From contig JACAEQ010000144.1 in assembly GCA_013388755.1 (NCBI GenBank), forward strand, positions 1 through 41,881: a stretch of 41,881 bases of DNA. Reading direction: 5' to 3'. Positions 1 through 41,881 of this stretch are shown piece by piece. Positions within the stretch are counted from its first letter, which is position 1, and the number at the start of each line of letters is the position of its first letter. The position numbers and the translations under genes are program-made. The stretch comes from Chloroflexota bacterium (GTDB lineage: Bacteria > Chloroflexota > Chloroflexia > Chloroflexales > Roseiflexaceae). The notes below the pieces were generated by a model. The model did not search any database. It saw only the letters and a list, made by a program, of their open reading frames with translations, and was not told the DNA's origin.

Positions 1-123
1 AAGCTCTTCGCCCCCACCCCAGCCCGCCCCCGCCGGGGGCGGGAGTCCGACTCCTCCCCCCGGCGGGGGGAGGTCGGGTGGGGGGCTGTGCGGTGCATAA
101 CGCCTTATTTGCAAGGTATTGGC
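1..123 (-). repeat. R2 repeat, copy A (5' part possibly cut by window edge)
   Basis: GC-rich palindromic repeat containing arms such as CCCGCCCCCGCCGGGGGCGGG and CTCCCCCCGGCGGGGGGAG, followed by a conserved tail (about 90-123) ending CGCCTTATTTGCAAGGTATTGGC. The reverse complement of that end, GCCAATACCTTGCAAATAAG, matches the outer end of copy B at 32461 and an internal stretch at 41710, so it looks like a terminal inverted repeat. The repeat ends one base after the aat stop codon. It has no coding capacity. Its hairpins could end transcription of aat, which is inference. Confidence 0.7.
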
Positions 124-124
124 T

Positions 125-724
125 CTATGGGACACTCCCCCACGAGGCCTCGACCTGAAGGGCACGCGCCAGGCGACGGCGATATTCCTGGCGCGGGATC
201 TCGATCAGGCCGAACTGCAACAGGTGCGGCGACCCGAGAAACTGCGAGTCGAGCAGCACGAACCCGCCACGTTGCAGCCGTTCCACCAGATGCACGAGCG
301 CGACCTTGCTAGCATCTCGCTCGCGGCTAAACATGCTCTCCCCGGCAAACAGACCACGGATGGCAACCCCATACAGACCGCCAATCAGCCGTTCGTCGCG
401 CCAGACCTCAACACTATGCGCCATCCCCATCTGGTGCAGAGCAGCATAGGCATCGATCATCTGGGCCGAGATCCAGGTCGTTTCGCGCCCTTGCGCAGGT
501 TCGGCGCAGGCCTGCATCACGGCGCGAAAGCTCGTATCGGTGCGTACGGCAAACCTGCCCTGGCGTACGGTACGCGCCAGGCGACGTGGCACGTGAAACG
601 CGTCGAGTGGAATGATCGCGCGCGGATGCGGATCGTACCAGTGAATCGCACCATCATCGCCGGCCATCGGGAAGATACCCTGGCAGTAGGCCGCGATCAA
701 CATATCAGGCGTGAGCGTCGCCAT
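125..724 (-). CDS. aat: Leucyl/phenylalanyl-tRNA--protein transferase
   Basis: 199 aa. Transfers Leu or Phe from aminoacyl-tRNA to the N-terminal Arg or Lys of proteins, marking them for ClpS/ClpAP-type degradation in the cytoplasm. Family signatures run in order: YCQGIFPM near residue 13, WYDPHPRAIIPLD near residue 29, a central ETTWIS, GLYGVAIRGLFAGESMFSR near residue 115 and LLDSQFLGSPHLLQFG near residue 157. The protein is shorter than the E. coli enzyme (about 230 aa), as in many non-proteobacterial members, and all core blocks are present. The ATG at 724 lies 15 bases after the stop of the AAA+ ATPase gene, so the two are probably co-transcribed. No strong Shine-Dalgarno sequence is visible. 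Confidence 0.95.
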   Translation of the reverse strand: MATLTPDMLIAAYCQGIFPMAGDDGAIHWYDPHPRAIIPLDAFHVPRRLARTVRQGRFAVRTDTSFRAVMQACAEPAQGRETTWISAQMIDAYAALHQMGMAHSVEVWRDERLIGGLYGVAIRGLFAGESMFSRERDASKVALVHLVERLQRGGFVLLDSQFLGSPHLLQFGLIEIPRQEYRRRLARALQVEASWGSVP

Positions 725-739
725 GGAACGGCGCAGGTC

Positions 740-2038
740 TTACATTTCGACAAAGTACGACTTGCACGCGGCTGCCAGCAACTCACGCGACATCGTCGGT
801 TGCGTACGTGTAAAGCGCGCGAAATCAATCACCTGATCGATCAGGTCGCGCGGATGCACGGCGCGCAATTCCAGTTTACGCCGCGGGTACTCAACCTCAA
901 GCAAGTATCGCAACCCATCATCGCTGTAAGGAACGTTCCGTGCCCGGCAAACGCGCCGCATGATCTCGCGATACTCGGTGGGCGTCGGGTTGCCAATCTC
1001 GATCTTGTAACGAATGCGGCGTAGGAAGGCTTCGTCAACCAGTTGTTTCGGCTCGATGTTGGTCGAGAAGATGATTAACTGATCGAACGGCACTTCGATC
1101 TTCTTGCCCGTATGCAGGGTCAGGTAATCGACCCGCTTTTCGAGGGGCACGATCCAGCGATTGAGCAGATCGCGTGGGCGCATCTGCTGCCGGCCAAAGT
1201 CATCGATCAGAAACAATCCGCCATTGGCCTTCATCTGGAGCGGCGCTTCGTAGAACTTGCTGTACTCATCATACTCAAGGTCAAGCGAGCTCATATTGAG
1301 CTCACCACCGGCTACGACGACCGGGCGCTTCGAGAGCATCCAGCGGCGATCGTACAGGTGCTCCTGCCCCTCTGGCAGCGGCTGGCTGTCATGGTAGATC
1401 GGATCGAAGACGCGAATGATCTGCCCATCAACAATCACCGCATACGGAATCGCGATCGTATCTGATAGCAGGCGGGCGGTTGCTTCTGCGATCGACGTCT
1501 TGCCATTACCGGCATGACCAAAGAGAAAGATCGAGCGACCGGAGTTGATCGCCGGCCCGAGTTGAAGCAGCAGCGCATCACTAATGACCAGATGCGCAAA
1601 CGCCTCCCGAATGGCGTCTTCCGTCACCATCAGACCCTGGGTTGTCTGCCGGTGCATCATTTCGCTGTAATCGCGCAGATTCACCGGAGCCGGCCCAAGG
1701 TACTGGTTGCGCTCGCCAATCTCTTTGGCGCGCGTCACTCCTTTGGCAGTCGCCTGGTAGCGATACGATTTCTCGCCCAACCCGCTGCTGCCTTTGACTT
1801 CGGCCATTTGCTCGCGTCGCAGGTACCCCATCGCCTGGTCAAGGACATTCTCCCATGGCAGATGCAGCAATTCGACAAGTTGCAGGCCGGTCATCTCACC
1901 AACCAGATACAGCGCCCGCACAATCTGGTCGGAAATAAACGAGAGCGACAGGCCAGTTTCCTCGACACTGCGCGGGCGTGGCGGAATCTGAAACGCCGGC
2001 GCGGTAGTGGATGTACCCGTGGCGGTAATCGACTGCAT
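740..2038 (-). CDS. MoxR-like AAA+ ATPase with N-terminal winged-helix-like region (paralogue 1)
   Basis: 432 aa from the preferred start. An N-terminal region of about 130 aa is shared with the protein at 23750-25120, including an ETGLSLSF motif and a linker around QYLGPAPVNLRDY. The AAA+ core follows: Walker A GHAGNGKT (174-181), Walker B GGLFLIDDFG (273-282), sensor-1 FSTN and a putative arginine-finger segment AFLRRIR. I chose the ATG at 2038 over the one at 2053 because a GGGGGG Shine-Dalgarno stretch lies four bases before it. An extended -10 (TGCTATACT, 2118-2110) lies upstream. It is followed by aat. MoxR-type ATPases usually remodel partner complexes. The partner here is unknown. The substrate-side clue is its paralogue, which sits beside CpaF. 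Confidence 0.85.
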   Translation of the reverse strand: MQSITATGTSTTAPAFQIPPRPRSVEETGLSLSFISDQIVRALYLVGEMTGLQLVELLHLPWENVLDQAMGYLRREQMAEVKGSSGLGEKSYRYQATAKGVTRAKEIGERNQYLGPAPVNLRDYSEMMHRQTTQGLMVTEDAIREAFAHLVISDALLLQLGPAINSGRSIFLFGHAGNGKTSIAEATARLLSDTIAIPYAVIVDGQIIRVFDPIYHDSQPLPEGQEHLYDRRWMLSKRPVVVAGGELNMSSLDLEYDEYSKFYEAPLQMKANGGLFLIDDFGRQQMRPRDLLNRWIVPLEKRVDYLTLHTGKKIEVPFDQLIIFSTNIEPKQLVDEAFLRRIRYKIEIGNPTPTEYREIMRRVCRARNVPYSDDGLRYLLEVEYPRRKLELRAVHPRDLIDQVIDFARFTRTQPTMSRELLAAACKSYFVEM

Positions 2039-2109
2039 ACTGCCCCCCAACATTGCGTGGCACCGTTGCCGATACGGCGCCGGTGGTCCCCATCAACACA
2101 ACACTGTTC

Positions 2110-2118
2110 AGTATAGCA
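2110..2118 (-). promoter_or_regulatory. Extended -10 promoter for AAA+ ATPase/aat
   Basis: Minus-strand TG-C-TATACT, an extended -10. Transcription would start near 2103 and give a leader of about 65 nt to the ATG at 2038. No convincing -35 is visible, which extended -10 promoters can tolerate. Confidence 0.5.
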
Positions 2119-2185
2119 TGTTCCGCAATGTGGTATGGGAGGTTCCACAAGTCGCCCGACCGGCGACTCGCGGAACGCATCATAG

Positions 2186-2923
2186 CTAGAGGTAGATAGT
2201 GATCATCTGGCGCCAGTGTTCGATACGGTGCGCCTCACCGGACCAGACATGCAGCGCGTTCCAGACCCCCTTGTCCCAGAGTGCGCTACTGAGGTTGCGG
2301 TTGGTCCAGGCAAATGGATCCTCTTCACCGACCGCGAGGATAATCTCCATCCGCCGCAGGGCATGCAGAATGCGATCATCTTCAAGGCGTGGTATGAAGT
2401 GACAGGGTGTGTGATAGTAGATAGTCTCATCATAGTAGCCATCAAACAATGCACGAAACGTACCGGTCGCGACGGTGAGATCGTAGCGCCCACTCAACCC
2501 GACGACCTTACAGAACAGATGAGGATGGCGAAAGGCGAGATTGACGGCATGGTATGCTCCCAGGCTACAGCCATGGGCAATGAGGTAGGGACTGGGGTTC
2601 ATCTGCCGCGAGAGGGGGAGCACTTCCTCAAGAATGTATGACTCATACTGCACATGACGAGCAATCCGCTCGTGTGGCGGGCGGTGAAAGGCATACAGGC
2701 TCTCCCGGTCAACACTGTCGACGCAATAGAGCTGGATCCATCCTTGCTCGATCGAATGCCGTACTGCCTCAACCAGGCCCCAGTTTTCATAGTCGTAGAA
2801 ACGTCCGGCGCGGGTTGGAAAGACCAGCACCCGCGCACCGGCGTGCCCGATCACAAGCAGTTCCATGTCACGCTGGAGCCGCGGGCTCCACCAGCAGTGA
2901 TACTCTCGCTCCACAGAATCCAC
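2186..2923 (-). CDS. Alpha/beta-hydrolase fold esterase (COG4947-like)
   Basis: 245 aa. Putative cytoplasmic esterase of the short esterase-like alpha/beta hydrolases (in the style of COG4947). The nucleophile elbow is HGCSLGAYH with Ser120. The probable acid is the Asp in GEEDPF, and the probable catalytic His is in GEAHRIEHW near the C-terminus, so a complete triad can be proposed. No signal peptide is seen. The start is a GTG, and another GTG three codons later would also work. Neither has a clear Shine-Dalgarno sequence. An R1 repeat begins 22 bases upstream of the start and could carry or disturb its promoter. The substrate is unknown. Confidence 0.75.
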   Translation of the reverse strand: MDSVEREYHCWWSPRLQRDMELLVIGHAGARVLVFPTRAGRFYDYENWGLVEAVRHSIEQGWIQLYCVDSVDRESLYAFHRPPHERIARHVQYESYILEEVLPLSRQMNPSPYLIAHGCSLGAYHAVNLAFRHPHLFCKVVGLSGRYDLTVATGTFRALFDGYYDETIYYHTPCHFIPRLEDDRILHALRRMEIILAVGEEDPFAWTNRNLSSALWDKGVWNALHVWSGEAHRIEHWRQMITIYL

Positions 2924-2945
2924 ACCCGACTGTCAGCACTAAGTA

Positions 2946-3072
2946 CCTATCCGAAAACCAGATGGTCAATGTCATTGCGAGCGCGAGCGAAGCAATCTCC
3001 TCTCGCGCCGGTAGATTGCTTCGTCGCTGGCGCTCCTCGCAATGACAGCATGCCCATGGGTTTTCGGATAGG
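2946..3072. repeat. R1 palindromic MITE-like element, copy 1
   Basis: 127-bp unit with perfect 14-bp terminal inverted repeats, CCTATCCGAAAACC at 2946-2959 and GGTTTTCGGATAGG at 3059-3072. Inside is the motif TGTCATTGCGAGCG ... GAAGCAATCTCC facing a near-inverted GATTGCTTCG ... CGCAATGACA. The whole unit can fold on itself. It carries no ORF of interest. It is almost identical to copy 3 at 7347. Confidence 0.85.
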
Positions 3073-3081
3073 CTCTAAGAG

Positions 3082-3302
3082 CCTATCCGAATAATGGACT
3101 GGATGTCATTGCGAGCGAAGCGAAGCAATCTCCTCTCGGCGATCAGCTTCACCTACACGACCATATTTCCATCAAATGTCATCGCGAGCGAAGCGAAGCA
3201 ATCTCCGCTCGGGCCGGTCGATTGCGTCAGCCACGCTGCGCTCGCTGCAGGCAGTCGCTGGCGCTCCTCCAATGACAGCATGCCCATGGGTTTTCGGATA
3301 GG
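3082..3302. repeat. R1 element, copy 2 (composite)
   Basis: Starts CCTATCCGAAT and ends GGGTTTTCGGATAGG. It contains two TGTCAT(T/C)GCGAGCGAAGCGAAGCAATCTCC-type half-units (about 3104 and 3177) but one closing arm, as if two elements recombined or one inserted in another. It lies 9 bases after copy 1. Together with copy 1 it fills most of the gap between the esterase and SGNH hydrolase genes. Nothing else is seen in 2924-3367. Confidence 0.8.
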
Positions 3303-3367
3303 CACTAAAAACACATTACGATCGTAGTTTTCGCAGATTAGGATCTGGTTAAGGCACAGTATACATT

Positions 3368-3994
3368 CTATTGTCGGACGTTAAACCTGGCGTCGCGCGT
3401 GAGCAGCGCATCGCGATACCGGCAGAGAATACTCGTCCACAACCGGTAACCTTCGGCACTCAAGTGCAGGCCATCAGCATCGAACAACTCGGCGCGTGGC
3501 CGGCCATCCTGGCCCAGCATGGGATGGTACACATCAACGTAGTAACCACATGAGCGATTGTTCAACACGCGCCGGATCTCCCGATTGACTCCTGCAATCC
3601 TGTCGCGCAGTTCCCAGCGTGCAGGGCTGGGCTTGATAGAAAGGAATGCAACCGGGATCGGACCGAGCAACCTGCTGATTTTGGTGAGCAACGCATGAAA
3701 CGACGCCACGATGTCGTCGTGCGTCCGCCCATCGCCGAGGTCATTGTCGCCGGCATAGCACACAATGCTCGCCGGGGCACATGGCACGGCGAGTCGTTCA
3801 AAGAAGTGCACACACGCTGCCAGGGTTGAGCCGCCGAAGGCACGGTTCACCACCGGCCATGATGCGAGATCGGCAGAAAGCGTGGACCAGAGGCGAAATG
3901 ATGAACTGCCATAGAAGAGCACCGATCCAGGTGGAGACGGCGCTGTCTCGTGCAATCTCTCAAGCGCGCGCACTTCTTCCTCGTACCAGTCCAC
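3368..3994 (-). CDS. SGNH/GDSL-family hydrolase
   Basis: 208 aa from the chosen start. Putative esterase or lipase of the SGNH family. The blocks are in order: block I FYGSSSF (GSS in place of GDS, nucleophile probably Ser31), block II NRAFGGS, block III AGDNDL and block V DGLHLSAEGY carrying the catalytic Asp and His. I prefer the GTG at 3994 because AGGAGG lies six bases before it, and the GTG at 3997 is the alternative. Upstream in-frame sequence back to an ATG at 4069 lacks a ribosome site and overlaps the promoter zone. No signal peptide is visible, so it is probably cytoplasmic. It is divergent from the LON-N gene. The substrate is unknown. Confidence 0.85.
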   Translation of the reverse strand: MDWYEEEVRALERLHETAPSPPGSVLFYGSSSFRLWSTLSADLASWPVVNRAFGGSTLAACVHFFERLAVPCAPASIVCYAGDNDLGDGRTHDDIVASFHALLTKISRLLGPIPVAFLSIKPSPARWELRDRIAGVNREIRRVLNNRSCGYYVDVYHPMLGQDGRPRAELFDADGLHLSAEGYRLWTSILCRYRDALLTRDARFNVRQ

Positions 3995-4073
3995 CACGGC
4001 CCTCCTGTCACGTCCGCTGTTCACGCGCAGCGCATGCGGCGATCGGGGTGGCAAGCATGCCCCGCTCATGGGT

Positions 4074-4081
4074 ATTATAAT
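4074..4081. promoter_or_regulatory. Bidirectional -10 (ATTATAAT) between SGNH and LON-N genes
   Basis: TATAAT reads on the plus strand at 4076-4081 and on the minus strand at 4079-4074, in an AT-rich pocket of an otherwise GC-rich region. It sits between the divergent genes, about 80 bases from the minus-strand start at 3994 and 90 from the plus-strand start at 4172. The -35 boxes are weak in both directions. Confidence 0.4.
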
Positions 4082-4171
4082 GACAATGATGATACATAAT
4101 AGTAATCACGGCCAGGCATGCCCGATCACAGGCACTGGTCCGGGCCCGATGTGAACGTGAGATCCAGCACC

Positions 4172-4801
4172 ATGAACGCCAGTGACGCGCTACCTGACGA
4201 ACTGCCACTCTTACTGTTGCACGGCGTTGTCGTGTTTCCGTTGACTGTCACGCCGCTTGCGGTGAGCCGGCCAGCATCGGTGCGCATGGTGGATGATGCC
4301 GTCGCCGGTACCGGCGTTGTTGCGGTTGCCACACAGCGCAATGGTGAAGATAGCGGATTCTTCGCCGTCGGCGTGGCGGCACGGGTGCATCGCCTCGTCC
4401 GGTTACACGACGGTACGCTGCGGATTGCGCTAGAGGCATTCGAACGCATTGCGATTGGCGAACTTCTCCAGCGCGCGCCCTACCCACGCGCGCGCGTACA
4501 ACCCCTGCCGGACGTCGCCACCGACGCTACCACTGGCCCTCTACTCGCTCAGGAAGCGCTGGCGCGCGCGCACGAACTGCTCGATGCGATGCCCGGCGGA
4601 AGCGACGAACTACGCGCACAACTCGACGCTGCCGACCCGCGACGCCTTACGGCACTCCTCGCCTCGACATTGCTACTCCACGCCGGCATTGCAGAACGAC
4701 AGGCGCTGCTCGAGCTTCCCGGCCCCGACGAACGTCTACAGCGCCTGTACGTACTGCTGGCGCAGGAACTGGCGGCACTGCGCGGTCACTTGAGAATATA
4801 G
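4172..4801 (+). CDS. LON N-terminal-domain protein (COG2802-like)
   Basis: 209 aa. A stand-alone LON substrate-binding (N-terminal) domain without ATPase or protease parts, as found in many bacteria. Typical features are an opening PLLLLHGVVVFPLTVTPLAV strand with the conserved FP pair, a central VAVATQRNG, and FFAVGVAARVHRL followed by LRIALEAFERIAI. The C-terminal half is helical and Ala/Leu-rich. By analogy with the family it may help recognise unfolded proteins, but its real role is unknown. I prefer the ATG at 4172 because the domain begins soon after it. An upstream in-frame ATG at 4118 is possible. Its 3' end overlaps the convergent regulator gene by 16 bases. Confidence 0.8.
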   Translation: MNASDALPDELPLLLLHGVVVFPLTVTPLAVSRPASVRMVDDAVAGTGVVAVATQRNGEDSGFFAVGVAARVHRLVRLHDGTLRIALEAFERIAIGELLQRAPYPRARVQPLPDVATDATTGPLLAQEALARAHELLDAMPGGSDELRAQLDAADPRRLTALLASTLLLHAGIAERQALLELPGPDERLQRLYVLLAQELAALRGHLRI

Positions 4802-6216
4802 TACGCCCCGCGCTTATCTCCAACTCGTAGCAACAGGCCGCGTTCCACCAGGTCGGCCAGGTCACGCCGCAGCGTTTCGCCCGAGACATCCGGGGCCAGT
4901 TCCTGGTATTCACGGTTCGTGATCCGTTGTTGCTCAGCAAGAAACAGCAGGGCAGCGATCTGGCGCTGGTTGAGACCCATGCGACGCCAGGCAGCGACAT
5001 CGGCGCCGCCCGCGTCGGCGCGATCATCGCCCGTGTGCCCGCGGAGCGTCACAACGAAGCCGGCGGCAGTCTCACGGAACTCGGGCGGCGGCAGACCGGC
5101 ATCGGCCATCTGGCGCAGCATGCGGTCAATGCCGTAACCAAGGCGCTCGATCAGGCCCAGATCGGCCAGCGACTGGACCAGCGTTTCATTCCGGCTAAAA
5201 CGTTCCTCGACAATGTTCTGCAACGTGACGTGCCCTGGCAGGCGCCCCGGCGAGTAGCACTCCAGCCGATCGCTGAACAGCATGATCCGGATCGAGTCGC
5301 CGCGGATGCTGTAATCGCGGTGCGCAAGCGCATTGACCAGCGCCTCGCGGACGGCCCCGGTCGGGAATTGGGTCCAATCCTGGCGTTCGAGACCTACCAT
5401 CCGGCTACCGCGCCGCATGTGCTCCACGATCCAGCGCTCAGCACGCCGTGCAGCTTCAGGCAGCGTATCGCGCACATCCTCACGGAGAAATTCATCCTCC
5501 ATCTCGCGCCCGCGATACCGCACCAGGGTCATCTCAGCCTGTGGGAACCAGCGCTCGACATCCACCGCGAAGAGCAGGAGCCCGGCATTGGTAGGCGCCA
5601 GCGCCTCCATGCGCCCTGAAGCTGAAGCGCCAGCGAGCGGATCGGCCCCGGTACGACCTGCCAGGCAACCGCGACGCACCAGAAAGGCCAGCGGATCGGC
5701 CTCGGCGATTGGCCCGACTCGGTGCACATAGGCAGCAATCTTGTCAGCATCCAGATCGTCAAACGATGCACCTTGCGGCACAAGGCGCTCCCAGCTCGTC
5801 CCGCCGCGCTCAATCAACAGCTGGCGCAGTTCATCGGGCGGCAGCGATACATTGGCGGCACCCTGGCGGCGCAGGTAGGTTCCGCCAACACTATAGACAT
5901 GCGGCAACCCGGAAGGGACAGTTACCACCATCAGCAACATGCCCTCGTGCATCACAACCGCCGGCAACGGCAGAACCAGTGGCGGCGTGCATGCGAGCGC
6001 CGCATCGAGCACCAGGGCGCGCGCACCGTCCGGGTCAACCAGGCCTTCAACCTTTTTCCCCCGCATGCCCATGATGATGGCGCCCCCAGAGCCATTTGCC
6101 AGTGCAGCCAGGGTCTGCGCCAGTTCACCCATGCGTGTGCTGGTGCGTACAAACGCCAGGCGCTCACCTTCCGGTTGCGCCAGGAGTTCCACTATCGCTT
6201 CTTCTTGCCGATTCAT
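4786..6216 (-). CDS. AlbA_2/Schlafen-type putative ATP-binding regulator with HATPase domain
   Basis: 476 aa. The N-terminal half has the AlbA_2-like pattern (ALANGSGGAIIMGMRGKKVEGL, then YLRRQGAANVSLPPDELRQL). The middle has the HATPase_c_4-type block REALVNALAHRDYS and LIERLGYGIDRM. The C-terminus is a winged-helix-like segment (LNQRQIAALLFLAEQQRITNREYQ, in two parts, with SGETLRRDLADLVERGLL). This arrangement is that of proteins often named RecG-like or putative transcriptional regulators. The targets are unknown. The ATG at 6216 has AAAGAG upstream, and in-frame sequence back to 6264 lies in the promoter region. The gene is convergent with the LON-N gene and divergent from the VOC gene. 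Confidence 0.85.
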   Translation of the reverse strand: MNRQEEAIVELLAQPEGERLAFVRTSTRMGELAQTLAALANGSGGAIIMGMRGKKVEGLVDPDGARALVLDAALACTPPLVLPLPAVVMHEGMLLMVVTVPSGLPHVYSVGGTYLRRQGAANVSLPPDELRQLLIERGGTSWERLVPQGASFDDLDADKIAAYVHRVGPIAEADPLAFLVRRGCLAGRTGADPLAGASASGRMEALAPTNAGLLLFAVDVERWFPQAEMTLVRYRGREMEDEFLREDVRDTLPEAARRAERWIVEHMRRGSRMVGLERQDWTQFPTGAVREALVNALAHRDYSIRGDSIRIMLFSDRLECYSPGRLPGHVTLQNIVEERFSRNETLVQSLADLGLIERLGYGIDRMLRQMADAGLPPPEFRETAAGFVVTLRGHTGDDRADAGGADVAAWRRMGLNQRQIAALLFLAEQQRITNREYQELAPDVSGETLRRDLADLVERGLLLRVGDKRGAYYILK

Positions 6217-6254
6217 CGCGCGCTCTTTCGACACATTCGTAGCCTGTCGCCTCG

Positions 6255-6263
6255 ATTGTAGCA
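6255..6263 (-). promoter_or_regulatory. Extended -10 promoter of AlbA_2 regulator
   Basis: Minus-strand TG-C-TACAAT, with a predicted transcription start near 6248 and a leader of about 32 nt. The same nine bases occur on the plus strand at 8802 ahead of the lipoprotein gene. Confidence 0.5.
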
Positions 6264-6281
6264 CAGAATAGCGAGTATGTC

Positions 6282-6310
6282 TTGCAATATTCGCATGGAT
6301 GTGCTATGCT
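6282..6310 (+). promoter_or_regulatory. Promoter of VOC gene, apparently leaderless
   Basis: -35 TTGCAA (6282-6287), a 17-base spacer and -10 TATGCT (6305-6310). Seven bases after the -10 comes the ATG at 6317, so transcription would begin at or within one base of the start codon. No Shine-Dalgarno sequence is seen, which agrees with a leaderless message. Confidence 0.55.
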
Positions 6311-6316
6311 TCACCT

Positions 6317-6721
6317 ATGCATTGCCCACCAGTCGATCAGTGTGTGACGTTCATCTATACGCATGATCTCTCAGCCAGCATCGCCTTTTACGAAGGCGTC
6401 CTTGGCCTGACGCTGGCACTCGATCAGGGGGTGTGCCGGATCTATCGCGTCGCCGGCGGCGCCTACCTGGGCATCTGTCACCGCGATGATGCGCCGGCGC
6501 CTGATGCAGGCCGGCAGAGAGACGTCATCCTTACCCTGGTAACGCATGATGTTGACGGCTGGCATCGTCACCTGGCTGCGCATGGCATAATCTTCGAGCA
6601 GCCGCCACTGTACAACCCGCGTTTCAACATGTATCATTGCTTTCTGCGTGATCCGGCAGGCTATCTGATTGAAATCCAGCGTTTTCTCGATCCATCCTGG
6701 CCCGCAGGCGAATCCGGCTAA
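6317..6721 (+). CDS. VOC-family (glyoxalase/bleomycin-resistance fold) protein
   Basis: 134 aa. One vicinal-oxygen-chelate domain made of two beta-alpha-beta-beta-beta modules: FIYTHDLSASIAFYEGVLGL opens the first and VTHDVDGWHRHLAAHGI the second, with FLRDPAGYLIEIQRF at the end. That final Glu is a typical metal ligand. The family includes dioxygenases, lyases, isomerases and antibiotic-binding proteins. The substrate cannot be told from sequence. I chose the ATG at 6317 over one at 6299 because the predicted promoter places the transcript start at 6317. It is followed 13 bases later by the DUF2227 gene, so the two may form an operon. Confidence 0.85.
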   Translation: MHCPPVDQCVTFIYTHDLSASIAFYEGVLGLTLALDQGVCRIYRVAGGAYLGICHRDDAPAPDAGRQRDVILTLVTHDVDGWHRHLAAHGIIFEQPPLYNPRFNMYHCFLRDPAGYLIEIQRFLDPSWPAGESG

Positions 6722-6734
6722 ATCAAGGTATTGT

Positions 6735-7343
6735 ATGCCCAATGCCGCCACCCATGACGTGATCACCGTCGCGACAGGCGCACTGCTCGCGCCGGCAACT
6801 TACCTGCTGCTGGCTGCCGGCGACCCTGCGCGCGCGTCAACCGGCGTTGCCATGCTGGTTGGCGCACATCTCATTTCGGGGATCCTGTTCTCACCCGATC
6901 TCGATATTGATTCCGCCATTGACGACCGCTGGGGAGTCCTGTTCTGGATCTGGCGGCCATACATGTGGCTCATCCCGCACCGGCGCTTCTGGAGCCATAG
7001 TCTCCTGTTTGCGCCGCTGTTGCGTCTGATCTATTTCTACAGCATGGCCATGCTGATCTATATTGGCGGCGCATGGCTGTTGGGCCGAACCGGCGTGGTT
7101 GTTCCCGATCTCCATCTGCAGGCATCCGCGTGGATATTTGACCTGATGCGCCACAATCCTGACATGGTGCGGCTGTTCCTGCTCGGTTTCATCACCGGGA
7201 GTGCAGCACATACCATCGCCGACTGGCTGGTCACTGGTGGTAAGCGCTACCTGAACCTGTTCGGCCTCCGCCTCAAGGGCAACTACCGCGAGCATGATCG
7301 CCAGCCATCTCGGCGCAATCGTTCCGCGGGGGCCTGGCGCTAA
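6735..7343 (+). CDS. DUF2227-like membrane protein
   Basis: 202 aa. Resembles the DUF2227 family of putative metal-binding membrane proteins. It has THDV near the N-terminus, a SPDLDID acidic motif, IPHRRFWSHS, and a late AAHTIADWLVTG, which together give conserved His and Asp residues on membrane-flanking loops. About four hydrophobic segments are seen (residues about 10-30, 40-55, 95-125 and 150-170). The ATG at 6735 has AAGG upstream at good distance, and the longer in-frame version from 6669 would overlap the VOC gene. The function of the family is unknown. An R1 repeat begins three bases after the stop. Confidence 0.75.
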   Translation: MPNAATHDVITVATGALLAPATYLLLAAGDPARASTGVAMLVGAHLISGILFSPDLDIDSAIDDRWGVLFWIWRPYMWLIPHRRFWSHSLLFAPLLRLIYFYSMAMLIYIGGAWLLGRTGVVVPDLHLQASAWIFDLMRHNPDMVRLFLLGFITGSAAHTIADWLVTGGKRYLNLFGLRLKGNYREHDRQPSRRNRSAGAWR

Positions 7344-7346
7344 GCG

Positions 7347-7612
7347 CCTATCCGAAAACCAGATGGTCAATGTCATTGCGAGCGCGAGCGAAGCAATCTC
7401 CTATCGCGCCGGTAGATTGCTTCGTCGCTGGCGCTCCTCGCAATGACAGCATGCCCATGGATTTTCGGAGTCATAATGAGCGAAGCGACACGATCCAGCA
7501 GCGCGAGCGGAGAGTGCTTCAGCCACACTGCGCTCAGGCTCCGCGCAATGACAGGCGGCGTGGCGTTTGTCGGATAGGCTCGAACTACCTCAACATTATG
7601 TCTCCCGGATAG
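7347..7612. repeat. R1 element, copy 3 with adjoining degraded copies
   Basis: 7347-7469 is nearly identical to copy 1 (CCTATCCGAAAACC start, same interior) but loses the closing GATAGG. It runs into a second, shorter derivative (about 7480-7580) ending GTCGGATAGGC and a further end fragment, CCCGGATAGGCTCGAAG, at about 7602-7618. This is an apparent nested or decayed cluster. Apart from this, a hairpin (GACGCCGCGG ... CCGCGGCGTC, about 7638-7670) lies before the TPR gene end and could be its terminator. No gene is seen in 7344-7734. Confidence 0.75.
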
Positions 7613-7635
7613 GCTCGAAGTTGACTTCATGAACG

Positions 7636-7671
7636 CAGCGACGCCGCGGCCATGCTGTTCCGCGGCGTCGG
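7636..7671 (-). terminator. Hairpin 3' of TPR-TM gene
   Basis: The inverted arms GCGACGCCGCGG and CCGCGGCGTCG are separated by about 10 bases (CCATGCTGTT). The 11-12 bp GC stem sits roughly 65 bases beyond the minus-strand stop at 7735. No long T tract follows on either strand, so it is terminator-like only. Confidence 0.45.
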
Positions 7672-7734
7672 CATTCGTGGTCCGGCTGTCTATGTGTGTT
7701 TCACTGCTGGCCTTCAAGGCGCGTGAGGCGCCGC

Positions 7735-8682
7735 TCAGACCACCAGCATCCGGCCAACTATCAGCAAAACAACAAAGAGGAGCAGGCTGAGCGCGCTGAT
7801 ACATACCAGTGCGCCGACAATCTGAGAGCGATAGATCGCGCCATGCTGTCGCTCCGGCGTTCGCAGCGTCTCGACACGGTCGTGTAACGGCATGGACGAC
7901 GTCGCAATGTGTGGCCGGCCAGACGGGCGTGGCTGAACCAGTTCGTTGACCAGGCTACTGCGATCGGGCACAGGGTCGCTGGCCGTCCTCCCGATCAGCG
8001 CGCGCATCGTTTCATCAACGACAGCGCTGTCAGGGTTCGGAGCCGCAGCGCCATCCTCGGTAAAGGTCACCGGTCGCAGGATCAATGGCGCCGCCACCGG
8101 AGCGCTGCGACGTCTGCTCGCAACCGGCTCCCTGCCCACAGTCGTTCGTGACGGCGCGGCTGGCTCAGGTGAATGCTCCGCGCTCTGCTGAAGCATCTCT
8201 TCGACGTGTTTCATGTTGAAAGGCACAGGCTCCGTTGAGGTATACGATGAGTGCCGGGCAACGCCGCCATTGGAACCGGCAGGCGTCGAGACGATATACC
8301 ATGGCGCATGACTATCGCCAACGGCTCGTTCTTGCTCCGCTGCAGGTTGTGCGCCATCCTGGTGCGGCATATGCTGAACAACAGGCACCGGCGCCGGTTG
8401 TTGTACCGGCACCGCACTCCCGCCGCGTATCTCTCGCAGCGCCGCACGTGTGCGGAGATTATGCGGATTGATGGACAATGCTCGCTCCAGGCAATAACGA
8501 CGCCGTTCTGCCGACGTGACGACGCGTGCCAACCCGAGCCAGGCGTGCTCGTTGTTGGGATTATGCTCGATAGCCCGCACGATCAAACGCACGGCTCGCC
8601 CCCGATCACCCGCGAACAGAGCATCGAGCCCTTGCTGGATGAGTAATGCCGGCTCTGGATCACTGGAGCTCGACGTAGTCAT
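7735..8682 (-). CDS. TPR-repeat protein with long disordered linker and C-terminal membrane anchor
   Basis: 315 aa. Residues about 10-85 form two or three TPR-like helical hairpins (ALLIQQGLDALFAGDRGRA, NNEHAWLGLARVV, RYCLERALSINPHNL). Then come about 190 residues rich in Pro, Ala, Ser and charged residues with no domain I recognise. The last 25 residues are one strong transmembrane helix (IVGALVCISALSLLLFVVLL). It is therefore a tail-anchored, N-in protein with a TPR face in the cytoplasm, probably a scaffold. I chose the ATG at 8682 because GGAG lies nine bases upstream, and upstream in-frame ATGs have no such site. It is divergent from the lipoprotein gene. Confidence 0.75.
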   Translation of the reverse strand: MTTSSSSDPEPALLIQQGLDALFAGDRGRAVRLIVRAIEHNPNNEHAWLGLARVVTSAERRRYCLERALSINPHNLRTRAALREIRGGSAVPVQQPAPVPVVQHMPHQDGAQPAAEQERAVGDSHAPWYIVSTPAGSNGGVARHSSYTSTEPVPFNMKHVEEMLQQSAEHSPEPAAPSRTTVGREPVASRRRSAPVAAPLILRPVTFTEDGAAAPNPDSAVVDETMRALIGRTASDPVPDRSSLVNELVQPRPSGRPHIATSSMPLHDRVETLRTPERQHGAIYRSQIVGALVCISALSLLLFVVLLIVGRMLVV

Positions 8683-8801
8683 GGTGTGCATCTCCGCAGT
8701 TGCCGCCATGCTACATCGCTGCGTTTACCAGAACATTACCATGCAGTGGCTCGTTATGACGTGCGTTTCATATCCACACCATCTCCAGCAGTCTGTGGGC
8801 A

Positions 8802-8810
8802 TGCTACAAT
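8802..8810 (+). promoter_or_regulatory. Extended -10 promoter for lipoprotein gene
   Basis: TG-C-TACAAT with a predicted start near 8817 and a leader of about 100 nt to the ATG at 8918. It has the same nine bases as the minus-strand site at 6263-6255. Confidence 0.45.
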
Positions 8811-8917
8811 GCGCAGCATACGCGTGGCTTCGGCGCGAGGCGCATTCTGATGCCGCCAGGTGATGCGCCATATGCTACCCTGATTGTGAAAAGCCTGTAA
8901 GCATGCCGTGAGTTGGT

Positions 8918-10375
8918 ATGATGCGATCTGTACGTCAGCTGCGCCTGGTGCGCCTGGTCCTCCTTACTGCACTGCTGACAGCGTGTGGCGGTCAGCCCCA
9001 GCCCTCGCCAGCGACGGAAGCGCCAGCTGCCCCACCGGTCATTGCACAGCCGACCAGCGCGCCTCAACCAACGGCAATACCACAGCCGACGGTTGTTCCA
9101 TCTCCTGTTCCCGAGCCAACCACACCGCCTGCCACCAGCCTGCCTGAACCTGCCCCTGTACCTTCGCCAGCACCCGAACCAACCATCGCACAGTCGCCAA
9201 CGATCGCGCCATCACCGCCGCCGGCAACGGCGCCGGCAACATCATTCAATGGCACACTGCTCTTCCTGCGAAATGGCGCGCTGTGGGCGCTCGACTCCAG
9301 CGGCGAACGCGTGCTTGCCGATAGCGTCCTTGATTTCGTTCCAGATGCTGATGGGACGCAAATCGCGCTGGTGCGCGAGGTTGAGCGCGGGTACGACATC
9401 TGGGTGGTCCGCCGCGATGGGAGCGCTCTGCGGCAGATCACCAGCGATGGGAGCGAGTTGATCGAGGCCACGCCCGCCTGGTCGCCCGATGGGGCGACAC
9501 TCATGTTTGCCGCTGCTGCTGCAAGTGACCCGATGCCGAACGTCTGGCCGGACTGGGCGTTATGGTGCGCTGCAAGCCAGGTGTATGTTCTCGATCTGGC
9601 GAGCGGGCAACGCCAGGCGCTTGCCCGCGGTTGCGACCCGGCAGTATCGCCTGATGGCCGCCGGATCGCCTATAGCGCGCCGCCGACCGCGCGTGATGCG
9701 AATATTGCCGCGGGCGCGCCGACAATGGTCAACACCATCCGGCTGATCAACCGGCGTGGCGAAAACGGCTGGAACTTCGCTCGTGCCGATGGCCCCGACG
9801 CGCCTGCACCCGATACCGGCCTGCTGGTGTATGGGCCGGCATGGTCGCCCGATGGGGCGTCTGTCGTCTACCATCGCTACGTCGGGATGCAGATCGAGGT
9901 TGACATCAACCTGAGTGAGATCGGTGGGTCGTTTGAAGGCAACGGGCGCCCGCTGGCCGAAGGCGCCGGCTGGCTGCTGCCCGCCCGGTTCGCACCCGCT
10001 GGCCGGCGCGTAGCGATTGTTGAACACAACTATGGTGATGCACGCGGCTTTGGTGGGTATGATAGCTGGTCGGTGCAGGTCATCACACTCGATGGAACGC
10101 GCATCGTCGATCTGCCGCAAGGTGCACTGGCCATGGTCGGCGGTATGGCCCACCGTCTCCCGCGCGCTGCGGCCGCCGCCTGGTCGCCAGACGGAGCAGC
10201 GCTGGCGGTGCTGTTGCCGGCTGGCTGGCGCGCGGATCTGCCGCAAGACGCGCCTGTCGATCCCTCAGGCGCCGAACGTCCTGGCGAGGTATGGTTGTGG
10301 CAGCCGGGCGCCGTGCCGGCAACACGTCTGATCAGCGGTGTGGATTTCGCCTCGCCGCTCTACTGGCTGCCATAG
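8918..10375 (+). CDS. Lipoprotein with Pro-rich stalk and TolB-like beta-propeller
   Basis: 485 aa. A signal peptide with lipobox LLTAC (Cys23) indicates a membrane-anchored surface lipoprotein. Residues about 25-105 are a Pro/Ala/Thr/Glu stalk with repeated PxPEP-like units. The rest shows repeated PD40/TolB-type blades: AWSPDGATLMF, AVSPDGRRIAYS, AWSPDGASVVYH and AWSPDGAALAVL. TolB-like propellers bind protein partners, and in this lineage such proteins are usually surface sensors or structural proteins with unknown ligands. Two adjacent ATGs (8918 and 8921) could start it. Convergent with the MFS gene, whose stop lies 8 bases away, with no room for a classical terminator between them. Confidence 0.85.
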   Translation: MMRSVRQLRLVRLVLLTALLTACGGQPQPSPATEAPAAPPVIAQPTSAPQPTAIPQPTVVPSPVPEPTTPPATSLPEPAPVPSPAPEPTIAQSPTIAPSPPPATAPATSFNGTLLFLRNGALWALDSSGERVLADSVLDFVPDADGTQIALVREVERGYDIWVVRRDGSALRQITSDGSELIEATPAWSPDGATLMFAAAAASDPMPNVWPDWALWCAASQVYVLDLASGQRQALARGCDPAVSPDGRRIAYSAPPTARDANIAAGAPTMVNTIRLINRRGENGWNFARADGPDAPAPDTGLLVYGPAWSPDGASVVYHRYVGMQIEVDINLSEIGGSFEGNGRPLAEGAGWLLPARFAPAGRRVAIVEHNYGDARGFGGYDSWSVQVITLDGTRIVDLPQGALAMVGGMAHRLPRAAAAAWSPDGAALAVLLPAGWRADLPQDAPVDPSGAERPGEVWLWQPGAVPATRLISGVDFASPLYWLP

Positions 10376-10383
10376 CCCGCCGG

Positions 10384-11625
10384 TCAGGCAGAGGTGCGGC
10401 GCGGTGCCGGCCATAACAGCGCGAGCAGCGCCAGCCCCGGCGCGACGAAGACGATCGCCAGGAGAAGCGCGAGATCGCGTGGCGCCATGCCGCTATCAGC
10501 CGCCAGCCCGGCAAGGTAGCTGGAAAGGGCAGTCGTCAATGTGAGCGCCGCCAGTTCGACGGCAAACACGCGCCCCTGTAATCGGTTGGGCACGCTGATC
10601 TGCAGCAGCGCCGTGCTGAAGACCCATTGCGTGCTGCCACCCAGGTGCGCTACCAGCACGGCCAGCGCAACCAGCGGCAGTGAGGGCGCGATACTTGCCA
10701 GTGCGTAGCCGGCACCGGTGAGTAGCACCGCCGGGCCAATCATTCGTCGCAACGCCTGCACCGAACTACCACCAAATCGCTGCGCCGCCAGCGGGCCAAT
10801 CGCTGCGCCCACGCCGCGCGCAGCGTACAGCAGGCCAATGCTCAGCGCGCCATCGGTGCCAAGGGGAAACAGTTGCCTGCCGAACAACGTAAGGACGAGC
10901 AGCACGCCGCCACCCAGGCTCCACAGCGCCTTCACCAGAGCGTACACCAGCACATCGCGGTCCGAACCAAGATAGCGCAGTCCTTCAACCAGTTGACCTC
11001 CGCTGCTCAGCGTGTGCGCGTGCTCGGTAAGATGTGTCTCATGGGCGCGTACCGTCGCAATCAGCACCGCCGAGAGGAGAAAGGATGCAGCATCAATCAG
11101 AAATGCCGCCGCAGGCCCCAGCGTGCCGGCCACCAGGCCACCCAGCGCCGCACCAAATGCCAGCATGGCCGACCATGTCGCGCCGCTGATCCCGTTGGCT
11201 GCGATCAGTTCCTCACGGGTTGTAATCTGCGGGATCAACGCGCTGCGCGCCGGCTCAAAAAAGGACGTCAATACCACCTTCAGCACCGTCGCCAGGTAGA
11301 CGATCCAGATATCGCCGGCATCACGCACCAGAAGAAACAATAACACCAGCAGCGCACGCCCGATATCCGCGACAATCATGACGATCCGTCGCGGCAGCCG
11401 GTCAACAAGAACGCCCACCCACGGCCCGACAATCGTCGAGGGGAGCAATTCTGCAACCAGCAACAATCCAACCACCTGACCGGACCCGGTGAGGCGGAGC
11501 AACAATGCATACAGCGCAATGGAAGCGAACCAGTCGCCAAGTTGTGACACGATCTGGCCGTACCACAGGCGACGAAAGGGCTGGTTGCGACGTAGTAGCG
11601 CAAGGTAGCCAGCAGACTCGGTCAC
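10384..11625 (-). CDS. MFS transporter (DHA3-like drug/metabolite exporter)
   Basis: 413 aa. About 12 membrane helices. The N-terminus LLRRNQPFRRLWYGQIVSQLGD is typical of the DHA3/enterobactin-exporter-like MFS group. The loop 2-3 signature appears as GVLVDRLPRRIVMIVADIGRA, split across two stretches. FFEPARSALIPQI is also typical of that group. It probably exports small molecules by proton antiport. The substrate is unknown. I chose the GTG at 11625 because GGAAGG lies eight bases upstream. Longer in-frame sequence to 11748 would overlap sixA. It begins 25 bases after the sixA stop, so the pair is probably one operon. Confidence 0.88.
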   Translation of the reverse strand: MTESAGYLALLRRNQPFRRLWYGQIVSQLGDWFASIALYALLLRLTGSGQVVGLLLVAELLPSTIVGPWVGVLVDRLPRRIVMIVADIGRALLVLLFLLVRDAGDIWIVYLATVLKVVLTSFFEPARSALIPQITTREELIAANGISGATWSAMLAFGAALGGLVAGTLGPAAAFLIDAASFLLSAVLIATVRAHETHLTEHAHTLSSGGQLVEGLRYLGSDRDVLVYALVKALWSLGGGVLLVLTLFGRQLFPLGTDGALSIGLLYAARGVGAAIGPLAAQRFGGSSVQALRRMIGPAVLLTGAGYALASIAPSLPLVALAVLVAHLGGSTQWVFSTALLQISVPNRLQGRVFAVELAALTLTTALSSYLAGLAADSGMAPRDLALLLAIVFVAPGLALLALLWPAPRRTSA

Positions 11626-11650
11626 AATACGGGCCTTCCGGTACAGCGGT

Positions 11651-12130
11651 TTATTTCCCCAGCATGCGCAGGACACGCGGCGTAAGTAACCAGTCGAGCG
11701 ATCCGGCACCCGCATCGAGCGACGGCAGATCGACAAGCGCCAGACCACCTTTCTTCATCACGACCCGGCTCCCACCGGTCAGGTCGGCGATCATGCTGCT
11801 GAGATCAGGTTCATGGCCCACAACCATCACGCTTCCCGCGCGCGGCATCTGTGCCAGCAAACCGAGCAGCGTGTCTACGGTGCAGCCCGGGGCGAGCGCA
11901 CCGCTCGTCTCCGGCGCAACCTCCAGCGCCGCGCCAACGATCGCGGCAGTCTCACGGGCACGAACCAGCGGGCTGGTGAGCAGACGGTCAAGGCGTATGC
12001 CAAGCCGCTGCATGCCACGCGCCCCGCTCCGCATTTTTTCGATCCCGTCCGGCGTCAAGGCGCGCATCGCATCGCTTCCATCGCTCGACCGTTCCGCGGC
12101 GATCGCATGGCGCAGAAGATAGAGATCCAT
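11651..12130 (-). CDS. sixA: Phosphohistidine phosphatase SixA-like
   Basis: 159 aa, about the usual SixA length. Histidine-phosphatase fold with the N-terminal LYLLRHAIA (phospho-acceptor His8), the conserved Arg in [13 protein letters not shown] and the second catalytic His in [12 protein letters not shown]. coli SixA removes phosphate from His residues of phosphorelay or PTS proteins. The target here is unknown. It is followed by the MFS transporter gene and is divergent from guaA across 62 bases. Confidence 0.85.
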
Positions 12131-12147
12131 GGTCTGGCTCCTGTCAG

Positions 12148-12156
12148 TGTTATAAT
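12148..12156 (+). promoter_or_regulatory. Extended -10 promoter of guaA
   Basis: TG-T-TATAAT. Predicted start near 12163, giving a leader of about 30 nt to the ATG at 12193. The -35 position reads poorly (CATGGT region), and no Shine-Dalgarno sequence is clear before guaA. No purine riboswitch fits in so short a leader. Confidence 0.55.
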
Positions 12157-12192
12157 GCGGCTCGTACAGGCATTATTCTCGTTGCCCGTGGT

Positions 12193-13731
12193 ATGCACGA
12201 ATCTATTCCTGTCCTCGATTTCGGATCGCAGACCGCGCAGTTGATCGTTCGTCGCCTGCGTGAGATCGGCGTTTACAGCGAATTGCTGCCGCATGACGCT
12301 CCGGAAGCCGCCGTGCGTGCGCTCATGCCACGCGGCATTGTGTTGTCGGGCGGGCCGGCAAGCGTCTATGAGCCGGGCGCGCCGCAGTTGCCGCCATGGA
12401 TCATAGACAGCGGCCTGCCGGTGCTCGGCATCTGTTACGGGATGCAACTGCAGGCGCATGCGCTGGGCGGGCGCGTTGAGGGCATGCAGAGCCGCGAGTT
12501 TGGCCCGGCCGCGATCACGGTCGTTGACCCGGATACTCTCTTTGCCGGCACTCCCGACCAGCAACCGGTCTGGATGAGTCATGGCGATCATATTGCCGCG
12601 CTTCCGGATGGGTTTCGCATGCTGGCGCACAGCCCCGGCGCGCCGTTTGCCGCCGCCGGGGATGAACGGCGGCGCTGGTATGGCATTCAATTCCACCCAG
12701 AGGTCGTTCATACCCGATTTGGCCGCGATCTGCTGCGCAATTTCGCCTTTCGCGTCTGCGGCTGCCATGGCGACTGGCAGGCCGCCAGCTTTGTCGCCGA
12801 CGCAATTGACCGCATCCGGGATCAGGTGGGCGACGGGCGAGTCATCTGTGCGCTCTCTGGTGGGGTCGACTCGGCGGTCGCCGCACTGTTGATCCACCGC
12901 GCGATCGGCGACCGTCTGACATGCGTCTTCGTTGACAATGGCCTGTTGCGGCAGGGCGAGGCCGAGCAGGTTGTCGCCACGTTCCGTGAGCATTTCCATG
13001 TTCCATTGATCGCCGTCAATGCCGCCGAGGAGTTTCTCGGTGCGCTCGCCGGTATTGCCGATCCTGAGGAAAAACGCAAAATTATCGGTGAGAAATTTGT
13101 GCGCATCTTCGAACGCGAGGCGCGCCATATCGAAGGTGCACACTTCCTGGCGCAGGGGACGCTCTATCCCGATGTCATCGAAAGCAAAGCGCCCGACCGC
13201 CAGAAGGGTGTGACCATCAAAACCCACCATAATGTCGGCGGGTTGCCTGCCGACATGCAATTGACCCTGGTTGAACCATTACGCTACCTGTTCAAGGATG
13301 AGGTACGCGCCGCCGGCCTCGAACTGGGCCTGCCGGACGAGTGGGTCTGGCGCCATCCTTTCCCCGGTCCAGGGCTGGCTGTGCGCGTCCTCGGCCCGGT
13401 CACCTGGGAACGGCTCGAAACCCTGCGCGCCGCCGATGCAATCTTCATGGCCGAGTTGCACGCTGCCGGATTATACCGCGCAACACAGCAGGCGTTCGCG
13501 GTACTGCTGCCCATCCGCAGCGTCGGCGTGATGGGAGATGGGCGCACCTATGCCGATGTCGTCGCGCTCCGCGCTGTGACAACCGAAGATTTCATGACCG
13601 CCGACTGGGCCCGGCTGCCCGCCGATCTCCTGGCACGCGTCAGCAGCCGGATCGTCAACGAGGTGCCGGGGGTCAACCGCGTCGTCTACGACATCTCTTC
13701 CAAGCCTCCCTCCACTATCGAGTGGGAGTAG
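12193..13731 (+). CDS. guaA: GMP synthase (glutamine-hydrolysing)
   Basis: 512 aa, full length. Converts XMP to GMP with ATP and glutamine. The N-terminal class I amidotransferase has GICYGMQ (nucleophile Cys81) and FHPEV (His and Glu). Next comes the ATP-pyrophosphatase loop [14 protein letters not shown] near residue 220. The dimerisation domain holds [11 protein letters not shown] and ends in the conserved KPPSTIEWE. Nothing is missing. It is the first gene of a plus-strand run with mevalonate kinase starting 44 bases later. Confidence 0.97.
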
Positions 13732-13775
13732 GCGGCCACGTATCGCCCGGCGCTGGCGACTGACCGTACGCACGC

Positions 13776-14735
13776 ATGGACGACCATATCATAAGCCGTG
13801 CTTCCGCATGCGGCAAAATCATTCTTTGCGGCGAACATGCCGTGGTCTATGCACGCCCGGCGATCGCTCTGCCGCTCGCATCCATACGCGCCCATGCGGT
13901 GATCACCCGGGGTATACCAGGGGCTGGATTGTGTTTCGTTGCGCCGGATCTTGGCCGTCGCTGGTTGCTCGCTGCCACCCCCGATGACCCGATGGCGGAA
14001 CTGGTCACGACGACCCTGCGGCGCCTGGGTGTCACGCAGCCGCTCGATCTACGGATCACCGTTACCTCAGAGCTTCCGATCGCCAGCGGCATGGGAAGCG
14101 GGGCGGCTATCGCTACGGCTGTCGTGCGCGCTCTGGCGGCAGCGCTTGACCGTACACTTGAGCCAGCCGACATCTCGGCGCAGGTGTATGATAGCGAGCG
14201 ACGATACCACGGCACACCCAGCGGCATTGACAATACCGTCGTCGCCTATGAGCAGGCGATCTGGTTTCAACGCCGCGCCGAACCACCGCACGTGATCGAA
14301 CCGATCACCATCGGCGCGCCGTTCACACTGCTGATTGGCGATACCGGCGTGCGTAGCGCCACCAGGATGCCTGTTGGCGACGTGCGGCGGCGCTGGCAGG
14401 AGGACCCGGCGCACTATGAGGCGTTGTTCGATCAGGTGGCTGCCATCGTGACCCGCACGCGAACGGTGCTGGCAAGCGGCGATCTCGGTACACTGGGTGC
14501 GTTGCTCAACCAGAACCAGGAACTGCTGGAACGGATTGGCGTCTCATCGCCGGAGCTTGAACGACTCGTTGACGCTGCGCGCAGCGCCGGAGCATACGGC
14601 GCCAAGCTGTCAGGGGCGGGCTGGGGCGGTGTCATGATCGCTCTGGTGGACGACGGCAGCGCCGACAGTGTGCGCAGTGCGCTCGTGCAAGCCGGTGCCA
14701 CGCGCGTGTTGCAGACAACCGTCGGGGCAGGCTGA
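13776..14735 (+). CDS. mvk: Mevalonate kinase (GHMP kinase family)
   Basis: 319 aa, typical length. Phosphorylates mevalonate with ATP in isoprenoid synthesis. GHMP motifs are in order: motif 1 SACGKIILCGEHAVVYARP, motif 2 ELPIASGMGSGAAIATA near residue 107, then HGTPSGIDNTVVAYEQAIWF (Asp of catalysis), and motif 3 GAKLSGAGWGGVMIAL near the C-terminus. The GTPSGIDN string points to mevalonate kinase rather than phosphomevalonate kinase or galactokinase. Mevalonate use is reported for Chloroflexales but is uncommon in bacteria. Other pathway genes are not in the window. It is probably co-transcribed with guaA. Confidence 0.9.
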   Translation: MDDHIISRASACGKIILCGEHAVVYARPAIALPLASIRAHAVITRGIPGAGLCFVAPDLGRRWLLAATPDDPMAELVTTTLRRLGVTQPLDLRITVTSELPIASGMGSGAAIATAVVRALAAALDRTLEPADISAQVYDSERRYHGTPSGIDNTVVAYEQAIWFQRRAEPPHVIEPITIGAPFTLLIGDTGVRSATRMPVGDVRRRWQEDPAHYEALFDQVAAIVTRTRTVLASGDLGTLGALLNQNQELLERIGVSSPELERLVDAARSAGAYGAKLSGAGWGGVMIALVDDGSADSVRSALVQAGATRVLQTTVGAG

Positions 14736-14754
14736 AATGTCTTGCACGCACGTG

Positions 14755-14782
14755 CCGGTTGAGCTTCCGCGAAGCTCGCCGG
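14755..14782 (+). terminator. Hairpin 3' of mevalonate kinase
   Basis: CCGG-TT-GAGCTTC-CGC-GAAGCTC-G-CCGG forms a 7-bp perfect stem extended by 4 bp past a small bulge, 20 bases after the stop. A second hairpin, GTGGGGGC-AGTTC-GCCCCCCAC, lies at 14858-14879. Neither has a T tract. Confidence 0.45.
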
Positions 14783-14911
14783 ATAGGCGGGATCGTGTGG
14801 GCTGAGGGTCAGCGCGCGATTGGTAGCGCGCCGTACGCTCCACGGAAGCGCTGTTCTGTGGGGGCAGTTCGCCCCCCACCAGCGCCGCAACCGGCTGGAA
14901 GCTGCACAATA

Positions 14912-14920
14912 TGGTATACT
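14912..14920 (+). promoter_or_regulatory. Extended -10 promoter upstream of mnmA
   Basis: TG-G-TATACT, with a predicted start near 14927 and a leader of about 44 nt. The leader would contain the terminator-like hairpin at 14930-14949. Confidence 0.45.
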
Positions 14921-14929
14921 GCCAGCAGC

Positions 14930-14949
14930 GGCGGTAGGCCGCCTTTTTT
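14930..14949 (+). terminator. Intrinsic terminator between mvk and mnmA
   Basis: GGCGG-TAGG-CCGCC followed by TTTTTT, the best classical terminator in the window. It could end transcripts from mvk. Since it also lies just downstream of the predicted mnmA -10 box, it may instead act as a very short leader attenuator. Confidence 0.6.
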
Positions 14950-14970
14950 CACGAGTGATCGTATATCGTT

Positions 14971-16089
14971 ATGGCAAAAATCATGGTTGCGATGAGCGGC
15001 GGGGTCGATAGTTCACTGGCGGCTGCGCTGCTACAAGAAGCCGGGCACGACATTACCGGCGTTACCCTGCATCTGTGGGAAGGCGATGATACGCGCCTTG
15101 CCGAGAGTCTCTGCTGTTCGCAGGAGATGGCCGAAAGCGCCCGGCGCGTGTGCGCCCAGCTCGGCATCCCCTACTATGTCTTTAACTACCAGCGCGAGTT
15201 CCGCCGTTATGTGATCGACTATTTCCTGCGCGAGTACGCCGGCGGCTTTACACCCAATCCATGCCTGGAATGTAACCGCGAGATCAAGTTCCGCGCCCTG
15301 CTTGCCCGTGCCCGAACCCTTGGCTTCGATTACGTGGCGACCGGTCACTATGCGCGCATCAGAACGGTCGTTGCGCCGGGCACCCCGAGCGACGCAACAC
15401 CAGCGCAGGACGCACACACTGTCGCATATCAACTGCTGCGCGCCGTTGATCGCGACAAGGACCAGTCATACATGCTCTACATGCTCGGGCAGGACGATCT
15501 GGCGCGGCTCAAGTTCCCGATCGGTGAGTATTCCAAGGCAACGGTACGCGCCATGGCAGCCGCGCGCGGCCTGGCAAGTGCCGACCGTCCTGAGAGCCAG
15601 GATATCTGCTTCGTTCCCGGCGGCGACTACCGCAACCTGTTGCGTGAGGAGCGCCCTGATGCATTGCAACCCGGCCCGATCGTTGACACTGACGGGAACG
15701 AGGTTGGCATGCATCGCGGATTGCCCCTTTATACCATTGGCCAGCGGCGCGGCCTGGGCCTGGCAACCGGCCAGCCACTCTACGTTACCGATCTCGATGT
15801 TGCCCGCAATACGCTGGTGGTCGGCCCCGAGGCCGCACTCCGGCGCCGGCAGTTGCACGCCGAACACGTCACATTCGTGAGTGGCGACTGGCCCGAGGCG
15901 CCGATCGCATGCCTTGCGCAAATCCGAGCCCATGCCGATGCGGCACCGGTCGTATTGACGCCGGTAGCACCCGGTACGGTCGAAATCATGTTTGATCAGC
16001 CACAGCGCGCAATTACCCCTGGCCAGGCGGTCGTCTTCTATGATGGCGACGTGGTGCTGGGTGGCGGGCGGATCGCGCGCGATGGGTAG
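14971..16089 (+). CDS. mnmA: tRNA-specific 2-thiouridylase MnmA
   Basis: 372 aa. Installs the 2-thio group on wobble uridine 34 of tRNA Lys, Glu and Gln, using ATP and relayed sulfur. The PP-loop SGGVDSS is at residues 9-15. The catalytic pair is Cys98 in NPCLECN and Cys213 in SQDICFVPGG. The C-terminus has the beta-barrel pattern PGQAVVFYDGDVVLGGGRI. The length is normal. Two small membrane-protein genes follow, 30 bases away for the first. Confidence 0.96.
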   Translation: MAKIMVAMSGGVDSSLAAALLQEAGHDITGVTLHLWEGDDTRLAESLCCSQEMAESARRVCAQLGIPYYVFNYQREFRRYVIDYFLREYAGGFTPNPCLECNREIKFRALLARARTLGFDYVATGHYARIRTVVAPGTPSDATPAQDAHTVAYQLLRAVDRDKDQSYMLYMLGQDDLARLKFPIGEYSKATVRAMAAARGLASADRPESQDICFVPGGDYRNLLREERPDALQPGPIVDTDGNEVGMHRGLPLYTIGQRRGLGLATGQPLYVTDLDVARNTLVVGPEAALRRRQLHAEHVTFVSGDWPEAPIACLAQIRAHADAAPVVLTPVAPGTVEIMFDQPQRAITPGQAVVFYDGDVVLGGGRIARDG

Positions 16090-16118
16090 TGGACAGTGAA
16101 CGCCTGGTGTTATAGACC

Positions 16119-16367
16119 ATGCCACCAGCCCTGCTCTTGACCCTGCTCATAGTGACTGCGAGCGCAGCACTGGCGCATCTCCTCTGGGGACGCCACTGGG
16201 TGCAGCTTCCGATCTTCTGGCTGGCAGCAGCCGGTGGAGCGATCATCGTCTTCGTTCTGGGCGCTCGCCTGCCACTACGCTTCATTGAGCCGGCAGGAGT
16301 GCCTGTGCTGGAAACTACACTTGGCGCCTGGTTCATGCTCGTCGTTGCTTCCCGATTGCGGGTGTGA
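16119..16367 (+). CDS. Small membrane protein, unknown function
   Basis: 82 aa. Three hydrophobic segments (about residues 3-22, 30-50 and 65-80) separated by short loops. A basic C-terminus (SRLRV) follows the last one. No domain recognised. It starts 30 bases after mnmA and may be co-transcribed with it. The next promoter overlaps its stop codon. It could be a minor subunit of a membrane complex, but nothing in the sequence says which. Confidence 0.6.
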   Translation: MPPALLLTLLIVTASAALAHLLWGRHWVQLPIFWLAAAGGAIIVFVLGARLPLRFIEPAGVPVLETTLGAWFMLVVASRLRV

Positions 16368-16373
16368 TATAAT
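16345..16373 (+). promoter_or_regulatory. Promoter ahead of 147-aa membrane protein
   Basis: -35 TTGCTT (16345-16350), a 17-base spacer and -10 TATAAT (16368-16373) preceded by TGA, so both full and extended elements are present. The start would be near 16380. The leader contains a small hairpin, GCCGC-CTT-GCGGC (16378-16390). Confidence 0.6.
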
Positions 16374-16429
16374 CGCCGCCGCCTTGCGGCATCCAGCTGG
16401 ATGTCGCGCCCGATGCAAGGAGTTGAGCC

Positions 16430-16873
16430 GTGGGTAAGTGGATCGGCATTGGCCTGGCCATAGTGCTCCTGATCACTGTCGGGTTTATCGTTGGCGCCTA
16501 CCTGGCACCTGAATTTCGCATCGCCACACGTGATATCGCCATTGTCGTGCTGGCGGTGTTTCAGATGATCTCGGCGCTGATCACCATTGCTCTGCTGATC
16601 GTGATGGTCTTTGCTGTGCGCACCCTCACACGGGTGTCGCAAACAACACTGGTGCCGAAACTGGAGGAACTATCGGGGAAGCTCGACCAGGTGCTCGATC
16701 AGGGGCGTGGCGTGGCGGCGAATATTCGCGATACAACCAGCACCGTCAGTGGTACGACATCGTTCCTCGCCGATCGGGCCGTTGCGCCGGTGATTCGTGT
16801 GTCGGGCCTGATGGCCGGTGTGCGCGCCGCTGCCGCCTACCTTGCCCGGCGCGACGACGAACAGGCACCCTGA
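16430..16873 (+). CDS. Two-helix membrane protein, unknown function
   Basis: 147 aa from a GTG with AAGGAG seven bases upstream. Two transmembrane helices (about residues 3-25 and 38-64) are followed by an amphipathic helical stretch (LVPKLEELSGKLDQVLDQGR) that may be a short coiled coil, and a region ending in charged residues. This resembles DUF948-like helical membrane proteins in general shape, but I cannot assign it to a family with confidence. It has its own promoter and is likely to be expressed independently of mnmA. Confidence 0.65.
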   Translation: MGKWIGIGLAIVLLITVGFIVGAYLAPEFRIATRDIAIVVLAVFQMISALITIALLIVMVFAVRTLTRVSQTTLVPKLEELSGKLDQVLDQGRGVAANIRDTTSTVSGTTSFLADRAVAPVIRVSGLMAGVRAAAAYLARRDDEQAP

Positions 16874-17293
16874 TAACGACACGAGCCGGGAAATGCCTCC
16901 GATAACGTCGCCTCAGCGGGGTGTCTCAACTGCCGTGGCAGGTTCCACAGATTCCGGCGGCACTGCCCCGCGGCAGATGAGCAATGCCATGCGGGCAGGA
17001 TACTCACACGCTCAGGAGACGCGTGAATAGTGACACAACGAAATGCTTGATACCACCCCGAGCACATGGCTGGACTCCAGTGGTACCGGTGCGCTATTGT
17101 CGTTCACTAGGCTCCGTGGTATGATACCGTGCAACAGACGGTTGCCCGGCGTGCTGGTTGCGCGCCTGTTACCGGCGCCTCTGCTACTGGATGGCTGGAT
17201 TACCCGAGAACTTCCTCACAACAGGACTCTCCGCTGGCAGTGAGTAGATCGTCGCCAGATTCGTAACGATAACAGGTGGACGGAAACCGGGGG
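16874..17293. other. 420-bp intergenic stretch
   Basis: No gene is seen. Short open frames here lack ribosome sites and recognisable composition. The only regulatory element I can support is the extended -10 at 17117-17125. The rest may be leader sequence (about 160 nt) for the DUF1385 gene. Confidence 0.4.
17117..17125 (+). promoter_or_regulatory. Extended -10 promoter of DUF1385 gene
   Basis: TG-G-TATGAT, with a predicted start near 17132 and an unusually long leader of about 160 nt. Confidence 0.4.
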
Positions 17294-18235
17294 ATGAGCG
17301 ATAAACAATTCACGTATGGCGGGCAGGCAGTCCTGGAAGGCGTCATGATGCGCGGCCTGCGTCAGGCAACGATTGCGGTGCGTGCGCCGTCGGGTGAGAT
17401 TGTGTTCCGCCATGAGCCACTGAATAGCGAGCGCCGCCGGGTATGGGAAACGATGCCGTTTCTGCGCGGCATACTGATGCTGTGGGATGCACTCAACCTT
17501 GGCGTGCGCGCGCTCAATTTTTCCGCAAGCGCCGCTCTCGGGGAAGAAGAGCAACAGCAATCAAAGGGTGCAGTGGCATTAACACTGATCGTATCGCTGG
17601 CGTTTGCATTCGGGCTCTTCTTTGTCACGCCATTGTTGATCGCCAGCCTGCTCGAACGCGCGGGCGCAACGCCACTCCTGCGTGACGCCGCCGAAGGGTT
17701 CATTCAACTCGGCATCTTTATCGGCTACCTTCTGATCATCGGGCGCGTGCCAGATATCCAGCGTGTCTTCGGGTATCACGGGGCAGAGCACAAAGCGATC
17801 AATGCCTATGAATCCGGTGCGCCGCTGACGGTCGAGTCGGTGCGCACCTTCACGCTGATCCACCCGCGCTGCGGCACCAGCTTTTTGCTCGTCGTTGTCG
17901 TGTTGAGCATACCGTTCTTTGCACTGTTCAGCGGTCTGCCACTCGGCGAACGGCTGCTCTCGCGTTTCGTGCTGGTGCCGGTCATTGCCGCTGTATCATA
18001 TGAACTGCTGCGGCTCTCAGCAGCCAACGTTCACCGGAGCTGGGTACGCCGGCTGGTGGCGCCGTCGCTGGCATTACAGCGCCTGACGACCCGTGAACCG
18101 GATGATACAATGATTGCTGTGGCCATTGCCGCGTTGATTCCGGTGCTGGCCGCTGATGGTGTCGTTCCTGCCGTGTTTGACCCGTCGCTGGCCGACGGCG
18201 CCAGACGTTCGCCAGTCGATGCCGCGCTCGCATAG
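17294..18235 (+). CDS. DUF1385 family membrane protein
   Basis: 313 aa. Family hallmarks are YGGQAVLEGVMMRG at the N-terminus, FGYHGAEHKAINAYE in the centre and HPRCGTSFL after it. About four hydrophobic helices lie between residues 90 and 240. The conserved His and Cys residues suggest metal binding or catalysis at the membrane, but the family has no established activity. The ATG at 17294 is preceded by a G-rich stretch. A GTG at 17276 would add six residues. DUF4388 follows after 30 bases, so an operon is likely. Confidence 0.88.
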   Translation: MSDKQFTYGGQAVLEGVMMRGLRQATIAVRAPSGEIVFRHEPLNSERRRVWETMPFLRGILMLWDALNLGVRALNFSASAALGEEEQQQSKGAVALTLIVSLAFAFGLFFVTPLLIASLLERAGATPLLRDAAEGFIQLGIFIGYLLIIGRVPDIQRVFGYHGAEHKAINAYESGAPLTVESVRTFTLIHPRCGTSFLLVVVVLSIPFFALFSGLPLGERLLSRFVLVPVIAAVSYELLRLSAANVHRSWVRRLVAPSLALQRLTTREPDDTMIAVAIAALIPVLAADGVVPAVFDPSLADGARRSPVDAALA

Positions 18236-18265
18236 CCCTCGCACGCCCGTAGGCGGAGGAGATCC

Positions 18266-19087
18266 ATGCCGCTGGTCGGTAACATCCGCGATTTCGGCCT
18301 CTCAGATTTCCTGTACCTTGTCGATCGTGGGTACAAGACAGGCTGTTTGCATCTGAGCCGCGCCGACGAAATGGCGTCGCTCTACTTCGATAAGGGAAAG
18401 TTGATTACGGCAATACGTAAAGATGATGTTGCCATTGTGACCGATCTGCTCGTTCGGAAGGGGAAACTGACACCCATTCAGGCAGCTCAGGCGACGCAGG
18501 CTCAACGGAACGACAGCGGTGCAAGCGTCTCGCAGATTCTGGTAAACTTGAACCTTATCGGGCGCGATGAACTTCAACGCGTCCTGCAACAGCATATTGA
18601 GGAGTCGGTCTATCTGCTGTTTGGCTGGAGCGAAGGGGAGTTCCGCTTCGAACAGGGGCAGCGGCCGGAACTGACGGCGCCAATCTTGCTGACACCTGTG
18701 CCAGTAGAACACCTGATCATGGAAGGTGTGCGCCGCATTGACGAATGGGGCCGGATCAAAGATCGTATTCCCAGTACCGATATGGTCGTCAAGTTCATTG
18801 AACAGCCAACCGAGCGGGCCAAGGGGATTAACCTCGCTGCAGAAGAATGGCGTGTGTTTGCGCGCATTAACGGAAAAGATACACTTGCCGAGATTGCGCA
18901 CAAAACCAACATGAGCGACTTCGATGTCTGCCGGATTGTGTACGGCTTTCTTACTGCCGGCCTTGTCGATGTACTTCGTAAGCCGGCACCGGTGCCCATG
19001 CTGGCCACGGGCCGCCCCCTGGCAGAGGCGCCACGTATCAAAAAGAGCCTGGTTACGCGCATTATCAACCGCATTCGCGGTATGTAG
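18266..19087 (+). CDS. DUF4388 domain protein
   Basis: 273 aa, with GGAGGAG just upstream of the ATG. The N-terminal DUF4388 (PatA N-terminus-like) reads GNIRDFGLSDFLYLV, then GCLHLSRADEMASLYFDKGKL (in two parts) and LIGRDELQRVLQQHIEESVY. A winged-helix-like C-terminal region (DTLAEIAHKTNMSDFDVCRIVYGFL) ends in a basic tail. In other bacteria DUF4388 proteins accompany response regulators and small GTPases in motility and polarity modules. The GTPase gene lies 26 bases downstream, which supports a functional pair. Confidence 0.85.
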   Translation: MPLVGNIRDFGLSDFLYLVDRGYKTGCLHLSRADEMASLYFDKGKLITAIRKDDVAIVTDLLVRKGKLTPIQAAQATQAQRNDSGASVSQILVNLNLIGRDELQRVLQQHIEESVYLLFGWSEGEFRFEQGQRPELTAPILLTPVPVEHLIMEGVRRIDEWGRIKDRIPSTDMVVKFIEQPTERAKGINLAAEEWRVFARINGKDTLAEIAHKTNMSDFDVCRIVYGFLTAGLVDVLRKPAPVPMLATGRPLAEAPRIKKSLVTRIINRIRGM

Positions 19088-19113
19088 CGGCGCAGTCAGC
19101 GCGGAGGGCCGGT

Positions 19114-19644
19114 GTGCAGACCGTAAAAATGGTGATTAGCGGCGCAGTGAACGCCGGAAAGACCGAGTTCATCAAGACGATCAGCGAGATCGAGGTGGTG
19201 TCGACCGAACGGCGCGCGACCGACGATACCAAGCTGATCAAAAAGGAAACCACCGTGGCGATGGACTTCGGTCGCATCGCGGTCGGTGATGACCTGGTGT
19301 TGCACCTGTTCGGCACGCCAGGGCAGAAGCGCTTCGACTTCATGTGGGAGATCCTGTCGGAGGGCATGCTCGGCCTGGTCATCCTTGTCGATAGTACACG
19401 CCCCGAGACGTTTCGCGAAACGAATCGTATCATTGATTTCTTTATGTCGTACCGCGAAACGCCATATGTCGTGGCCGCCAACAAACAGGATCGCCCCAAC
19501 GCCTGGTCACCGGACGAATTGCGCCTTGCGCTGCGCCTACCAACACACATCAAGGTGCTACCCTGCACAGCGAATGATCGCGAAAGCGTCAAACTGGTGC
19601 TGCTTGAACTGCTTGATGTGATTATGCAGCGCAGTGAGGATTAG
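19114..19644 (+). CDS. Small Ras-like GTPase (COG2229/MglA-like)
   Basis: 176 aa from a GTG start with GGAGG upstream. P-loop GAVNAGKT (10-17), switch-I Thr in KKETTVAMDFG, G3 variant LFGTPGQKRF (65-74; Gly replaces the usual Asp of DTAGQ), and G4 NKQD (123-126). Such bacterial Ras-like GTPases set cell polarity or control motility (MglA) and often work with roadblock or DUF4388 partners. It has no membrane anchor. It ends before two large hairpins. The exact role is unknown, and pilus or gliding control is inferred. Confidence 0.88.
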   Translation: MQTVKMVISGAVNAGKTEFIKTISEIEVVSTERRATDDTKLIKKETTVAMDFGRIAVGDDLVLHLFGTPGQKRFDFMWEILSEGMLGLVILVDSTRPETFRETNRIIDFFMSYRETPYVVAANKQDRPNAWSPDELRLALRLPTHIKVLPCTANDRESVKLVLLELLDVIMQRSED

Positions 19645-19693
19645 GCTTCTTCCCCAGCACCGCGATCATGCTGGACAGCGTCATAATGACAGC

Positions 19694-19731
19694 ACCGGGG
19701 CAAGCAGGCGTAATCGCCGCTTCGCCCCGGT
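19694..19731. terminator. Long bidirectional hairpin between convergent GTPase and cNBD genes
   Basis: ACCGGGGC-AAGC-a-GGCG-taat-CGCC-GCTT-c-GCCCCGGT forms a 16-bp stem with two single-base bulges and a 4-base loop. It sits 50 bases past the GTPase stop. There is no T tract. It could terminate both genes together with the next hairpin, or be a structured element of its own. Confidence 0.55.
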
Positions 19732-19743
19732 CCTGATTCTCAG

Positions 19744-19766
19744 GCTGCTTGCCACATGCAAGCAGC
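19744..19766. terminator. Second hairpin before cNBD gene 3' end
   Basis: GCTGCTTG-CCACATG-CAAGCAGC gives a perfect 8-bp stem with a 7-base loop, 8 bases from the minus-strand stop at 19774. Confidence 0.5.
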
Positions 19767-19773
19767 ATTGAGA

Positions 19774-20289
19774 TCACTCATACAGGCGCATATCTTGCAG
19801 GCGCAGACGTAACGCCAGGCTGGCGGCCAGGTTCCGCATCACGCAGAATCCGATCGCTGTATCGGCTTCGCACAGCGCAATCAGCGCTGCATGCCGCAGC
19901 GCCACCAGGCGCGCGCCATTCGGCCCGGCGCGTAGTCGTGCCGAGCGAACGCCACCGTCGAGCAGCGCCAGCTCACCACACGTCTGCCGTGCCTGCAGAA
20001 CGGCAATTCTGCGCGGTTGCCCCCCATCCTGGCCGACATTCAGCGGGTCGAGCCAGACCTCAACGGCACCTGAGCCAATAATGTATACTTCATCACTCTG
20101 TTCATGCTCATCACAGATCAGCACACCTGGCGCATAGGACCGCAGCTGCCCGATCGCCGCCAGGCGCGCCTGCTGGGCAGGTGTCAGGCCGTCGGTTAAC
20201 TCGGCGCTGCGCAGAATCTGAGCCGTATACTCAGCAGGCTCCCCGGTTGCAGCTATGAAACGCTCGCTTTCATCTTGCGGGCTCTCCAT
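19774..20289 (-). CDS. Cyclic-nucleotide-binding-domain protein
   Basis: 171 aa. A single Crp-type cNMP-binding beta-barrel (about residues 30-160). The phosphate-binding cassette looks like CGELALLDGGVRSA, with the Gly-Glu and Arg-Ser-Ala expected of functional nucleotide binders. No HTH or other output domain is present, so it is a stand-alone sensor. It would bind cAMP or cGMP and act on a partner, perhaps the neighbouring GTPase/DUF4388 pair, which is inference. It is convergent with the GTPase gene and has its own extended -10 promoter. Confidence 0.85.
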   Translation of the reverse strand: MESPQDESERFIAATGEPAEYTAQILRSAELTDGLTPAQQARLAAIGQLRSYAPGVLICDEHEQSDEVYIIGSGAVEVWLDPLNVGQDGGQPRRIAVLQARQTCGELALLDGGVRSARLRAGPNGARLVALRHAALIALCEADTAIGFCVMRNLAASLALRLRLQDMRLYE

Positions 20290-20330
20290 GCCGTGCTCCC
20301 TTCGTAACGTCGAACCCGACCGGCTGGATC

Positions 20331-20339
20331 AGTATATCA
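20331..20339 (-). promoter_or_regulatory. Extended -10 promoter of cNBD gene
   Basis: Minus-strand TG-A-TATACT, with a predicted start near 20324 and a leader of about 35 nt. A perfect 10-bp inverted repeat lies just upstream (20346-20373). Confidence 0.5.
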
Positions 20340-20345
20340 CAGACG

Positions 20346-20373
20346 CTTGCGCCTGCCCGGTGCCAGGCGCAAG
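20346..20373. promoter_or_regulatory. Perfect 10-bp inverted repeat, possible operator
   Basis: CTTGCGCCTG-8 bases-CAGGCGCAAG. It lies across the -35 region of the cNBD promoter and could be an operator or a terminator for something on the plus strand. No T tract follows. Confidence 0.4.
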
Positions 20374-20520
20374 GGGGTATGACAATGTCATCTCCCCGGA
20401 AGCTTTGTTCCACAGAACCTTCGTCATCCCCGGCGCATGGACGCGCGTAACCGCTCTCGTTATGATTGGGATTCGGATACTCGGAGTATGCACGGGGTTG
20501 TATGCATAGGAGAATGTACC

Positions 20521-21447
20521 ATGAGCGCCACCCTTTCCGGTTTGCCTGAGACGATCGCCCTGGTCGATGATCTCCATCTTGGCCGGCCACACGTCGTCGG
20601 CACATATGTCATGCTGGGTGATGAACCAGCCATCGTCGATCCCGGCCCGGCCAGTGTTTTGCCGAACCTGGAGGCCGGACTGCGCCAGCTCGGCCTGACA
20701 TTCGGCGATCTACGCGCGATCGTGCTATCGCACATTCATCTTGATCATGCCGGCGCTACCGGATCGCTGGTGCGCTACTTTCCGCATCTCAAGGTGTACG
20801 TCCATCATCGCGGCGCGCCGCATCTGATCGCACCCGATAAGTTGTTGCGCAGCGCGACGCGCATCTACGGCGGGCAGATGGATTTTCTCTGGGGAGAGTT
20901 TCTTCCCGTGCCTGCCGACAATATCGTCACACTCAGTGGCGGTGAGACGATACGTGTCGGCGGCAGAACGCTGCGTATCTTTGATGCCCCCGGCCATGCC
21001 TCGCACCACCTGCTCTATCTGGATGAAACGACCGGGGCCGTGTTCGTCGGTGATACTACCGGTTTGCGCCTGCCAGGGTTCTCCTATGTTCGCCCGGCGA
21101 CACCGCCGCCAGATATCGATCTTGAAGCATGGCGCCGCACACTCGATACCCTGCTGGGCCTTGGCCCACGCATGCTGCTGCTGACCCACTTCGGGCCGGC
21201 CCTCGATCCCGAACGGCATGTGACCGAAATGTGGCAGCATACGTTGAACTGGGCCGAGACGGTGCGCACCAGCCTTGCAGCCGCCGAGGACGAAACCGCT
21301 GCCGCCGCAAGACTCGCAGCGGTCGCCGATGCGGAGCTTGGCCCGAACGTTAGCGCCGAGACGCGGGAGCAGTACGCCCAGGCTGGCGCGGTTGATATGA
21401 GCTGGCACGGCCTGGCGCGGTACTGGCGCAAGAAGGGCGAGGCGTAG
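20521..21447 (+). CDS. Metallo-beta-lactamase-fold hydrolase
   Basis: 308 aa. MBL fold with the metal-binding motif HIHLDHAG (HxHxDH), a later APGHASHH, FVGDTTG and a C-terminal LLTHFGP with further His. A C-terminal helical extension (residues about 230-308) follows the core. The substrate is unknown, and the family includes thioesterases, glyoxalase II and lactonases. I chose the ATG at 20521 because AGGAG lies about eight bases upstream, while in-frame sequence back to 20437 lacks a ribosome site. A weak TATGAT at 20461 might be its -10. Confidence 0.88.
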   Translation: MSATLSGLPETIALVDDLHLGRPHVVGTYVMLGDEPAIVDPGPASVLPNLEAGLRQLGLTFGDLRAIVLSHIHLDHAGATGSLVRYFPHLKVYVHHRGAPHLIAPDKLLRSATRIYGGQMDFLWGEFLPVPADNIVTLSGGETIRVGGRTLRIFDAPGHASHHLLYLDETTGAVFVGDTTGLRLPGFSYVRPATPPPDIDLEAWRRTLDTLLGLGPRMLLLTHFGPALDPERHVTEMWQHTLNWAETVRTSLAAAEDETAAAARLAAVADAELGPNVSAETREQYAQAGAVDMSWHGLARYWRKKGEA

Positions 21448-21595
21448 GCTGCCGACAGAATCGCCCCGGCGATCATCCTGGAGCACCAGGCGGCCGTGAA
21501 TCCTGCAGCCGGGCAGGGCATGACCGCCGGGGGATGGCATCGTCCGCCAGAGCGGCGTATGGTGGAAGCGCACGATCGCCATGCGCCGGGGGACG

Positions 21596-22249
21596 ATGCA
21601 TATGCACAGGTTGATCGAACAGTTTCTGGCGTTGCTGCTACCCGATCGTTGCGCTGGTTGCGGCCGGGCAGGTACCCTGTTGTGCGACAGGTGCCGCGCC
21701 TCATTCGTTGCCTATACTGGCGAACCTATCCGGGTTGCCGATGATCTGACCGATGTCGGCGTGGCGTTTGTCTTTGAGGGGCCACTACGCCATGCGCTGC
21801 ATCAACTCAAATATCGCCGTGTGCGTCGTGTGGCCCGGCCACTCGGTGCGCTGCTGGCCACCCATCTGCGCACCCTTCCATGGCCACTCGATGCACTGGC
21901 TCCCATCCCACTGCATCGCCAGCGCCTGGCAGAACGCGGCTTCAACCAGGCCGAGTTGCTCGCCCGTGAAGTCGCAGCCATATCTGGTTTACCACTGATT
22001 GTCGGGCCACTGATGCGTGTCAAGGCGACCAGGCAGCAGGCGCTTCTTGATACGCCGGGGCGCATCGAAAACGTTGCCAACGCGTTTATCTGGAACGGAA
22101 CGCCACCGCCGGCGCGTATCGCCCTTGTTGATGATGTCTTGACCACTGGCGCGACGGTGAATGCATGCGCCAGGGCATTACGTATAGCCGGCACACGTGA
22201 GGTATACGCACTTGCCCTGGCGCGCAGCCACCGGCAGCATAGCCGATGA
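21596..22249 (+). CDS. ComF-family phosphoribosyltransferase-like protein
   Basis: 217 aa. An N-terminal zinc-ribbon-like motif CAGC (19-22) and CDRC (30-33) precedes a PRTase domain. The domain shows APIPLHRQRLAERGFNQAELLA in two adjacent stretches and the PRPP-binding loop ALVDDVLTTGAT. The ComF/GntX family is linked to DNA uptake in competent bacteria, but the exact reaction is not settled. The ATG at 21596 has GGGGG four bases upstream. The ATG at 21602 is equally close to the domain. Convergent with cpaF, 26 bases apart. Confidence 0.85.
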   Translation: MHMHRLIEQFLALLLPDRCAGCGRAGTLLCDRCRASFVAYTGEPIRVADDLTDVGVAFVFEGPLRHALHQLKYRRVRRVARPLGALLATHLRTLPWPLDALAPIPLHRQRLAERGFNQAELLAREVAAISGLPLIVGPLMRVKATRQQALLDTPGRIENVANAFIWNGTPPPARIALVDDVLTTGATVNACARALRIAGTREVYALALARSHRQHSR

Positions 22250-22275
22250 CAGATTGCCTGATGGCAGGCGTCACA

Positions 22276-23733
22276 TCACCAGGAGCGTTTCTGACCAGGC
22301 ACGGTCGCGCCAAAGATTGACGGCGGCAGTTTGAAACCGGAGGCCTCAAGGCGCGAGGAGAAGCGCGGGCGCGTACCGGTTGGCCGCAACTCGCTCATCA
22401 CCTTACCCTCTGGCGTCTTACCAAGGATGTGGAGCAGGAAGATATCTTGTAGCACAACGACATCGCCTTCCATACCCTGCACTTCGGTAATATGCGAGAT
22501 CTTGCGACTACCATCTTCCAGGCGCGTCTGCTGAACGATCAGATCGACGGCGGCCGCGATCTGCTCGCGGATGACATTCACCGGTATATCCATGCCGGCC
22601 ATCATCGCCATCGTCTCCATGCGGGCGATGGCGTCGCGTGGCGTGTTGGCGTGCAGTGTCGAGAGCGATCCATCATGGCCGGTATTCATCGCCTGCAGCA
22701 TCGCCATGGTCTCGCCGCCACGACATTCGCCCACCACGATCCGCTCCGGGCGCATACGCAGCGAGTTGATCACCAGATCATTGATGCTGACGCGCCCGGT
22801 ACCATCAAGTTCAGCAGGTTTCGACTCCAGCCGCACCACATGTTCCTGCGCCAGTTTGAGTTCCGCGCTGTCTTCAATGGTGACGATCCGCTCTTCCTCC
22901 GGAATGAAGTTCGACAACACGTTCAAGAGCGTCGTCTTACCTGAGCCAGTGCCACCGGAGACGATAATATTCAGCCGGCTGACAACGCACGCGCGCAGGA
23001 ACTCGGCCATCTCAGGCGTCATCGAACCGAAGCGGATCAGATCCTCAACCTGGAGCTTCTTCTTGGAAAACTTACGGATGGTAATTGACGGACCGTCAAT
23101 GGCGCATGGGGGAATAATCGCATTCACACGTGAGCCATCCGGGAGACGCGCGTCAACCATCGGCCACTTGCGATCGATACGCCGCCCCAGCGGGCGAATG
23201 ATACGATCAATGACTTTCAACACGTGATCATCATTGGCAAACCGTACCGGTGTCAGGGTCAACTTCCCCTTCTGCTCGATATACACGAGGCGCGGGCCGT
23301 TGACCATCACTTCGGTCACCAGTTCGTCACGCAACAATGGCTCGATAGGGCCAAAGCCGAACAACTCATCCATCACCATGTCGTAGAGTTGCTTCGTCTG
23401 GTCATCGGTCAGGTTGACACCGCTCTGGCGATAGGCGCCGGTGAACTTCTCCTGGATCTGGCGTTCCACTTCCGGCGAACGCTTCAGTTCCTGCTGCCCG
23501 CTCAGCGAACTGAGGATCCGGTCAACGATCCAGAGTGAGAGTTCCAGCATGCGCTGCTGCGACATTTCACCTGTCGCACTACCCGGTGCCGTATGCGACG
23601 ATCCGGTGGCTGGCGCGCCATCTCCCTGGCCAGAACGCAGCACAGGGGCAGCAGGCGACGCAACCACGGCATTACCGGTTCCAGGTGTTTCGCCCTGCGA
23701 TTGCGATCCGCCAATTCGCTTCAGTAACGACAT
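22276..23733 (-). CDS. cpaF: CpaF/TadA-type secretion ATPase
   Basis: 485 aa. Hexameric ATPase that powers Tad/Flp-type pilus assembly or type II/IV secretion at the cytoplasmic membrane. Order: a disordered N-terminus (1-60), the N-terminal domain with LFGFGPIEPLLRD, then the catalytic core with Walker A GGTGSGKTT (260-268), an Asp/Glu box TIEDSAELKL, Walker B RIVVGECRGGE and His box GHDGSLSTLHAN. All catalytic elements are present. The ATG at 23733 has GGAG eight bases upstream. It is the last gene of an operon after the AAA+ gene (16-base gap). No Tad membrane or pilin genes lie in the window. Confidence 0.93.
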   Translation of the reverse strand: MSLLKRIGGSQSQGETPGTGNAVVASPAAPVLRSGQGDGAPATGSSHTAPGSATGEMSQQRMLELSLWIVDRILSSLSGQQELKRSPEVERQIQEKFTGAYRQSGVNLTDDQTKQLYDMVMDELFGFGPIEPLLRDELVTEVMVNGPRLVYIEQKGKLTLTPVRFANDDHVLKVIDRIIRPLGRRIDRKWPMVDARLPDGSRVNAIIPPCAIDGPSITIRKFSKKKLQVEDLIRFGSMTPEMAEFLRACVVSRLNIIVSGGTGSGKTTLLNVLSNFIPEEERIVTIEDSAELKLAQEHVVRLESKPAELDGTGRVSINDLVINSLRMRPERIVVGECRGGETMAMLQAMNTGHDGSLSTLHANTPRDAIARMETMAMMAGMDIPVNVIREQIAAAVDLIVQQTRLEDGSRKISHITEVQGMEGDVVVLQDIFLLHILGKTPEGKVMSELRPTGTRPRFSSRLEASGFKLPPSIFGATVPGQKRSW

Positions 23734-23749
23734 AGTATCTTCTCCGCCA

Positions 23750-25120
23750 TTATGACAGCTTCACGAAATAGGCATCATAGGCGCGATCAAGCAACTCGCG
23801 CGACATTGCGGGCGAGACACCGCGGTACTTCGATTCATCAAGAATCTGGTCGCACAGGTCGCGCGGATGGCAGGAACGCAGATCCCGGCCATCGCGCTTA
23901 TAGCGGTCAAGAATGAGGTAGCGTAGACCCTCGTCGCTGTAGGGGATGTTCTTCGCTTTGGCCACTCGCTGGAAGATCGCGCGGTACTCCTCAGGCGATG
24001 GGTTCGGCACCTCGATCTTGTGCCGGATGCGGCGCAGAAACGCATCATCAACCAGGTCCTGTGGTGAGAGGTTGGTCGAGAAGACGATCAGCACATCGAA
24101 CGGTACCTGAATCTTCTTACCGGTCTGCAGGGCAAGGAAGTCAACCTTCTTTTCCAGCGGCACGATCCAGCGGTTCAACAGATCCTGTGGGCGGCACTTC
24201 TGCCGGCCAAAGTCATCGATCAGGAAGAGACCGCCGTTGGCTTTCATCTGGTAGGGCGCTTCATAGACCTTTGAGATTGGATCAAAGATCAGTTCGAGTT
24301 GCTCAAGAATGAGTTCGCCGCCAACCATGACGCGCGGTCGTTTGCAGACCAGCCAGCGCCGGTCGGGGAGTGGTTCGCCGACGATCGGGCGGCCGTCAAA
24401 CGACACGGCCGGTTCCCGGGTCGAGGTCGCCGGTTGTTCAACCAGTTGATGATTCAGAGGATCGAACACCTTGATAATCTGTCCATCAACCTCGACCGTA
24501 TAAGGAATGAGCACGTGGCCGCCCAGCATATTCGAGATGCCTTCGGCGATCGTCGTTTTGCCATTGCCGGGCGGACCATAGAGGAAGAGCGAGCGGGCCG
24601 AATTGGCTGCCGGGCCGATCCGGTCAAGCATCCGATCGTTCACAACCAGGTGCGCAAACGCCTGGCGCACCGTTTGCGCATCAACCACCATATCGCCCAC
24701 CGACTGGCGCTTCACCATCGCGACATAGTGATCGAGCGGCACGGGGGCCGGCCCGGCGTACTGCGATCGGTCGAGTACTTCGTGGACCTTCAGGCGCCCT
24801 TTATTTGCGATGACATACTGGAACGAACGCTCATTGAAGCCGCCCTGCGCGCCGATAATGTCGACATATTCTTCGAGTTTCAAGAACTCGAGCACCTTGT
24901 CGAGCACACCGAAGAACGGCAATTTGATCACCTCAGCGATCTGCTGGCCAGTGATATTGCCGTTGAAATAAACGATCTTCAGCACCAGGTCATTGAGGAA
25001 GCCCATACTCAGACCGGTGTCGGCAATTGATGCAGGTTCCTGAGGGATCGCAACGCCACCCGGAGCAGCAGCCGGCGCCGCGCGGCGCATTTCGGCATAC
25101 TGTTGCGATAGAAAGCTCAT
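23750..25120 (-). CDS. MoxR-like AAA+ ATPase (paralogue 2)
   Basis: 456 aa. The N-terminal 130 residues have the same TGLSMGFLNDLV ... TGQQIAEV ... QYAGPAPVPLDHY pattern as the protein at 740-2038, with a winged-helix-like feel. AAA+ core: Walker A GPPGNGKT (182-189), Walker B GGLFLIDDFG (295-304), sensor-1 FSTN (346-349) and a putative arginine-finger segment AFLRRIR (359-365). Compared with paralogue 1, it has an insertion of about 20 residues between Walker A and B (around HQLVEQPATSTREPA). It starts at an ATGA overlap with the duplicated-domain gene and precedes cpaF, so it is likely to service the CpaF machine. Confidence 0.88.
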   Translation of the reverse strand: MSFLSQQYAEMRRAAPAAAPGGVAIPQEPASIADTGLSMGFLNDLVLKIVYFNGNITGQQIAEVIKLPFFGVLDKVLEFLKLEEYVDIIGAQGGFNERSFQYVIANKGRLKVHEVLDRSQYAGPAPVPLDHYVAMVKRQSVGDMVVDAQTVRQAFAHLVVNDRMLDRIGPAANSARSLFLYGPPGNGKTTIAEGISNMLGGHVLIPYTVEVDGQIIKVFDPLNHQLVEQPATSTREPAVSFDGRPIVGEPLPDRRWLVCKRPRVMVGGELILEQLELIFDPISKVYEAPYQMKANGGLFLIDDFGRQKCRPQDLLNRWIVPLEKKVDFLALQTGKKIQVPFDVLIVFSTNLSPQDLVDDAFLRRIRHKIEVPNPSPEEYRAIFQRVAKAKNIPYSDEGLRYLILDRYKRDGRDLRSCHPRDLCDQILDESKYRGVSPAMSRELLDRAYDAYFVKLS

Positions 25121-25809
25121 ACAGACTCCTCCGTGGACTGAACCGGTAACCAGGGAACGCTGCTGGCGCGCGTGATGGCATCGATTGGCGCCACGACATC
25201 AACCCCCTGGCGACCGACAAGCAGGAAACTGGCGTGATAGAGGAGCATATTGTCACTGACACGATAAACGCGCGCTTCCGTCATGGGCAGATAGCGCAGC
25301 CGTTCATCGTTCAGTTCATCTTTGAGGCGTTTACCGGGCCGCACATACAGATAGCCGAGCACCGCCAGATCGCCGCCACGGACGGCGCACAACAGCGCAT
25401 CTTTCGGGACCCGCACCGCAAAATACTTTCCTTTTTCGTTGACGCGCACACCCAGGTCGTCGTGCTCACGGAGCAGCGGCTCAGGCTCGACAGACGGCTC
25501 AAGCCACGGTGTCGCGCGAATATTGGCCAGTGCGTCGAGCTCGCCAATCAGCAGGATTTCGCGGAAGGCCACCAGCAGGAACGCCGTCTGCAACAAAAAG
25601 GCCTCGTCAGCCGCGCTATACACGCGCGCGTCCGTCACCGGGAGGAACGAGGCCGGGTCGCTATTCAGTTCATCGGTGAGGCGATTGCCTGGCCGGACAT
25701 ACACCGACCCGATGATGATCTTGCCGGCGGTGCGAATGAAGGCGGTTACCGCGTCTTTTGTGATCCGCGGCGTGAAATACTTGCCCTTTTCATCAATCCG
25801 TACGTCCAT
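25117..25809 (-). CDS. Internally duplicated protein, unknown family
   Basis: 230 aa. Two tandem copies of a domain of about 95 aa. Each copy opens with an NEKGKYF or DEKGKYF motif, then (V/I)xKDA, then YVRPGxRLxDELN, a (L/F)LPxT(D/E)ARVY stretch and a hydrophobic (A/S)FLLV segment. I do not recognise the domain. The spacing suggests a beta-rich fold used twice in one chain. I chose the ATG at 25809 because CGAGGAG lies four bases upstream, and longer in-frame sequence to 25929 has a different composition. The stop overlaps the AAA+ start (ATGA), so translation is probably coupled. It may be a regulator or structural partner of the AAA+/CpaF machine. Confidence 0.75.
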   Translation of the reverse strand: MDVRIDEKGKYFTPRITKDAVTAFIRTAGKIIIGSVYVRPGNRLTDELNSDPASFLPVTDARVYSAADEAFLLQTAFLLVAFREILLIGELDALANIRATPWLEPSVEPEPLLREHDDLGVRVNEKGKYFAVRVPKDALLCAVRGGDLAVLGYLYVRPGKRLKDELNDERLRYLPMTEARVYRVSDNMLLYHASFLLVGRQGVDVVAPIDAITRASSVPWLPVQSTEESV

Positions 25810-25936
25810 ACGACTCCTCGTGCTGCAACACAGGTCCTCAACCCATGTATCCGGGTGCCGATCGGAACTGCGCGTGGATGCGTGCCGGCGAAACCGCGAG
25901 GTGGGGGACGGCGCAAGCGTGGCGACCAATCCGTGC

Positions 25937-26094
25937 CTATCGAAAAAACGATACGCCGCATGTCATTGCGCGGAGCGTCAGCGATAGCGTGCAGCGAGCG
26001 ACGCGTGGCTGCAGCAATCTCCGCTCGCGCCGCTCGATGGCGTCGCTTTGTGCGCCATGACATCCAGCCATCCGTTATGTGGCCAGGCACTAAA
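25937..26094. repeat. R1 element, copy 4 (diverged)
   Basis: Begins TGCCTATCGAAAAAACGAT and contains TGTCATTGCGCGGAGCGTCAGCGATAGCG, AGCAATCTCC and a facing CGCCATGACATCC arm, ending GGCACTAAAG. It is a worn relative of copies 1-3. It lies between the duplicated-domain gene and the TPR gene. The remaining 25810-25936 and 26095-26191 hold no gene I can support. Confidence 0.55.
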
Positions 26095-26191
26095 GAACCG
26101 GACGCCTGGCGTGGCATCCGGTTCAAGTATAGTCGAAGAGATTATGCAGGAGCAATAGTACAGCGGAGCTACATCATAGTAGGCATAGCGC

Positions 26192-27043
26192 CTATTCCTC
26201 ACTCAGATCTTCATCTTCGCCAATATCCTGTTCGATCTCTTCGAGACCAAGTTCCTCCTCTTCGCCGCCAAAGACCTCTTCCTCAACTTCTTCACGCTCT
26301 TCGACGCCTTCTTCTTCCTCAAGAATATCCTCGCCGAAATCGTCGAATTGCGCGCCACCGATGAAGCCACCACGGAATGCGCCCTCACTCAGCTTGCCCG
26401 GGAACGAGACGCGGCCACGCTGGGTAGGTGACTGGAACGTCTCACGAATCAGCACGCGAAGCTGGCGCCCATCAATATGGGCAACGGCCGCGGCATAGCG
26501 ATTACCGCCAGCCATCAATTCGCCAAGCCGCTGTGCCAGCTTGGGTTCGATCCGCCCGAGCAGCGTGCCTTCGGTATCATACACCGCTACACCACGGCCG
26601 TCGGTGCGGAGTTCGACTTTCTCGCCCGTGACGACGGCGGCAAGCGCCGGGCCACGCTGCACATCGATCAAGGAAGTCAGCGCCGTCTTGCCGACCTCGG
26701 TGATGAACAGGCGCAGATCAACCAGCTGGCGCCCGGCCTTGAGCGAGACAGAATGGGTCGCCGAACGAGCCAGCAACTCCTCTATGCGATCCAGGTTCTT
26801 CCGCGCGATCAGATTGTTGGGCGTCAGGCGCAGCGCATTGCGATATGCATCGCGCGCTTCCGCCAGGCGGCCCAGTTCAAAATACGCCTTGCCGAGCCGA
26901 TTATAGGTATCGGTGCTCTCACCAAGGCTGATCAGTTGCTCATTCACCTCTACCGCTTCATCCCAGCGATTCTTTGCCGCCAGTTCGACCGCCTGGTTCT
27001 GTAACCGGCGGTGCAAGCGCAGCTTTTCATCCTGCCTGGTCAA
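26192..27043 (-). CDS. TPR protein with strongly acidic C-terminal tail
   Basis: 283 aa. Residues about 5-90 form TPR-like hairpins (NRWDEAVEVNEQLISLG, DTYNRLGKAYFELGRLAEA, NALRLTPNNLIARKNL). The middle (100-215) is a mixed domain with VYDTEGTLLGRIEPKLAQRL that may be HIRAN-like, though this is uncertain. The last 50 residues are almost wholly Glu, Asp and Gly. I prefer a TTG start at 27043 because AAGGAG lies six bases before it. A GTG at 27067 without a ribosome site would add eight residues that include the ribosome-site sequence itself. It follows the CPBP gene by about 60 bases, in the same orientation. Confidence 0.75.
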   Translation of the reverse strand: MTRQDEKLRLHRRLQNQAVELAAKNRWDEAVEVNEQLISLGESTDTYNRLGKAYFELGRLAEARDAYRNALRLTPNNLIARKNLDRIEELLARSATHSVSLKAGRQLVDLRLFITEVGKTALTSLIDVQRGPALAAVVTGEKVELRTDGRGVAVYDTEGTLLGRIEPKLAQRLGELMAGGNRYAAAVAHIDGRQLRVLIRETFQSPTQRGRVSFPGKLSEGAFRGGFIGGAQFDDFGEDILEEEEGVEEREEVEEEVFGGEEEELGLEEIEQDIGEDEDLSEE

Positions 27044-27105
27044 GGTATGCTCCTTGTTATCAAGCACAGGCGCGTTTCACCCGTGCGACGATGCGTGTTC
27101 AGGCA

Positions 27106-27942
27106 TCAGAGTTGCGGGCACGCACCTGGATTATTCACACAGGTCAACAATGCCGCGAACGCAATACCGTTGTTCAGTGCGTGTGCCACGATCCCCGGCA
27201 ACAGGCTACCAGTGCGATCGAATCCCCACGCAAGTGCCAGCCCGATCAGAAACGACGGTATCAGCAATCCCAGAACTCCTTCGGTCGCGGCCAGTGAATG
27301 GGCCAGCGCGAAGAGCAGCGCGCTGACGCCATAGGCACATATGATCCACGGACGTGAGGTGCCGGCGAGGCGGCGCAGCGAGCCGAACAGATAGCCACGA
27401 AACAGGACTTCTTCCCCAATCGGCGCCAGCACAGCCGCACCAAGCAAGAACAGCGCCTGGCCAGCATAGTCGCCGGCGAACAATGGATAGAGCGCAGCCT
27501 GATTCTGGCGAATGCCGAGCGCCACAAAGACCGCACCTGCAGCGCCGTTCAATATCAAGGTGAGAACACTCAAGCCGATACCGAACATTACCAGCCGGAG
27601 CGGTCGTGGCGCAGTAAAACCGAGTACATGCAACGGCTCGCGGCGCAACGCGCGGACGCGCACCACCGGAATGCCGGCAAAGACCGCGTTCTGCAACACG
27701 AGCAAGACCAGCATCCCGTCGCTGCCAACCAGACGCAACGCTTCATCACGGCCCAGTTGCCCCAGCGTATTCAGATCGAGCCCGCTCTGCGCCGCACGTA
27801 CCATGATCACTGCGCCAACAACCAGAATGCTCAGCATCAGGGTCGCAAGGGCTGCCAGCAACAGGTCAATCACGAGCGCACCGATTATTGCGCGCGGCGC
27901 GGCAATCGGCGGCGGCCCCGGTTGCGGAATGCGCGCCTGCAT
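27106..27942 (-). CDS. CPBP (CAAX/Abi) intramembrane metalloprotease
   Basis: 278 aa. About eight hydrophobic helices. Motifs: APIGEEVLFRGYLFG (motif 1, EExxxR), FALAHS (motif 2) and HALNNG near the C-terminus (motif 3), which give the expected Glu, Arg and His set of Type II CAAX-like proteases. Substrates in bacteria are mostly unknown. Longer in-frame sequence to 28110 overlaps miaB, so the ATG at 27942 is preferred: the miaB stop and this start share one base (TGATG), a sign of translational coupling. Confidence 0.85.
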   Translation of the reverse strand: MQARIPQPGPPPIAAPRAIIGALVIDLLLAALATLMLSILVVGAVIMVRAAQSGLDLNTLGQLGRDEALRLVGSDGMLVLLVLQNAVFAGIPVVRVRALRREPLHVLGFTAPRPLRLVMFGIGLSVLTLILNGAAGAVFVALGIRQNQAALYPLFAGDYAGQALFLLGAAVLAPIGEEVLFRGYLFGSLRRLAGTSRPWIICAYGVSALLFALAHSLAATEGVLGLLIPSFLIGLALAWGFDRTGSLLPGIVAHALNNGIAFAALLTCVNNPGACPQL

Positions 27943-29351
27943 CAACCGTACACTCCATCGCCAGGTGTCACCCGTTCGGCTGGCTGAACCAGCGAACCCT
28001 GCAGCGACCAGGGCCCGGTCTGCGTGATGCGCACCTGAACCAGGCGACCGGTCCACACAGCAGGATCGGCGAAGAAGACGAGTCTGTTTCCGGGCGTCCG
28101 GCCGCGCCATTTTCCTTTATGCTCACCCTCAACCAGCACTTCAACCGTCTGGTCGAGCAACGCGGCGTTGCGTTCCGTAGCGATCCGTTCCTGGAGACGC
28201 TCCAGTTCCACTCGCCGGGCCTGTTTCTCGCCCTCTGGCACGGCCAGTTCCGGGTCGAGTTCCATCTCGGCTGCGCGGGTACCTGGCCGGGGCGAGAATG
28301 CTGCAATATGAACCTTATCGAACCGGATCTCTTCCAGCAGTCGTTTTGTCCCATCGAAACGTTCGCGCGTCTCGCCAGGATGGCCGACGATGACATCGGT
28401 CGTCAGCGCAACATGTGGAACAGCGGCGCGGATCTTACCGATCAGGTCGCGATAACGCTGGACGGTATACCCGCGGCGCATCAGCCTGAGCAACGCATCA
28501 TCGCCCGCCTGCACCGGCAGATTTATATCCGGCATACAGCGTGGCAGTTCAGCAATCGCCGCAATCAGCCGATCGGTCATCCAGGCCGGATGAGAGGTCA
28601 GGAAGCGCAGGCGCTGCAACCCTGGCACCTGATGGACCGCACGCAGCAAATCGGCCAGGTCAGGGCGGCCAGGCAGATCGTGCCCCCACGAGTCGACGAT
28701 CTGGCCCAACAACGTAATCTCCTGTGCGCCACGCGCCACAATCCGGCGGCACTCCTCAACGATTTCCGCGAGCGGCCGGCTGCGTTCGCGCCCCCGGCGC
28801 AGTGGAATGACGCAGAACGAACACGACATATTGCAGCCATACTGGATCGGCACATGCACCGATACTGGCGGATGGTCCCAACGCGCGACCGGTAGCGCCG
28901 GTTCATCAAGTTGATAGATAGGATTTGGCGCAAGCGCCACCACCTCATCAACCGCCGACGGGGATACGAAGTGGTCAACCATCGGCAGGCGGCTCTGGAA
29001 GATCGACTGGTTGGCCGGGCCCACCATGCATCCCCACAGAACGATCCTCGTATCGGGCCGGGCGCGTTTCACGCGCTGCACTTCGCTCAACTTGCCAATG
29101 ATTCGCTCTTCCGCCGACGCACGCACACTGCATGAGTTGAGCACAATAAAGCTTGCATCCTCTGGCCGGTCGGCAGGCGCGTACCCCACGCCCTGGAGCG
29201 CAGCTTCGAGCCGCTCCGAATCAGAAACATTCATCTGGCAGCCGACTGTCCAGACATAGTAGCGACGCTCGCGCGGCGTCTGATCGCGCGACTGCTGTGC
29301 ACGCAACGCTTGCGCTTCGCCGGGCGTATGCACTGTAATATACTCTGCCAT
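27942..29351 (-). CDS. miaB: tRNA-2-methylthio-N6-dimethylallyladenosine synthase MiaB
   Basis: 469 aa. Radical-SAM methylthiotransferase acting on position 37 of tRNAs that carry i6A. N-terminal MTTase-domain cysteines are Cys38 (GCQMN), Cys74 (NSCSVR) and Cys108 (GCMV). The radical-SAM cluster is GCNMSCSFC with Cys173, 177 and 180, followed by RRGRERSRP. A C-terminal TRAM domain (QTVEVLVEGEHKGKWRGRTP) binds tRNA. All catalytic Cys are present. The first gene of an apparent operon with CPBP and probably the TPR gene. Confidence 0.95.
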   Translation of the reverse strand: MAEYITVHTPGEAQALRAQQSRDQTPRERRYYVWTVGCQMNVSDSERLEAALQGVGYAPADRPEDASFIVLNSCSVRASAEERIIGKLSEVQRVKRARPDTRIVLWGCMVGPANQSIFQSRLPMVDHFVSPSAVDEVVALAPNPIYQLDEPALPVARWDHPPVSVHVPIQYGCNMSCSFCVIPLRRGRERSRPLAEIVEECRRIVARGAQEITLLGQIVDSWGHDLPGRPDLADLLRAVHQVPGLQRLRFLTSHPAWMTDRLIAAIAELPRCMPDINLPVQAGDDALLRLMRRGYTVQRYRDLIGKIRAAVPHVALTTDVIVGHPGETRERFDGTKRLLEEIRFDKVHIAAFSPRPGTRAAEMELDPELAVPEGEKQARRVELERLQERIATERNAALLDQTVEVLVEGEHKGKWRGRTPGNRLVFFADPAVWTGRLVQVRITQTGPWSLQGSLVQPAERVTPGDGVYG

Positions 29352-29421
29352 TGCTCACTCTGGCGAGCACGGGCGCTCGCAGTCATGCACCGATTGATCC
29401 GCGTTTTTTGTGCGGAGCGTT

Positions 29422-29450
29422 ATTATAGCGAAGACTCGAGGCAGGGGCAA
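29422..29450 (-). promoter_or_regulatory. Promoter of miaB operon
   Basis: Minus strand: -35 TTGCCC (29450-29445), a 17-base spacer and -10 TATAAT (29427-29422). Transcription would start near 29415 and give a leader of about 64 nt. Confidence 0.55.
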
Positions 29451-29542
29451 GGAAAGGCTACAGCGATCGTGAACAGTAACGCTACAGCACACGCAGGCCG
29501 GAGCAACATGCGCGCTCTGGATCTCGGCCGGTCAGTTGCCGA

Positions 29543-30181
29543 TTACCACACAATAATCGGGAGGTCGGTCGCAATACTACGGTCAGCCGCCTCGCGCAAT
29601 ACCGCAAGACAGCGCAACGCCGGGCTGGTGGCGGGCACGCCAGCGGCAACCAGCATCCCCTCCAGTTCCACAAGTTCACGCTGTAGCCCGATCGACGAGC
29701 CGAAACTTACAACTGCTTCTTCCAGTGGCTCATCGTCATCGTCATCGTCCGGCTCGACAGCAATCCAGATCGGCTCGGCAAAGTCGGTTGGCAGATAGTA
29801 GCCGCCTTCGGCCTGGTGCTTGACCAGATGCGGAAAACGGGTTGGCTTTTCGTCTTCCCAGATTGCGACCAGCAACGGGTCAGGCTCGCCATCGAGTTCA
29901 GCTTCTGGCGCCAGCAACCGCTGGATATCCTGGTTATGTTCCAGGTAGACCGCAAGCAGACGCAGCAAAAACAGATCGCGGTAGCGTTCGATGCCGCCCT
30001 CCCAGACTTCGACACCCGGGCGCGACAACAGGTCGGCCTCGACACCTTCTTCGCGCAATAACTCCTGAACATCAGCGAGCCACTCGCGCTCTTCTTCATA
30101 GAGATCGCGATCTTCTTCCGGCAAGGTTGTAAACATGGAACCAACCAGAAGATCCAGTTCCGTCATGCCATTATCGGGCAT
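29543..30181 (-). CDS. Acidic protein, unknown function
   Basis: 212 aa. I do not recognise a domain. The protein is mostly alpha-helical in composition, strongly acidic overall and includes a run of six Asp (EPDDDDDDEP near residue 145). A helical N-terminal half (EEDRDLYEEEREWLADVQEL) precedes a Trp/Pro/Tyr-containing core and an Ala/Leu-rich C-terminus. I chose the ATG at 30181 because AAGGA lies eight bases upstream. ATGs at 30166 and 30214 are possible. It is divergent from the VanW-like gene, with its own promoter. Confidence 0.65.
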   Translation of the reverse strand: MPDNGMTELDLLVGSMFTTLPEEDRDLYEEEREWLADVQELLREEGVEADLLSRPGVEVWEGGIERYRDLFLLRLLAVYLEHNQDIQRLLAPEAELDGEPDPLLVAIWEDEKPTRFPHLVKHQAEGGYYLPTDFAEPIWIAVEPDDDDDDEPLEEAVVSFGSSIGLQRELVELEGMLVAAGVPATSPALRCLAVLREAADRSIATDLPIIVW

Positions 30182-30227
30182 ATGGCAGATCCTTTTCGCC
30201 AGATGGATCATCATCCCAGCACTCTGG

Positions 30228-30236
30228 AGTATACCA
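30228..30236 (-). promoter_or_regulatory. Extended -10 promoter of acidic-protein gene
   Basis: Minus-strand TG-G-TATACT. Predicted start near 30221, leader about 40 nt. It faces away from the VanW promoter, whose -35 begins only 22 bases away. Confidence 0.5.
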
Positions 30237-30257
30237 TGATCTCTCAGCTTCTGATCA

Positions 30258-30287
30258 TTGACAGCCCTCGTCCATCTAGAGTATAGT
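30258..30287 (+). promoter_or_regulatory. Consensus-like promoter of VanW gene
   Basis: -35 TTGACA (30258-30263, perfect), an 18-base spacer and -10 TATAGT (30282-30287). Predicted start near 30294, with a leader of about 115 nt to the GTG at 30409. Confidence 0.65.
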
Positions 30288-30408
30288 GATGCAGCGCCGC
30301 TTCAGCGCGGTTTGTGGCGCCGCTCCGCGCCAGAATCAGTCACTCCACAGATGTTCCAGGCCAGGCAGGGTACCGTTCCTGGCCATCCGTAGTGTGCTGG
30401 AGGTTTTC

Positions 30409-32445
30409 GTGTCGGCTGACCAGGCGAATTTCTCGCCGACGGCGGAACTGGCCGATCGTGGCGGCCCGCCGTCGGATCTTCGTGCACGCTCCCGCGCGCA
30501 GCGCCCGCGCCGGCGTGGCCCGGGCTGGGGATTGTTTACGCTCTGTGTGGTTGCCGTTGCTTTCCTGGGTGCAACCAGCGGGGTGTTGTATTTCACTCGC
30601 TCATACCAGGGGCGCATCTATCCCAATATCTCCGTTCAAGGCATCGCCGTGGGCGACATGACGCCGCAGCAGGCTGAGGCGGCATTGCGGGCGCGCTATG
30701 AAGCGTTCCTGCGACAGCCGGTGATGATTACCTATGGCGACCGGCAATGGGCGCCAGCGCTGGATGAACTGGGCATGACATTCGACTTCCGTGGCGCGAT
30801 TGATGCAGCTTACAATGCCGGTCGTGGCCACGGCACGCTCGACGACCTGCAAGAGGTCGCGGCAATCTGGCAGCACGGTCTTGAACTGCCACTGCGGGTC
30901 TCGTATGATGAGACCCGGGCACAGGCGTACCTTGCCAGGCTCGCACGGGAAATTGAGCGTGCGCCGGCAGATGCGCAGGTGCGCCTCGATGGATCACAGG
31001 TTGCAGTTGTGGGGGCGATCGTTGGCCGGCAGGTGCTGGTTGATGCGACCTTGAGCCAGCTTTCCAGCGGGCTGCAGGCGTTCATGCCCGCCACCATCCC
31101 GCTTCAGACACGCGAATTGCCACCGCGCCTCGATGATGCAACCGTCAAGGCTGCGCGAACGCAGATCGAGACAATTCTGCAAGGGCCACTCACATTGCGT
31201 GTCGGCAAGAATGAATATGAGTGGACGATCAGCGACCTGGCGCAGATGATCGATATCACGCGCGTTGTTTCGGCGGATGGAGATCGGGTATCGGTGACGC
31301 TCAACGACGAGCAGGTCGAGCGCCGCCTGCGCGAAATTGCTGATGCCACCGAGCAAAAAGGGACCAACCCACGTGTAGCCTGGAACAATGGGGATCTCCA
31401 GATCATCAGGCCCGGCAAACCAGGTTTGCGGGTTGATGAAGCACGGGCGCGCGACATGGTCCTCGCTGCCGTTACCGGTCGCGACCGGGAATTCGAATTA
31501 CCGATGGCCCCTATCGACCCACCCGTTACTGAGGCCAATCTGGATCAGCTCGGCTTACGCGAACTGGTAAGTATCGGAAAGAGCGATTTCACTGGTTCAG
31601 CCGCCTATCGCGTCCATAATATCGGCGTCGGGATGCAGTTGCTCAACGGTATTCTGATTGCACCCGGCGAAGAGTTTTCGTTCAACAAGAATATCGGCCA
31701 GATTAATGCCGCCAACGGCTTTGTCGAAGGTGCGGCCATTATCCAGAACCGGACACAGCAGGAGTTTGGCGGGGGTATTTGCCAGGACTCAACGACGCTC
31801 TTTCGCGCGGCGTTCTGGGCTGGCCTGCCAATTACCGAACGCTGGGGGCACTCGTTCTATATCAGCTGGTATGACAGGTATGCCCTGGGGCCACGCGGTA
31901 ATGGCCCCGGCCTCGATGCCACCATTTTCACCGGCGGTCCGGATCTGAAGTTTGTCAACGACACCGGCGCCTGGCTCCTGATCCAGGCATGGTCGAACCC
32001 GAAGACCGGCGTGGCGCAAATTGAATTGTACGGCACCAGGCCAGCGCGCACCGTTGACCTGACTCAGAAAGTGTATGATTATCAGCCGGCGCCACCCAAC
32101 CCGGTGTACGTTGCCGATCCGGAGGTACCAGTTGGCACAATCAAGCATACCGATAAAGCGCGTGGCGGAATGACGATTGATGTCTATCGCCTGGTCGTGG
32201 AGAATGGTGTACCGCGCGCGCCCGAGTTGTTTCGCACACGGTTCCGCCCCTGGCCCAATATTTATACCCTCAACCCGGCTGACTTCGGGCCAGACGGCAA
32301 GCCGTTGATTACCCCGCAACCAACCGAACAGCCGGCGCCTCCTCCTGCTGAGCAGCCGGCGCCTCCTGGCGTTGAGCAGCAACCCCCCGCACCGGACGCG
32401 CAACCGGCGCCGACCCCTGAAGTGAGCCAGCCAGCGAGTGGCTGA
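30409..32445 (+). CDS. VanW-family cell-envelope protein
   Basis: 678 aa from a GTG with GGAGG five bases upstream. Layout: a basic N-terminal cytoplasmic stretch, one transmembrane helix (about residues 44-64, LFTLCVVAVAFLGATSGVLY), two peptidoglycan-binding-4-like domains (about 75-330), the VanW domain (about 400-560) with EEFSFNKNIGQINAANGF and GGGICQDSTTLFRA, then a Pro/Gln/Glu-rich C-terminal tail. VanW is named after vancomycin operons but is widespread as a surface protein linked to cell-wall structure. There is no sign of a resistance cluster. R2 repeat copy B starts 15 bases after the stop. Confidence 0.9.
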   Translation: MSADQANFSPTAELADRGGPPSDLRARSRAQRPRRRGPGWGLFTLCVVAVAFLGATSGVLYFTRSYQGRIYPNISVQGIAVGDMTPQQAEAALRARYEAFLRQPVMITYGDRQWAPALDELGMTFDFRGAIDAAYNAGRGHGTLDDLQEVAAIWQHGLELPLRVSYDETRAQAYLARLAREIERAPADAQVRLDGSQVAVVGAIVGRQVLVDATLSQLSSGLQAFMPATIPLQTRELPPRLDDATVKAARTQIETILQGPLTLRVGKNEYEWTISDLAQMIDITRVVSADGDRVSVTLNDEQVERRLREIADATEQKGTNPRVAWNNGDLQIIRPGKPGLRVDEARARDMVLAAVTGRDREFELPMAPIDPPVTEANLDQLGLRELVSIGKSDFTGSAAYRVHNIGVGMQLLNGILIAPGEEFSFNKNIGQINAANGFVEGAAIIQNRTQQEFGGGICQDSTTLFRAAFWAGLPITERWGHSFYISWYDRYALGPRGNGPGLDATIFTGGPDLKFVNDTGAWLLIQAWSNPKTGVAQIELYGTRPARTVDLTQKVYDYQPAPPNPVYVADPEVPVGTIKHTDKARGGMTIDVYRLVVENGVPRAPELFRTRFRPWPNIYTLNPADFGPDGKPLITPQPTEQPAPPPAEQPAPPGVEQQPPAPDAQPAPTPEVSQPASG

Positions 32446-32460
32446 CGCTACCTGTTTGGT

Positions 32461-32582
32461 GCCAATACCTTTCAAATACGCCCGTCACCCTCACCCCGGC
32501 CCCCGCAGGGGAGGGAGTCCGGCTCCTCCCCCAGCGGGGGGAGGTTGGACGGGGGACTGTGCGGTGCGTCAAGCCTTATTTG
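32461..32582 (+). repeat. R2 repeat, copy B
   Basis: Outer end GCCAATACCTTTCAAATACG, then CACCCTCACCCC, a GC-rich double hairpin (GCCCCCGCAGGGG and CTCCTCCCCCAGCGGGGGGAG) and a tail GTGCGGTGCGTCAAGCCTTATTTG. The right end has lost its GCAAGGTATTGGC terminus. It is in the same orientation as copy A. Confidence 0.75.
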
Positions 32583-32906
32583 ACTGGAGTGACGCGGCCA
32601 CGCATGCAATCGGCCAGCCGGGCGCATGCCAGGGCCCGTCCGCCGGCGGGATGGCGTTCTTTTCCGCGTTGCGACCGCCTTCCCGCCGCCGGATGATTGA
32701 CCCTGGAGGTCGTACCGCCCTCCAGGCCACCCTGCTGGTACGCCACCACGTCCATCGTGTTAATGAGCGCCCCCGGACAGTAGCTAACGTGTTGTCCGGG
32801 GTCCTGCATGGATATGGCAGTGCAGCCCGCGCACCTGATGAAGACGCTCCACCGGGGCATGTCGGGCGCGGTGGTTTTGCAGAGGCTGTCGGGCGCAATC
32901 CTGACG
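32583..32906. other. Intergenic stretch with two perfect hairpins
   Basis: No gene is supported. Two perfect inverted repeats stand out: CCTGGAGG at 32702-32709 with CCTCCAGG at 32719-32726, and CCCCGGACA at 32771-32779 with TGTCCGGGG at 32793-32801. The region lies 3' of both flanking convergent genes, so these may be terminators or part of a small structured RNA. No T tracts follow. Confidence 0.4.
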
Positions 32907-33728
32907 CTATGTGCCCGCGGCAAGCGCATACACCAGCAGGGCGACCACGCCGCCCGCCAGCGAACTGAGAAAATTGACGGCGTCATTGTTCATCCAGGGC
33001 CAGCCACGCAACAGGGGATACTGCTGGCCATGGCGGCCCGCACGCCGTTCCGTCTCACCACCGGGTGCAAGATACATCGCCTGAACGGTTGCCCCGATCA
33101 GGCTATCCACCAGGCTACCGGCTACGCCCCCGGCGAGGGCCGCTGGCAGCAACATGGGCAACCAGGCGCCGCGCTCCACGGCAAATGCCAGCATGACGGT
33201 CGTACCAATCAGCAATGCACCACCGGCCGACGCACCCAGACCATACGCCGTTACCCCACCTGACGTGCCGGGCGCCACGAGCCGGCCAGTCGTAATCAAG
33301 CGCGGCTGCTGCGGGCTCAGCACACCAATCTCGGTTGCCCAGGTATCAGCCGTCACGGTTGCAAGGATACCGACAAACACCACCAGGAGTGTCACGGGCT
33401 CGCCGGCGAGCGCATAGAGCAGCGCAACCGCCGCGCCGGCGCCGCCATTGGCCAGCGCCTGCCAGAGATCGCGCCGCCCGCCTTTCTCGAACTTCTCACC
33501 GGCAATACGTTGCTTTTGCGCCTGGCGAAAATGCGAGAGCACGCTGGAGGTGACGAAGAAGACGACCAGGGCGCCACCCCACGTCCATCCGCCAAAGCCA
33601 AAGGTGGCGGCGCCGGTGATGATCGCACCCAGCCATCCGCCACGGTCAAGCGAACCGCGCCGGTACGCCACGGCACCGATCAGGGTGCTCAACAGTAAGC
33701 CGGTGATAATGCGCGAAGGATCGAACAC
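32907..33728 (-). CDS. DUF92 family membrane protein (TIGR00297/VTE6-like)
   Basis: 273 aa. About six hydrophobic helices. Typical motifs: YRRGSLDRGGWLGAIITGA near the N-terminus, TADTWATEIG, GTSGGVTAYG, GSLVDSLIGATVQ and NFLSSLAGG near the C-terminus. In plants and cyanobacteria the related VTE6 phosphorylates phytyl phosphate from chlorophyll breakdown. Whether this protein does so is inference. The start is a GTG at 33728 with GAGG three to four bases upstream. Confidence 0.88.
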   Translation of the reverse strand: MFDPSRIITGLLLSTLIGAVAYRRGSLDRGGWLGAIITGAATFGFGGWTWGGALVVFFVTSSVLSHFRQAQKQRIAGEKFEKGGRRDLWQALANGGAGAAVALLYALAGEPVTLLVVFVGILATVTADTWATEIGVLSPQQPRLITTGRLVAPGTSGGVTAYGLGASAGGALLIGTTVMLAFAVERGAWLPMLLPAALAGGVAGSLVDSLIGATVQAMYLAPGGETERRAGRHGQQYPLLRGWPWMNNDAVNFLSSLAGGVVALLVYALAAGT

Positions 33729-33759
33729 AGGACCTCACGGAAGGAAGCCACCGCGCATA

Positions 33760-33768
33760 ATCGTACCA
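33760..33768 (-). promoter_or_regulatory. Extended -10 promoter of DUF92 gene
   Basis: Minus-strand TG-G-TACGAT. Predicted start near 33753, leader about 25 nt. The same nine bases precede pyrE at 37849-37857. Confidence 0.45.
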
Positions 33769-34009
33769 TGACGATGCGAGCGGCACAACCTTGAACTCAG
33801 GTGACCGTCTACCGTTTCTGTCAACGATTTCGCTGGCTGCACACCACGGAGGATCCAGAGGAAGCTTGAGTAAAGACACATCACCGGGCGTCGATCGATG
33901 GTGACGTAGCATCCGCAGGCTCCGGAACTGTCGCCTGGCCGACGAAAAGTTACGGCCACGCGGGTGCGACACCCACACTTCCAGCAGAAGACTGACCGCC
34001 ACAAACACA

Positions 34010-34044
34010 GATCAGCCCGGTTGACTTGATCCAACCGGGCCGAT
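34010..34044 (-). terminator. Hairpin 3' of SRPBCC gene
   Basis: CCCGGTT (34016-34022) and AACCGGG (34033-34039) are flanked by matching GATC arms. It lies about 30 bases beyond the minus-strand stop at 34068. No T tract. Confidence 0.45.
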
Positions 34045-34067
34045 CGCATCTCTGCCGGCAGTGCAGT

Positions 34068-34574
34068 TCAGCGTTCGATACGCCGCGCAAGCGCAGTCAG
34101 CGCATGCTCAAGATCCGGCGCGACCATACCTGCAACATGTTCGTGCGGCACCATGGCGGCCAGTGGGCCAAGCATCGGCGCCAGGTCAATCGTTAACGTC
34201 ACGCGAAGATCGGTTGCCGTGCCAGCCGGTACAAACGACCAGCGTGACTCGACGGTCAGTGGGTGACGGGCGCTGAACACGACTTCCTGATCTTGCAGCC
34301 AGCGTACTTCACCTTCGGAGCGAATTGTTGTAAATGGCCCGACTGCCATATGCGTTGCGACACGCGCACGGGACTCACCGCGCTGCATGATCTCAACTTT
34401 TTTCACACGCGGCAAGAGCCCGGCGAGTGTCTGCGGATCGGAGAGCACGGCAAACACATGACTGTTACTGGCGGCAATACGCCGGTGGCGCTCGACCGTT
34501 ACCAGCAACTCGCGTATGGCTGGCGCTTCTGCTGGCTTACCCCGTACCAGATCGCCGTGTCGGATCATGCCCAT
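34068..34574 (-). CDS. SRPBCC/polyketide-cyclase-fold protein
   Basis: 168 aa. START/Bet v1-like fold: VERHRRIAASNSHVFAVLSD opens the first strand and helix, LLPRVKKVEIMQRGESRARV, then the alternating strand pattern, and the closing long helix APDLEHALTALARRIE. The family binds hydrophobic ligands in a cavity, and the exact ligand is unknown. I chose the ATG at 34574 because GGAGG lies five bases upstream. In-frame sequence to 34874 overlaps the promoter and start of the neighbouring zinc protein. It is divergent from that gene. Confidence 0.82.
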   Translation of the reverse strand: MGMIRHGDLVRGKPAEAPAIRELLVTVERHRRIAASNSHVFAVLSDPQTLAGLLPRVKKVEIMQRGESRARVATHMAVGPFTTIRSEGEVRWLQDQEVVFSARHPLTVESRWSFVPAGTATDLRVTLTIDLAPMLGPLAAMVPHEHVAGMVAPDLEHALTALARRIER

Positions 34575-34774
34575 TGATGCCTCCAGTGCGGCTGGCCGCC
34601 TACGTTTATGCGTCCACAGCGAAGCGCCATCAGGTGAGATAGAACGAAGCAGTGTCGGGTGGCATGATTGGCGTTCACTTGTAGTACGATGCTGTGCATC
34701 AGCCGGATGCAAACTGTGCAAGAACTCTTGCCAGGACACTGAGCGGCAAACATCCTGACTTGAGCAACCATTTG

Positions 34775-34783
34775 TGATATAAT
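34775..34783 (+). promoter_or_regulatory. Extended -10 promoter of small zinc protein
   Basis: TG-A-TATAAT, a perfect -10 with the extended element. Predicted start near 34790, leader about 66 nt. Confidence 0.6.
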
Positions 34784-34855
34784 GGCGCGAGTAATCAGTG
34801 CACGGCAAGGGGAACCGTGCAACCATACCAGTAGTAGTACAGGGGGCCGCCAACC

Positions 34856-35041
34856 ATGGCTGAGAAGAAGTCAAAGACCGACGTTACTGCGCGCGACAAG
34901 AGCGGCAAGGCAACAGAGCACAATTGCGTCAACTGTGGCGAGCGCATTCTCAATGACCGCGAGCTCGTTGTGGTCATGGATGGGCGCCGGCGAAACAAGA
35001 CGTATCACCACCGGGCCTGTTTTCAGAAGGCGATCGCGTAA
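34856..35041 (+). CDS. Small zinc-ribbon/LIM-like protein, 61 aa
   Basis: 61 aa. Lys-rich N-terminus (MAEKKSKTDVTARDKSGK), then CVNCGERILNDRE and, 30 residues later, YHHRACFQKAI. The CxxC with an HHxxC second half is a plausible single zinc site. No longer domain can be assigned. Its own promoter and a G-rich ribosome site (GGGGG about 10 bases before the ATG) support a real gene. It is followed 15 bases later by the aspartic protease gene and may be co-transcribed. It could bind nucleic acid or be a protein-protein adaptor. Confidence 0.7.
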   Translation: MAEKKSKTDVTARDKSGKATEHNCVNCGERILNDRELVVVMDGRRRNKTYHHRACFQKAIA

Positions 35042-35056
35042 ACGTATCGCCATACG

Positions 35057-36013
35057 ATGGTGCTGTTTCATCGGCTCATCCGCGCCGCGGGTGGGCCGAT
35101 GTGCTATACCAGCATGTCTGCAGCTATGGTTGAGGATCGAACAGCGCTGGAGTTTCCCTCTCAGGGTGCGGCGACGGTCGCGCTCTGCGAGCCATATGGC
35201 ATCCTCTGTTGCCTGGCGTCGGGGCCAGGCGGCTACCCATTGCGCGTCATGATCGATACCGGCACCGATCCTGCAGCGATCGACGCGCGCCTGGCACGTC
35301 GCCTTGCGTTGCCCACCGGCGGCAGCGGCGTCGGGCAAGGCGCCGCCAGCGACTCGGTTGCATTTACTGAAACCACCCTCCCCTGGTTGCGGCTCGGCGA
35401 CCCGCATGTTTCGGGTGGACAGCTCTTGACGATCCGGGATCTGTATGCGCCGGCGCTCGATCTCAGTTCGTTACCGTTCGCAGTTGATGTGGTGCTCGGC
35501 TACAGCGTGCTTCGCCAGGTTGCGTTACGCGTCGATTTTCAGCGCCGGTTGTTGACCCTGACCCATCCCGACATTGGCCCACAGGCGCCAGGCAGGGGTG
35601 GTGCACGAATGCCGCTCTCCTTTTTTGAACACTTTCCAGCGCTGAATAATCTTGAGGTCGATGGCGTCGTCATTGCGCAGGCGACGATTGATACCGGATC
35701 CAATGCCACTATCACGGTTGGGCCCGGGCTTGCGGCGCGCCTCGGGTTGCAACCGGGCAACACGGGCGTCAGCCTGGCGCAAGGCACGGGGTTCGGCGGC
35801 GGCGGCGACGTTATTCGTCGCCGGTTCCATCAGGCGCGACTCGGCCCGTTTGTGCTGGAGGATGTGGAACTGGATACGCACCTGGCCTGGGCGGGCGACC
35901 TTGGCCGAGCGGAGCGGGCCAATATTGGAACACGGCTGCTGTCACGTTTTGCCGTGGTGGCAATTGATTACGAGCGCCGAGAGGCTGTGTTCGATCCCCT
36001 GGATGCGCCCTGA
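35057..36013 (+). CDS. Aspartic protease-like protein with two DTG motifs in one chain
   Basis: 318 aa as given. Two retropepsin-like halves: VMIDTGTDPA with Asp67 and, after a DVVLGYSVLRQ flap-and-loop element, IDTGSNATIT with Asp212, then IGTRLLSRFAVV. Each half has the pattern of aspartyl_protease_2-type domains (DTG, then a hydrophobic-Gly segment). One chain would therefore supply both lobes of an active site, as in pepsin, instead of forming a homodimer. No signal peptide is obvious. The true start may be the ATG at 35099, which has GGGTGGG upstream. The target is unknown. Confidence 0.78.
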   Translation: MVLFHRLIRAAGGPMCYTSMSAAMVEDRTALEFPSQGAATVALCEPYGILCCLASGPGGYPLRVMIDTGTDPAAIDARLARRLALPTGGSGVGQGAASDSVAFTETTLPWLRLGDPHVSGGQLLTIRDLYAPALDLSSLPFAVDVVLGYSVLRQVALRVDFQRRLLTLTHPDIGPQAPGRGGARMPLSFFEHFPALNNLEVDGVVIAQATIDTGSNATITVGPGLAARLGLQPGNTGVSLAQGTGFGGGGDVIRRRFHQARLGPFVLEDVELDTHLAWAGDLGRAERANIGTRLLSRFAVVAIDYERREAVFDPLDAP

Positions 36014-36029
36014 ACGAGACACAACAGAC

Positions 36030-36056
36030 AGGCGCGCCACCAGGTGTGACGCGCCT
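36030..36056 (-). terminator. Hairpin between protease and mini-protein genes
   Basis: AGGCGCG (36030-36036) pairs with CGCGCCT (36050-36056), with an inner CAC/GTG. On the minus strand it is followed by a T-rich run (TGTCTGTTGTGTCTC), and it lies 31 bases past the mini-protein stop, so it would suit that gene. It is also 17 bases past the protease stop. Confidence 0.5.
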
Positions 36057-36086
36057 CTCCGGTGGGGGCTCGATGAACTTTACGGG

Positions 36087-36179
36087 CTATGCGCAGTGCG
36101 GGCATTCCTCGTCAGCGAACGGCCCATGATCGGGGCAGTCGCCACCGGGGGCATCCTCAGGCAGATTATCGTAATCCAC
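36087..36179 (-). CDS. 30-aa Cys-rich mini-protein (putative zinc knuckle)
   Basis: A short frame on the minus strand from GTG at 36179 to TAG at 36089-36087. AAGGAG stands eight bases before the GTG and a hairpin follows. Residues 1-13 are an acidic leader (MDYDNLPEDAPGG). Residues 14-30 are DCPDHGPFADEECPHCA. The spacing Cys15-x2-His18 and Cys26-x2-Cys29 would bind one metal ion. Ribosome site, strict reading frame and motif spacing together make chance unlikely, but no homologue can be confirmed here. No strong promoter is visible upstream. Convergent with the protease gene. Confidence 0.55.
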   Translation of the reverse strand: MDYDNLPEDAPGGDCPDHGPFADEECPHCA

Positions 36180-36360
36180 GGCAGCAGCTCCTTCCACGTG
36201 TCGTGTCATGTGGAACGATAGCGACTGGCCGTATGTACTACCAATATGTGTAGATTACAGACGACTGACATGCGAGCCGGCACGCGCCGGGCGGCACATA
36301 CCACCGGTCAATGACCTGTACCCGGCGATGTAATGTTCAACGCTGCCGTTCTGGCGATGG

Positions 36361-37695
36361 TCACCCCTGTGCAGCAGCAATTGCCAGGCCAGACGCGACA
36401 CCGGTAAACACATCCATCTCCTGCAAGCGTTCCGCCCCGAATCTGGCTGCCAGCATGCGCACAAAACAAGGAATACGGGATGAACCGCCGGTACGTAGCA
36501 CCACATCAATCTCATCGTGGGACAGCCCGGCGGCGGCCAGCGCGCGATCGACGCAGGCGCCAACGGCACGTACATCAGGGCCGATCAGGCGTTCGAAATC
36601 CCAGCGTTCCAGGACTTCCTCAAATTGAATACCCGGCACATGCATCGCAATCGTGGCGCTACGATCGTTGCTCAGCCGCACCTTGGCGCGTTCAACCGTC
36701 TCATACAGGGGCAGACCATAGTTCTCGCGTACCAGGGTGCGCAGCGCGCGCAGCTCCTTTGGGCGGTTGCCGGTACGGATAGCTTCATCAATGATGTCAA
36801 GATACCGCGGTTGCGTCAGATCAACGATGCTCTGCCATTCAGACAGATGATCAAGCAAGATAGCCGGCAGTGGGAGACGGCGCGGGCCGAGAGTCGCGCC
36901 TTCGCCAAAGTGCGGCAGTAGTTTGCCCATGACAATACGGCGATCCATGAGATCGCCGCCGATAGGGACACCGTCGGTCGCAAGAACAGTGGTGACGCCA
37001 CGATCGGTCACGGCCATCACCGTGACGTCAAGGGTACCGCCGCCGAAGTCAAACACCAGGACCCGTTGTTCGCGCTGCACGGTTGAGGCGTAGGCAAAGG
37101 CTGCCGCTGTCGGCTCAGGGAGAAACTCGAATGGCGGCAACTCGGCAATCTCACAGGCACGCCGCATGCGTTCGATGGCCAGCGCGTCGGCAGCGGGATC
37201 GAGCGCATAGTGTACCGGGCGCCCGATCACCAGGCCGGTCACCCTCTGGCCAAGTTCCGCCTCGACTCGTTGCAGCACGATGCGCAGAATCACGGCAATC
37301 AGTTGCTCGAGCGTGTAGCGCGTGCCAAAAACATCAGTGCTGCTGAAGCCGCCATCGCGCAAATGACTCTTGAGCGACTGAAACAAGCGACCAGGCGTAT
37401 TGCTGTCAACATGGGCATAGAGCGCCTGGATGACGGTACCGAATTCGGCCAGCGTTACTTCCGTTTCGCCGATGTAACGCCACATGTATTCAATTTCTCG
37501 CCCGACGTTGCCCTCGGTGAAGCGATCAATCGCTTCACGCCCAACAAAGGGCGCGCCATCGCGACTGATGAACAGAGCAGAACGCATGATAGCCGGCTCA
37601 GGTCCGCGCGGATCAATGTTCAGCAGCCGTACGCACCGCCCGTCAAAGACTGCAGCGCTTGAATTGGTCGTACCAAAGTCCAGGCCGATCCGCAT
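36361..37695 (-). CDS. Short Hsp70-family (DnaK/YegD-like) ATPase
   Basis: 444 aa. Actin-like ATPase: phosphate-1 motif GLDFGTTNSSAAVF at the start, connect-1 and phosphate-2 VFDFGGGTLDVTVM near residue 220, adenosine motif VVLRTGGSSRIP near residue 400. There is no long substrate-binding C-terminal domain, unlike DnaK (about 640 aa), so it resembles YegD-type short Hsp70s. The role of such proteins is unclear. The ATG at 37695 has AAAGGG upstream at seven bases. It is divergent from pyrE. Confidence 0.9.
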   Translation of the reverse strand: MRIGLDFGTTNSSAAVFDGRCVRLLNIDPRGPEPAIMRSALFISRDGAPFVGREAIDRFTEGNVGREIEYMWRYIGETEVTLAEFGTVIQALYAHVDSNTPGRLFQSLKSHLRDGGFSSTDVFGTRYTLEQLIAVILRIVLQRVEAELGQRVTGLVIGRPVHYALDPAADALAIERMRRACEIAELPPFEFLPEPTAAAFAYASTVQREQRVLVFDFGGGTLDVTVMAVTDRGVTTVLATDGVPIGGDLMDRRIVMGKLLPHFGEGATLGPRRLPLPAILLDHLSEWQSIVDLTQPRYLDIIDEAIRTGNRPKELRALRTLVRENYGLPLYETVERAKVRLSNDRSATIAMHVPGIQFEEVLERWDFERLIGPDVRAVGACVDRALAAAGLSHDEIDVVLRTGGSSRIPCFVRMLAARFGAERLQEMDVFTGVASGLAIAAAQG

Positions 37696-37848
37696 TGCAA
37701 TGCCCTTTCGAGACGACACGAAACTGGCCGGTGCATGCACGCACCGGCCCGATTGCAGCCTATCGGGCCATGATACCCAAGAACGATGGCCGGCGCAATC
37801 CGCCTTGCGAAGGATTGCGAGTCTATCACTGCTCTCTGCAGCATGGTA

Positions 37849-37857
37849 TGGTACGAT
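37849..37857 (+). promoter_or_regulatory. Extended -10 promoter of pyrE
   Basis: TG-G-TACGAT, with a predicted start near 37864 and a leader of about 44 nt. An overlapping TGGTATGGT four to five bases upstream is an alternative. Confidence 0.4.
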
Positions 37858-37907
37858 TGGGTTGGAACATCCCTATCGCACGCTACAAATATTGGAGCCA
37901 CCTGATT

Positions 37908-38525
37908 ATGGTCAATGAAATCGCCCGTGTGCTGCTGCGTTCTGGTGCAGTGCTCCTTCGCCCGCACGATCCGTTCACGTTCGCGTCGGGGCTACGCTCA
38001 CCAATTTACTGTGACAACCGCGTGTTGCTGGGTGATGTCGCCGCACGCCGGATCGTGACGCAAGGATTTGTGGAGCAGTGTGGCCATGCCGAGGTCGTGG
38101 CCGGCCCGGCAACGGGTGGCATCCCGTGGGCGGCCTGGGCCGCTGAGGCGCTGAATCTGCCGATGGCGTATGTGCGCGGCGCGGCAAAAGGGCACGGTCG
38201 CGGCCGGCAGGTAGAAGGTGCACCAGTTGACGGGCGGCAGGTTGTCCTGCTGGAAGACACGGTGAGCACCGGTGAAAGCGCGCTGCAAGCAGCAGCGGCG
38301 CTGCGCGCAGAGGGTGGGACCTTACTGCGCTGCGTGTGTATCTTTACGTGGGGTTGGCGCGAAACGGCGGCAAGTTTTGCATCGGCCAGCCTTGCCCTTG
38401 TACCGCTGGTAACGCTCGCAACGCTCCTTGACGTTGCTGCGGGCGAGGGGCGACTGCAAGCCGGTGAGCGCGCGCTGGTCGAGGCGTGGGCAGCCAACCC
38501 GCGCGGCTGGTCACCGGCCCGGTGA
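37908..38525 (+). CDS. pyrE: Orotate phosphoribosyltransferase
   Basis: 205 aa. Makes OMP from orotate and PRPP in pyrimidine synthesis. Conserved FASGLRSPIYCDNR near residue 25, AGPATGGIPWAAWAAE near residue 65, AYVRGAAKGHGRG (Lys and loop of the active site) and the PRPP-binding VVLLEDTVSTGESALQA near residue 110. The length is normal. The ATG at 37908 has GGAG ten bases upstream. In-frame sequence back to 37659 overlaps the Hsp70 gene and is rejected. Confidence 0.93.
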   Translation: MVNEIARVLLRSGAVLLRPHDPFTFASGLRSPIYCDNRVLLGDVAARRIVTQGFVEQCGHAEVVAGPATGGIPWAAWAAEALNLPMAYVRGAAKGHGRGRQVEGAPVDGRQVVLLEDTVSTGESALQAAAALRAEGGTLLRCVCIFTWGWRETAASFASASLALVPLVTLATLLDVAAGEGRLQAGERALVEAWAANPRGWSPAR

Positions 38526-38560
38526 GATCACGGAATCGCCCTGACGCGACACACCCTGTA

Positions 38561-38899
38561 TCACTCGCGGGGCAGCGGCGCACCCGGCGGCGCATTGATG
38601 ATTTCCGCCTCTATGGCATCGGGTGTGATCTCCGCCGGTGCTGCTGGTGGTGGCGTTTCACTCGTGAGCGGTTCGATCGCAAGCTGCTCGTCAACGGTCG
38701 CATCTGCGACGGGATGCGGCTCATCAATGGCGGCGCCCGGCGGCAGGTTCACGATCGCCATCTCAACGCCGGCGTCCTCATCCTCTTCGTGGCCATGATG
38801 ATGCGTGGCGCCATACTCGGTGATCAGGCTGGCGCGCTTGATGCGGCGATCATACTCGCGATACACGGCATCAGCAATGCTCTGGAACAGGCCTGGCAT
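38561..38899 (-). CDS. Unknown 112-aa protein with helical N-terminus and Pro-rich tail
   Basis: 112 aa. A helical N-terminal part (SIADAVYREYDRRIKRASLI) is followed by a His/acidic cluster (THHHGHEEDEDAG) and a Pro/Ala/Glu-rich tail holding two related motifs, IVNLPPGA and IINAPPGA. No domain recognised. A G-rich ribosome site (GGGGG, about six bases before the ATG) and a TATAAT at 38949-38944 support it as a gene. Metal binding by the His cluster is possible. Convergent with pyrE. Confidence 0.6.
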   Translation of the reverse strand: MPGLFQSIADAVYREYDRRIKRASLITEYGATHHHGHEEDEDAGVEMAIVNLPPGAAIDEPHPVADATVDEQLAIEPLTSETPPPAAPAEITPDAIEAEIINAPPGAPLPRE

Positions 38900-38943
38900 A
38901 ACACACCCCCGGTACGACGACTGGTGTCGTCAGGCTCTGCTCT

Positions 38944-38949
38944 ATTATA
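38944..38949 (-). promoter_or_regulatory. -10 element of the 112-aa protein gene
   Basis: Minus-strand perfect TATAAT, with a predicted start near 38937 and a leader of about 38 nt. No clear -35. Confidence 0.45.
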
Positions 38950-39112
38950 CCGCATGCCTTTAGCTAACTGGCACACCTATGAAGCGGCTGGCACCGATGC
39001 ACACACTCGCCAGGCTGGCCGGTTCGCCAGACGGGTGGTATGGCTGCACTGGCGCAGGCAAGCCGGTGCGCCGTGGTCGCCAGACACCGGGCACCTGCGC
39101 TCCTCCATCACG

Positions 39113-40015
39113 CTACACGGTATCACTGGCATAGACCGGCCGCCCGTTGGTAGCGGCAGGGTCATCGGCGGGATGCAACTCGTCACCTGGCGCGCCACTT
39201 CCTGCGCCCTCCGTATACCCGCCGGCGTTGAACTCCTGCGCCCACGCCTGAATGTCGGGCCAGTCGTGCAATGCCAGGTCTACCACGTGATCAGGCCGCC
39301 AGATCCCACGGAGATAGGCCAGATCAATGCGCTCCGGATGCTGGCTGGCAAGCGGCAGGACCGTAGTCGTCTCGCCTTTGCCCCATTGCTCTTCCTTGCC
39401 GGGGCCGAGCGGCAATGCGAGTTCGTAACACTGGATGACATCTGGATGCTTTGCCCGATCGACCAGCGTATCGGCGACCTCGCAGACCCGCACATGATCG
39501 ATCAGTGCGGCAAGAAGTTCGTCGGTCATCCGGGAACGCACCGATATCTGCACCACACGTGGGTAGAGCAGCCATTCACTGCCGGTATCGCCGTGCGCAA
39601 GTTGCAGATAGCCACGGATCGCCATCTTTGACCGCTCGCCTTCGCCACGCCCCCAGCGCATGCCAATGCCTGCCTCGATTGTGGCGCCAATGTTGCGCTG
39701 CGCGAGGCTGGCAGCGACCGTGGCTGCAACCGGCCCGCTGGTGACCGGAAAGAGACGCAGACGCTCACCGAGGTTCCAGTGACGTACGATCTGCGCCGGC
39801 GCCCCCTGGCGCGGGTGACGAATCTCCATCTGCGGTACACTGGCACGTTGCATGAATGTGTCAAACTCATCGTCGCGCCCGACTTCGGCGTACCACCCGA
39901 CATGGGACACGAACCGCCCGCTGCCAGGGGTCAGGCGGGCCTCATTTTTGCCATTGGCCCACTGAATGGTCATCGCATCGGCAAGCTGGCGGATTTTGTT
40001 GCGACCGATTGCCAT
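39113..40015 (-). CDS. Unknown 300-aa protein behind a perfect promoter
   Basis: 300 aa. I do not recognise the family. N-terminal region with IGRNKIRQLADAMTIQW, a long mixed alpha/beta core with many Trp and Arg, and a low-complexity acidic/Ala/Pro tail of about 35 residues (starting near FNAGGYTEGAG). The basic core with an acidic flexible tail recalls nucleic-acid-binding proteins, but that is only a resemblance. The ATG at 40015 has AAGG about eight bases upstream. In-frame sequence back to 40309 would cross the promoter. A consensus promoter suggests high expression. Confidence 0.7.
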   Translation of the reverse strand: MAIGRNKIRQLADAMTIQWANGKNEARLTPGSGRFVSHVGWYAEVGRDDEFDTFMQRASVPQMEIRHPRQGAPAQIVRHWNLGERLRLFPVTSGPVAATVAASLAQRNIGATIEAGIGMRWGRGEGERSKMAIRGYLQLAHGDTGSEWLLYPRVVQISVRSRMTDELLAALIDHVRVCEVADTLVDRAKHPDVIQCYELALPLGPGKEEQWGKGETTTVLPLASQHPERIDLAYLRGIWRPDHVVDLALHDWPDIQAWAQEFNAGGYTEGAGSGAPGDELHPADDPAATNGRPVYASDTV

Positions 40016-40058
40016 GGTATGCACCTTCTTGCTCGTACCACACTCGTACATATGTTCT

Positions 40059-40087
40059 ATTATAGATGATGAGGTGGCGAATGTCAA
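40059..40087 (-). promoter_or_regulatory. Perfect consensus sigma-70 promoter
   Basis: Minus strand: -35 TTGACA (40087-40082), exactly 17 bases, -10 TATAAT (40064-40059). Predicted start near 40052, leader about 37 nt to the ATG at 40015. It is the only full match to the consensus I found in the window. Confidence 0.75.
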
Positions 40088-40269
40088 TGCGGCAACGAGA
40101 TGTAAGGTCAGGTATACTTGACGCAGGCATCCTGCTGCTCGGGGTGGGAACGTGCGGCACTTCAGCGGCGAGCGGCACCCGTGATCCGCGGATGCGCCGT
40201 CGTTCCTGCGCGCCACGCGCCCCATCAGGGCGCACGGTTGTTGCACGTTGCTCTGGTAATGTGAATGCC

Positions 40270-40278
40270 TGGTATCTG
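40270..40278 (+). promoter_or_regulatory. Possible promoter of cca, near-leaderless
   Basis: TG-G-TATCTG, with a predicted start near 40285, only 4 bases before the ATG at 40289. A TTGCTC lies 19 bases before the -10 box (40248-40253). The match is poor, so confidence is low. Confidence 0.25.
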
Positions 40279-40288
40279 AGAACTCACC

Positions 40289-41662
40289 ATGGTTGCTACT
40301 CTTCTCCACGCTCTCGCGCCACTCTTCGACGCCATCATACGCGCCGGTGGTCGCCCGTTGCTTGTCGGTGGGGCAGTGCGCGACGTGTTGCTTGGCCTCG
40401 CACCGGCTGATGTTGATGTCGAGGTCTACGGTATTGATGGGAATACCCTCACTGCAGCGCTGGCGCTGTTTGGCCGCATTGATGCCGTAGGGCGCTCCTT
40501 TGGCGTACTGAAGTTACGCCTGAACGGCTACAACGTGGATGTCGCGCTGCCACAACGGCGCCATCCCCTGCCCGGCGGCAAGCCCGGCGCCCTGCCGGAC
40601 GTTGACCCTGGCCTGGAGCCGCGCGATGCACTGGCCCGGCGCGACTTCACCCTCAATGCACTGGCGATGACACCCTCAGGGGAGTTGCTCGACTTCTTCG
40701 GCGGTCGCGAGGACCTCCAGGCACGTACCCTGCGCCATACGTCTGCCGCCTTCGGCGACGATCCACTGCGCGTACTGCGTGCAATGCAACTCGCGGCGCG
40801 CTTTGATCTGCGCCTGGCGCCAGAAACCGCGTCGCTCTGTCGCACGCTGCTGCCCGTGGCAGGCAGCATTGCGCCCGACCGCATCTGGCGCGAATGGCAG
40901 AAGTGGGCCCTGCTCGGTACCCGCCCGTCTGCGGGATTACGGGCCCTCGACGACAGCAGCTGGCTCACGCTCTACCCGGAACTGGCGTTGCTCCAGGGAT
41001 GCCTGCAGCATGCACATTTTCACCCGGAAGGTGATGTCTGGACCCATACGCTGCATGTGTGTGACGGCGCGGCACGGCTCGCCGATCGCGACGAGCTGGA
41101 TGCGCGCGAGCGCGTGGTGCTGCTCTTCGCTGCGCTCTGCCATGATCTTGGCAAACCGGCGACAACCGTGGTTGAGGTTGATGGCACAGTGCGCAGCCCT
41201 GGTCACGCACAGGAGGGCGTGCCGCTGGCGCAGTCGTTTCTGGCACGTATTAGAGCGCCACACTGGCTCGAACAGCCAGTCGCATCGCTGGTACGCGAGC
41301 ATCTGGCGCATCTCAGCGCCCCGCCAACACCACGCACCGTGCGTCGCCTTGCCGCACGTCTGGTACCGGCAACACTTGTCCAATGGGAACGATTGCTCGA
41401 AGCGGACGCATCAGGGCGCCCGCCATTGCCGCCGGAGCGCCCCGGCAGGGCATTCCTGGCGGTGGCCGAAGCCGAGGGAACCGCAACCAGGCAGCCACCA
41501 CCGCTGGTATACGGGCGCGACCTGATAGCGGTAGGGATCAAGCCTGGCCCACGCCTTGGCGCGCTGCTGCGCCGCGCCTACGAGGCACAGCTCGACGGTG
41601 CGTTCACAACGGTCGAAGACGGCGTCGCGTGGGTGATGCGCCAGGACATGCACGCTGAGTGA
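40289..41662 (+). CDS. cca: CCA-adding tRNA nucleotidyltransferase (class II, with HD domain)
   Basis: 457 aa. Adds or repairs the CCA end of tRNA. N-terminal nucleotidyltransferase head: LVGGAVRDVLLGLAPADVDVEVYG with the conserved GGxVRD and DxD, then RRDFTLNALAM and DDPLRVLRAMQLAARF. The neck and body follow, with an HD phosphohydrolase-like domain (ALCHDLGKPATT). Poly(A) polymerase of the same family cannot be excluded, though the HD domain and length favour the CCA enzyme. R2 copy C begins eight bases after the stop. Confidence 0.9.
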   Translation: MVATLLHALAPLFDAIIRAGGRPLLVGGAVRDVLLGLAPADVDVEVYGIDGNTLTAALALFGRIDAVGRSFGVLKLRLNGYNVDVALPQRRHPLPGGKPGALPDVDPGLEPRDALARRDFTLNALAMTPSGELLDFFGGREDLQARTLRHTSAAFGDDPLRVLRAMQLAARFDLRLAPETASLCRTLLPVAGSIAPDRIWREWQKWALLGTRPSAGLRALDDSSWLTLYPELALLQGCLQHAHFHPEGDVWTHTLHVCDGAARLADRDELDARERVVLLFAALCHDLGKPATTVVEVDGTVRSPGHAQEGVPLAQSFLARIRAPHWLEQPVASLVREHLAHLSAPPTPRTVRRLAARLVPATLVQWERLLEADASGRPPLPPERPGRAFLAVAEAEGTATRQPPPLVYGRDLIAVGIKPGPRLGALLRRAYEAQLDGAFTTVEDGVAWVMRQDMHAE

Positions 41663-41670
41663 GACTCAGG

Positions 41671-41771
41671 GCCAATACTTTTCACATCCGATTAAGGTCG
41701 GGTAGGCACGCCAGTACCTTGCAAATAAGGCGTTCTGCACCGCACCGCCCCCCACCCAACCTCCTCTCAAG
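41671..41771 (-). repeat. R2 repeat, copy C (inverted, rearranged)
   Basis: GCCAATACTTTTCACATCCG at 41671, then a second end-like sequence, GCCAGTACCTTGCAAATAAGGCG (41710-41732), followed by CACCGCACCGCCCCCCACCCAACCTCCTCTCAAG. This is copy A's tail reverse-complemented, so the repeat is inverted relative to copies A and B. The GC-rich hairpin part is cut short. Confidence 0.65.
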
Positions 41772-41776
41772 TGTAG

Positions 41777-41881
41777 GGTTTTTGCAACGCTTGTGGCTTT
41801 TTTGGCATCAGGATGCGAAAAAAGGCACTCACCATGTCGAGTTCGTTTTTTCGCATCACAAAGCCATCCGGCGAAAAACCC
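41777..41881. repeat. Small inverted-repeat element at the window edge
   Basis: Outer arms GGGTTTTTGC and GCGAAAAACCC at the two ends, and inner arms GATGCGAAAAA (41813-41823) and TTTTTTCGCATC (41846-41857). The AT-rich character differs from its surroundings. It may be the end of an insertion sequence, or a complete small non-autonomous element. No transposase is visible, and the window stops exactly at its outer end. Confidence 0.4.

Follow-up and report, generated by a model that had tools for sequence, protein, structure and literature searches.

Two described sets of systems lie close to the gene considered here. Haloferax volcanii encodes C(P)XCG micro-proteins (such as HVO_2753 and HVO_0758) that are tiny and stand-alone, with CPxC-type sites, and some of these are metal-free (PMC11241148). 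In T4 I-TevI, I-TevII, I-TevIII and segB, and in Aeh1 mobE, the Shine-Dalgarno (SD) sequence is masked only in transcripts started upstream, and in this block of translation the gene's own promoter is sited so that its own mRNA excludes the 5' arm (PMC2988022). Genes as short as 30 codons are easy to overlook, and one such microgene lies in the Roseiflexaceae contig analysed here (the window, 41,881 nt in all). Its product is like the H. volcanii zinc-finger micro-proteins in being a very small stand-alone protein with a CPxC-type site, but it differs in combining CxxH with CxxC in an acidic chain of 30 residues, and in occurring in bacteria and phage-like elements. C(P)XCG proteins are defined as having fewer than 70 aa and two C(P)XCG motifs, whereas the microprotein has a single CPxC beside a single CPxH and does not keep the final G in all members. 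Additionally, neither PF07754 nor any other model matched it above the Pfam cut-off, nothing in NCBIfam did so, PHROGs gave no match for two phage-like relatives, and searches of plasmid and named phage collections returned no credible match. The family is real, and it was absent from every library searched.

The earlier note had proposed a GTG start with an SD sequence, 30 codons, a stop and a hairpin, all of which can be read directly from the sequence. On the minus strand, GTG lies at 36179, 30 codons run to GCA, and TAG occupies 36089-36087. The product, (M)DYDNLPEDAPGGDCPDHGPFADEECPHCA, has nine acidic residues and no K or R, and its putative metal ligands are spaced C15-x2-H18-x7-C26-x2-C29. 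Past the stop, the hairpin at 36056-36030 has 11 pairs, is GC-rich and ends in a weak T tail (fold z = -3.25 on the minus strand). An alternative in-frame ATG at 36209, which would give 40 aa, was rejected because the ATG of close homologues aligns with the GTG and the upstream frame is not conserved. The ATG of this 40-aa frame falls at the same place as the predicted transcription start (+1), and a longer, leaderless form of the microprotein starting from it is conceivable in the window. The features of the locus are as follows.

34856..35041, plus strand: Zn61, a 61-aa Cys-rich protein at the outer border of the microgene-protease unit (homologue comparison)
35057..36013, plus strand: retropepsin-type aspartic protease with two DTG motifs (PF13650/PF13975), convergent with the microgene (ORF and Pfam)
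36030..36056, minus strand: terminator-like hairpin between the convergent genes (fold and hairpin scans)
36087..36179, minus strand: microprotein gene, 30 codons, GTG start and TAG stop; homologues keep start, length and Cys/His
36188..36193, minus strand: SD sequence AAGGAG, read directly, 8 nt from the GTG; homologues have GGAGG or AGGAG at the same position
36208..36220, minus strand: SD-complementary segment, comprising the putative -10 element and discriminator, just upstream of the predicted +1; other genera are alike
36215..36244, minus strand: promoter-like TTGGTA-N18-TATCGT (-35 at 36244-36239, -10 at 36220-36215); spacing shared by type I genes of five genera
36361..37740, minus strand: Hsp70-like gene upstream on the same strand as the microgene, a possible source of read-through (domain searches)

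Conserved Cys and His with silent third-position changes had been named beforehand as the support to look for in related genomes, and both the homologues and the codon pattern bear this out. In a sample of 60 related genomes, the microgene proved to be conserved, with full-length homologues (E from 3.5e-14 to 2.5e-11) in Roseiflexus (genus g4) and G005; the homologues in G001, G006 and G010 are more distant. Type I homologues, which are of similar length, occur in ten genomes of a single family and five genera including Roseiflexus; the named matches are to Roseiflexus, Kouleothrix and uncultured Chloroflexi. Close homologues have ATG in place of GTG, and most end no more than two residues past the second CxxC, with an acidic tail on the G006 copy. 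Pairs of type I copies give pN/pS values of 0.00-0.22 (0.11-0.22 for the window against other genera), and the differences between the window and G019 number 2 at first, 1 at second and 10 at third codon positions. For each of 6 pairs, an equal number of random substitutions was simulated, and 0 of 3000 runs altered so few residues. Given these simulations and the homologue E-values, the conservation is more than chance. D14, C15, P16, H18, G19, P20 and C26 are invariant across 12 aligned members. The sequence comparisons show the 30-codon gene to be functional, to encode a strongly acidic protein and to be held by purifying selection. Profile searches across the order (82 genomes), class (158) and phylum (400) found no convincing chromosomal member beyond the family; weak matches in G125, G243 and C547 of G005 were rejected, as these genes are not of the microgene type.

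The leader is also conserved. Across five genera, a GTmATsT block, TTGGTAGTA and TAnnnT stand at fixed spacing, followed by six bases and then, in 8 of the 10 genes, by A; the core is TTGGTAGTA-N15-TAnnnT. In the window, this promoter-like block reaches further upstream, to GTAATCT, is below detection in a simple sigma-70 scan, and places the predicted +1 at about 36209-36208. A regulon was considered and rejected, since other genomic matches to the block were about as rare as those to a reversed control. The SD region pairs with the last part of the -10 element together with the six bases that follow it. Against composition shuffles, pairing of the 12-mer upstream of +1 with the leader gave p = 0.0125 in the window, 0.0045 in G005 and 0.0025 in G001; 0 of 2000 shuffles equalled it in G006 and G019, and p was 0.06-0.22 in the other Roseiflexus. 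For pairing to the SD window alone, Fisher p was 1.2e-4 over eight leaders that are not fully independent. Pairing in the window is unexceptional taken singly (36% of 47 control genes match its energy), and therefore the claim of an SD complement rests on its position across genera: each of the ten type I genes has its best complement of the SD region, or the second-best that does not overlap it, ending at -4 to +2 of the predicted +1. MAFFT alignments of the leaders place the SD arms in different registers. When the upstream segment is left out, predicted exposure of the SD rises from 0.26 to 0.69 in the window, and it rises also in Roseiflexus and G005; it drops in G001 (0.30 to 0.09) and in type II G010 (0.12 to 0.07). 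The type II genes G001b and G010 share the leader layout, and that of G006 C13 does not pair with its own SD.

These features suggest that the microgene may be transcribed from its own promoter, starting just past the SD-complementary segment. Read-through mRNA from the upstream gene would include this segment, hiding the ribosome-binding site, and mRNA from the microgene's own promoter would not, leaving the site free. With the SD hidden in read-through mRNA only, protein output is proposed to follow the microgene's own promoter alone. A different explanation, in which the hairpin belongs to the microgene's own mRNA, started further upstream, and regulates translation in cis, for instance as an RNA thermometer, seems rather unlikely. 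It would agree with arms that vary in sequence while their pairing is kept (with the entire SD included in Roseiflexus), and with an Hsp70-like neighbour in four genera of largely thermophilic bacteria. However, promoter-like elements at fixed spacing overlap the 5' arm, the predicted +1 is so often A, this Hsp70 is absent from Roseiflexus, and an Rfam search of the region matched no RNA family.

The neighbourhood bears on what the product might do. The convergent gene has a pair of DTG motifs, and Pfam recognises two aspartyl-protease stretches in it, in agreement with the earlier description of a two-lobed aspartic protease gene lying tail-to-tail with the microgene; the actual start of the protease is probably later than that of the annotated frame. 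In the window, G005, G001 and G006, the gene before the microgene is Hsp70-like. In the first three, the order is Hsp70-like gene, microgene, then protease and Zn61 in the opposite direction, and in G006 the protease is on a separate contig. In Roseiflexus, a polysaccharide-flippase gene precedes the microgene, and the protease adjoins it or lies 2.6 kb off (G003 and G012). Hsp70 directly adjoins Zn61 in G007 and G011, and a different gene stands between them in G004. Zn61 itself is conserved, and is present even where microgene and protease are not. Protease homologues occur in precisely those ten genomes that have a type I microgene, out of 26 family genomes of which some are incomplete, and at the Hsp70-Zn61 junction microgene and protease are jointly present or jointly absent. 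Judged from these gene contents, the association is therefore more than incidental, and shared ancestry and incomplete genomes partly explain it. A role of the microprotein in regulating the convergent protease, or as its cofactor, is unlikely, even though the pair shares the same genomes also when unlinked, as in G006, or when 2.6 kb apart, and comes and goes together at the Hsp70-Zn61 junction. The genes are convergent and therefore not co-transcribed, no protease was recognised beside the phage-like relatives (whose neighbours are partly annotated), and ancestry accounts for part of the co-occurrence.

The four ligands C15, H18, C26 and C29 are retained in 8 of 10 type I genomes, H28 is not conserved, and the four plausibly form one CxxH...CxxC zinc-knuckle site. 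Two Roseiflexus copies are short of ligands: G009 has TGA at the C26 codon, and C29 is missing in G015. The TGA in G009 (L007, 1501-1581) truncates the protein so that just the first half of the site is left. AlphaFold2 modelled the microprotein with low confidence, at a mean pLDDT of 59.8, and its model is uninformative as to a metal site. The heptapeptide DCPEHGP, common to several members, also occurs in the PRDM4 zinc knuckle (PF18445, PDB 2L9Z); kinship was rejected, and the likeness, to a eukaryotic protein domain over eight residues only (E = 0.53), was taken as coincidence. The Cys core recurs in type II relatives, of which G001 has a tandem pair; others are in G006 and G010. In G006, two members (L010, and L095 at 8420-8548) have long acidic tail ends containing aromatic residues (DDDDYDYDDDWD and DDDDDYDDDW).

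All six Roseiflexus (g4) genomes also encode a Cys-less 30-residue paralogue, MDYDDLPEDAPGGDDENTGPYADEYGGEMF or near, in a conserved gene neighbourhood (L028, L029, L030, L055, L057 and L058). Comparison of three copies gave a pN/pS of about 0.05, indicating purifying selection; therefore, the N-terminal half is selected even without the metal site, which argues that this half acts on its own. A 206-aa Cys-rich protein of G005 C74 (L047, reverse strand, 7646-8266), with no relative found in the order, has a C-terminal LDYDDLPEAPGEDDPDNGPHAVAA that resembles the paralogue. Additionally, contig scans found relatives of 29-30 residues in the viral contigs L129, L130, L153, L160 and L136. Integrase genes are near the relative in L130, L136, L153 and L160, and some of the five carry an excisionase-like HTH gene, a replication initiator, or DnaC-like or IstB-like loaders. 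The start of the relative overlaps the end of the preceding gene in L129 and L130. A recombination gene precedes the relative in L132, which has exonuclease and Sak4-like genes, and in L137, which shares the Sak4-like gene; in L131 the relative forms the end of a longer reading frame. Over the last 20 codons, the phage-like relatives differ by 4-8 silent against 0-1 replacement changes. Among 400 Chloroflexota genomes, with few candidates scored per genome, the L130 integrase has all of its best chromosomal relatives in the order of the window, and a host within this order is a guess.

The product would be a docking peptide, in which the acidic N-terminal half binds a partner protein and the zinc knuckle forms the folded part. 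In Roseiflexaceae, this partner may be connected with the convergent aspartic protease; for the phage-like relatives, the connection may be with proteins of replication or recombination. The combination of transcription from its own promoter, SD masking in read-through mRNA, and an acidic zinc-knuckle docking peptide whose partner is possibly protease- or replication-linked is somewhat probable. A further step, that a phage-related docking peptide of this kind became a resident, promoter-insulated bacterial gene with a metal-free twin for one partner, is doubtful; if true, a single partner would have metal-dependent and metal-free ligands. Conversion of the peptide into a modified peptide product is very improbable: GG at 12-13 does precede the Cys-rich core, and in G003 a gene for a radical SAM and helix-hairpin-helix protein, of which G019 has a homologue, lies directly downstream of the Cys-less paralogue, but no modifying enzyme was found among the scanned neighbours of type I genes, GG does not persist in other members, and the radical SAM protein, absent beside some copies, has a helix-hairpin-helix domain that points to DNA. 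A conserved RNA or chance ORF can be dismissed as next to impossible, since, however structured the leader and terminator, third positions hold most of the differences and pN/pS is far below 1, a codon pattern on which RNA-only conservation was rejected.

Prokaryotic toxin-antitoxin genes resemble the microgene in small size. However, it is without a conserved co-directional partner or a family match, and its upstream neighbour varies between genera (Hsp70-like or flippase), so the earlier suggestion of a toxin-antitoxin role is not supported; the earlier interpretation holds for a real, conserved coding microgene with Cys/His. What stands out is a microgene whose coding is proven by comparison, in a family that spans bacteria and phage-like elements, with a Cys-less twin; this pair offers a direct way to ask which of the two, metal site or acidic arm, is responsible for the function. 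In its leader, the microgene is like the T4-type block, in that a segment upstream of the predicted start pairs with the SD across genera, modestly so in the window. Unlike the T4-type systems, it is a chromosomal gene of Roseiflexaceae, its start is predicted from conserved promoter elements, and it has no phage late promoter. If the leader works as predicted, its layout could be used to find further insulated genes, and the translation block known from T4 would insulate ordinary chromosomal microgenes too.
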